DNA of 38,248 nucleotides, taken from NCBI GenBank assembly GCA_025058425.1, contig JANXEG010000006.1, forward strand, positions 1 to 38,248. The letters are read 5' to 3'. A program made the translations under genes and the position numbers. How positions within the stretch are numbered: the stretch's first letter is position 1; each line of letters starts with the position of its first letter. Under the pieces are notes generated by a model. That model saw nothing but the letters and a program-made list of their open reading frames with translations, was not told the DNA's origin and did not search any database. The stretch is from Nitrososphaerales archaeon. GTDB taxonomy: Archaea; Thermoproteota; Nitrososphaeria; Nitrososphaerales; JANXEG01. Positions 1 through 38,248 of the stretch are shown here, in pieces.

Positions 1-39
1 TACCTTTTAAAAAGAATTCAAATATTTTATAAACCTCTA

Positions 40-1392
40 TTATAATCCATCAATCTTCAGACCTATCGTTGCAAACTTCGTCTTCTTAAGAAACTCTTTT
101 GGATCAAATACTCTCCTACCATCAACTATGCAAGGATCCTTCATATATTTGATGAAATCTTCAGGCTTAAGTTTTGCAAATTCACTCCACTCTGTAACCA
201 ATATCGCGCATTCAGCACCTTTTATACAATCTATAACATCTTTAGAATAATTTACCCTTTCACCAAATATCCTTCTCGCATTATCCATAGCTTTTGGATC
301 AAAAACAGTAACTATCGCCCCTTTATTAATTAAAGTGTTAATGATTTTTATTGAAACAGCATTTCTCATATCATCGGTATCAGGCTTAAATGAAAGACCG
401 AGTATGGCGACTCTCTTCTTATTTAAACCCCCAGTGATCCTTTCAGCCAATTCTATTAACTTGTTAGGTCGATGATCATTCACTTCTATAGTCGCATCGA
501 TCAGAGGTGCCCTTTCCCCATACTTACTATACAAATTCTTTAATGCCTCAAGATCCTTTGGTAAACAAGAACCTCCCCAGCCAGCACCAGCCTTGAGAAA
601 CAAACTCCCAATCCTCTTATCAAGACCTATTCCCTTTGCTACTATATCTACATCTGCACCATCTATCTTCTGGCAAAGGTCTGCAACCATATTGATAAAA
701 CTTACCTTCATAGCCAAAAATGCATTATTCACATACTTTATCAATTCAGCATTCACAGCATTCGTCCTCAGTAGAGGGGGCATATCATCTCCATAGAATT
801 CTTTATAAAACCTCTCTAATACATCTCCAGCCCTTTTATCACACTCCCCTATCACTATGCGATCTGGTTTAAAGGTATCTTCAATAGCCCTTCCCTCTCT
901 TAAAAATTCAGGATTGGCACAGAGGCCTAAATCGATGCCCACTCTCTTCTCTGAGAACTCTTCCAATATCTTCTTTACTAGACCTTCAGTAGTGCCCGGA
1001 GGTACGGTGCTCTTAACCACTACCAAATGGTAACCCTTCTTACCCTTCAACGAAGTTGCTATACTCTTGGTTGCATACTCTACCGCTGTAAGATCTACGC
1101 TCCCATTCGGATTCGTTGGTGTGCTAACGGTTATGAATGTAAAATCTGTATTCAATATAGATTCGGTAGGGTTAGATGTGGCCTTTAAAAGACCCTTTTC
1201 ACGTACTTCTTTTATCAGCTCTTCGATACCTGGCTCATAGATGTAGCATTCACCGTTATTTATGGCTGAAACCTTCTTCAGATCTATATCCACACCGATT
1301 ACTGGAAAGCCTCTACTGGCCAAACACACAGCCGTCGCTAAACCGACGTAACCCAGTCCAAAGATAGACACTCTAACTTTTGATTCATACAT
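40..1392 (-). CDS. ugd: UDP-glucose 6-dehydrogenase (UDP-glucose/GDP-mannose dehydrogenase family)
   Basis: Predicted cytoplasmic enzyme that oxidises UDP-glucose to UDP-glucuronate with two NAD. The 450-residue protein is normal length for the family. It has an N-terminal Rossmann motif (GLGYVGLA, residues 12-19), the central NPEFLREG motif (160-167), the catalytic cysteine in GGSCLPKD (C276), and a C-terminal UDP-binding domain starting near GLSFKPDTDD. The ATG start overlaps the end of the upstream uxs gene by 8 nt, so translation is probably coupled. It is the last gene of the run galU-uxs-ugd, which supplies its substrate and uses its product. A related UDP-N-acetyl-hexosamine or GDP-mannose dehydrogenase cannot be wholly excluded, but a GalU and a UXS next door favour UDP-glucose. 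Only 39 nt follow its stop before the window edge. Confidence 0.9.
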   Translation of the reverse strand: MYESKVRVSIFGLGYVGLATAVCLASRGFPVIGVDIDLKKVSAINNGECYIYEPGIEELIKEVREKGLLKATSNPTESILNTDFTFITVSTPTNPNGSVDLTAVEYATKSIATSLKGKKGYHLVVVKSTVPPGTTEGLVKKILEEFSEKRVGIDLGLCANPEFLREGRAIEDTFKPDRIVIGECDKRAGDVLERFYKEFYGDDMPPLLRTNAVNAELIKYVNNAFLAMKVSFINMVADLCQKIDGADVDIVAKGIGLDKRIGSLFLKAGAGWGGSCLPKDLEALKNLYSKYGERAPLIDATIEVNDHRPNKLIELAERITGGLNKKRVAILGLSFKPDTDDMRNAVSIKIINTLINKGAIVTVFDPKAMDNARRIFGERVNYSKDVIDCIKGAECAILVTEWSEFAKLKPEDFIKYMKDPCIVDGRRVFDPKEFLKKTKFATIGLKIDGL

Positions 1393-2407
1393 GTTGCACT
1401 CTACCCTTAAACCACTCGATCATCTTTATTAAACCATCCTCCAAACTTACCCTAGGTTCCCATTTTAGCAAACTCTTGGCCTTCCTTATATCTGGACATC
1501 GCCTCCTCGGATCGTCCTTTCTTGCATCCTTATGAATTATAGGCGACTTCGAACCGGTCATCCTCTTAATCATCCTCGCTAGATCGATGATCTTAACTTC
1601 TTCTTCACTCCCTAAATTCATAACTTCTCTCTTAGCATCCTTAGACTCGATCATCTTCAGGAGTGCACAGATCGCATCCGTAATGTAAAGGAAGCTTCTG
1701 GTCTGCTCACCATCGCCATGCACTGTGATCGGTTCATGCTTTAAGGCCTGCATGATGAACCTAGGTATTACACGTGCATACTTCATTTCGGGATCCATCC
1801 TCGGTCCATAGGTATTAAATAATCTTGCAATCCTAATATCCAACCCATACTCCGATATATACGCCCTACAGAGCACCTCTCCAAACCTCTTGGATTCATC
1901 ATAATAACTCCTTTCACCCAACAGACTCACCTTACCTTGATATGTTTCTGGTGTAGGTACCAACTCAGCATCTCCGTAAACCTCTGAAGATGAGAGGTAC
2001 AAGACTATCGAATCATCGATCCTTGCCCTCTCCAAAATTCTTTGTAGACCTAAACTGTTGGGGAGCATCGCTTCGATGGGCCTTCTTATATAATCGTCTG
2101 GATTCGGTATACTCGCACCGTGAACGACTATATCGTATTTACCGCTCAGATCTGCACTCACTACATCTGAATTTATCAACCTAAAGTTTCCTTTCGTTAA
2201 GAGGTGCTGTATATTCTCCATCCTACCAGTTGAGAAATTATCTAAGCATGTAACATAAGAATCGAAACCGACCAAAACCTCACACAACCAACTACCTATA
2301 AATCCTGCACCGCCCGTAACTAGGATCTTAATATCCTTGAACCACGCTCTATCGACCTTTAAACCCTCGATCAACGATTGATAGTTCTGCAAAAATTCAC
2401 ACCTCAT
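1385..2407 (-). CDS. UDP-glucuronate decarboxylase (UDP-xylose synthase-like, extended SDR)
   Basis: Extended short-chain dehydrogenase of 340 residues, predicted to turn UDP-glucuronate into UDP-xylose through a 4-keto intermediate using bound NAD. Visible motifs are TGGAGFIGS (31-39), the SSSEVYGD segment (near 139-146) and the catalytic YxxxK pair (Y169, K173). The segments FNTYGPRM, DDPRRR.PDI.KAK and WEP near the C-terminus look much more like UDP-xylose synthases than dTDP-glucose 4,6-dehydratases. About 25 residues precede the Rossmann fold. The gene starts 10 nt after galU ends and overlaps ugd by 8 nt, so it sits physically between the two enzymes that make its substrate. A UDP-sugar 4-epimerase is the main alternative, but the UXS-like C-terminus argues against it. 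Confidence 0.75.
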   Translation of the reverse strand: MRCEFLQNYQSLIEGLKVDRAWFKDIKILVTGGAGFIGSWLCEVLVGFDSYVTCLDNFSTGRMENIQHLLTKGNFRLINSDVVSADLSGKYDIVVHGASIPNPDDYIRRPIEAMLPNSLGLQRILERARIDDSIVLYLSSSEVYGDAELVPTPETYQGKVSLLGERSYYDESKRFGEVLCRAYISEYGLDIRIARLFNTYGPRMDPEMKYARVIPRFIMQALKHEPITVHGDGEQTRSFLYITDAICALLKMIESKDAKREVMNLGSEEEVKIIDLARMIKRMTGSKSPIIHKDARKDDPRRRCPDIRKAKSLLKWEPRVSLEDGLIKMIEWFKGRVQHV

Positions 2408-2417
2408 CTTGTATCAT

Positions 2418-3281
2418 TTACACACATTTCCAAAGGTTGTAAGAGGTCTTCAGGGCTTCCCAGTATGTTTCAGGAGTACCTATATCGAGCCTGATCTCAT
2501 CTTCATTTAAAGTTACCGCTGTAACACCTTCTTCCCCATCTATAAGGAGTTGTATGGCATCTGTAAGTTGAATTTCACCACCCACTCCAGGCTTAACTCT
2601 CGATATGGCATCCATTATTATGGGATCAAAGATGTAGAGGGGCATTATGGCCCAGTCTGAAGGAGGTATCTGAGGCTTTTCAACGACCCTTTCCACTTTA
2701 AGCACTTCTGATCCTTCATTAACAATAGCTACACCGTACATTCTTGGTTGTGTAATCCGTTGAAGCAGGAGTGTTGCTTTCGCTTTACTCTTTGAATATC
2801 CATCTATAAGCCTTCTTATATGTGAATCTTCTTGAGAAACGATATAGGTATCTCCAGCAGATACGATGAAAGTTTCATCATCTACGAATGATTTCGCCAA
2901 AAGTACTGCATGTCCAAACCCTTTAGGCTCGGGTTGATTCACCCAAACGATCGTAGAATTCTCAACCATCTTATAGAACTCTTGCAATTCTTCAGCCAAA
3001 ATATCCTTACCTTTCTCATTCAAATCTTTAACGAACTTCCAATCTGGTGTAAAATGGTCTTCAATGGACCTCTTCCCTCTACCAACGATGAAGCAGAACT
3101 CTCTAACCCCATTACTATAAAGCTGTTCAAAGATCATCTGTAAGAGTGGCTTAACACAAAGATGCCCCTTTTTACCTTTACAGAAGATCGGTAACATTTC
3201 TTTCGGGAGTTCCTTAGTAGCTGGGATTAACCTACTGCCCAATCCTGCGGAGGTCAAGACGGCCTTCCTAATCTTCAGCAT
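2418..3281 (-). CDS. galU: UTP--glucose-1-phosphate uridylyltransferase
   Basis: Nucleotidyltransferase of 287 residues that joins UTP and glucose 1-phosphate into UDP-glucose. The N-terminus carries the GalU signature (AVLTSAGLGSRLIPATKELPKEM), and later come the KPLLQ segment, a VSAGDTY metal-site region, and VVEKP before the sugar-binding part. The length is typical of bacterial and archaeal GalU. It is the first gene of a minus-strand operon with the UDP-xylose synthase and UDP-glucose dehydrogenase, so its product feeds straight into UDP-glucuronate. Its promoter lies in the 233-bp spacer shared with the divergent aminotransferase gene. A glucose-1-phosphate thymidylyltransferase is less likely because the signature and the operon both fit UDP-glucose. 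Confidence 0.88.
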   Translation of the reverse strand: MLKIRKAVLTSAGLGSRLIPATKELPKEMLPIFCKGKKGHLCVKPLLQMIFEQLYSNGVREFCFIVGRGKRSIEDHFTPDWKFVKDLNEKGKDILAEELQEFYKMVENSTIVWVNQPEPKGFGHAVLLAKSFVDDETFIVSAGDTYIVSQEDSHIRRLIDGYSKSKAKATLLLQRITQPRMYGVAIVNEGSEVLKVERVVEKPQIPPSDWAIMPLYIFDPIIMDAISRVKPGVGGEIQLTDAIQLLIDGEEGVTAVTLNEDEIRLDIGTPETYWEALKTSYNLWKCV

Positions 3282-3514
3282 CTATGATCCACACTGAATT
3301 ATGGAATTAATTCTTCTATTTGATAAATTTTGTCTACGTAATTATTTGGTTACTCTTCCTTTATTTTAAAATCGTAAGCGTTTAAACGATCGCCTTGAAA
3401 TTGAATAAAAAGACGCTCCCATGAGATTATATCGATTTCTTCACATCTTACCAATCTACAACGAAATCCCATAAACTTTTAATAATCTTTAATCGATATG
3501 AGTGAAGAGCTACT

Positions 3515-4621
3515 ATGGTAAAGTTTAAGATCAAACTCGCAGAACCGATGATCTCTGATGAAGAGAAAGAAGCCATTTTCAAAGTCCTCTCAAGCGGTCG
3601 TTTCGTGATGGGTGAGCAGAATAGATATTTTGAGAGAGAATTTGCGAACTTTCTTGGTATAAAGTATGCAGTAGCTGTATCTTCTGGTACCGCTGCATTA
3701 CATCTCGCACTCTTAGCTTGTGGTGTGAAAGAAGGTGACGAAGTAATTACAGTTTCTCATACATTCGTCTCGACAGTCTCCATGATTATAGCGTGTGGTG
3801 CTAAACCGGTTTTGGTAGATATAGATCCTAAATTTTATACGATGGATCCCAATGAAGTAGAGAAGGCCATTACGAATAAGACTAAAGCGATCATACCCGT
3901 CCATCTATATGGACATCCTGTGGATCTCGATCCAATCATGGAGATCGCAGAAAAGCATGGTTTATACGTGATTGAGGATGCAGCCCAGGCTCATGGAGCT
4001 GAGTATAAAGGTAAGAAGGTGGGTGGATTGGGGCATATCGGTTGCTTCAGCTTCTATCCATCAAAGAATATGATGGTTGGGGGCGAAGGTGGTATGGTTG
4101 TAACTGATGATGAGGATTTAGAGAGAGATATTCGAATGCTGGCGAATCATGGTCGTAGCGATAAAGATACATTTGTAAAATTGGGTTATAATTACCGCAT
4201 GAGCGAAATTCACGCTGCCATAGGGAGAATTCAACTGATGAAGCTTAAGAATATGAATGAAATAAGGAGAAGGATTGCACGAAGATATTCGAAAGGATTT
4301 GAAGGTATAAATGGTTTAATTACACCCATCGAAGCCCCCTGGGCCTACCATGTATATCATATCTATGCTATTCGTTGCAACAATAGAGATAGATTGAGGG
4401 AATGGCTCAATGCTAGATACATCGAGACCGGTATCCATTACCGCTTACCAGTACACCATCAACCATTCTATACTTCTCTTCAACTACCGAGTTATAAGTT
4501 ACCATTCACAGAAGAGGTTACGAAGACCGTTTTATCACTACCGATACACCCAAATTTGAAGGATGATGATATCGATTACATCATCGAAAATGTAAGGGGA
4601 TTCTTCATCGAAAATCGATGA
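3515..4621 (+). CDS. DegT/DnrJ/EryC1/StrS family sugar aminotransferase
   Basis: PLP-dependent aminotransferase of 368 residues that moves an amino group to a keto-sugar nucleotide. The fold-type I features are clear: substrate and cofactor loop at SGTAALHLAL, the EDAAQAHGAEY motif with the cofactor-contacting aspartate, and the Schiff-base lysine in FSFYPSKNM (K184). The C-terminal HYRLPVHHQPF segment is typical of the ArnB/DesV branch. A T-rich TATA-like stretch (3476-3484) lies about 35 nt before the ATG, consistent with a short leader. It is divergent from the galU-uxs-ugd operon, whose UDP-xylose synthase passes through a 4-keto-pentose. A role in making an amino sugar for surface glycan or N-glycan is therefore plausible. 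The exact substrate cannot be read from the sequence. Confidence 0.85.
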   Translation: MVKFKIKLAEPMISDEEKEAIFKVLSSGRFVMGEQNRYFEREFANFLGIKYAVAVSSGTAALHLALLACGVKEGDEVITVSHTFVSTVSMIIACGAKPVLVDIDPKFYTMDPNEVEKAITNKTKAIIPVHLYGHPVDLDPIMEIAEKHGLYVIEDAAQAHGAEYKGKKVGGLGHIGCFSFYPSKNMMVGGEGGMVVTDDEDLERDIRMLANHGRSDKDTFVKLGYNYRMSEIHAAIGRIQLMKLKNMNEIRRRIARRYSKGFEGINGLITPIEAPWAYHVYHIYAIRCNNRDRLREWLNARYIETGIHYRLPVHHQPFYTSLQLPSYKLPFTEEVTKTVLSLPIHPNLKDDDIDYIIENVRGFFIENR

Positions 4622-4690
4622 AGGATCGAAATTCCACCTTAATATTTACAACACTAATTACAATAAATATCGATCAATAGTGACCCGACA

Positions 4691-4702
4691 TAATATATAT
4701 AA
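4691..4702 (+). promoter_or_regulatory. TATA box of the PEP carboxykinase gene
   Basis: An alternating A/T stretch lies 27-38 nt ahead of the ATG at 4729 in an otherwise mixed spacer. This is the position expected for an archaeal TATA box driving a leaderless or near-leaderless transcript. No Shine-Dalgarno sequence is visible before that ATG, which agrees with leaderless expression. Confidence 0.55.
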
Positions 4703-4728
4703 GATAAGAACTCCTAATATTATCCGAT

Positions 4729-6630
4729 ATGTCTACATATCTTGCATCGTCCTATCTTGAATCGTTACGCTCAAAGCTCAGCGACCTCGATTATAAAAAA
4801 CTCTCCGCAATACCAAATCCTAAAGTCCATCGATTCATCAGCGAATCTGTCGAGCTCTGTAATCCGACAAGGGTTTTTATCTGTAGTGACACTCCCGATG
4901 AAGTCGCTTACATAAAGAATATGGCCATCGTAAGTGGTGAAGAGAGCGCCGCTTTAGCCATTCCGGGCCATACCTTCCACTTCGATGGTCTTTACGATCA
5001 AGGCCGAGATCGTGCCGTCACAAAGTTCCTCGTACCTAAGGGCGATTCTTTGAGCAAAGCCCTTAATCAGATCGATCGAGATGTGGGGCTCGCTGAAATA
5101 AAGAGCTTATTGAAGGATTCGATGAAGGGCCGTACGATGATCGTCCGTTTCCTTACATTGGGGCCGGCCAACTCTGTCTTTACCATCCCTTGTATGGAAT
5201 GTACAGACTCTTGGTACGTAGCCCACAGTGTAGACCTCCTCTATAGAAAAGGTTATCAGACATTCTGCCAGATGAGCCCAGATACAGAATTCTTCAAGAC
5301 CTTACATTCGGCGGGAAAATTGGATGAAAGGATGATAAGTGTAGAGCATGAAAAGAAGCGCATTTACATAGATTACGTAGAGAATACCGTCTACAGTGTC
5401 AATACTCAATACGCTGGCAATTCTGTAGGCTTTAAGAAGCTCGCCCTTCGATTGGCGATCCGTAAAGCTCACCGTGAAGGTTGGCTGGCCGAGCACTTCA
5501 TGATAATGGGTGTACATGGCCCGAATGGTCGTAAGACATACCTTGCCGGTGCATTCCCCAGCGCCTGTGGCAAGACCTCCACCGCCATGCTTCCCGGCGA
5601 AACGATCCTTGCCGATGATATCAGCTACGTTCGCAACATCGATGGCATCTGCCGTGCTGTAAATATTGAAGCCGGCATCTTCGGCATTATACAAGATGTC
5701 AACCCTAAGGACGATCCTCTTATATACAAAGTACTCACCAGCCCTGGTGAAATCATCTTCTCCAACGTTCTCATCAAGGATGCGAAACCCTGGTGGTTGG
5801 GAATGGGTTGTGAGCTTCCCAAAGAGGGAATAAACTACAGTGGGTACTGGTACGAGGGTAAGACCGATGAACATGGTGAAAAGATCTTACCAGCTCATAA
5901 AAACGCCCGTTACACCGTATCTCTTAGGGCACTGCCGAACTGTGACCCTGAGTTGGATAATCCATTGGGTGTAGAGTTGGGTGGTATATTCTATGGAGGT
6001 CGTGATTACCGCGCCTATGTACCTGTGCAGCAAGGCTACGATTGGGACCATGGTATCATCGCCTATGGAGCAGCGCTTGAAACAGAAACGACCTTCGCGA
6101 TCGTCGAAGAGGAAGGTAAGTATGAGATAAATATAATGAGCATTCAGGATTTTGTCTCCATCCCCTTGGGGCAGTACATTAAGAATTATTTAGAGTTCGG
6201 AAGGAGGCTTAAGAAGGTACCTCTAGTCTTTGGTGTTAACTACTTCTTGAGGGATTTGAAGACGGGAAAATTCTTGAATGATCGCTTGGATAAGCATGTG
6301 TGGGTAAAGTGGATGGAGTTACGTGTGCATAACGATGTGGGTGCATTAAAATCTCCAACGGGCTTGATCCCCAAGTATGAGGATTTGCGCAGACTCTTCC
6401 GTGAAGTACGTGGTATCGATTATAAAAAAGAGGATTATATCAAGCAATTTACCATACGTGTTCGAGAGAATCTGGCCAAGGTTGAGCGTGTAGAGAAATT
6501 CTACCTAGATAACGTCCCCGATGCACCATCACGATTATTTGAAATACTCAACCAGCAACGTGAGCGTCTATTAAAGGCACAGGCGGAGTTTGGCGATTAC
6601 GTCTCACCCGAGTACTTAGAGGAACGATAG
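4729..6630 (+). CDS. pckG: Phosphoenolpyruvate carboxykinase (GTP)
   Basis: Cytoplasmic enzyme of 633 residues, normal for the GTP-using family, converting oxaloacetate and GTP to PEP, GDP and CO2. The nucleotide loop FPSACGKT (276-283) includes the hyper-reactive family cysteine C280. The second kinase motif with D296 and D297 follows, and the GYDWDHGII region and the GVNYFLRD segment are further conserved blocks. The ATP-type enzyme has different motifs and is excluded. The gene stands alone with its own TATA box. It supplies PEP for gluconeogenesis, matching the FBP aldolase/phosphatase and triosephosphate isomerase encoded about 14 kb away. Codon use is somewhat richer in GC than the neighbours, as expected of a highly expressed gene. 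Long reading frames on the opposite strand are shadows. Confidence 0.95.
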   Translation: MSTYLASSYLESLRSKLSDLDYKKLSAIPNPKVHRFISESVELCNPTRVFICSDTPDEVAYIKNMAIVSGEESAALAIPGHTFHFDGLYDQGRDRAVTKFLVPKGDSLSKALNQIDRDVGLAEIKSLLKDSMKGRTMIVRFLTLGPANSVFTIPCMECTDSWYVAHSVDLLYRKGYQTFCQMSPDTEFFKTLHSAGKLDERMISVEHEKKRIYIDYVENTVYSVNTQYAGNSVGFKKLALRLAIRKAHREGWLAEHFMIMGVHGPNGRKTYLAGAFPSACGKTSTAMLPGETILADDISYVRNIDGICRAVNIEAGIFGIIQDVNPKDDPLIYKVLTSPGEIIFSNVLIKDAKPWWLGMGCELPKEGINYSGYWYEGKTDEHGEKILPAHKNARYTVSLRALPNCDPELDNPLGVELGGIFYGGRDYRAYVPVQQGYDWDHGIIAYGAALETETTFAIVEEEGKYEINIMSIQDFVSIPLGQYIKNYLEFGRRLKKVPLVFGVNYFLRDLKTGKFLNDRLDKHVWVKWMELRVHNDVGALKSPTGLIPKYEDLRRLFREVRGIDYKKEDYIKQFTIRVRENLAKVERVEKFYLDNVPDAPSRLFEILNQQRERLLKAQAEFGDYVSPEYLEER

Positions 6631-6744
6631 CCATTCATCAGGCTACTAAAATACTCAACTGACTAAACCGCTAAAGGTATCGTACTCGTAGAGTTATCAA
6701 AGGGCTTAGTTAGATAGTAGTATAGAGGTAAAAAGTATGGAAGG

Positions 6745-6768
6745 TTTAGTGAAGATTTTAGTGAAGAT
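6745..6768. repeat. Two-copy 12-bp tandem repeat
   Basis: The unit TTTAGTGAAGAT occurs twice head to tail at 6745-6756 and 6757-6768, in the spacer between the PEP carboxykinase stop and tRNA-Glu. No gene is recognisable in the spacer. A 17-codon frame beginning at an ATG near 6737 spans the repeat but is too short to support. Confidence 0.6.
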
Positions 6769-6779
6769 AAGGGAAGGTA

Positions 6780-6809
6780 AGAGTGACTAAGAGTGACTAA
6801 AAGTGGCTA
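6780..6809. repeat. Three-copy 10-bp tandem repeat
   Basis: Units AGAGTGACTA, AGAGTGACTA and AAAGTGGCTA lie head to tail, so copies one and two are identical and the third differs at two positions. The repeat is in the spacer 3' of both pckG and the oppositely oriented tRNA-Glu gene. It is one of several three-copy repeats with a period near 10 bp in this window. Confidence 0.6.
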
Positions 6810-6848
6810 AAATAATGCAACAAGGCTGATGATTTAAAAATTGAAGGT

Positions 6849-6926
6849 TGGTGCTCCGGCCGGGATTTGAACCCGGGTCGTCAGCTCGAGAGGCTGATAT
6901 GCTTGACCGGACTACACCACCGGAGC
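6849..6926 (-). tRNA. tRNA-Glu (anticodon CTC), CCA encoded
   Basis: The cloverleaf closes fully without an intron. The acceptor GCTCCGG pairs with CCGGAGC (6853-6859). The anticodon stem TCAGC/GCTGA encloses a 7-nt loop with anticodon CTC, and the T-arm is CCGGG-TTCAAAT-CCCGG. The discriminator is A at 6852 and the CCA tail is encoded at 6851-6849. Archaeal tRNA-Glu genes have this same acceptor and D-arm pattern. Confidence 0.96.
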
Positions 6927-7012
6927 ACGAATCACATTAGAAGATATCTCCCTCTTAAATATTAATTTACTTAAGTTGGTAATATATAGCTTCTGTTGAA
7001 GTATTGTAACGT

Positions 7013-7237
7013 TTAGCTACTCCTTCGAAAGGTCTTCGCTGCGAGCTTGATATCTGCAGCCTTTACGGTCTTTCTACCTGCATGGGCTGCAAATTCAACG
7101 GCTTGCTTCGCGATGAGAATCCCTAAATCCTCCAACTCGCTCCTCAAAGCTTCTGCTGCATCATCGCTAACTCTCTCAGCACCGGCTTTCTTAATTATGC
7201 GATAGACCGCTGCGAGCCCAAACTCGGATTCGGACAT
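7013..7237 (-). CDS. Archaeal histone
   Basis: A 74-residue histone-fold protein that wraps or bridges DNA as a dimer or higher oligomer. The three-helix fold is readable: a short first helix (about 5-17, ending [15 protein letters not shown]), a long central helix (about 23-50, [16 protein letters not shown] to FAAHAG), then the loop-strand [11 protein letters not shown] and a final helix. The RKTV loop and the K.ADI.LA motif match DNA-contacting positions of HMf-type histones. It is a single-domain histone with a few extra residues (RRSS) after helix 3. A TATA-like box lies at 7268-7275, 31-38 nt before the ATG. It stands alone between tRNA-Glu and tatD. Confidence 0.93.
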
Positions 7238-7267
7238 AAAAATTCCCGAATTCTTTTCTTAAAGGCA

Positions 7268-7275
7268 ATATTTAA
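7268..7275 (-). promoter_or_regulatory. TATA-like box of the histone gene
   Basis: Read on the minus strand this gives TTAAATAT, 31-38 nt ahead of the histone ATG at 7237. That position suggests a leader of only a few nucleotides. No Shine-Dalgarno sequence is evident before the start. Confidence 0.4.
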
Positions 7276-7382
7276 CCTTTATTCCTTAAATCAGGCTTTT
7301 TTCTTAAGAATTAAAATTAAAGAAAAGATATGATGGTAAAGATTTTAAACGGTCCTTTCACGATAGATACTTTTGAACACGT

Positions 7383-8159
7383 TTGGTAAGGCTCATCGAT
7401 GCTCACATTCACCTTTCGGATCCCGAATACGAACCTATCTTCGATGTACTTAAACAGATGGTCGATAAAATGGATATCATTCTGATAGCGGTCAGTGAAG
7501 ATCTTGCTACATCTGAAAGGACTTTACAACTTGCAGATCGGTGGGGAGAGAAGGTCATACCGTTCGTAGGGATCCATCCATGGTCGGTAAAAGAAGATCC
7601 CGATCTTGATCTTGATAATTATCGAGACTTCTTGAATAGAGAAAGGGATCGAATAAAAGGTATCGGTGAGATAGGTCTCGATAAAGGTTACGTAGGCGAT
7701 GAAGGCTCTTATCAATTACAGAAACGAGTCTTTAATTCGCTACTAGAAGTAGCAGAAAAGTATAGATGGCCCGTCTCGGTCCACTCGCGCAATTCTCAGA
7801 GTGAAGTGATCGATATACTATCAACGTACAGTCTAAAGAGTGTGTTGCTTCACTGGTTTAGTGGAGGTGTAGAGGATCTGAATAGATCGATCGATCGTGG
7901 CTACTTTATCTCCTTTGGCCCTTCATTAATCTACTCCAAAAAGGCCCAAATATTGGCGAAGAATACACCAAAGGAGCTCATACTGGTGGAAAGTGATGGT
8001 CCCGTGAGGTATAAGGCCTGCTTCGAAGGTAGGATCGGTCTACCTACATTCATTCCCAGTGTGATATTCGCATTAACATCCATATTAAAGATGGAATATG
8101 CAACTATAGCTTCGATGATCTATGAAAATTCAAAAAGGTACCTTTTAGAGGGAATCTGA
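7383..8159 (+). CDS. TatD family metal-dependent hydrolase
   Basis: Amidohydrolase-fold (TIM-barrel) protein of 258 residues, related to TatD nucleases that act on DNA ends or hydrolyse phosphodiesters with divalent metals. The metal-binding motif IDAHIHL is near the N-terminus (residues 5-11). A conserved GEIGLD (glutamate ligand), the HSR motif of strand 5 and a late ESDGP (aspartate ligand) follow in the family order. The start is TTG: no in-frame ATG precedes the metal motif, and the TTG places it at the usual distance from the N-terminus. A TATA-like stretch near 7342-7350 supports a nearly leaderless message. The match is to the archaeal TatD-related branch, and the true substrate is unknown. 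Confidence 0.8.
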   Translation: MVRLIDAHIHLSDPEYEPIFDVLKQMVDKMDIILIAVSEDLATSERTLQLADRWGEKVIPFVGIHPWSVKEDPDLDLDNYRDFLNRERDRIKGIGEIGLDKGYVGDEGSYQLQKRVFNSLLEVAEKYRWPVSVHSRNSQSEVIDILSTYSLKSVLLHWFSGGVEDLNRSIDRGYFISFGPSLIYSKKAQILAKNTPKELILVESDGPVRYKACFEGRIGLPTFIPSVIFALTSILKMEYATIASMIYENSKRYLLEGI

Positions 8160-8204
8160 GACTTAACGTATTTAAAGTAGTTCGTTTATGTGTTAAGGCA
8201 ATAT

Positions 8205-8396
8205 ATGGATCGTGTCAGACGAATCTCCATGGAAATCTTAGCTCGCTATAGGAATCTATTTACCGATGACTTTGAAAAGAATAAACTTATTCTATCAAAG
8301 GTCGCGATCATCAACTCAAAACAATTAAGAAACGAATTGGCTGGCTATATAACCAGTGTAATTAGGAGAGAGAAGGCCGAGGCTGAAAAATCTTAA
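8205..8396 (+). CDS. rps17e: 30S ribosomal protein S17e
   Basis: A 63-residue basic protein matching archaeal S17e along its whole length: it begins MDRVRRIS, has ARY..LFTDDFEKNK in the middle, and ends ...IINSK.LRNELAGYITSVIRR. S17e is a small-subunit protein present in archaea and eukaryotes and absent from bacteria. A longer frame opens with GTG at 8190, but the ATG at 8205 gives the family N-terminus (M-x-x-VR), and a TATA-like ATTTAAAG near 8168-8176 sits about 30 nt upstream. A three-copy 10-bp repeat begins immediately after the stop codon, before the ubiquitin-like gene. Confidence 0.88.
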   Translation: MDRVRRISMEILARYRNLFTDDFEKNKLILSKVAIINSKQLRNELAGYITSVIRREKAEAEKS

Positions 8397-8426
8397 AAGT
8401 AACGAAAAGTAACGAAAAGTGACGAA
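8397..8426. repeat. Three-copy 10-bp tandem repeat directly after S17e
   Basis: Units AAGTAACGAA, AAGTAACGAA and AAGTGACGAA lie head to tail starting on the base after the S17e stop codon. Its phase and copy number match the repeats at 6780-6809 and 18831-18860, but the sequence differs. Confidence 0.65.
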
Positions 8427-8490
8427 GAAAATCTTTAATGGTAGATTTCAGAATTTAGATCATCTGAAATTCAAACCTATCGTGATGACG

Positions 8491-8742
8491 ATGGTAAAGA
8501 TAAAACTTCTTGGGAGTCTAAGGGCGATCTTAGGGAAGAGTGAAGTTGAAATCGAGAATGTTAAGACCGTATCTGACCTTCTAAACTCTTTAAAGATGGT
8601 TGGAGATAAGAGGGTAAATCTACAACTTTCAAATACGTTGATCATCGTGAATGGTACTGAAGTATCGGCCCTTCAAGGATTGAATACGAATCTTAAAGAT
8701 GATGATGATATCGTATTAATACCCGTCATTCATGGAGGATAA
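8491..8742 (+). CDS. Ubiquitin-like / MoaD-ThiS-Urm1-type protein ending in Gly-Gly
   Basis: Small beta-grasp protein of about 83 residues. It begins MVKIKLLGSLRAILGKSEVE, has the central NGTEVSA loop typical of MoaD and ThiS, and ends DDIVLIPVIHGG. The C-terminal diglycine is the site adenylated by E1-like enzymes. The protein could be a sulfur carrier for molybdopterin or tRNA thiolation, or an archaeal SAMP-type modifier. The HGG ending resembles Urm1. Start choice: a longer frame opens with GTG at 8419 inside the tandem repeat, but homology starts at the ATG at 8491 (or 8485, two residues earlier). It runs directly into the KEOPS Cgi121 gene, and no E1-like gene is in the window. Confidence 0.78.
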   Translation: MVKIKLLGSLRAILGKSEVEIENVKTVSDLLNSLKMVGDKRVNLQLSNTLIIVNGTEVSALQGLNTNLKDDDDIVLIPVIHGG

Positions 8743-8761
8743 GTTATCATTGGAGGCATTT

Positions 8762-9322
8762 ATGAATGATGAAGTCCATATGGTCGAATTGGAGGATGAT
8801 ACGATTGGACTATTTATCGGGATTAAAGGTGTTAAGATTCATGAACCACGCGAGTTTATAAAGATGTTAAGAGAAAGCCTACCCGATCTTCTACTACAAG
8901 TGGTAGATGCGAGGTTCGTCGCTGGCCAAAAACATTTAGAGTTGATCATCAAACAATCGTTCGAGGCTTGGAAACGTGGAATCACTTACACAGATAGGAG
9001 AGATATGGATCTGATCGTTAGATTGGCCTGTGACCTTCAGATTAAGGATGCATTAGAAAAAATCGGTATTAAATCTGGTGTAATGGATGTTGCACTCATA
9101 GGTATTGGTAAGAGAGATTCGATCGATCGTTTCTATAATCTAGCTAAGAGAATAGGTAATGTATCCGATGAGCCATTGGAGTTAACGGAGAATAAAGCTC
9201 AATTTATCAAAGAAGTGTATCATATTAGCGATGATCTGATTCGAGCGACGGTTGGAGGGGCTGATAAATTGGCTTTACTGTTGGCTGAGAGGGCTGCGTT
9301 ATTATTAGCTATCGGCGATTAA
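8762..9322 (+). CDS. cgi121: KEOPS complex subunit Cgi121
   Basis: Subunit of the KEOPS complex that makes threonylcarbamoyl-adenosine (t6A) at position 37 of ANN-decoding tRNAs. Cgi121 binds the Bud32 kinase and the tRNA 3' end. The family core is clear: VDARFVAGQKHLELIIKQSFEAW followed by a LACDLQIKDALEKIGIKSG block. The frame is open from an ATG at 8732, which would overlap the ubiquitin-like gene by 11 nt. A TGGAGG Shine-Dalgarno sequence at 8751-8756 sits 5 nt before the ATG at 8762, so that start is preferred (186 residues). The C-terminal third, with the PLELTENKAQFIKEVYHIS segment, is longer than in minimal homologues. The stop overlaps the convergent THUMP gene stop. No other KEOPS subunit is in the window. 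Confidence 0.85.
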   Translation: MNDEVHMVELEDDTIGLFIGIKGVKIHEPREFIKMLRESLPDLLLQVVDARFVAGQKHLELIIKQSFEAWKRGITYTDRRDMDLIVRLACDLQIKDALEKIGIKSGVMDVALIGIGKRDSIDRFYNLAKRIGNVSDEPLELTENKAQFIKEVYHISDDLIRATVGGADKLALLLAERAALLLAIGD

Positions 9323-9858
9323 ACCCCTCTTTTCATCGATGTCACACTGAGTATTTGATGAGGCTTTATGATCGATAGACCAGTCTTACCATCGACCACT
9401 TCAACCAAGACTATCCAATCGGGGTTTTCCAAATTCACCGATCTATGAACTACGGATGCGACCGCATCGATGATATCTTTACTAGATAAGTTTGTATGCC
9501 TCTTCTCCACAGTTACGCGAAAACTTTCATTATCCTTTATTCTATCTACCATCTGCTCGACCGCCCTCTTAATGGCTGAGAGATCGGTATCGACTACATA
9601 CTCTATGGGGATGAGCCGAAGCAGGTATCGAATTCTCCAAGGTTCAGATTCTATGATCCTTCGAACTTCTTCGATTACACGATCTGCGGGAATGGATGTT
9701 TCTACAGCGAGAAGGCCAGATATGCCCGTCAGCTCTATCTTTGGAGATTTATCTCCCAACTCAACTAATAAGGAGAAGAGCTCCGCCCCTGCCTCATGCT
9801 CCGCCCTTCTATAGGTTGTAACTAAGAGGTTGAATTTAGAGGGGATCAATGGAACCAC
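9319..9858 (-). CDS. THUMP domain protein (Tan1-like, predicted tRNA acetylation factor)
   Basis: A 179-residue protein dominated by a THUMP domain, an RNA-binding fold that recognises the tRNA acceptor end. The region IRYLLRLIPIEYVVDTDLSAIKRAVEQMVDRI.....FRVTVEKRHTNLSSKDIIDAVASVV is the THUMP core, and the N-terminal part (TTYRRAEHEAGAELFSLLVELGD) matches the Tan1 lead-in domain. Eukaryotic Tan1 assists ac4C formation at tRNA position 12, and archaeal stand-alone THUMP proteins of this size are thought to play a similar role. No catalytic domain is attached. It converges with cgi121: the two stop codons share the bases TTAA at 9319-9322. Confidence 0.72.
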   Translation of the reverse strand: MVPLIPSKFNLLVTTYRRAEHEAGAELFSLLVELGDKSPKIELTGISGLLAVETSIPADRVIEEVRRIIESEPWRIRYLLRLIPIEYVVDTDLSAIKRAVEQMVDRIKDNESFRVTVEKRHTNLSSKDIIDAVASVVHRSVNLENPDWIVLVEVVDGKTGLSIIKPHQILSVTSMKRGV

Positions 9859-9986
9859 CTTAAATAATGCTCTTTTATTTTATAAAACTTCCCTCTTACC
9901 TTAGAGTAAAGAGGTTAAGATGTATATCATTCTTACTTTCTATCTATATTTATTTTTTAGTTAGAATTTTTTATACTATTTTTGGT

Positions 9987-10730
9987 ATGAAGATCGTCTA
10001 TCATGAAGATTATTGTAAGGTATACTCCAGCGATCCGGCCGCACAGCCCGGAAGGATCGAGAGCATATATAATGAGTTAAAAGGAATCTTCGAATTCATC
10101 AAGCCCGACCCAGCAACAGAAGAGGATCTAAGATTGGTTCACAGTGATGAGCATATTAAGAATGTTAAAGTTCTCGGCCTAGCTTATGAAATTGCAATCC
10201 TTGCTGTTGGTGGAGCCATCAAGGCGGCTGAACTCGCATTTATGGGAGAGCCCTCGTTCGCCCTGATCCGTCCACCGGGCCATCATGCAAGTAGAGATTC
10301 TGCGTGGGGCTTTTGTTACTTTAACAACATTGCAATAGCAATCGAATGGTTAAGGAGAAGGCGAATGATAAATAGTGCTTTGATCATCGATATCGATCTA
10401 CATTACGGTGATGGAACCGCCAACATATTCAAAGATGTACCAACAGTTTCATATTTCCACCTCGCATATGATGATAGTATAAGAGCTCTATCGGATTATC
10501 TGAATGGTAAAAGGGGTTATGATATTATTGCTGTGTCGGCTGGCTTCGATCGGCATATCGATGATTGGGGCGGTATGTGGAGGACCGAGGATTACGAAGA
10601 GATCGGTAGGTTGATAAAGTTATATGCGGAGAAGGAGTGTAAAGGTAGAAGGTTCGCAATCCTGGAGGGTGGATACAACCTCCAGGTTTTAGGTAAGAAT
10701 GTGAAGGCTTTACTGAAGGGCATGGAGTAA
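9987..10730 (+). CDS. Short histone-deacetylase-fold hydrolase (HDAC/acetoin-utilisation superfamily)
   Basis: Zinc amidohydrolase of 247 residues from the arginase/deacetylase fold. Visible active-site elements are the tandem histidines of RPPGHHAS (H99, H100), the zinc ligands in IDIDLHYGDGT (D137, H139) and SAGFD (D188), and the LEGGYN motif with its tyrosine (Y230). The frame extends upstream to 9867, but that part encodes a hydrophobic AT-rich tail. The family N-terminus (MKIVYHEDY) begins at the ATG at 9987. The protein is shorter than the 300-380 residues usual for the superfamily, mainly because only 49 residues separate H139 from D188. Possible substrates are acetyl-lysine on proteins such as Alba, acetylpolyamines or another amide. 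The histone gene is 3 kb away but not linked in an operon. Confidence 0.78.
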   Translation: MKIVYHEDYCKVYSSDPAAQPGRIESIYNELKGIFEFIKPDPATEEDLRLVHSDEHIKNVKVLGLAYEIAILAVGGAIKAAELAFMGEPSFALIRPPGHHASRDSAWGFCYFNNIAIAIEWLRRRRMINSALIIDIDLHYGDGTANIFKDVPTVSYFHLAYDDSIRALSDYLNGKRGYDIIAVSAGFDRHIDDWGGMWRTEDYEEIGRLIKLYAEKECKGRRFAILEGGYNLQVLGKNVKALLKGME

Positions 10731-10810
10731 CTTTAAAGCTTAGTTTTAGAGATTTGACATCTGATATGATTAGTAAAGTTGATTAAGGTATCATTCGCTA
10801 TGATGATTGT

Positions 10811-11134
10811 ATGGGTACAGTAAAGAAAGAATACATAGTGACCGAAATTTCGGCCGCGCCCGATGGAGGACCATACGTTCTCGTCTCTCTTACCGATCCC
10901 AGAGACTTAACGAGTACACAACCACCACGCTTCGGCCAGGTTGCGATCGGTTTCACATCGATAGAAGATCTGATGAAGAATCTACAAAGAGCCATCGCCG
11001 GACTATCGAGACAGGCTATGGGCGGGGTAGTGACGGTGATTAAGCTCGATATGAGAGAGTATGAAGAATCGGGGTTGAAGGTGGGTGATAAGGTGTATTT
11101 AGAAATTTCTAAGGTAGAAAGAGAAGGGGTTTAG
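10811..11134 (+). CDS. Conserved-looking hypothetical protein, 107 residues
   Basis: I do not recognise this family. The protein has no membrane segment, no signal peptide and no cysteines. It starts with a beta-rich section (KKEYIVTEISAAPDGGPYVLVSLTDP), has a middle helix (SIEDLMKNLQRAIAGLSRQ), and ends with another beta section containing GLKVGDKVYLEISKVE, which resembles the last strands of small barrel folds. The normal amino-acid mix, stop-to-stop fit and codon use like its neighbours argue that it is a real gene. Another frame overlaps it at 10807-11043 but has an unnatural composition. It lies between the HDAC-fold gene and a convergent nitroreductase. Confidence 0.7.
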   Translation: MGTVKKEYIVTEISAAPDGGPYVLVSLTDPRDLTSTQPPRFGQVAIGFTSIEDLMKNLQRAIAGLSRQAMGGVVTVIKLDMREYEESGLKVGDKVYLEISKVEREGV

Positions 11135-11150
11135 AAATAGGGAGTGTTGA

Positions 11151-11663
11151 TTACCAACTCTCATAATGGACGATCTCTTCTAAACTCTTCCTATCTGTCA
11201 CAGGGCCTCTTGCCTCATCGGGATACCCTAGTGGTGTCATAGCTACAACTCTAATGTGAGGTGGAATATTCAATACCTCTTTAACTGCCTTTTCATCGAA
11301 GGCCGCGATCCAACATGTGCCTAAACCCTCTTCGGTCGCTTTGAGTACAAGATTTTGTAAAGCTATCGCAACATCCACCTTCCAGTACTCCTCACCATCA
11401 GCCCTCACCCAGGCTCTTGATGGGTCTGCACATGCGACTATAATTACTGGTGCTTTGATGAACCATTCTCTATTATAAGCCATTCTCAACTTCTCTTTAA
11501 CTTCAGGTTTGGTTACTACTATAAAGTGCCAAGGTTGCATATTTCTGGCTGAAGGTGCCAATCGTGCAGCTTCTAACACAGATACTAACTTCTCTCTTTC
11601 GACCGGATCGGGCTTATACCTCCTTATACTCCTCCTCATCCTGATTACATCAAGGACGTTCAT
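11151..11663 (-). CDS. Nitroreductase family flavoprotein
   Basis: FMN-dependent oxidoreductase of 170 residues, at the short end for the family. The N-terminus has the FMN-phosphate motif RRSIRRYKPDPV, followed by APSARNMQPWHFIVV, the classic nitroreductase signature. The middle has DVAIALQNLVLKATEEGLGTCWIAAFDE, and the end has GYPDE. Members use NAD(P)H to reduce nitro compounds, quinones, enones or flavin itself, and the physiological substrate cannot be inferred. The gene has its own 146-bp upstream spacer before nrdJ ends and converges with the 107-residue hypothetical gene, so it appears monocistronic. Confidence 0.85.
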   Translation of the reverse strand: MNVLDVIRMRRSIRRYKPDPVEREKLVSVLEAARLAPSARNMQPWHFIVVTKPEVKEKLRMAYNREWFIKAPVIIVACADPSRAWVRADGEEYWKVDVAIALQNLVLKATEEGLGTCWIAAFDEKAVKEVLNIPPHIRVVAMTPLGYPDEARGPVTDRKSLEEIVHYESW

Positions 11664-11809
11664 AGATGGTTTTCACTATATTGGCATATATATTATTTTT
11701 GAATTAGGGAAATTTATCGATCGGATAAAGGATCAATATTTTAAAATCTTTTGGTGCTGTGAGTAAATAACAATTTCTTTGCAACTTTTATTCTCAAATA
11801 CTAATAATA

Positions 11810-13963
11810 CTAAATGTTGCAGTTTGGACATCCCATGCTAGAAGTCAATATATCGTAATCTTCGAGTGATTTTAAACCCTTCTCGACATCTGACCTTCGC
11901 TCTAAAGTTTCCAATACTTGTACCCTTCTACTCCCATCTCTATATACGGTAATGCCTTTACAACCCAATCTGTACGCTAATAAGAATGCCCGTTCGATAT
12001 CGTAAGGTGTGGCATGATTTGGAAAGTTTACCGTCTTTGAAACTGCACTATGTGTATACTTTTGAAAAGCAGCCTGCATCCTTACATGCCACTCTGGCGA
12101 GATATCGTGGGCAGTTACGAATATTCTTCGAACCTTCTCGGGTATCTCTTCAATATGTTGAATCGAGGTCGTTCGAGCGATCTTTCTTATAATCTGCTCA
12201 TCGTAGAACCCTTCCCTGATCGCGATTTCTTCAAATATCGGGTTGATGACTATCAACTTCTCTCCTAGACTTTCAGCCACATTCCTCACATAAGCCACAG
12301 CATAGAGAGGCTCGATACCTCCTGAACAACCCGCTATCTCACTGATCGTTCCCGTCGGTGCAATAGTGGTCAATGTAGCATTTCTAATCCCTTTAAACCC
12401 ATTCTTCTCCCATTCACTCCCCTTAAAGTTGGGGAATGCTCCTCTTTCTTCAGCCAATTCGACAGACATCTTTACCGCCTCATCGGTAATAAATTTCATA
12501 ACACTCTCTGCAATCCTTAAAGCCTGTGGCGTATCGTACGGTACTCCAAGCTTGATCAGCATATCTGCAAATCCCATGACGCCCAATCCAATCCTTCGAT
12601 TCGCCTTCGTCATCTTTTCGATCTGTGGTATTGGGTATCGATTCGCATCAATTACATTATCCAAAAAGTGCACGGCCCTTCTTACAATCGTCCTCAATCT
12701 ATTCCAATCGATCTCCCCATCTTTCACCATCTTAGAAAGGTTGATACTCCCTAAATTACAAGATTCATAGGGGAGTAATGGTTGCTCCCCACAAGGATTC
12801 GTCGCTTCTATCACCCCAATATGTTTTAAAGGATCGTGTTGATTGATCCTATCGATAAATATTACTCCAGGCTCACCATTCTTCCAAGCCATCGTAATGA
12901 GCAGGTTCCATACGACCCTCGCCTTCAACCTTCCCGCCACCTGCCCGTTTCTTGGGTTGATGAGATCGTATTCTTCATCATTCATCACAGCATCCATGAA
13001 GCGGTCGGTGATCGCTACAGAGATGTTAAAGTTTCTCAACACACCCTCCTTCTCCTTTGCAACGATAAACTCTAATATATCTGGATGGTCCACTCTCAAG
13101 ATTCCCATATTCGCACCCCTCCTCTTACCACCCTGCTTGATCACTTCCGTCGCTGCATCAAATACCCTCATAAAGGAAACTGGGCCGGAGGCTACACCTC
13201 CCGTACTTGCTACAACATCCCCTTTCGGTCTTAAGCGAGAGAAGGAAAAACCGGTACCTCCACCAGATTTGTGAATCAATGCTGTATACTTAACAGCATC
13301 AAAGATTTCTTCCATTGAGTCACCTACAGGTAGGACAAAACAGGCGGATAACTGTCCCAATTCTGTACCAGCGTTCATCAAAGTTGGAGAATTGGGGAGG
13401 AATTCGAAATTCACCATCATTTCATAAAACTCCTCTTCAGTCTTACTTACATCACCACCATAAAGTTCATCGGGTTGGGCTATCGCTTTTGCCACTCTAC
13501 GGAAGAGTTGTCGAGGTGTTTCAATAATATGTCTATTGGCATCTCTCCTTAAGTATCGTGCAGCGAGTATGATTATCGAATTTAAAGGTAGTTTAAGGTC
13601 ATCTTCCACACCTAACAGGGCCTTTGCCCTTCTAATCTCCGCCCTCTTCTCTCTATACAGAATGTAAGCTTTTGCCACCCTTGCATCACCACTCTCTACT
13701 AACACCCTCTCTACGATATCTTGAATCTCTTCCACGGATGGTATTCCTCCACCACTGTACCTACTCTCAAGGATTTCTTCAACCCTCTTCGCTAGATCTT
13801 CAGCCCTGATTTTATCTTCACTACCGACCGCTTTTGCAGCCTTCCATATGGCTTGAGCGATCTTACTTCGATCGTAATCCACGATTCTTCCATCTCGTTT
13901 TCGAACCTTGCTGATCTTCACACTTTGGGCTTTATTCGATTGGCCTTCGAGGGCGATCTCCAT
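11810..13963 (-). CDS. nrdJ: Adenosylcobalamin-dependent (class II) ribonucleotide reductase
   Basis: Makes deoxyribonucleotides using coenzyme B12 and needs no oxygen. The N-terminal ATP-cone (about 18-110, VRKRDGRIVDYDRSKIAQAI) is the allosteric site. The ten-stranded barrel shows the full active site in numbering from a GTG at 13972: redox cysteines C211 (SACFVLP) and C405, thiyl cysteine C394 with N392 and E396 in NPCGEQ, and the APTGTIS..GCSGGIEP segment. The C-terminus ends GCPNCNI, the C715/C718 pair that re-reduces the active site. An ATG three residues in (13963) is an equally good start and is used here (717 residues). The gene follows, on the same strand, the NrdD-like protein at 14159-16258, with a 186-bp spacer holding palindromes. 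Confidence 0.94.
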   Translation of the reverse strand: MEIALEGQSNKAQSVKISKVRKRDGRIVDYDRSKIAQAIWKAAKAVGSEDKIRAEDLAKRVEEILESRYSGGGIPSVEEIQDIVERVLVESGDARVAKAYILYREKRAEIRRAKALLGVEDDLKLPLNSIIILAARYLRRDANRHIIETPRQLFRRVAKAIAQPDELYGGDVSKTEEEFYEMMVNFEFLPNSPTLMNAGTELGQLSACFVLPVGDSMEEIFDAVKYTALIHKSGGGTGFSFSRLRPKGDVVASTGGVASGPVSFMRVFDAATEVIKQGGKRRGANMGILRVDHPDILEFIVAKEKEGVLRNFNISVAITDRFMDAVMNDEEYDLINPRNGQVAGRLKARVVWNLLITMAWKNGEPGVIFIDRINQHDPLKHIGVIEATNPCGEQPLLPYESCNLGSINLSKMVKDGEIDWNRLRTIVRRAVHFLDNVIDANRYPIPQIEKMTKANRRIGLGVMGFADMLIKLGVPYDTPQALRIAESVMKFITDEAVKMSVELAEERGAFPNFKGSEWEKNGFKGIRNATLTTIAPTGTISEIAGCSGGIEPLYAVAYVRNVAESLGEKLIVINPIFEEIAIREGFYDEQIIRKIARTTSIQHIEEIPEKVRRIFVTAHDISPEWHVRMQAAFQKYTHSAVSKTVNFPNHATPYDIERAFLLAYRLGCKGITVYRDGSRRVQVLETLERRSDVEKGLKSLEDYDILTSSMGCPNCNI

Positions 13964-14075
13964 CCCAATCACTATGCAATTATACTTTATTTAATTAAGG
14001 TTGATACATCCGATAGTTAAATATATTTGACAAAATAAAAAACTCAATCGATCCAATATCATTCTATGTGAGATA

Positions 14076-14089
14076 TTTTTGATCAAAAA
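14076..14089. promoter_or_regulatory. Perfect 14-bp palindrome upstream of nrdJ
   Basis: TTTTTGATCAAAAA is a perfect dyad in the spacer between the NrdD-like gene and nrdJ, about 110 nt ahead of the nrdJ start. It could be an operator or part of the terminator of the NrdD-like gene. The sequence alone does not decide. Confidence 0.35.
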
Positions 14090-14104
14090 AATTTGACTTG
14101 AAGG

Positions 14105-14124
14105 TTGTAATTGATAGATTACAA
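14105..14124. promoter_or_regulatory. 20-bp inverted repeat (7-bp arms) upstream of nrdJ
   Basis: Arms TTGTAAT and ATTACAA flank a 6-nt centre. The arms are perfect and the spacing suits a dimeric winged-helix protein. It lies 35 bp past the stop of the NrdD-like gene and about 135 nt ahead of nrdJ, in the only spacer between the two genes. Its use as an operator is inference. Confidence 0.4.
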
Positions 14125-14158
14125 ATATGGCATTTGGTATTAAATTCGAATCATTTAA

Positions 14159-16258
14159 TCAGAAAGGTAGTTTCAGTAAAGCCGTTGAACCACAACCTTC
14201 ACATCTACCCAATTCTTTCATATTCTTCATACCACAATTTGTACATATTGAAGTCACTCTACCAATCTTAAAGTGGGCTAAATGATTCATACCCCTATGT
14301 AATAACTCTTCGACATTTTCTGATGATAGCTCTTCGAATACATCGATCGATATCGAGAATCCACCATTCAACTTTTTAAAGTATAAATCGAGCCCCTTCA
14401 TCATCTCTTGATCGAACAACTTTGATACTGTAAGTCTAGGTGATTGTGAATATTCTTTCCTCTTCATTCCAGATACAGCCTTTCCGTACCTTTCTGAGTC
14501 GAGTGCAACAAACCTTGCCCCACTTTCATCGACCAGGATCGAAACCCCTGCCCTTTCGCCGATCTTCTCCGCTTTATCGTTAGCCACCTCTATGGCAGTG
14601 TTCAATATCTTCTCCTCCAACTTCCTCTTATCCATAGGTGTCATCGTTTCTTCAGATAAGTTAAGAATAGCTTCATCCAATCCCACCATATTGATGATGA
14701 AGGGCATGGTCATTCGAGAGGTTGTAGTATTGTACTTTAGGGCGGGGAGTAGGTCCTTATCGATGATGTTATTCAGTAATCTTTTTCGTGTAACGAACGC
14801 ATTTAATACAAGTTGTATGAGTAGTGCAAGTTTTGCTCTAAAGTACGTCTCATCATAACTCGACTCGTAGGCAAGCCGAGGAAGGTTTATCGAAAGTGAA
14901 TGAAGTATGATGGTATCGCTAACTTCTTTCGATAGCACTATATCACCTCTTAACCCTGAGTAAGTATGGACGAATTCTGGCTGAGTACTCACCGCCAAAC
15001 TTCCGCCCGCATTGATGATCGATGTAATAAATTCTGATAGAGGTGCTACCGTCGATGGATTGGTAAGTATGGTAATAAGTTTGACTTTAGGTAATGGCAC
15101 TCTATCTATGTAATCCTTGTAAGCTTCGAAGACCCCTTCTAACACTCTGTAGTAAAGTGAATCATCGATCTTTAATTCATCTGTCGGTCGGTCCATCAAC
15201 CGAATCGAAATTATGGGCTTATCATATTCATCATTTGCAACGGATGAAATGAATAAGAAGCTTCTCTTCAATTCCTCCTTCAATTCTTCCTCTTTAATTC
15301 CAGAAGTATGTGTTGCTAAGTAACTTACGAAATTTTCGAATGAGATTTCATTCGATACTTCTCTTGCTAACAATGTAGAGAGTGTTATCCAAGCTGAAAT
15401 CGCTTCTTCGAAACTTTTCGGTTGAGATATGCGTGGCGCGGAGAGTAGCTTATTTCTCAAGCTTATACCATTTGTATGTATATGCGCTAGATCTATCAGT
15501 ACGGTATCTGGCATCAAAGCCCAGCTCCCTACGTTAGAGATGTGTATATCTCCAGAAAGGTGGGCGTCTGCCACATCTCTCGGTATCTGTGTGAGTAGCA
15601 GATATTCGGAGAAGACCGAGCGGGCCGTCTGGGCGAATAAGGATTCGATGGCCAAGGTTGAGTTACTGACCCTATTTATCAATTCCGTAACATCATACAC
15701 TGGCATCCCGAGTCTGGTCAATTTATGCCTATATTCTTCATAGCCATGCTCTATGAGTAAAGCATTCACAAACTCCCTAATCAACGGTGCAGTTAGATAC
15801 ATCGTTTGGAATTTGTGGAGCCTCGCTTCAGCTTCACTGGCGATCTTTTCAGCTAACTCTACAGGCATACCAGCCTCTTTTACTAAAGATTGCAGTATTT
15901 TATCCGGATTGAATTCTTCCATGGTATGGCGTGAAGTTCTGACGTGAAGCTTCCCACTTTCTATAGCAGACCGCTCCTCGATCTGTCGGGTAAAGTTAAG
16001 GATGAGCCTCCCAAGATTTGTAATGGTATATCTCCTCTCCGACCGATTTAATGTAATGAGCATCTGTTTGACCAACTTTCTTAAATGGTAAGCAAACTTC
16101 CCAGACTCCTTCTTCGATTTAAATCCGGAGAGTGTCTTAAGTTCTGAGTAGGTTAAAGGACCTTTCGTGTTCAAAATACGTAATATCTCTAACCTATTTG
16201 GGGATGCAATAACGGAGTAGATCGCTTTAGCCCTCTTAGAAGATGGTTGCATACTCAT
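14159..16258 (-). CDS. Catalytically dead NrdD-like protein with winged-helix and ATP-cone domains (predicted RNR regulator)
   Basis: A 699-residue protein with four parts. Residues about 8-75 form an ArsR-like winged helix (PNRLEILRILNTKGPLTYSELKTLSGF, then KFAYHLRKLVKQMLI). Residues about 100-190 are an ATP-cone (EEFNPDKILQSLVKEAG.P.ELAEKIASE). Residues about 200-660 match the class III reductase barrel, for example IPRDVADAHLSGDIHI, LSINLPRLAYES and TMPFIINMVGL. A C-terminal zinc ribbon follows (C672, C675, C686, C689). The protein has no other cysteine, so the catalytic thiols are gone, and it stops 10 residues after the ribbon, where the glycyl-radical loop would begin. It cannot act as a reductase. 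It sits directly upstream of class II nrdJ, so nucleotide-sensing control of nrdJ is the natural inference. No activase gene (nrdG) is nearby. Confidence 0.8.
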   Translation of the reverse strand: MSMQPSSKRAKAIYSVIASPNRLEILRILNTKGPLTYSELKTLSGFKSKKESGKFAYHLRKLVKQMLITLNRSERRYTITNLGRLILNFTRQIEERSAIESGKLHVRTSRHTMEEFNPDKILQSLVKEAGMPVELAEKIASEAEARLHKFQTMYLTAPLIREFVNALLIEHGYEEYRHKLTRLGMPVYDVTELINRVSNSTLAIESLFAQTARSVFSEYLLLTQIPRDVADAHLSGDIHISNVGSWALMPDTVLIDLAHIHTNGISLRNKLLSAPRISQPKSFEEAISAWITLSTLLAREVSNEISFENFVSYLATHTSGIKEEELKEELKRSFLFISSVANDEYDKPIISIRLMDRPTDELKIDDSLYYRVLEGVFEAYKDYIDRVPLPKVKLITILTNPSTVAPLSEFITSIINAGGSLAVSTQPEFVHTYSGLRGDIVLSKEVSDTIILHSLSINLPRLAYESSYDETYFRAKLALLIQLVLNAFVTRKRLLNNIIDKDLLPALKYNTTTSRMTMPFIINMVGLDEAILNLSEETMTPMDKRKLEEKILNTAIEVANDKAEKIGERAGVSILVDESGARFVALDSERYGKAVSGMKRKEYSQSPRLTVSKLFDQEMMKGLDLYFKKLNGGFSISIDVFEELSSENVEELLHRGMNHLAHFKIGRVTSICTNCGMKNMKELGRCEGCGSTALLKLPF

Positions 16259-16380
16259 AAGCTATTTTAAACAATTAGTATTTAACTCTAGCAATTTATA
16301 GGATGAGAAAAATAAAATCGTGTGTTGCATCGATCGAACCGATTGAGTCTTAATTCAAACCACCAGTATCGCTATCTTAT

Positions 16381-17037
16381 TCATTCTACTCGTCTACAAA
16401 ATTTATTTATATAATCGAATACTAACCTTCTCGCACCCTCCAATTTCTCTTCATCTATACCTGGAACACCACACACCATAAACAGGACATCTCTAGTCTC
16501 TTCGGTAACCTTTGAAAAATCCGCATCTCTATAAGGATATATGGCAATTAGATTATCTTCATCGGTCACTACTACTTCACAGCCTTTCAAGACCATAGGT
16601 TGATCCATACCTATGCCGAGGAACCTTTCATTCGGGCGTGCAAACCTCATCCTTAAATCCCCTTTCAATTTACTCATATCGAAGGCTGCCAGTGCGATTC
16701 CGGTGTTGATAGAAACTAAATTGTACGTATCTACGACGGTATTGATCTGAGGAATCCCTTTCCCTCCTAAGATCCTTCTGATCAACGCTTCCGCAGCTGG
16801 GCGTATCTTCGTAGGATCTATACCAATCTTCCAAAAGAAATCACGATAAAGTCTGAATATTTTGATATCCTTTAACCCTTCTAACGTATATTCTTCCTTA
16901 ACTCTCTTATACACCTGTTCCTTAAACTCTTCGAGTTGAGGGTTCGATCTCTCCACCTTTAATCCTCTTATAGGCTGAATTAGGACCTTAAGGTCTGGAA
17001 ATTTAGAAATAATATCTTGCTCCAGAATGATTCGCAT
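16381..17037 (-). CDS. Stand-alone B3/4 domain protein (PheRS-beta editing-domain homologue)
   Basis: A 218-residue protein made of the B3/B4 domain that edits mischarged tRNA inside the phenylalanyl-tRNA synthetase beta chain. The core is visible from about residue 70: IDPTKIRPAAEALIRRILGGKGIPQINTVVD.YNL.SI.TGI..AAFD, then LGIGMDQP.VLKG.EVV.TDEDN.IAIYPYRD.D. Free-standing copies are common in archaea and bacteria, and their substrate is unclear. Deacylation of mischarged tRNA in trans is the usual proposal. The gene is divergent from tRNA-Pro, whose 5' end is 140 bp away. It has its own upstream spacer and no operon partner. Confidence 0.75.
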   Translation of the reverse strand: MRIILEQDIISKFPDLKVLIQPIRGLKVERSNPQLEEFKEQVYKRVKEEYTLEGLKDIKIFRLYRDFFWKIGIDPTKIRPAAEALIRRILGGKGIPQINTVVDTYNLVSINTGIALAAFDMSKLKGDLRMRFARPNERFLGIGMDQPMVLKGCEVVVTDEDNLIAIYPYRDADFSKVTEETRDVLFMVCGVPGIDEEKLEGARRLVFDYINKFCRRVE

Positions 17038-17177
17038 ATTAGTTAGAAGAGCGTTGGAAGGCTTTTTATTTTTTATTCTACTTAGTGTTTATGAAGGTTA
17101 CTTTTAAAAATACGCCATACTTTAGCAAAAGAAAACCATTATTAACACTTTACAGAACAGATGTTTATGGGGCAAAT

Positions 17178-17251
17178 GGGGCCGTAGTCTAGCATGGTAT
17201 GATGCCAGCCTCGGGCGCTGGAGGTCGCGGGTTCAAATCCTGCCGGCCCCA
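17178..17251 (+). tRNA. tRNA-Pro (anticodon CGG)
   Basis: The acceptor GGGGCCG (17178-17184) pairs with CGGCCCC (17244-17250), with discriminator A at 17251. The anticodon stem CCAGC/GCTGG encloses a loop with anticodon CGG. The T-stem GCGGG/CCTGC has one G-T pair. The gene is uninterrupted, and CCA is not encoded: the bases after the discriminator are TCA. Confidence 0.95.
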
Positions 17252-17287
17252 TCAATCCTCATAGCTGCCGATCCTCAAGAATATCTC

Positions 17288-17318
17288 TTTAGGGCTTTAG
17301 GGGCTTTTTAGGGGCTTA
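17288..17318. repeat. Three-copy tandem repeat of about 10 bp
   Basis: Near-identical copies of TTTAGGGGCTT (the first lacks one G and neighbours share flanking Ts) lie in the spacer after tRNA-Pro and beyond the 3' end of the Fae-Hps gene. No gene is visible in the rest of this 195-bp spacer. Confidence 0.5.
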
Positions 17319-17446
17319 AATCATCGAATATGTTATCAAATACGGGAAATACGTTTGGGCTTTTATTCTAACTATTAACTATTATGCGTAATGATCAAAT
17401 TAAGAGAGGAGGTGGAGGTTGAGAAAAAGATGTGATGAAAATATTA

Positions 17447-18667
17447 TTATTCTCCGACGACTTCGTCTTCATCGAGTATTAACCTCATAGTATCGGCATC
17501 TGCTGGCATATATTGTAAGAAATCTTCGGCCGCCCTTCTCGGCTCCTTACTCCTTATAATATATCTACCGACTACGATGATATCTGCACCACTACTTAAA
17601 GCCTCTCTCGAAACTTCAGGAGTAATCCCTCCAGCGACGGCTACCATCTTTACAATCTTTTTAACCTCTGATATATTGCCCCATCTGGTCTCTAATGGCC
17701 TTCCCTCCTCTCTTGCCGTTGCCTCAACATCTACACTTCTATGCAAAAGAACTACATCGGGCTTTATCCTTAAGGAACGAAGTTTAACTATAGGGTCATC
17801 GACATTCATCATATCGAGGATTGAGTAGATACCTTGCTTTTGGGCCTCAAGGATCGCCCTCTCTATAGTTTCATTCGATGCGACTCCTAAGATACATACG
17901 GCATCTGCGGTCGCATCGGCCGCCTCTTTAACCTCAAGCCTTCCAACATCTATCGTTTTAAGATCGGCGATTATAAAAGCGTCCCTTCTTATTTCTCTAA
18001 TCTTCTCAATAACTCCGACACCGTACTTTTTAATCAAGGGTGTACCAGCTTCAAGTAGTATCCTTTCTCTAATCGGAAGCGCATTGATAATATTCGCAGC
18101 CTCTTCGAATGAATCAAGATCTAGAGCGACTTGAAGGTAAGGGGGGTTCCATAACCTCTGGACTCTAAAGCCCATTATCGGGTGAACCGCTCTATCCTTC
18201 TCTTTAAGTACCTTTTCTACGGGTGGGTAATGTGAAAGAGCCCTTCTTAATGCGGTCTTCGTCGCACCATAATTATATTGATAGATCTTTCTAAAGTCCT
18301 TTGCCTGAGGATGGATGAATACCGATGCTATAACTACCCAGTCTTCACATTTATCCCTCGGTATTATCCCCTCTTCAACCGCATCGGCAACGGCCCTCGC
18401 TACGGCCATCTGCGCCGGGCCGAAGATCTTATTCGCATCCTCTAAACTCTTGATCGTCACCTTAGGAACGATCAATGTCGAAGGTTTTGGTGGGAGATTC
18501 GGCCGAATTACCGCTAACAATGGAGTATGGCCCATAGAAATATTGGAGAAGGCATTCGCAAAGGCAATTCCAGCAGGCCCCCTTTTATCACCTATAATGA
18601 GATCTATATGGGCTACCTCATCCCCCGATCCTATCAGAGCCTCCCCAACGTACAATTCGTTAACCAA
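17447..18667 (-). CDS. Fae-Hps fusion: formaldehyde-activating enzyme / 3-hexulose-6-phosphate synthase
   Basis: Bifunctional 406-residue protein. Residues 1 to about 160 are Fae, which condenses formaldehyde with tetrahydromethanopterin: [18 protein letters not shown] with the catalytic histidine (H20), and [15 protein letters not shown] near its end. From about 170 on is Hps ([45 protein letters not shown]), which interconverts hexulose 6-phosphate with ribulose 5-phosphate and formaldehyde. Such fusions are known in methanogens and relatives, where they make pentose phosphate from fructose 6-phosphate while trapping the released formaldehyde. The start is TTG and gives the standard Fae N-terminus. 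No isomerase (Phi) gene is in the window. The C-terminal EDEVVGE tail is acidic. Confidence 0.92.
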
Positions 18668-18830
18668 TTCCTATTACCCACACACTTTAGTAATTTCACA
18701 CATTTAAGTATTGTTAATGTTATTTGTTATTCCTTATCGCTCACTACGAATTTTAATTCTCGAATAAGATTATAACTCTACCATCATTTACCGATAAGCT
18801 GAAGATACATTCATCCTACCCGATGATATC

Positions 18831-18860
18831 TATCGATTTATATCGATTTGTATCGATATC
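18831..18860. repeat. Three-copy 10-bp tandem repeat next to the ilvE stop
   Basis: Units TATCGATTTA, TATCGATTTG and TATCGATATC lie head to tail, ending one base before the last base of the minus-strand ilvE gene. The repeat is in the spacer between ilvE and the fae-hps start. The third copy differs at its last three bases. Confidence 0.6.
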
Positions 18861-18861
18861 A

Positions 18862-19779
18862 TCAATCTATGAAATCGAGCCATGCATAATATTTGGGATC
18901 CTTTCCTCTTACAACCTCATAAAATTTCTTTTGAAGTGCTTCAGTTATCGGGCCACGAGTGCCCCTTCCGATGGTTACATTATCAATCTCTCTAATGGGA
19001 GTGATTTCGGCTGCGGTACCCGTAAAGAATACTTCATCCGCCAAAAATAGATCTTCTCGGGTGATATCCTTCTCGATTACGCATAGATTCATATCTCTAG
19101 CCAACTTCATTACGGAATCGCGTGTAATACCCGGAAGGGCGCCTGAATCGAGTGGCGGGGTCATCAAAATACCATCTTTAACGATAAATATGTTCTCACC
19201 ACTCCCTTCAGCTACGGTACCATTCAAATTCAACATGATAGCTTCATCATACCCGCACTTTAATGCTTCGAGCTTTGCCAATATAGAATTAGCGTAATTT
19301 CCAGATATCTTAGCTTTAGATGGCATAATCCTTCCGTCGATACGCCTCCAACTTGAGATCTTACACCTTATACCATTGATCAACCCCTCTTCTCCTAGAT
19401 AAGCACCCCACGGCCATGCAGCGATCGCTACATCGATCGGGTTCTTTGAGGGGTTTAAGCCCATCTCCCCATAACCGTAATAGACGATCGGCCTTACATA
19501 GCACTCAACTACTTTATTGATACGAATCGTATCTTTAACGGCCTGAAGAATTTCATCCTGCGAATATGGTATCTTCATCATGTAGATCTTAGCACTATCG
19601 AAGAGCCTCCTGATATGATCCTTGCCTCTAAATAGAGCTGGCCCCTTCTCGGTCTTGTAACATCTTAACCCTTCGAAGACCGCTACACCATAATGAAGGC
19701 TATGTGTTAGCACGTGTATCTTCGCATCCTCCCAATCCACAAACCTTCCATTTAACCAGATCTTTTCAGTCTTCTCCAA
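18862..19779 (-). CDS. ilvE: Branched-chain amino acid aminotransferase
   Basis: Fold-type IV PLP enzyme of 305 residues that catalyses the last step of valine, leucine and isoleucine synthesis. It has the [25 protein letters not shown]-terminus, [14 protein letters not shown] in the small domain, the Schiff-base lysine in SKAKISGNY, and [22 protein letters not shown], the family signature. The C-terminus contains [14 protein letters not shown]. The start is TTG: no ATG lies upstream in frame, and it gives the normal N-terminus ([11 protein letters not shown]). It appears monocistronic between fae-hps and tpiA. D-amino acid transaminase and aminodeoxychorismate lyase share the fold but lack this full signature set. 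Confidence 0.92.
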
Positions 19780-19927
19780 ACAGAATCCCTGCCCGCAAAA
19801 TATGTTTAATATTTATCTTTGAAATTATTAAACATTATCAAAAGAAGAGCTGAAAAGCTCGTTTAATTTAAGTTAGATTTTAGCTCTTTATGCATATAAG
19901 ACTATAAAACTCGTTAAAGGATTGTGA

Positions 19928-20614
19928 CTAAAATCGAGTCAAAGGCTCAGCTAATTCTCTAATCTTCTCCTCCCAATTTGAAGATTTGATGATACCGCTC
20001 GCTACGAGTATTCCTCTAGAGCCCAATCGGAGTGCGGCATCTACATCCTCTTTGGCAACGATCCCTGCACCACAGACGATCTTCACATTCTTATTTACTT
20101 TCATTGCAATCTCTACAGACTCCGTTATAACTTCTGGCCGGGCTTTGGAGACCGCTATACCACTTCCAATCAATTCGGGAGGCTCGATAGCTACAAACTC
20201 TGGATCGTAACTTGTAAATAGAGCAACTTCTTCTGGCGTTCTCGCACAAACCATCGAGTACATTCCAAGATCCTTAAGTCGCTTTACAGTCTCTTGGATC
20301 CTCGATGGTGGAATTCTTTTTTCACTATGGTTGATCAATGAACCTATGCAACCTATCGACTTTACGACTTCGGGTACAATCGCACCCGTGGTACTTCCCA
20401 TCTTCTCTGGATCTACGTGTTGAGCGAAGATCGGAATAGATACGGACTTCGCAACGAGTGCTAAAGTCGGTATGGGTGGTGCGATGGCGATCTCAACATT
20501 CAAATCTCTTGCTACAGACTCAGCACTCTTCGCGAGTCTTATCGCCCTTTCCCCCAGCACTTCAGAATAATTCTTAAAGTTGATTAAAAAAAGTGGTGTG
20601 CGGAGTGTTGTCAA
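19928..20614 (-). CDS. tpiA: Triosephosphate isomerase (archaeal short form)
   Basis: TIM-barrel isomerase of 228 residues interconverting dihydroxyacetone phosphate and glyceraldehyde 3-phosphate. The length and sequence fit the archaeal tetrameric type, about 25 residues shorter than the bacterial one. Active-site elements are the INFKNY lysine near the N-terminus, the histidine in LINHSEKR, and the glutamate in FVAIEPPELIGSG. The phosphate loops CGAGI and GILVASG follow. The start is TTG, 7 nt after the end of the FBP aldolase/phosphatase gene, so the two are co-transcribed. Together they carry out consecutive steps from triose phosphates to fructose 6-phosphate. Confidence 0.94.
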   Translation of the reverse strand: MTTLRTPLFLINFKNYSEVLGERAIRLAKSAESVARDLNVEIAIAPPIPTLALVAKSVSIPIFAQHVDPEKMGSTTGAIVPEVVKSIGCIGSLINHSEKRIPPSRIQETVKRLKDLGMYSMVCARTPEEVALFTSYDPEFVAIEPPELIGSGIAVSKARPEVITESVEIAMKVNKNVKIVCGAGIVAKEDVDAALRLGSRGILVASGIIKSSNWEEKIRELAEPLTRF

Positions 20615-20621
20615 TTTGCCT

Positions 20622-21722
20622 TCAAGGGATATGCTTGAACCTCGATTCTAACTTCTTTAGTATAGTTGGGAGTGTTGTGTACTCCATCTCTTCAGGCCCT
20701 AAACGTGCGGGCATGAATGGACCATGTCTTCTCATAAAGTCTGCAATCTGATTAGCTATCAACCTTGATAAATCAAACGCTGGATCATCAAATAGATCGG
20801 CTGGGCCTATGAGTTTACCTTGATTTAATTGAAAGCCAAGGGCTACAACTCTTGGAGGACCATCAAATCGTGTACATCTCGCATTCTTTAATCCAACGGG
20901 CATTAAAGGACCATGGTGAGAACCTCTCATCCAACCAGCTACTAAATGGGGCATCGCAAAGCCTTCCAATATTTCACCTACCGCTGGTAAACCATGTTGA
21001 GCTCTTACGAAGAGTACTGGATCATCTTTACCCACATACCTCCCAGCGATCAAAGAGAGCCTCGTTGTACTGGCTACAGCTGCGAGTAAGCCATCTGACC
21101 TTCGATAGACAGATTGAATCACATACCTGCCAGGTGTGCCTATCAACGCTAACAGATCGTAACTCTCCTCGGGTGTGTGAAGATCGATCATCTTTCCCTC
21201 CATTACATCCATCACTCTAAATGTGAAACCCCCATGGAGGTTTTGATCGATGACCAATCCAGCAGTATTGAACGGGTCTGCAAATATTCTGTATAAAGGT
21301 AGGTTCCAAGCGCCCGGCTCGGTCTTATCTGCCATGAAGATCACTATGGGCTCACTGGGCCTCTCTTCGATCTCCCCTTCGGCTACACCTGGACCCATGC
21401 CCTTAAGATTTCCCGAGAACGCTGTAGAGAGGAGGTCCTGACCAGCAGCATACAGCTTGAGTTTCTTAGATACATTTTCAGTAACTTTCGTGAACACGTT
21501 CCATGCCAATCCATGTATCTTTGGATTATCTACGCCTTGAGTATGTGTCATTATAAGCTGAAGATCGTCACCTACACCTGTAACATAAAAGTCGATGAGT
21601 AGGCCATCATCTTTACTCTTTTGGAGCTCTCTAGAGGCTTCTTCTATCTGTTGTGGATGGACCATGTGATGCCCTGCGAGGCTGCCCACATCGGCTTTAA
21701 TTACAGATAAAGTTATCTTCAT
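20622..21722 (-). CDS. fbp: Bifunctional fructose-1,6-bisphosphate aldolase/phosphatase
   Basis: Archaeal-type FBP aldolase/phosphatase of 366 residues that condenses triose phosphates and removes the 1-phosphate to give fructose 6-phosphate, making gluconeogenesis one-way. Metal-binding features include KADVGS..GH near the N-terminus, GVGDDLQL and QDLLSTAFSGNLKGMGPG. From the ATG at 21722 the segment YVGKDD places Y229, K232 and D233 exactly at the aldolase residues described for the Sulfolobus enzyme. That supports this ATG over the GTG two codons earlier. A GAGGTGA Shine-Dalgarno sequence at 21729-21735 sits 6 nt before the ATG. It is followed by tpiA after 7 nt. Confidence 0.94.
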   Translation of the reverse strand: MKITLSVIKADVGSLAGHHMVHPQQIEEASRELQKSKDDGLLIDFYVTGVGDDLQLIMTHTQGVDNPKIHGLAWNVFTKVTENVSKKLKLYAAGQDLLSTAFSGNLKGMGPGVAEGEIEERPSEPIVIFMADKTEPGAWNLPLYRIFADPFNTAGLVIDQNLHGGFTFRVMDVMEGKMIDLHTPEESYDLLALIGTPGRYVIQSVYRRSDGLLAAVASTTRLSLIAGRYVGKDDPVLFVRAQHGLPAVGEILEGFAMPHLVAGWMRGSHHGPLMPVGLKNARCTRFDGPPRVVALGFQLNQGKLIGPADLFDDPAFDLSRLIANQIADFMRRHGPFMPARLGPEEMEYTTLPTILKKLESRFKHIP

Positions 21723-21820
21723 ATTCACTCACCTCTATACTTCACAATACTCTTAAATAAACCCTATGTTACGTACCATTTACTTCAATTCTAAGGGGGT
21801 CGTTTAGGAGGTTCAGGGGG

Positions 21821-21922
21821 TTAAAACTCCTCCTCCTCTTCTAGCTCTTCCTCCCACCCTTCTTCTTCGAACTCCTCCTCGAACTCCTCCTCGAACTCCT
21901 CTTCAAACTCTTCCTCTGACAT
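21821..21922 (-). CDS. 33-residue acidic micro-protein with EEEF tandem repeats
   Basis: A short frame from ATG (21922) to TAA encodes Met-Ser followed by four EEEF units, then EEEGW and an EEEL/EEEEEF tail. About two thirds of the residues are glutamate, with a phenylalanine every fourth position. The unit is a 12-bp repeat (GAG GAG GAG TTC) with a few synonymous changes to GAA or TTT. A GAGGAGG Shine-Dalgarno sequence (21932-21938) precedes the ATG by 9 nt, and a TATA-like box lies at 21954-21966, so the frame has expression signals. I know of no family. The phenylalanine spacing would line up on one face of a helix. It lies alone in a 371-bp spacer between fbp and the AOR gene. The 21723-21820 stretch after it holds only the fbp promoter region and two G-runs. 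Confidence 0.6.
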   Translation of the reverse strand: MSEEEFEEEFEEEFEEEFEEEGWEEELEEEEEF

Positions 21923-21953
21923 TTTTATGCGCCTCCTCGAAGTTTACTGCTCG

Positions 21954-21966
21954 TTTATTAATAAAT
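21954..21966 (-). promoter_or_regulatory. TATA-like box upstream of the acidic micro-protein
   Basis: Read on the minus strand this is ATTTATTAATAAA, 32-44 nt ahead of the ATG at 21922. It is the strongest A/T block in the spacer and supports transcription of the small frame. Confidence 0.4.
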
Positions 21967-22061
21967 CTTTACCTTCATTCAAACAAAGATTGTGTAGTAA
22001 ATCTCTTTAATGATAAATCTATTCTACGCATCGAGCTAAATCTAAATCAAAATCAGAAAAG

Positions 22062-22069
22062 CTTTTATC
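22062..22069 (+). promoter_or_regulatory. TATA-like box of the AOR gene
   Basis: CTTTTATC lies 25-32 nt before the ATG at 22094, the position expected for a leaderless transcript. No Shine-Dalgarno sequence is seen before that ATG. Confidence 0.4.
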
Positions 22070-22093
22070 TTCACAATCAACCACTATCGCATA

Positions 22094-23965
22094 ATGTCGT
22101 CATGGATCAAGGGTGGATGGGTCGGAAGGATTCTGACCATCGATCTAACGAAGGGTAGGTATTATAGTGAAGAACTTCCTAAGGATCTGGCAATGAATTA
22201 TATTGGTGGGAGGGGTTTCGGTGCAAAGATTCTGTGGGATAGGCTCCCTCCTAAAGTCGATCCTTTGAGTCCAGACAATCTGTTGGTTATCTCATCAGGT
22301 CCTTTGACTGGCCTGCCTTTACTATGCTCTGGTAAACTCGATATTGAAACGAAGAGTCCCTTGACCGGTGGTTGGGCTGATAGTAATTGTGGTTCTATAT
22401 ACAATCCTGCGTTTAAAAGGGCGGGTATGGATGTATTGATTCTAAAAGGTAGGTGTGAAAAACCTACGTACATTCATATTCAAGATGGTGACGTTAAGTT
22501 AAGAGATGCTTCACACCTATGGGGTAAAGGCGTCTTTGAAACAGATAAAATTCTACGTAAAGACCATGGTAAAAGTAATTTGAATTTAATAATCGGACCG
22601 GCTGGTGAGCGGCTTGTAAGGTTCGCCTCGCTCATGGCCGAATCTGGCAGGGCTGCTGGCAGATCTGGTATTGGTGCTGTAATGGGTAGTAAGAATATTA
22701 AAGCACTTTGTATCTCTGGCTCTAAAGAAATCCCTGTCGCCGATCCCGATGGTCTTAGAAAGATCACAGATGAAGCTCATAAAGAATTACGTAAATCGCC
22801 CATGTACGATATGTGGATGAGGCAAGGGACGATGTTCACCATAGATTGGTCGAATGAAAACTCTTGCCTACCAACAAGAAATATGAAAGAGAGCATGTTC
22901 GAACGTGCGAACGAGATCGATGGCAATAGAATGGAGGAGTTGAAAGTAGGTGTGAGTTCGTGCTTTGGTTGTGTAATGGCCTGTGGACATATCACCCGGG
23001 TGAATGAAGGTCGATACGCTGGCTTAGAAGTTGTACCCGATTATGAAAATGTAGCCATGCTCGGCTCAGGGTGTGGTATAGCACCTCTGGAGCCCGTTCT
23101 TAAGATGAATTATATTTGTGATGATCTTGGCATGGATACGATCTCTGCAGGCTCGGTTATTTCATTCGCTATGGAGTGTTATGAAAGAGGTTTGATCGAT
23201 AAAACGGATTTAGATGGTTTAGAGTTAAAATTTGGTAATGAAGATGCCGCTATAAAGCTTTTAGAAATGATAGGTTACAGAATCGGTTTCGGTGATTTGT
23301 TGGCCGAAGGTGTAAGAAATGCATCGAAGAAGATCGGGAAGGGGTCGGAGAAGTTTGCGATGCATGTAAAAGGTATGGAGATCAGCGCTTACGAATCTCG
23401 AGCCGCGCCCGGAATGGCTTTAGCCTATGGTACAAGTGACATCGGCGCACATCACAAAAGATGTTTTATAATCTCATGGGAGGTAAAGAATGATCGTTTG
23501 GGTATAAGTAAGGAGAAGGTAGCTAAAGTGATCGAACTTCAAAATATACGTAGTAGCTTCGATATGATGAGTGTCTGCCGTTTCCCATTCGTCGAATTGG
23601 ACCTTCCTTATGATTATTATTCAAAGTTCATGACATTGGCTACGGGTTATCCATTCACGACAGAAACAATACTTAAAGCTGCTGAAAGGGTATTCTGCTT
23701 AACCCGAGCTTTTTGGGTGAGAGAATTAGGATACTATAGTAGAGAGTTAGATTACGTACCTCCAAGGTGGTTCGAAGAACCATTACCAAATGGACCTTTC
23801 AAAGGCCATCGTATAAAGCTTGAAGATTACGATAAATTACTTTCATGGTACTATGAGCTTAGGGGTTTTGATGAGCGAGGCATACCCAAGAGGGAGAAGT
23901 TGATAGAGATGGGGCTCGATGACGTTGTTAAGACCTTTGAATATATGGGAATTTGGCCTAATTGA
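22094..23965 (+). CDS. aor: Aldehyde:ferredoxin oxidoreductase family (tungstopterin enzyme)
   Basis: Oxygen-sensitive enzyme of 623 residues that oxidises aldehydes to acids and passes electrons to ferredoxin. It carries a tungsten bis-pterin cofactor and one [4Fe-4S] cluster. The cluster ligands are C290, C293 and C297 (SCFGCVMAC) plus C495 (MSVCRF), almost the same spacing and numbering as the Pyrococcus AOR. The N-terminal GGWVGRILTIDLTKG, the IGGRGFGAKIL segment and GPAGERLVRFASLM..SGRAAGRSGIGAVMGSKNIKA are family hallmarks of pterin binding. The gene is monocistronic with its own TATA-like box. The exact substrate class (AOR, FOR, GAPOR or WOR type) cannot be set from motifs alone. Formaldehyde from Fae-Hps chemistry is one possible source of substrate, but that is speculation. 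Confidence 0.9.
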   Translation: MSSWIKGGWVGRILTIDLTKGRYYSEELPKDLAMNYIGGRGFGAKILWDRLPPKVDPLSPDNLLVISSGPLTGLPLLCSGKLDIETKSPLTGGWADSNCGSIYNPAFKRAGMDVLILKGRCEKPTYIHIQDGDVKLRDASHLWGKGVFETDKILRKDHGKSNLNLIIGPAGERLVRFASLMAESGRAAGRSGIGAVMGSKNIKALCISGSKEIPVADPDGLRKITDEAHKELRKSPMYDMWMRQGTMFTIDWSNENSCLPTRNMKESMFERANEIDGNRMEELKVGVSSCFGCVMACGHITRVNEGRYAGLEVVPDYENVAMLGSGCGIAPLEPVLKMNYICDDLGMDTISAGSVISFAMECYERGLIDKTDLDGLELKFGNEDAAIKLLEMIGYRIGFGDLLAEGVRNASKKIGKGSEKFAMHVKGMEISAYESRAAPGMALAYGTSDIGAHHKRCFIISWEVKNDRLGISKEKVAKVIELQNIRSSFDMMSVCRFPFVELDLPYDYYSKFMTLATGYPFTTETILKAAERVFCLTRAFWVRELGYYSRELDYVPPRWFEEPLPNGPFKGHRIKLEDYDKLLSWYYELRGFDERGIPKREKLIEMGLDDVVKTFEYMGIWPN

Positions 23966-24075
23966 TACCGAATCTTTAATATTCAAACTCTGCATCTCCC
24001 TCTTTATATAGAAGGATTTTAAACCGTATTGACCATATTAACATTAATAGACCGTTCAGCATTACTAAAAGGTGA

Positions 24076-25695
24076 GTGGTCGGCTCAAGGATGTACAGGC
24101 AAGTTTCAGATGCTTATGAGCAGGCGTTGGCCGATATAGTAGCCATCTTAAATAAAAAGGATTTTATCACCTTTAGAGAATTTATTCGAATAAAAAAAGA
24201 TGTGTGTAAGAAGTACGGTCTAAAATCGATACCGAACAATATTTCGATAATCTCCAAACTCTCTCCTCAGGTTCGTGAGAGGTTCAGAGATCTACTCACG
24301 GTGAAGCCCGTAAGGACCGCATCGGGGATTGCCATGATCGCCGTCATGACCAAACCTATGCCTTGCCCCCATGGTACTTGCATTTACTGTCCAGGGGGTG
24401 TCAAGTTTGGCACTCCTCAAAGCTATTCGGGCAAGGAGCCCGCATCTATAAGGGCCGCTCAACACAACTATGATCCATACGAGCAGGTTACAAATAGGTT
24501 AAAGCAACTCTCCGATCTAGGCCATAAAATCGGTAAGATCGAATTGATCATACTGGGAGGCACATTCCTCAGCTTCCCCCCAGATTATCAGATGTACTTT
24601 ATAAAGGGTTGCTATGATGCACTCAATCAATATACATCAACATCGTTAGAAGAGGCGATAAAAAGGGCTGAGACTGCAAAGATAAGAAATGTAGGTCTAA
24701 CGATAGAGACGAGACCGGATTGGTGTAAAGAGAAGCATGTGGATCTCATGCTTAGTTATGGTTGTACACGTGTAGAGATAGGTGTTCAAACCCTTAATGA
24801 AAGAGTTCTTAATGTGATTCAACGCAAGCATAGTTTAGAGGATGTTATAGAAGCGTTCCGCATCGCGAAGGATGCTGGTTACAAGATCGGTGCACATATG
24901 ATGCCAGGCTTACCTTGCTCTAATTACGAAAGTGATCTTAAAGACTTTTACAGACTGTTCAACGAGCCCGAATTTAAGCCCGACATGTTAAAGATCTATC
25001 CAACTCTAGTATTGGAAGGTACGACACTCTATGAATGGTATAAAGACGGTATCTATTCACCTTACGATTTGAATACGTTGATCGATCTGATAATTGAAGT
25101 GAAGAAGATCGTGCCTCGGTGGGTGAGGATCATGAGGATCAATAGAGAGATACCATCACATGAAATTGTGGCTGGTGTAAAGCATGGCAATTTGAGGGAG
25201 ATCGTTCAAAGGGAGATGGCGAGGAGGGGTCTATCGTGCAAGTGTATTCGGTGTAGAGAAGTAGGGTTGAAGATCAGGCGTGGCTATTCGGTGAATCTCG
25301 ATCATGTAAAGCTCTTACGTGAAAGTTATGAGGCATCGAATGGTCTAGAGATCTTTCTATCGTACGAAGATACATCAAATGATATACTGATAGGATTTGT
25401 AAGGTTAAGAATCCCATCACCCTATGCCCATAGACCAGAAATTAAAGATCAAAAGGTGTGCTTGATTAGAGAGTTGCACGTTTATGGTAGATCGGTACCT
25501 GTGGGTGATGAGGATGAAAGGAGTTGGCAGCACCGTGGTTATGGTATGGCGTTGATGGAAGAAGCGGAAAGAATCGCTCTAGAAGAGTTCGATGCAAAGA
25601 AGATGGTTGTAATAAGCGCTATAGGGACTAGAGAGTATTATCGAAGATTAGGATATGAGTTGGAAGGGCCGTATATGGTAAAGCGATTGGGGTAG
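24076..25695 (+). CDS. elp3: Elp3 radical-SAM tRNA acetyltransferase
   Basis: Archaeal Elp3 of up to 539 residues, which adds a carboxymethyl-type group to wobble uridine (U34) using SAM and acetyl-CoA. The radical-SAM cluster motif CPHGTCIYC gives C97, C102 and C105 (numbered from GTG), with the C-x4-C-x2-C spacing of Elp3. The linker contains a zinc-site-like CKCIRCREVG segment. The C-terminal GNAT domain has the acetyl-CoA loop (HRGYGMALMEEAERIA) and ends YYRRLGYELEGPYMVK. The outermost start is GTG at 24076, abutting a GGTGA. The ATG five codons on at 24091 is equally possible. lysS follows 6 nt after the stop, so the two probably form an operon. Archaea have Elp3 without the other Elongator subunits. 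Confidence 0.93.
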   Translation: MVGSRMYRQVSDAYEQALADIVAILNKKDFITFREFIRIKKDVCKKYGLKSIPNNISIISKLSPQVRERFRDLLTVKPVRTASGIAMIAVMTKPMPCPHGTCIYCPGGVKFGTPQSYSGKEPASIRAAQHNYDPYEQVTNRLKQLSDLGHKIGKIELIILGGTFLSFPPDYQMYFIKGCYDALNQYTSTSLEEAIKRAETAKIRNVGLTIETRPDWCKEKHVDLMLSYGCTRVEIGVQTLNERVLNVIQRKHSLEDVIEAFRIAKDAGYKIGAHMMPGLPCSNYESDLKDFYRLFNEPEFKPDMLKIYPTLVLEGTTLYEWYKDGIYSPYDLNTLIDLIIEVKKIVPRWVRIMRINREIPSHEIVAGVKHGNLREIVQREMARRGLSCKCIRCREVGLKIRRGYSVNLDHVKLLRESYEASNGLEIFLSYEDTSNDILIGFVRLRIPSPYAHRPEIKDQKVCLIRELHVYGRSVPVGDEDERSWQHRGYGMALMEEAERIALEEFDAKKMVVISAIGTREYYRRLGYELEGPYMVKRLG

Positions 25696-25701
25696 AATCA
25701 G

Positions 25702-27303
25702 ATGGTTGATACTAATAATAGTGGTGTGGTAATTGGTAGAGGGACGTGGTTAGATAAAGTGGCCTTTAAGATCGTAGAGAGAGAAAAGAGTTTAGGTAGA
25801 TCACTTTCGAATATCAGAGTCGAAAGTGGTTTAGGTGCATCTGGCATCCCCCATGTGGGGAGTTTGAGTGATGCTGTCCGTGCATACGGTGTGAAGATGG
25901 CCCTAGAAAATCTCGGTTACAGATCTGAGCTCATCGCATTCTCCGATGATATGGACGGTTTAAGAAAGGTACCTTCAGGTATGCCCGAATGGTTGAATGA
26001 GTATTTAGCGAGGCCTGTGTGCACGATACCAGACCCATTCGGTTGCCATCGATCTTATGGTGCACATATGAGCAGTATGTTACTCGATTCACTCGATCGA
26101 TTGAATATAAAGTATAATTTTCAAAGTGGTGCTGAAGCTTACAAAAGCGGAATCCTCAATAAATCGATCCTCTTGATATTGGAGAACTCCCAAACCATCG
26201 GTAAGAAGATCGCAGAAATGGTTGGACAAAGGAAGTTTGAGGAGGTCCTACCATACTTCCCAATCTGTGAGAATTGTGGAAGGATTTACCTAGCTGAAGC
26301 CTATCAATACATAAAGGAGGAGCAAAAAGTACTCTATCGGTGTTGTGGAGCAAGGATCGGTAATCGTTGGGTCGATGGTTGTGGATATGAAGGTGAAGTC
26401 GATGTGACGAAAGGTAAGGGGAAGTTGAGTTGGAAGGTCGAATTTGCAGCCCGTTGGTCAGCCCTCGATATTAGGTTTGAAGCTTACGGTAAAGATATTG
26501 CAGATTCTGTAAGGGTGAATGATTGGGTAGCTGATGAAATATTGAATTATCCCCATCCATTCCACGTCCGTTACGAACTCTTTCTTGATAAATCGGGTAG
26601 AAAGATCTCGAAATCTTTAGGTAATGTCTTTACCCCTCAGACATGGTTGAGGTATGGCACTCCACAATCTTTAATGCTCTTGATGTTCAAAAGGATCGCT
26701 GGTACAAGAAATCTTGCGGTTGAAGATATCCTCAACTATATGGATGAATATGATGCCCTTGAGGATGTGTACTTCGGAAGGTTGAAGATCGATAATCCGG
26801 CCAAGTTAAGGCAACTTAAAGGCTTATACGAGTATGTTAATCATCTAAATCCACCCTCTAAACCACAGATACATGTACCACAGAGATTGCTGATTCAACT
26901 CGCATCCTTTGCCCCTCCAGAAAATCGGGTAGAGTATGTAATTCAAAGACTGGTTAAATATGGCATAATAAAGCAAGCGACGAATGAACTTAATGAAAGG
27001 ATCAAATTGGCGATAAATTGGGTCGAAGATTTTAAGTCGATAGAACCGATCAAACTTACACTATCGGAGAAAGAGGCAAATTCGATCAAGGAGCTTATAG
27101 AATTTTTATCAAAAGAAACGAATCCCGAGAAGATTCAAAGTGAAATCTTCCAGATCGCGAGGAGGAATGGTATCGATCCCCCTGAGTTTTTCAAACTCTT
27201 ATACAAAGCGATCTTAGGTTCTGATAGAGGGCCTAGATTGGGGCCATACATCGTTGATATAGGTATACCGAGAGTTTTAGAGTTACTTAAAAGGCAGATC
27301 TAG
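25702..27303 (+). CDS. lysS: Lysyl-tRNA synthetase, class I (archaeal type)
   Basis: Charges tRNA-Lys. The 533-residue protein is a class I synthetase, the type found in most archaea and some bacteria. The HIGH-type motif is GIPHVGS (48-54) and the KMSKS-type motif is KISKS (301-305). An inserted zinc-binding element lies between them (CENCG.IYLAEAY ... CCGARIG ... DGCGYEG). The C-terminal helical anticodon-binding domain (about 370-533) is complete. It starts 6 nt after elp3 ends, so it is co-transcribed. Elp3 modifies U34 of tRNAs that include tRNA-Lys, so the pairing links charging and wobble modification. It is followed after 83 bp by tRNA-Arg. Confidence 0.96.
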   Translation: MVDTNNSGVVIGRGTWLDKVAFKIVEREKSLGRSLSNIRVESGLGASGIPHVGSLSDAVRAYGVKMALENLGYRSELIAFSDDMDGLRKVPSGMPEWLNEYLARPVCTIPDPFGCHRSYGAHMSSMLLDSLDRLNIKYNFQSGAEAYKSGILNKSILLILENSQTIGKKIAEMVGQRKFEEVLPYFPICENCGRIYLAEAYQYIKEEQKVLYRCCGARIGNRWVDGCGYEGEVDVTKGKGKLSWKVEFAARWSALDIRFEAYGKDIADSVRVNDWVADEILNYPHPFHVRYELFLDKSGRKISKSLGNVFTPQTWLRYGTPQSLMLLMFKRIAGTRNLAVEDILNYMDEYDALEDVYFGRLKIDNPAKLRQLKGLYEYVNHLNPPSKPQIHVPQRLLIQLASFAPPENRVEYVIQRLVKYGIIKQATNELNERIKLAINWVEDFKSIEPIKLTLSEKEANSIKELIEFLSKETNPEKIQSEIFQIARRNGIDPPEFFKLLYKAILGSDRGPRLGPYIVDIGIPRVLELLKRQI

Positions 27304-27386
27304 ATCGACAGAATGATGGATAAAACTTCCTTTAATGCTATCAGATGACAGAAAGGTTATTCTTAATGGACAGTTCTATACTAATG

Positions 27387-27479
27387 GGGCCCGTGGCCTA
27401 GTATGGATAGGGCGTCGAAGATGAATCTTGCGTAAGCCTGCGGAGCCGGAGGTCCGGGGTTCGAATCCCCGCGGGCCCG
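27387..27479 (+). tRNA. tRNA-Arg (anticodon GCG) with an 18-nt intron at position 29/30
   Basis: The acceptor GGGCCCG (27387-27393) pairs with CGGGCCC (27472-27478), with discriminator G at 27479. The D-arm and T-arm (CGGGG/CCCCG) are canonical in length. The anticodon arm only closes if 27418-27435 is removed: this gives stem TCGGC/GCCGG and loop CTGCGGA with anticodon GCG. A bulge-helix-bulge fits the same ends: central helix GCGT/GCGT (two G-T pairs), bulges CG|A and AA|G, outer helix AGG/CCT, and an inner AGA/TCT stem. CCA is not encoded. Confidence 0.9.
27418..27435 (+). other. tRNA-Arg intron (18 nt, non-canonical position 29/30)
   Basis: The intron begins with A and ends with AA. No sliding of the boundaries is possible because flanking bases differ. 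Removal restores a 17-nt anticodon arm. The internal AAGA/TCTT stem with a TGAA loop forms the inner helix. Confidence 0.82.
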
Positions 27480-27488
27480 CTAAGAAGA

Positions 27489-27505
27489 ATGAGAAATCTT
27501 CTCAT
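27489..27505. repeat. Short inverted repeat after tRNA-Arg
   Basis: ATGAGAA and TTCTCAT (7-bp arms) flank a 3-nt centre, 9 nt past the tRNA-Arg end. It may aid 3' processing or termination. The rest of the 159-bp spacer up to tRNA-Gln shows nothing recognisable. Confidence 0.35.
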
Positions 27506-27689
27506 CATCTTATAGATTCGATCTTTGATAGATTAAAATTCCATCCTCGAACCATGGGTCTTAGTAATCATCTTCGATAAATTCTTACTCCCCTTCTACT
27601 TAAGGATGGCAAGGAATCATCAAAATGAATATTGAAGATGGTAGCCCGGGGCAGATTCGAACTGCCGTCACCGGCTCCAAAGGCCGGTA

Positions 27690-27705
27690 TTCAAGGGCGA
27701 GGCCT
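27690..27705 (-). other. tRNA-Gln intron 2 (16 nt, position 24/25)
   Basis: The central helix is perfect: exon CAAG pairs with intron CTTG. The bulges are CA|A and AA|T. The outer helix GGT/ACC and the inner helix GGC/GCC are also perfect. This is the best-formed of the three splice motifs in the window. Confidence 0.88.
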
Positions 27706-27720
27706 TGCTTGACCACTACA

Positions 27721-27739
27721 TTCGGCGAAACATCCTTCT
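27721..27739 (-). other. tRNA-Gln intron 1 (19 nt, position 10/11)
   Basis: The central helix is exon CGGT with intron GCCG (one T-G pair), the bulges are GG|A and AA|T, and the inner helix is GAAG/TTTC with a GATG loop. The outer helix is weak (one C-G pair), so this is a relaxed motif. Boundaries are unique because flanking bases differ. Confidence 0.8.
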
Positions 27740-27782
27740 CCACCGGGCTGATCCGAGCTACCGTTATTTAATATTCGATTAT

Positions 27783-28850
27783 TTATTGATTAAGTTTTCC
27801 TTTTATCGATTCGATGATTGAAACGATCTTGCTTATCGGATCTTCCATTCTCTTCAAAATGCGCTCCGCCCTCCTCTTTAAATTTAATCTATACTCTTCA
27901 TCTTTAAGAAGCCTTTCTAAATTCTGTACCACACCTTCTATACTTTGAGGTTTTATCACCAATCGATTCTTTATTAAATACTTTTCAACGTAATGGGTGA
28001 TTCCGGGGTATGCGGATATCGTCGGTATGCCGAGCAAGGCCGATTCAGCATTCATAGTACCACCCATCCCTACAAACACGTCTGTGTGAGAGAGTATGCT
28101 AACTCCGTCGAAACCATCCTTAGGGATGATGAGCTTCGATCCATAATGAGCATCGAGTTCTTCGATCTGATCACTATACCTACATAGGGCTACAATATTA
28201 CAATCGGGGAAATGTGAAATGATTCGATCCAATAGTTTCATATAGATATCTTTATCGATGTTGAGGAGGTATGAAGCTTTAATTTCTGGTAATCGAACCG
28301 TGATCGTCTTCTTTGATCTATCAAGGTTTAATTCAAGCGTAGCTGCATACTTCCTTCGCCTTATCCATACTACCGGATCCAAAGCTCGATACTTGATGAC
28401 CCTTTCTTTCGATATTCCATACTTGACCCATTCGGATACTGGTATAATCCATGGCGTTAATAAATAGTATGATAGAGGTATGGTGAGCTTCGATACACTC
28501 TCTGCATGAGGGGAATCGCTGATGCAGATATGCTTTATTCCGAGCCCATACGAAGTGCGGGCACATTCGGGTGAGCTAAAGGATATCGCACAATTAGGGC
28601 ACTCTTCATTTACAACCTTTGCGAGTCGAATGATCCTTTCACTACTTGTGATAAGTTTTTGATAGAGATCACCGCCTCCATGTTCACCAATAAATGTAGC
28701 TCTCATACCAATCCTCCTTATCAATAACTCTACTTCACGGTAATGGCGTGATGTTACGAATACATCGTAACAAATCCTCTCCAACTCTTCTACAAGTGGT
28801 TGGAAGAATAACGCTTGCTTAGGTGTGAGTATATCGATCCAAATCTTCAA
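27783..28850 (-). CDS. DUF354 family protein (predicted GT-B glycosyltransferase-like)
   Basis: A 355-residue soluble protein of the archaeal DUF354 family, which has a GT-B-like two-domain fold related to UDP-GlcNAc 2-epimerases and MurG-type transferases. The N-terminus MKIWIDILTPKQALFFQPLVEELE...VFVTSRHYREVELLIRRIG is the family signature. The C-terminal half holds GMGGTMNAESALLGIPTISAYPG, the usual sugar-nucleotide-binding loop. The function is not established, and a role in surface glycan or lipid-linked sugar synthesis is a guess from the fold. The start is TTG, since no ATG precedes the family N-terminus. It is separated by 87 bp from the DUF2085 gene upstream on the same strand. Confidence 0.8.
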   Translation of the reverse strand: MKIWIDILTPKQALFFQPLVEELERICYDVFVTSRHYREVELLIRRIGMRATFIGEHGGGDLYQKLITSSERIIRLAKVVNEECPNCAISFSSPECARTSYGLGIKHICISDSPHAESVSKLTIPLSYYLLTPWIIPVSEWVKYGISKERVIKYRALDPVVWIRRRKYAATLELNLDRSKKTITVRLPEIKASYLLNIDKDIYMKLLDRIISHFPDCNIVALCRYSDQIEELDAHYGSKLIIPKDGFDGVSILSHTDVFVGMGGTMNAESALLGIPTISAYPGITHYVEKYLIKNRLVIKPQSIEGVVQNLERLLKDEEYRLNLKRRAERILKRMEDPISKIVSIIESIKGKLNQ

Positions 28851-28937
28851 TCTACATCCATTGGATATGATAAAGGTATTTAATCATTTTTTGCCCATCG
28901 TTGCAACATTTACTATGTGCAAGGTAGAAGATGTTCA

Positions 28938-29342
28938 TTATAATCGATTCTGCTTTAAACCGAGGTTGACTGTCAACCCCGCGATTGAAATGATGAGTAG
29001 AATTTTATAAGATAGCGGTATTGAAATCATCGATAAGAGCGAAATACCCAATCCTTTGAAGAATCCGGTAACCAACCTTAATGGATTATTGCTCTCTCTA
29101 ATTTGCCACGATTGTGTTATCCAATCGAGGATGGCGGGTAATGCAAGTAAGATACAGAGAATGATCTGATAGATGAGTGGTAAAGAAAGGAAGGGTCCCA
29201 AGTCGAAACTCATGGATAGAATCAATAAACTCGTAAAACCGAGTACCACTCCCGTACATCGGGCACAGAGTTTAAGATCTTTGCCCCTATAACCTATTGT
29301 AATCCAGTGGTTATGCGCCAATAGCAACTCCCAGCGCTTCAT
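28938..29342 (-). CDS. DUF2085 family integral membrane protein
   Basis: A 134-residue membrane protein with about four hydrophobic segments (roughly 30-48, 52-72, 88-110 and 112-128). A conserved LCARCTG motif (C26, C29) stands just before the first segment and DWITQSW after the second, both hallmarks of DUF2085. The family NPLRLVTGFFKGLGIS block precedes the third segment. Function is unknown; the cysteine pair may bind metal. Its ATG overlaps the stop of the upstream zinc-ribbon gene by one base (TAATG), so translation is coupled and the two proteins may act together in the membrane. Confidence 0.78.
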   Translation of the reverse strand: MKRWELLLAHNHWITIGYRGKDLKLCARCTGVVLGFTSLLILSMSFDLGPFLSLPLIYQIILCILLALPAILDWITQSWQIRESNNPLRLVTGFFKGLGISLLSMISIPLSYKILLIISIAGLTVNLGLKQNRL

Positions 29343-29878
29343 TATGTAACTACCTGCTTTTCACCACAGTAGGGGCAATGGATAAAATCTGAAAGTAACA
29401 TCCTACCACACTTTGCACAACTCTTCATCGTATATACTTTGAGTGGGAGGCGGGCCTTTAATGATTGGATTCGTGATCTAGCTTGAGGGCTATATGTGGT
29501 TCTAATGAACGTTCCACCACCTTCGACTTCGGTCAACTCGAAGACGACACCACCTTCGCTCTTACTATTCATTTTGAGTAATCGAGGTTCTATCTCTTCC
29601 ACAGTTATGAAGGATACATCTTGACTGGGTTGCTTTCTAAAGATATTCATACCAGTTTGCTTCACTTCACTCTTCCATTCTTTTGTGAGCTTCTTTATAA
29701 GTTCGAAACTCTCCGAGATGTTTTGTGGAGTGAACCATGCATCCATCTCGAGATAGCCAGTTAAAGCCCTACTTTCAGCACGTTGTCGAAGCATAGGCAT
29801 GAGCATACAACATATCAATAATGGTAAGAGTAGTAAGAGAGATTCAAGACCAGCCTGTAGTATAAGGTTAGATACCAT
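29342..29878 (-). CDS. Membrane-anchored zinc-ribbon protein
   Basis: A 178-residue protein with one strongly hydrophobic N-terminal segment (about 5-30), a soluble middle of about 120 residues, and a C-terminal zinc ribbon with C154, C157, C168 and C171 (CAKCG ... CPYCG). The middle domain contains repeated beta-like stretches (VVFELTEVEGGGTFIRTTYS) resembling START/SRPBCC-type or polyketide cyclase-like strands, but I cannot name the fold. No family is recognised with confidence. The gene is first in a two-gene unit with DUF2085 and divergent from nreA. The ribbon may contact a partner protein or nucleic acid at the membrane. Confidence 0.7.
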   Translation of the reverse strand: MVSNLILQAGLESLLLLLPLLICCMLMPMLRQRAESRALTGYLEMDAWFTPQNISESFELIKKLTKEWKSEVKQTGMNIFRKQPSQDVSFITVEEIEPRLLKMNSKSEGGVVFELTEVEGGGTFIRTTYSPQARSRIQSLKARLPLKVYTMKSCAKCGRMLLSDFIHCPYCGEKQVVT

Positions 29879-30042
29879 TGCGCATCTTTAGTTAAATCAT
29901 CAAAATACTTAAAGCTTCCTGAAGGGCTTTTGTGATCTATTCACACCGAACATTTCGTTCCTTCCATCATATTCTCATTAACATTTTAACATTCTATCTT
30001 CGCTTCGCATCGACTTTTCACTTTAATACTTAAATCACATCA

Positions 30043-30060
30043 TTACCATATATAAGGTAA
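30043..30060. promoter_or_regulatory. Inverted repeat over the TATA-like region of nreA
   Basis: TTACC and GGTAA arms flank an 8-nt A/T centre (ATATATAA) just 8-25 nt before the nreA ATG. It could be an operator or simply the promoter A/T block with chance symmetry. Confidence 0.3.
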
Positions 30061-30067
30061 AAGGCGC

Positions 30068-31396
30068 ATGTCTAAGGGTACTGTGAAGTGGCTAAGTGAT
30101 CTAATTTCGGTTGAAGGTCTAGGAGAATTAGTGGGGAGTATTGAAATTGTAAGTAAATCTTCCACAAATCTGTGCTTACTCTGTAAGGGCGGTCGCATGC
30201 TTTGTGGTAAGGTTCGATGCCCAATCATTGTAAAAGCCCAATCCATGATCAAATATGAGCCTTTGCTCAACGATCATATCCATGGCTCTACTCCACCAAG
30301 TGTGTTCGTAGGTAGGATCGGTTATCCGAAGGTGTATATTGGCCCGATGATCCCTCCGTACTTTGGAAGTACGGAGATACTCGATACTCCCGAAGATTGG
30401 ATCGGTAAATCGATTTACGATATCATCGATTATCGTTTCTCTTTAATCCGTGGTAAAGTAAGGATGAGCATCTTTAATGCCCAAAGGGGTGATCGATTAC
30501 TTGAGACATTACAGGAGCTTGCGATGGGTGAGAGATCTATCGATGCAGAAGCGGTATTCATGAAGAGGCCGAGAAAGGTACTGAGCTTAAGTGAAGAGAC
30601 TCAACCATTTGGCCCTTCAGCACCGCTAAAGTCGTTAAGTGTAGGGAATGTGAGTGTAGATCGTAGAATCGAAGAGGCCTTTTATGATCGTGATTTAAAA
30701 GCTGCGGATGCCATTTACAAACTTTACGATGAAGGTGTACTCGTCACGAGAATACAAAGGGCTTTCAGTATAGGTATGTTGGGGATTGGAGCACGTAGAA
30801 AGCTCGTTCCTACGAGATGGAGCATTACAGCTGTGGATAGCATCATATCTCTTAAATTGATAGATGAGATAAAGCAGTATAATAGTATCGATGAATATAG
30901 AGTTTATAGTTTCAAAAATCTTGATAATATCTTCATCGTGATCCTGATGCCTGGAAATTGGTCCTTCGAATGGATCGAGGCCTGGTTTCCGGGTACAACG
31001 TGGAATGTTGGAGGTAAAGAACCCGCATTGATGGGGGATTATGAAGGTTATTGGGGTAGAACGACCTATGCGAGTGTTGGAGGATGTTATTATGCTGCCC
31101 GTCTTGCGGTGGCTGAAAGATTGAGAATGGAGAGGAAGCAGGCATCAGCATTACTATTGAGGGAAATCCATCCTGGCTATATATTGCCGGTTGGGGTATG
31201 GAATGTGAGAGAGAGTGTTAGAAGTGCTCTGAGAAATGCTCCAGCAACGTTTGACGATTTGAATGAGGCATGGAGGTATGCCTGTACAAAATTAACGATC
31301 CCGCCAGAAGATTGGATCGCCAATAGCTCGATATTAAAACGGGCATTCTTTCAGAGAAAGATAACGGATTACTTTGATCGTTCGGAGTTATCATAA
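30068..31396 (+). CDS. nreA: NreA-type DNA repair protein with PCNA-interacting motif
   Basis: A 442-residue member of the archaeal Nre family, linked to DNA damage tolerance. The N-terminal zinc site is C36, C39, C46 and C51 (CLLCKGGRMLCGKVRCP). A long conserved core follows (SVFVGRIGYPKVYIGPMIPP, DTPEDWIGKSIYDIIDYR, then MEGYWGR-like sequence near 325-332 and AARLAVAERL). The protein ends with a PIP box, QRKITDYF (429-436), which binds the PCNA sliding clamp. It is divergent from the zinc-ribbon gene and convergent with the permease gene, whose ends are 30 bp apart. The length and PIP box match well-studied Nre proteins. Confidence 0.9.
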   Translation: MSKGTVKWLSDLISVEGLGELVGSIEIVSKSSTNLCLLCKGGRMLCGKVRCPIIVKAQSMIKYEPLLNDHIHGSTPPSVFVGRIGYPKVYIGPMIPPYFGSTEILDTPEDWIGKSIYDIIDYRFSLIRGKVRMSIFNAQRGDRLLETLQELAMGERSIDAEAVFMKRPRKVLSLSEETQPFGPSAPLKSLSVGNVSVDRRIEEAFYDRDLKAADAIYKLYDEGVLVTRIQRAFSIGMLGIGARRKLVPTRWSITAVDSIISLKLIDEIKQYNSIDEYRVYSFKNLDNIFIVILMPGNWSFEWIEAWFPGTTWNVGGKEPALMGDYEGYWGRTTYASVGGCYYAARLAVAERLRMERKQASALLLREIHPGYILPVGVWNVRESVRSALRNAPATFDDLNEAWRYACTKLTIPPEDWIANSSILKRAFFQRKITDYFDRSELS

Positions 31397-31399
31397 CAA

Positions 31400-31427
31400 A
31401 TTCTTAAGATTCTTAAGATAACAAATT
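31400..31427. repeat. Short direct repeats between convergent nreA and permease genes
   Basis: ATTCTTAAG occurs twice in tandem (31400-31408, 31409-31417), and ATAACAAATT flanks it on both sides (31393-31402, 31418-31427). The CTTAAG cores are palindromic, so the element may serve as a terminator for both strands. Confidence 0.4.
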
Positions 31428-32710
31428 TATATAAGAAATGGTAAGTAGACGATCATATTCACAATCGTCACAAGGGAGCCATACTTTAAGAACTCGACGA
31501 ATCTGATCGTCGTCTCCATCTTCGATTCCAAATACTCAAGTATGATGATATTCGATGCCGCACCGAGAATCGTCAGATTACCGGCGATCGTCGATGCGAC
31601 TGCGAGAGTGAGCCATGCATCAACATCCTTAACACCATACCCTAAATCTTCCATATAGGTTATAAAGAGTTTGGCGAAGGGGACGTTGCTGATCAATTGG
31701 CTTAATAAAATCGATGAGAATGATATACCAAAGATACTTGCAATCTCATCACCTTTTGAGCTTAACAATACTTTGAGCAATGGGGTTAGGACACCACTCC
31801 TCCATATGCCCTCCATGGTTACAAACATGGTGATGAAGAAGATTATCGTGCCCCAATCGACATTCGCTATAAGCTTCCTTGGGTTACTTGAGAAAGGGTA
31901 GATTCCAGCCGCTACGATAAACGGTATGAATCCTTTTCTAACTACGTATGGCATATGCAGGAGCTCGAGGATATCGTTTATAATGAGTATCGCTATAGAC
32001 AAAGCCAATCCGATGGCTGCCAATGTAGCATCTCTACGATCCCTCAAGGCTTCGTGAGGTATCAAGATCAATTTTACCTCACCCTCTTTTACTTTGAACA
32101 TCTTCATGAGAAGGTAAGGTGTTATGAGGAGGTTTAATAGTGTCGGTATAGCAAGTCTATAGATAAAGGTGATGAACGGTGCCTCCATACCCGATCCGAT
32201 GGCTATCAAGATATTTTGAGGGTTCCCTATAGGGGTCATCACCGAGCCTATCGTTATCGAAAAAGCAAGTAAAAGAAACATCATCTTTGGCTTTATTTTA
32301 GCTACTCTTGATATAGTGTAGGCGATCGGTGGCCCCATCAATGCTATCGTATCATTGACTGCAATAGCCGCCAATAGACCGAAGAGTAAGGATGAACCAT
32401 AAATCAAAGCCCTTCTGCGCCTGAAGATGCTTATAAACCATGCTGCAATGGCATTTAGTAAACCGGAAGATTCCGCAAGCCCGACCATACTGAACATACC
32501 GATTAAGAACAGTATCACATCCATATCTATGACAGCTCCAAGATCGTCGAAGTTGACGAGGTTGGAGATTACTGTAATGAATGCTGTGAATGACATTATG
32601 CTCCATATTGGGATGCGTGTAATCGATCCCCTTGCAACCAACATGATGATTAAGAATAAGAGAATCCCAGATCCTATGAGTGTGTTATATAGCTCATTGA
32701 TTGAAAACAT
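31427..32710 (-). CDS. ArsB/NhaD (ion transporter superfamily) permease
   Basis: A 427-residue integral membrane protein with about 11-12 hydrophobic segments, from the ArsB/NhaD/CitMHS superfamily of anion and proton-coupled transporters. Motifs typical of the fold are NDTIALMGPPIA in the first half, GNPQNILIAIGSG in the first re-entrant loop, and LGAASNIIILE as the inverted second copy near the C-terminus. The substrate (arsenite, dicarboxylate or Na+/H+) cannot be read. No arsenic gene is nearby, and the sdhAB genes are close enough to make a dicarboxylate a weak possibility. The start is ATG with a GGTG 9 nt upstream. Confidence 0.8.
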   Translation of the reverse strand: MFSINELYNTLIGSGILLFLIIMLVARGSITRIPIWSIMSFTAFITVISNLVNFDDLGAVIDMDVILFLIGMFSMVGLAESSGLLNAIAAWFISIFRRRRALIYGSSLLFGLLAAIAVNDTIALMGPPIAYTISRVAKIKPKMMFLLLAFSITIGSVMTPIGNPQNILIAIGSGMEAPFITFIYRLAIPTLLNLLITPYLLMKMFKVKEGEVKLILIPHEALRDRRDATLAAIGLALSIAILIINDILELLHMPYVVRKGFIPFIVAAGIYPFSSNPRKLIANVDWGTIIFFITMFVTMEGIWRSGVLTPLLKVLLSSKGDEIASIFGISFSSILLSQLISNVPFAKLFITYMEDLGYGVKDVDAWLTLAVASTIAGNLTILGAASNIIILEYLESKMETTIRFVEFLKYGSLVTIVNMIVYLPFLI

Positions 32711-32745
32711 CGATCAAACACCATTGTATCGTTACTCAGATCTTT

Positions 32746-32815
32746 ACATGAAGGCACATAAGGTACATAAAGGTTTAGATTCAATCTCACCATTCTTAAC
32801 CTTATGTACCTTTTT
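32746..32815. repeat. Tandem 9-10 bp repeat with an inverted copy, upstream of the permease gene
   Basis: Three copies of an ACATAAAGGT-like unit (32746-32755, 32756-32764, 32765-32774) are followed at about 32799-32815 by AACCTTATGTACCTTTT, nearly the reverse complement of copies two and three. Transcribed, the region could form a hairpin of about 15 pairs. It lies between the 3' end of marC and the 5' end of the permease gene, so it could be a terminator or an operator. Confidence 0.5.
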
Positions 32816-32870
32816 CATTAACTATGAAATGCTATACCGAATTGTAGTCGAGTAAAAATATTATTCGAGG

Positions 32871-33494
32871 TTAGATGATCTCTCTGATCACTTCGATGAA
32901 GCCCTCTCTTATCAATCTTATCGCCACCGCACCTACGATCAATCCCATTATTCGTGAAATTACCGACGATCCCTGCTTACCGAGCAACTTATAGATGTGC
33001 ATCCCGAGGCTCAATATGATCCAGGCCAAAATCACGTTCAATACGATTACTACAAATGTTGTTAGAGGGCCAAATGGAGGATTGACCATCAACATCACTA
33101 TACTTATACTCCCCGGTCCTGCGAGTAAGGGTGTTGCCAAAGGAAAGATCGCAATACTTTCTCCTGCACTGGGGAGGACTTTCTCATGCTCTCTACCGAT
33201 AACGTAGCTGACTGCGAAGACTAAGAGTATTATCCCGCCGATTATCTTAAAATCACTAAGCGTAATGTTAAGAAGTTTAAAGAGCCAGAATCCCAAATAC
33301 GCAAAGGTTAAGAGAATACCGAGTGAAACGATGCAAGACGTTCTTATAATTCTGCCATGACTCGATCGAGGGAGGTTTGCCATTAGGCTTGTGAAGAAGG
33401 GAAGGGCACCGATGGGGTCGAAGATGGCGAAGAGTGTTAAGAAGGCTTGAAAGAACGATATGAAATCATGTTGCAAGAGGGCATCTTGGAACAT
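32871..33494 (-). CDS. MarC family integral membrane protein
   Basis: A 207-residue membrane protein with six predicted hydrophobic segments, the usual MarC/UPF0056 size. Visible family features are FAIFDPIGALPFFTSL in the first segment, the IGGIILLVFAV segment, and AGPGSISIVML with PLATPLLAGP just before it. MarC-type proteins were once tied to antibiotic resistance, but the true transport role is unsettled. The gene is divergent from sdhA, with 92 bp between starts, and its 3' end faces the repeat element ahead of the permease gene. Confidence 0.88.
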   Translation of the reverse strand: MFQDALLQHDFISFFQAFLTLFAIFDPIGALPFFTSLMANLPRSSHGRIIRTSCIVSLGILLTFAYLGFWLFKLLNITLSDFKIIGGIILLVFAVSYVIGREHEKVLPSAGESIAIFPLATPLLAGPGSISIVMLMVNPPFGPLTTFVVIVLNVILAWIILSLGMHIYKLLGKQGSSVISRIMGLIVGAVAIRLIREGFIEVIREII

Positions 33495-33548
33495 CCCCCT
33501 TTATTATTGATAGGTTATAAAAATACTTTAACGAAATCTACATTTAAA

Positions 33549-33566
33549 GGAAAAGTATATGTTTCC
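33549..33566. promoter_or_regulatory. Inverted repeat between TATA-like box and sdhA start
   Basis: GGAAA and TTTCC flank an 8-nt centre, between a TATA-like ATTTAAAG (33542-33549) and the sdhA ATG at 33587. The position suits a repressor site, but the arms are only 5 bp. Confidence 0.3.
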
Positions 33567-33586
33567 ATCATATTAACAAAAACAAG

Positions 33587-35320
33587 ATGGAAAAAATCTA
33601 TTATGATGTGGTGATCATCGGTGGTGGTATCGCTGGGTTAAGGGCTGCTCTTGAGATAGCAGCGAACTGTAAGAGTAAAGTAAGTATAGCTGTAATGAGT
33701 AAGTATCACCCGCTCAGATCTCACTCGGTCGTCGCTGGGGGTGGAATTTCAGGCGCCTTATGGGTGGGTGATAGTCCAGAACTTCACGCGTGGGATACGA
33801 TAAAAGGTGGAGACTTCCTCTGTGATCAGGATGCTGTCGAGATGTTTACTCAATTGGCGCCTAAAGAAATCATAAAGTTGGAGCATTGGGGAGTACCGTG
33901 GGAGAGGAACAAAGATGGGACTCTACAGAATGCCCAAAGGATGGGCGGTCATAGCTTCCCGAGGGCGGTATTCGTTGGAGATCGAACGGGCCACTTCATA
34001 GTCCAATCACTATATGAAAGATGCTTAATGTATGATAACATAGAGTTTCTTAACGATCATTTTGCCATGTCCATCGTTGTGAGTGGAGATAAGGTCAATG
34101 GTTTAACCGCTCTGGATATAAAAAGAGGTATAATAGTAGGTATAAAGGTTAGAGCAATAGTAATAGCTACGGGAGGGCTCGGAAGGATTTATCGCACAAC
34201 TACAAACGAAGACCAGAATACTGGAGATGGAATGGTTTTAGCGTACAAAATTGGAGTACCATTAAAGGATATGGAGTTTGTACAATTTCACCCAACGGGC
34301 CTCGTTCCACATGGATATTTGATAACGGAAGCAGCGAGGGGGGAGGGAGGCTATCTTATCAATGCGAAGGGTGAACGATTTATGAAAAGGTATGCTCCAG
34401 AGAGGCAAGAATTGGCCCCAAGAGATATAGTCTCAAGATCGATTATGTTTGAAATTATGGAAGGGAGGGGTTTCGAAACTCAAGATAAATTAGGTTATGT
34501 ATTACTAGACTTAAGACACCTTGGTGAAGATGTGATAAATGAACGGCTCTCTAACGTGAAGGAGACGACGATGACGCTACTCGACCTAGACCCTGCTAAA
34601 GACCCTATCCCCGTAAGACCGTCTGAGCATTATATGATGGGAGGTATCCATGTGGACAATCATGGAAGAACTTGTGTAAAGGGATTATGGGCTGCGGGAG
34701 AAGTTGCATGTGTCAGTATTCATGGAGCGAACAGATTGGGTACTAATGCGTTGACCGAGTGTGTAGTTTATGGAATGTTGGTAGGTAGGGATGTGGCCGA
34801 TTATTTGGAGAAGGATGGTCAAACATCAACCTCAGCATCGACACCAGCATCAGATACTCTAAAGGAAGATATGGATAATAATGAGGATAAGATTCTAGAA
34901 CTTTTGTCGAGGAAGGATGGTGAGAGTATTTATAAGATTAGAAGGTCGCTATGGGCGATCATGGATGAGTATGTAAGTGTAATAAGGAGTAGAGAAGGTC
35001 TTGAAACGGCTCTGTCGAAGATAAAGCAACTTCAGGAGAGGTTCACAAAAGCATACTTAGGAGATGGCAATAGGTACTACAATACTTCACTTATAAATGC
35101 GCTTGAGTTAGAGAATATGTTGATACTTGCAGAGCTCATTACAATCTCAGCTATAAATAGAAATGAATCAAGGGGTGCCCATTATAGGGCTGATTTTCCT
35201 AAACGTGATGATGTAAATTGGTTAAAGCATACGTTGATCTTCTACTCTAAAGAAGGACCTAAGTTAAGTTACATACCAGTAAGAATAACAAGGTGGCATC
35301 CTACAGAAAGGAAGTATTAG
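33587..35320 (+). CDS. sdhA: Succinate dehydrogenase / fumarate reductase flavoprotein subunit
   Basis: FAD-containing catalytic subunit, 577 residues, oxidising succinate or reducing fumarate. The dinucleotide motif IGGGIAGLRAAL is at 11-22, the covalent FAD histidine is H46 in RSHSVVAGGG, and the active-site HPTGL (H235) and EAARGEGG (R251) are present. The HYMMGGIHVD segment and the GANRLGTNALTECVVYG block follow. A low-complexity TSTSASTPASD linker near residue 420 is an odd feature between the FAD domain and the C-terminal helices. The iron-sulfur subunit gene starts about 10 nt after the stop. L-aspartate oxidase is the main look-alike, but the adjacent sdhB decides it. Confidence 0.94.
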   Translation: MEKIYYDVVIIGGGIAGLRAALEIAANCKSKVSIAVMSKYHPLRSHSVVAGGGISGALWVGDSPELHAWDTIKGGDFLCDQDAVEMFTQLAPKEIIKLEHWGVPWERNKDGTLQNAQRMGGHSFPRAVFVGDRTGHFIVQSLYERCLMYDNIEFLNDHFAMSIVVSGDKVNGLTALDIKRGIIVGIKVRAIVIATGGLGRIYRTTTNEDQNTGDGMVLAYKIGVPLKDMEFVQFHPTGLVPHGYLITEAARGEGGYLINAKGERFMKRYAPERQELAPRDIVSRSIMFEIMEGRGFETQDKLGYVLLDLRHLGEDVINERLSNVKETTMTLLDLDPAKDPIPVRPSEHYMMGGIHVDNHGRTCVKGLWAAGEVACVSIHGANRLGTNALTECVVYGMLVGRDVADYLEKDGQTSTSASTPASDTLKEDMDNNEDKILELLSRKDGESIYKIRRSLWAIMDEYVSVIRSREGLETALSKIKQLQERFTKAYLGDGNRYYNTSLINALELENMLILAELITISAINRNESRGAHYRADFPKRDDVNWLKHTLIFYSKEGPKLSYIPVRITRWHPTERKY

Positions 35321-35330
35321 GGTGTTGAAG

Positions 35331-36062
35331 ATGGTAAAGTTAAGAATATTTCGATTCGATCCATCAAAATGGTCACAATATTATATGGAGTATGATATAC
35401 CAATACGTGAAAATATGACGATCCTCGACGCATTACTTTACATTAAAGAGGAGCTCGACCCATCCCTTACCTTTAGGTACGCATGTAAGGCAGGTCTATG
35501 TGGGAGCTGTGGTATAAAAGTAAATGGTAGGGAAACCCTTGCCTGTCAAACGAGGATCGAATGGTTCGGAGAAGGTAAAGTAACGTTAGAACCTCTCTCT
35601 AACTACCCTATCATCCGTGATTTGGTGGTAGATCATGAAGAGTTATTCAAAAAGCATGCTTCAGTAAAACCTTACATAATTCGGAATGAGGAAGGGGTCG
35701 ATAAAGAATATTTACAAACCCCGAATGAGAGGGAAGAATTCGTTCAGGCAGCTACGTGTATAAATTGTGGTCTCTGTTATAGTGCATGTCCCACAGTTAG
35801 TATCGATCGCCGATTCTTAGGGCCACATGCATTGGCTCAAGCATACAGGTATATAATGGATAATAGAGATTCTGAACCGAGTGCAAGGCTTACGATTGTA
35901 GATACGCTACATGGGGTATGGCGTTGCCACTTTATCGGTAGTTGTAGCCACGTCTGTCCTAAAGGTGTCGATCCCGCCCTCCTGATTCAAAGGGTTAAGA
36001 GATTCTTTATATTGAGTGAAAGGAGATTGAAGAGGCGAAGACCCGCTCCATTAAAATCCTAG
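35331..36062 (+). CDS. sdhB: Succinate dehydrogenase / fumarate reductase iron-sulfur subunit
   Basis: Electron-transfer subunit of 243 residues. The [2Fe-2S] ligands are C52, C57, C60 and C72 (CKAGLCGSC ... LAC). The [4Fe-4S] ligands are C143, C146, C149 and C153 (CINCGLCYSACP). The third cluster is C199, C205 and C209 (CHFIGSCSHVCPKG), as in [3Fe-4S] clusters together with the downstream region. The frame opens at a GTG at 35322, but the ATG at 35331 is preceded by a GGGTG 6 nt upstream, so ATG is preferred. Membrane-anchor genes (sdhC/sdhD or sdhE/F types) do not follow; the next gene is a PrpD family protein. Confidence 0.94.
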   Translation: MVKLRIFRFDPSKWSQYYMEYDIPIRENMTILDALLYIKEELDPSLTFRYACKAGLCGSCGIKVNGRETLACQTRIEWFGEGKVTLEPLSNYPIIRDLVVDHEELFKKHASVKPYIIRNEEGVDKEYLQTPNEREEFVQAATCINCGLCYSACPTVSIDRRFLGPHALAQAYRYIMDNRDSEPSARLTIVDTLHGVWRCHFIGSCSHVCPKGVDPALLIQRVKRFFILSERRLKRRRPAPLKS

Positions 36063-36137
36063 TTCGAAAAATCCTCTTAAAGCACCATTCTAACATCTGT
36101 CAAAGGTTATATAGAATTTTTATCTTAATGAGGATGA

Positions 36138-37517
36138 ATGGTGGAATTATCACAATCTTACTCAGAGAAGTTGGCTACATGGGTCAAATCTCTCACGTTT
36201 AAAGATATACCCAATAAGGTTATTGAGAATATTAAACTTCGCTTCTTAGATACCATAGGTATCTGCTTAGCCTCATCCACGATGAGTTTTGCAAAGATCG
36301 TTGTAGATGTAGTGAAATCATGGGATGGTAAAGAAGAGAGTTCTTTGATCGGATTTCGAGGCAAATTACCCATGGTGAATGCTGCATTGGTCAACGGTCT
36401 GATGGCCCATGCTCTCGATTTTGATGATACACATACAGAAGCTGTAGTACATCCAAGCGCTATAGTAATACCCACAACACTCGCCGTTGGAGAGAAAGAA
36501 TGTGTAGATGGAGAATCGGCTTTGGTAGCTGCTGCCGCAGGATATGAAATTGTCATCAGATTGGGGATGGTAGCACCATTTCAGTTCCATAAAAGGGGTC
36601 TCCATGCGACACCGATCGTTGGAACTTTCGCCGCTTCACTTATCGCTGGAAAGATCCTTGATCTAGATGTAGAGCAGATGGTTAACGCTATGGGGATTTG
36701 TGGCAGCATGGCTGCAGGACTTCAAGAGTTCGTTACAGATGGTACAGAGGTTAAGCAATTACATCCCGGATGGGCCAACCATTGTGGCATAGTAGCTGCC
36801 CAAATGGCTAGCAAAGGTTTTACAGGCCCTCGAACGGTGTTGGAAGGCCGTTTTGGTATTTATAGGAGCTATTTAGGCAATGGTTATAATTTAGAAAGGC
36901 TATGTGAGGATTTGGGCAAGAATTGGGAGGTTTTGAAAACTACATTTAAATTCTACCCTTGTTGCCACATTCTCCACTCTTACATGGATTGCATATTACA
37001 TTTAAGGAAGGAATATGGCATCGAAGCTGAAAAGGTCGATGAGATTCAATGTTTTATTTCGAAGGATGCAGCTAAACTTGTTTGTGAAGGGAAAGAAATC
37101 CCTTTGACACCGTACCATGCAAAGTTCAGCTTACCATACACAGTTGCATTGATGCTCCTTAAAGGCGAATGTGGAATCGAAGATTTTAGTGATGAAGCGA
37201 TTAAAAATAGAGAGATTTTGAAGTTAGCGAAGAAGGTGAAGTGGGAAGAAGATCCTAACTCTGAATTCCCGAAACGCTTCCCAGGCTGGGTAAAGATAAG
37301 GATGAATGATGGGAATGTGTATGAGCATAGAGTGTTGAATGTAAGAAGTAGTCCAGAAAACCCTTTAAAGTATGAAGATTTGATGGAGAAATTCTATAAG
37401 AACGCTTGCAGAGTACTCCCTCCCCATCATGCAAAGAATATAATTGAGTTAATAGAGAGTTTTGAAAGATTGAATAATTTGGAAGATCTAATGAAGAAAG
37501 TATCGTCCATCGAATAA
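36138..37517 (+). CDS. MmgE/PrpD family protein
   Basis: A 459-residue protein of the MmgE/PrpD superfamily, which includes 2-methylcitrate dehydratase, cis-aconitate decarboxylase and relatives acting on tricarboxylic acids. Family blocks include LATWVKSLTFKDIP at the N-terminus, RFLDTIGICLASS, the HALDFDDTH motif (about residues 91-99), QFHKRGLHATPI.GTFAAS and KQLHPGWANHCGI. FKFYPCCHILHSYMD near residue 275 is the typical lysine/cysteine region, followed by the smaller lid domain. The neighbours are sdhAB upstream and an aconitase-type gene downstream, so a role in tricarboxylate interconversion (such as methylcitrate or citrate) is plausible. The exact reaction cannot be set. Confidence 0.88.
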   Translation: MVELSQSYSEKLATWVKSLTFKDIPNKVIENIKLRFLDTIGICLASSTMSFAKIVVDVVKSWDGKEESSLIGFRGKLPMVNAALVNGLMAHALDFDDTHTEAVVHPSAIVIPTTLAVGEKECVDGESALVAAAAGYEIVIRLGMVAPFQFHKRGLHATPIVGTFAASLIAGKILDLDVEQMVNAMGICGSMAAGLQEFVTDGTEVKQLHPGWANHCGIVAAQMASKGFTGPRTVLEGRFGIYRSYLGNGYNLERLCEDLGKNWEVLKTTFKFYPCCHILHSYMDCILHLRKEYGIEAEKVDEIQCFISKDAAKLVCEGKEIPLTPYHAKFSLPYTVALMLLKGECGIEDFSDEAIKNREILKLAKKVKWEEDPNSEFPKRFPGWVKIRMNDGNVYEHRVLNVRSSPENPLKYEDLMEKFYKNACRVLPPHHAKNIIELIESFERLNNLEDLMKKVSSIE

Positions 37518-37700
37518 TTTTTACAACGGATTGGTATTATGAAGGATTGGTAAGATGATACAAAATTGAAAATGAAGTAAAAAGAAGATGGTAGATGAAT
37601 TTTGATAACTTTCGTCCTAATTCTTAATAGCATGCTTCAGCCCTTTTAATACCCTTAACATAAAAAGTTAATAAGTACTTGGAAAAAAGGATTAAGTAAG

Positions 37701-38248
37701 ATGGGTAAGACAATTTGTGAAAAGATAATAGGTGAACATGCGGGGAAAAGTGTTTCCGCTGGAGAGATCGTGACTGTTAATGTAGATTACTGCTTCGCAC
37801 ATGATGCAAGTGGGCCGCTGGTAATAAATTACCTTAAAGACCTTAACAGGAACCCCTTCAATCCTAAAAAGTGCATCATCTTTATAGATCATGTCGCTCC
37901 TAGCCACAGGGCTGAAATTAGTAATGAACATGCAAAGCTTAGACGCTTTGCCCAAGAAACTGGCTCGATATTTTATGAAGCGGGTAATGGTATTTGTCAT
38001 CAATTGATGGTTGAGGATTTTGCCAACCCTGGTGAACTGATCATCGGTGGTGACTCGCATACATGTACGATCGGTGCAGTCGGAGCGTTCGCTACGGGTA
38101 TGGGTGCTACCGATGTAGCTGTAGCTATGGCTCTTGGCAAAACATGGTTAAGGGTACCTGAGACGATTAAAGTAGTCGTAAATGGTCAACTCAAAAGGGG
38201 CGTATTTGCTAAAGATGTAATTTTACATGTGATAAATAGGCTTGGTGT
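37701..38248 (+). CDS. Aconitase / 3-isopropylmalate dehydratase large subunit, 5' part (cut by window end)
   Basis: The frame starts at ATG 37701 and stays open to the window end (182 codons seen; the family is about 420 residues). The visible part is the N-terminal half of the large subunit: TICEKIIGEHAGKSV, the FIDHVAPS block, GNGICHQ (98-101 region), and GGDSHTCTIGAVGAFATGMGATDVA with the first iron-sulfur cysteine C122. This is the separate-subunit type (isopropylmalate/homoaconitate/methylcitrate dehydratase), not the single-chain aconitase. It lies 183 bp after the PrpD gene on the same strand. Substrate preference cannot be told from this half. An opposite-strand frame at 37692-38060 is a shadow. 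Confidence 0.9.
   Translation, partial: MGKTICEKIIGEHAGKSVSAGEIVTVNVDYCFAHDASGPLVINYLKDLNRNPFNPKKCIIFIDHVAPSHRAEISNEHAKLRRFAQETGSIFYEAGNGICHQLMVEDFANPGELIIGGDSHTCTIGAVGAFATGMGATDVAVAMALGKTWLRVPETIKVVVNGQLKRGVFAKDVILHVINRLG

Follow-up and report, generated by a model that had tools for sequence, protein, structure and literature searches.

A predicted ribonucleotide reductase regulator built from an inactive class III reductase in Nitrososphaerales archaea

What a protein related to class III ribonucleotide reductase (RNR) but carrying a winged helix might do directly upstream of a class II reductase gene is the question raised by the 699-aa ORF at 14159..16258 of the window, the 38,248-nt stretch of archaeal DNA analysed here (all coordinates for this gene, its domains, nrdJ and the putative operators are on the minus strand). 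The window belongs to a 1.28-Mb assembly that is 95% complete. An earlier note, made from the sequence itself, had read the ORF as a dead NrdD turned nucleotide-sensing regulator of the neighbouring nrdJ. This reading is supported overall: neither winged-helix homologues with catalytic residues nor a lack of linkage to reductase genes was found. The protein, called the regulator below for its predicted role, is quite probably a transcription factor that arose from a duplicated class III RNR, senses ATP and dATP, and most likely represses the adjacent reductase gene.

The four-part architecture that had been proposed (ArsR-like winged helix, ATP-cone, NrdD barrel and zinc ribbon) is borne out by the ORF, Pfam and NCBIfam searches, an hhalign comparison with T4 NrdD, and AlphaFold2 models searched with Foldseek. 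The winged helix-turn-helix (wHTH; aa 12-87, 15998..16225) matches DUF7347 (2e-10) and HTH_20 (2.7e-6) above the curated cut-offs (PF24038, 41.2 bits against 27.6; PF12840, 27.7 against 27). It has wHTH secondary structure in both models, and its PDB matches include CzrA, SmtB, NolR and ArsR (E 0.04-0.09). The ATP-cone (aa 105-176, 15731..15946; PF03477, 1.1e-8) has NrdR and RNR ATP-cones as its top PDB matches. Its motif residues deviate from the usual VxKRDG pattern, so its ligand preference may differ from that of the usual cones. When the N-terminal 185 residues were modelled alone, NrdR and RNR ATP-cones came first in Foldseek and CzrA, NolR and SmtB lower; the E-values are all weak, because each match spans about half of the fragment.

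The barrel (aa 204-660, 14279..15649) is recognised by Pfam, by the T4 NrdD profile comparison, by the alignment of regulators with NrdDs and by Foldseek. The Pfam NRDD match is split into two stretches, the better being aa 446-692 (1.4e-30), and scores well above its cut-off, whereas the NCBIfam NrdD equivalog models stay far under theirs (TIGR02487, 104 bits against 326). The homology to NrdD, which the note had wanted checked by structure prediction and profile search, is upheld: the regulator profile covers T4 NrdD residues 1-574 (prob. 99.6, E 2.9e-23), and the 36 best PDB matches to the AlphaFold2 model (mean pLDDT 86.8, 57 homologues) are all class III reductase NrdD. The C-terminal CxxC...CxxC ribbon (aa 672-689, 14192..14245) is, by the alignments and the T4 profile, equivalent to the structural Zn site of NrdD. 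The parallel once drawn between this ribbon and the zinc ribbon of NrdR is thus wrong, and the DNA-binding role would fall to the N-terminal wHTH. No dedicated family model for the regulator was seen.

The regulator is a dead enzyme by sequence comparison. As the note had stated, all four of its cysteines (672, 675, 686, 689) are in the ribbon and the thiyl and redox cysteines are absent. The profile aligns only to T4 NrdD residue 574, and the chain therefore ends before the equivalent of Gly580, with no glycyl loop, again as had been read from the window. The comparison set comprised regulators of the order, class and phylum, active archaeal NrdDs and T4 NrdD. None of the 67 wHTH-bearing proteins has the equivalents of C290 and C79 (T4 numbering) or the RxxGY loop, in contrast to 14 active NrdDs, which show the catalytic cysteines and RxxGY wherever that part of the sequence is available; among the proteins compared, those NrdDs with a glycyl loop all lack the wHTH. 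Among 84 full-length members of the order, no cysteine is conserved apart from the four in the ribbon. The substrate motifs have gone as well: HxHD, a triphosphate/phosphate motif, has become HISN or similar (HISN at aa 239-242 in the window, 15533..15544, as first noticed there), and the NxN flap is lost, whereas active NrdDs retain ENAN and HxH (roles of both motifs from PMC11226230). Two distant regulators, L223 and L224, retain a degraded C-terminal glycyl loop (RVFGK and RVYGK) with the glycine present and the catalytic cysteines absent, which by its sequence is a fossil of the lost function. A local truncation of the window copy is rejected, the loss being common to homologues of the order, class and phylum.

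Members of the regulator family were found in 93 of the 101 genomes sampled from this order (Nitrososphaerales-type archaea, 17 families), and further ones in several families of the class and many of the phylum; loci at the phylum level were chosen for matching, and the distribution covers this phylum only. Named relatives with the regulator among the 80 loci kept from the alignment-based scan are Nitrososphaerota, including Nitrosopumilus, Nitrosotenuis, Nitrosotalea and Gagatemarchaeum. Unlike that scan, a single-protein pattern scan of the genome contigs for homologues gave no match. A quick tree search places the 67 regulators and the 14 NrdDs on either side of a single branch (SH-aLRT 100). 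NrdR itself is essentially absent: its NCBIfam model TIGR00244 matches neither the regulator nor anything in the window's genome, and exceeds its cut-off in one of the 101 genomes of the order. That one true NrdR (G039:C1:10034-10468) lies beside a second nrdJ-like gene (C1:10996-12036), and the assembly has 4% contamination, so the gene may be foreign. Another genome (G114 C1:236192-236480; L285/L389) contains a 184-aa frame that has this winged helix but no reductase barrel. It has a perfect GTCAA-N6-TTGAC at its own start and belongs to the class-level family f19, in which no full-length regulator was found.

The probable target is nrdJ (11810..13972), identified by its ORF, Pfam and NCBIfam matches as a B12-dependent class II RNR with its own ATP-cone. 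The regulator lies immediately upstream on the same strand, as the note had it, with a spacer of 186 nt. This arrangement is conserved: in 84 of the 86 loci of the order whose downstream sequence was long enough to be assessed (16 families), nrdJ comes next, in the same orientation and no more than about 510 nt away, and the two exceptions, L161 and L162, carry shortened regulators. The linked NrdJs are of different types, with an ATP-cone (the window, L079, L124, L149), without one (L072, L075, L084, L096, L118), or of the long PF08471 type (L077, L101). In other families nrdJ again adjoins the regulator (L234), the two genes are convergent (f20, L260-L262), or the regulator is followed by an nrdD whose product has the catalytic cysteines (L238, L242, L249, L253, L259), with nrdG after it in L249. 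For many members at the phylum level, the few kb around the regulator contain no reductase gene. The window's genome holds a second, unlinked nrdJ. In a sister genome (G001) the regulator and the linked nrdJ are both missing; of the two nrdJ genes it has only an orthologue (90% identity) of the unlinked one.

Two features of the linked reductases are of separate interest. The nrdD of L249 has no glycyl loop in its own frame, and a CPVCG...RVTGF segment follows in another frame (7300-7640), which may represent a frameshift or a split glycyl domain. The linked nrdJ frames of L093, L094, L107 and L125 are about 1250-1500 codons, far longer than those of their neighbours, and are consistent with inteins or other in-frame insertions.

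A conserved operator-like repeat was found in spacers between the regulator and nrdJ. An unbiased scan of 47 dereplicated spacers for every 5-mer inverted repeat with a spacing of 0-14 gave GTCAA-N6-TTGAC as the top dyad, found in 18 of them where dinucleotide shuffles predict 1.3. It ranks second among sequences upstream of the regulator and is absent from coding-region controls, where high dyad scores stem from codon conservation. Allowing at most one mismatch, the deep families have 2.84 sites/kb in the spacer, 1.43 upstream of the regulator, 0.26 in other non-ORF DNA and 0.02 in ORFs. Exact matches to the relaxed form GTNAA-N6-TTNAC number 18 in deep spacers (0.35 in shuffled sequence), 10 upstream of deep regulators (0.05) and 8 upstream of ammonia-oxidiser regulators (0.15).

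In the window, the dyad scan and pattern searches place putative operator 1, GTCAA-ATTTTT-TTGAT, at 14082..14097, and putative operator 2, GTCAA-ATATAT-TTAAC, at 14016..14031, 59 nt upstream of the nrdJ start; the latter also draws on the site densities. Their centres are 66 bp apart, and sites paired at 66-77 bp occur in f1, f13 and f4. Of the 15 matches to GTCAAN6TTNAY in the 1.28-Mb genome, two fall within the window spacer; the reversed control has 3. Random placement of 15 sites would put two in the 186-nt spacer in about 2 per million cases, a figure that is illustrative and no test, since the window was part of the data from which the pattern was derived. The other genome matches are mostly inside ORFs, and therefore no wider regulon is claimed. 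No clear site lies upstream of the window regulator gene itself, and unlinked nrdJ genes, including the second nrdJ of this genome, have no good site. The regulator locus accounts for six of the seven perfect palindromes in five f4 genomes (about 7 Mb), and L238, a phylum-level locus with an adjoining active nrdD, has a perfect site upstream of its regulator. In the ammonia oxidisers (f2, f3, f7, f9) the repeat is missing from the regulator-nrdJ spacer, and control of nrdJ may therefore act through the promoter of the regulator or in some other way. A variant is retained upstream of the regulator in several f7 and f2 members, ending in several cases a few nt upstream of a TATA-like TTTAAT; none was found upstream of the regulator in the f9 members tested. 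A weaker operator-like site (L381, G000:C39:7310-7325) lies upstream of a short gene that is followed by an Orc1/Cdc6-like gene.

Taken together, these features suggest that the regulator is probably an autoregulating, (d)ATP-sensing transcription factor of RNR genes that replaces NrdR, a role assigned to it because NrdR is essentially absent. A duplicated NrdD with an ATP-cone would have gained a winged helix at its N-terminus and lost its catalytic cysteines, its substrate motifs and the glycyl loop. In the simplest model, a dimer formed through the barrel would set two winged helices on the inverted repeat GTnAA-N6-TTnAC, with predicted targets between the regulator and nrdJ and, for most families, also ahead of the regulator gene. 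The ATP-cone would respond to the ATP/dATP ratio by altering the oligomeric state, and high dATP would most likely lead to repression of the adjacent reductase gene, which is the job of NrdR in bacteria. Repression is favoured as the sign of control because of the analogy with NrdR, which is a repressor (PMC9110341). The P. copri NrdD exists as both dimers and tetramers in the presence of dATP (PMC11226230), which makes the bridging of two operators by a dATP-driven tetramer an attractive, though speculative, idea. A fuller version, in which the cone reads ATP/dATP, the former allosteric site of the barrel reads dNTP balance, and dATP tetramers loop paired operators and silence an adjacent reductase gene of either class, seems to us rather unlikely.

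The distribution of constraint along the chain bears on other readings of the protein. Mean column homozygosity is 0.79 in the winged helix, 0.70 in the ATP-cone and 0.28-0.38 in the barrel. The near-invariant HTH/recognition-helix stretch GFKSKKESGKFAYHLRKL (aa 45-62, 16073..16126) is invariant except for K47 over 57 members, and likewise over 43. The winged helix and the cone are thus the best conserved parts and the barrel the least, which as a sequence pattern fits a DNA-binding sensor and is the opposite of what an enzyme would show. In some other lineages the regulator has been shortened to 540-620 aa through loss of barrel sequence; members of this size, such as L233, L257, L274 and L281, keep the winged helix and ATP-cone with a shrunken or unrecognisable barrel. 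A truncated or atypical yet catalytic NrdD, or a decaying pseudogene with an incidental HTH, would account for the strong NRDD score and for degraded loops such as RVYGK in some distant members. However, catalytic cysteines occur in no wHTH-bearing member, the ORFs are intact in tens of genera, the wHTH is better conserved than the barrel, and no other NrdD was found in the window's genome. The loss of the cysteines, the intact ORFs and the wHTH conservation already contradict such a reading, which we regard as extremely improbable. A third NRDD match in the genome (C8:776-907) was rejected as a reductase, being a zinc-finger match in a reverse-gyrase-like frame.

The regulator might instead be an NrdJ-binding partner that lends an ATP-cone or scaffold in trans, with DNA binding setting only its own amount. 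The strict pairing with NrdJ, the several partner NrdJs without an ATP-cone, and the ammonia-oxidiser repeat upstream of the regulator only all fit this possibility, but the partners are very different NrdJ types and even NrdD, which is hard to fit to one conserved interface. The repeat of the deep families lies in the nrdJ promoter region, and the barrel is the least conserved part; such a partner is quite doubtful. The same DNA-binding sensor could also activate nrdJ, for example at low dNTPs. The repeat just upstream of TTTAAT in several f7 and f2 members would suit an activator, as would the position of the nearer window site 59 nt from the nrdJ start codon, though archaeal activators and repressors can both act just upstream of a TATA-like element. 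Most ArsR-type proteins are repressors, which argues against activation. NrdR also represses (PMC9110341), and an activator is on balance an unlikely reading.

The regulator resembles several known systems in part. Enzyme-derived regulators such as NrtR (Nudix and wHTH), MocR/GabR and NagC share its design principle, a DNA-binding head with an enzyme fold for sensing. To our knowledge none of them has a ribonucleotide reductase fold or controls RNR genes. The bacterial RNR repressor NrdR (TIGR00244) is likewise an ATP-cone protein tied to reductase genes, and its cones are the first Foldseek matches of the regulator's N-terminal part. NrdR is about 150 aa, with an N-terminal DNA-binding zinc ribbon and then the ATP-cone, whereas the regulator has an ArsR-type wHTH, the ribbon of NrdD and a 450-residue reductase barrel. 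The NrdDs of T4, T. maritima, P. copri and S. thermophilus share the barrel and Zn site in the same order; unlike them, the regulator lacks the thiyl and redox cysteines, HxHD, the NxN flap and the glycyl loop, and has gained the wHTH. With ArsR/SmtB proteins (PF12840, PF01022, DUF7347) it shares the winged-helix fold, including structural matches to CzrA, SmtB and NolR, but its wHTH has no conserved metal-binding cysteine (none is conserved outside the C-terminal ribbon in the 84 full-length members), and the sensor would be the ATP-cone and reductase barrel. The wHTH plus retired-enzyme design and NrdR as an ATP-cone regulator of RNR genes are thus already known; a regulator built from a reductase itself would be a new family of RNR regulators. 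No prior description of the family was found in the literature searched, and RNR relatives with a winged helix or with DNA binding go unmentioned in the RNR family papers PMC9531940 and PMC9669993. The regulator is a candidate for the control of DNA-precursor synthesis in archaea without NrdR and is conserved in abundant ammonia oxidisers. It would also be a clear case of an essential radical enzyme turned into a gene switch that lies next to the genes for its still functional relatives. Through the predicted operator this hypothesis can be tested directly.

On the other side of the regulator the window encodes proteins of other functions. A stand-alone B3/4-domain protein (PheRS-beta-like editing domain) is directly upstream at 16381-17037, and a Fae-Hps fusion, joining a formaldehyde-activating enzyme to a hexulose-phosphate-synthase-type domain, is at 17447-18667.
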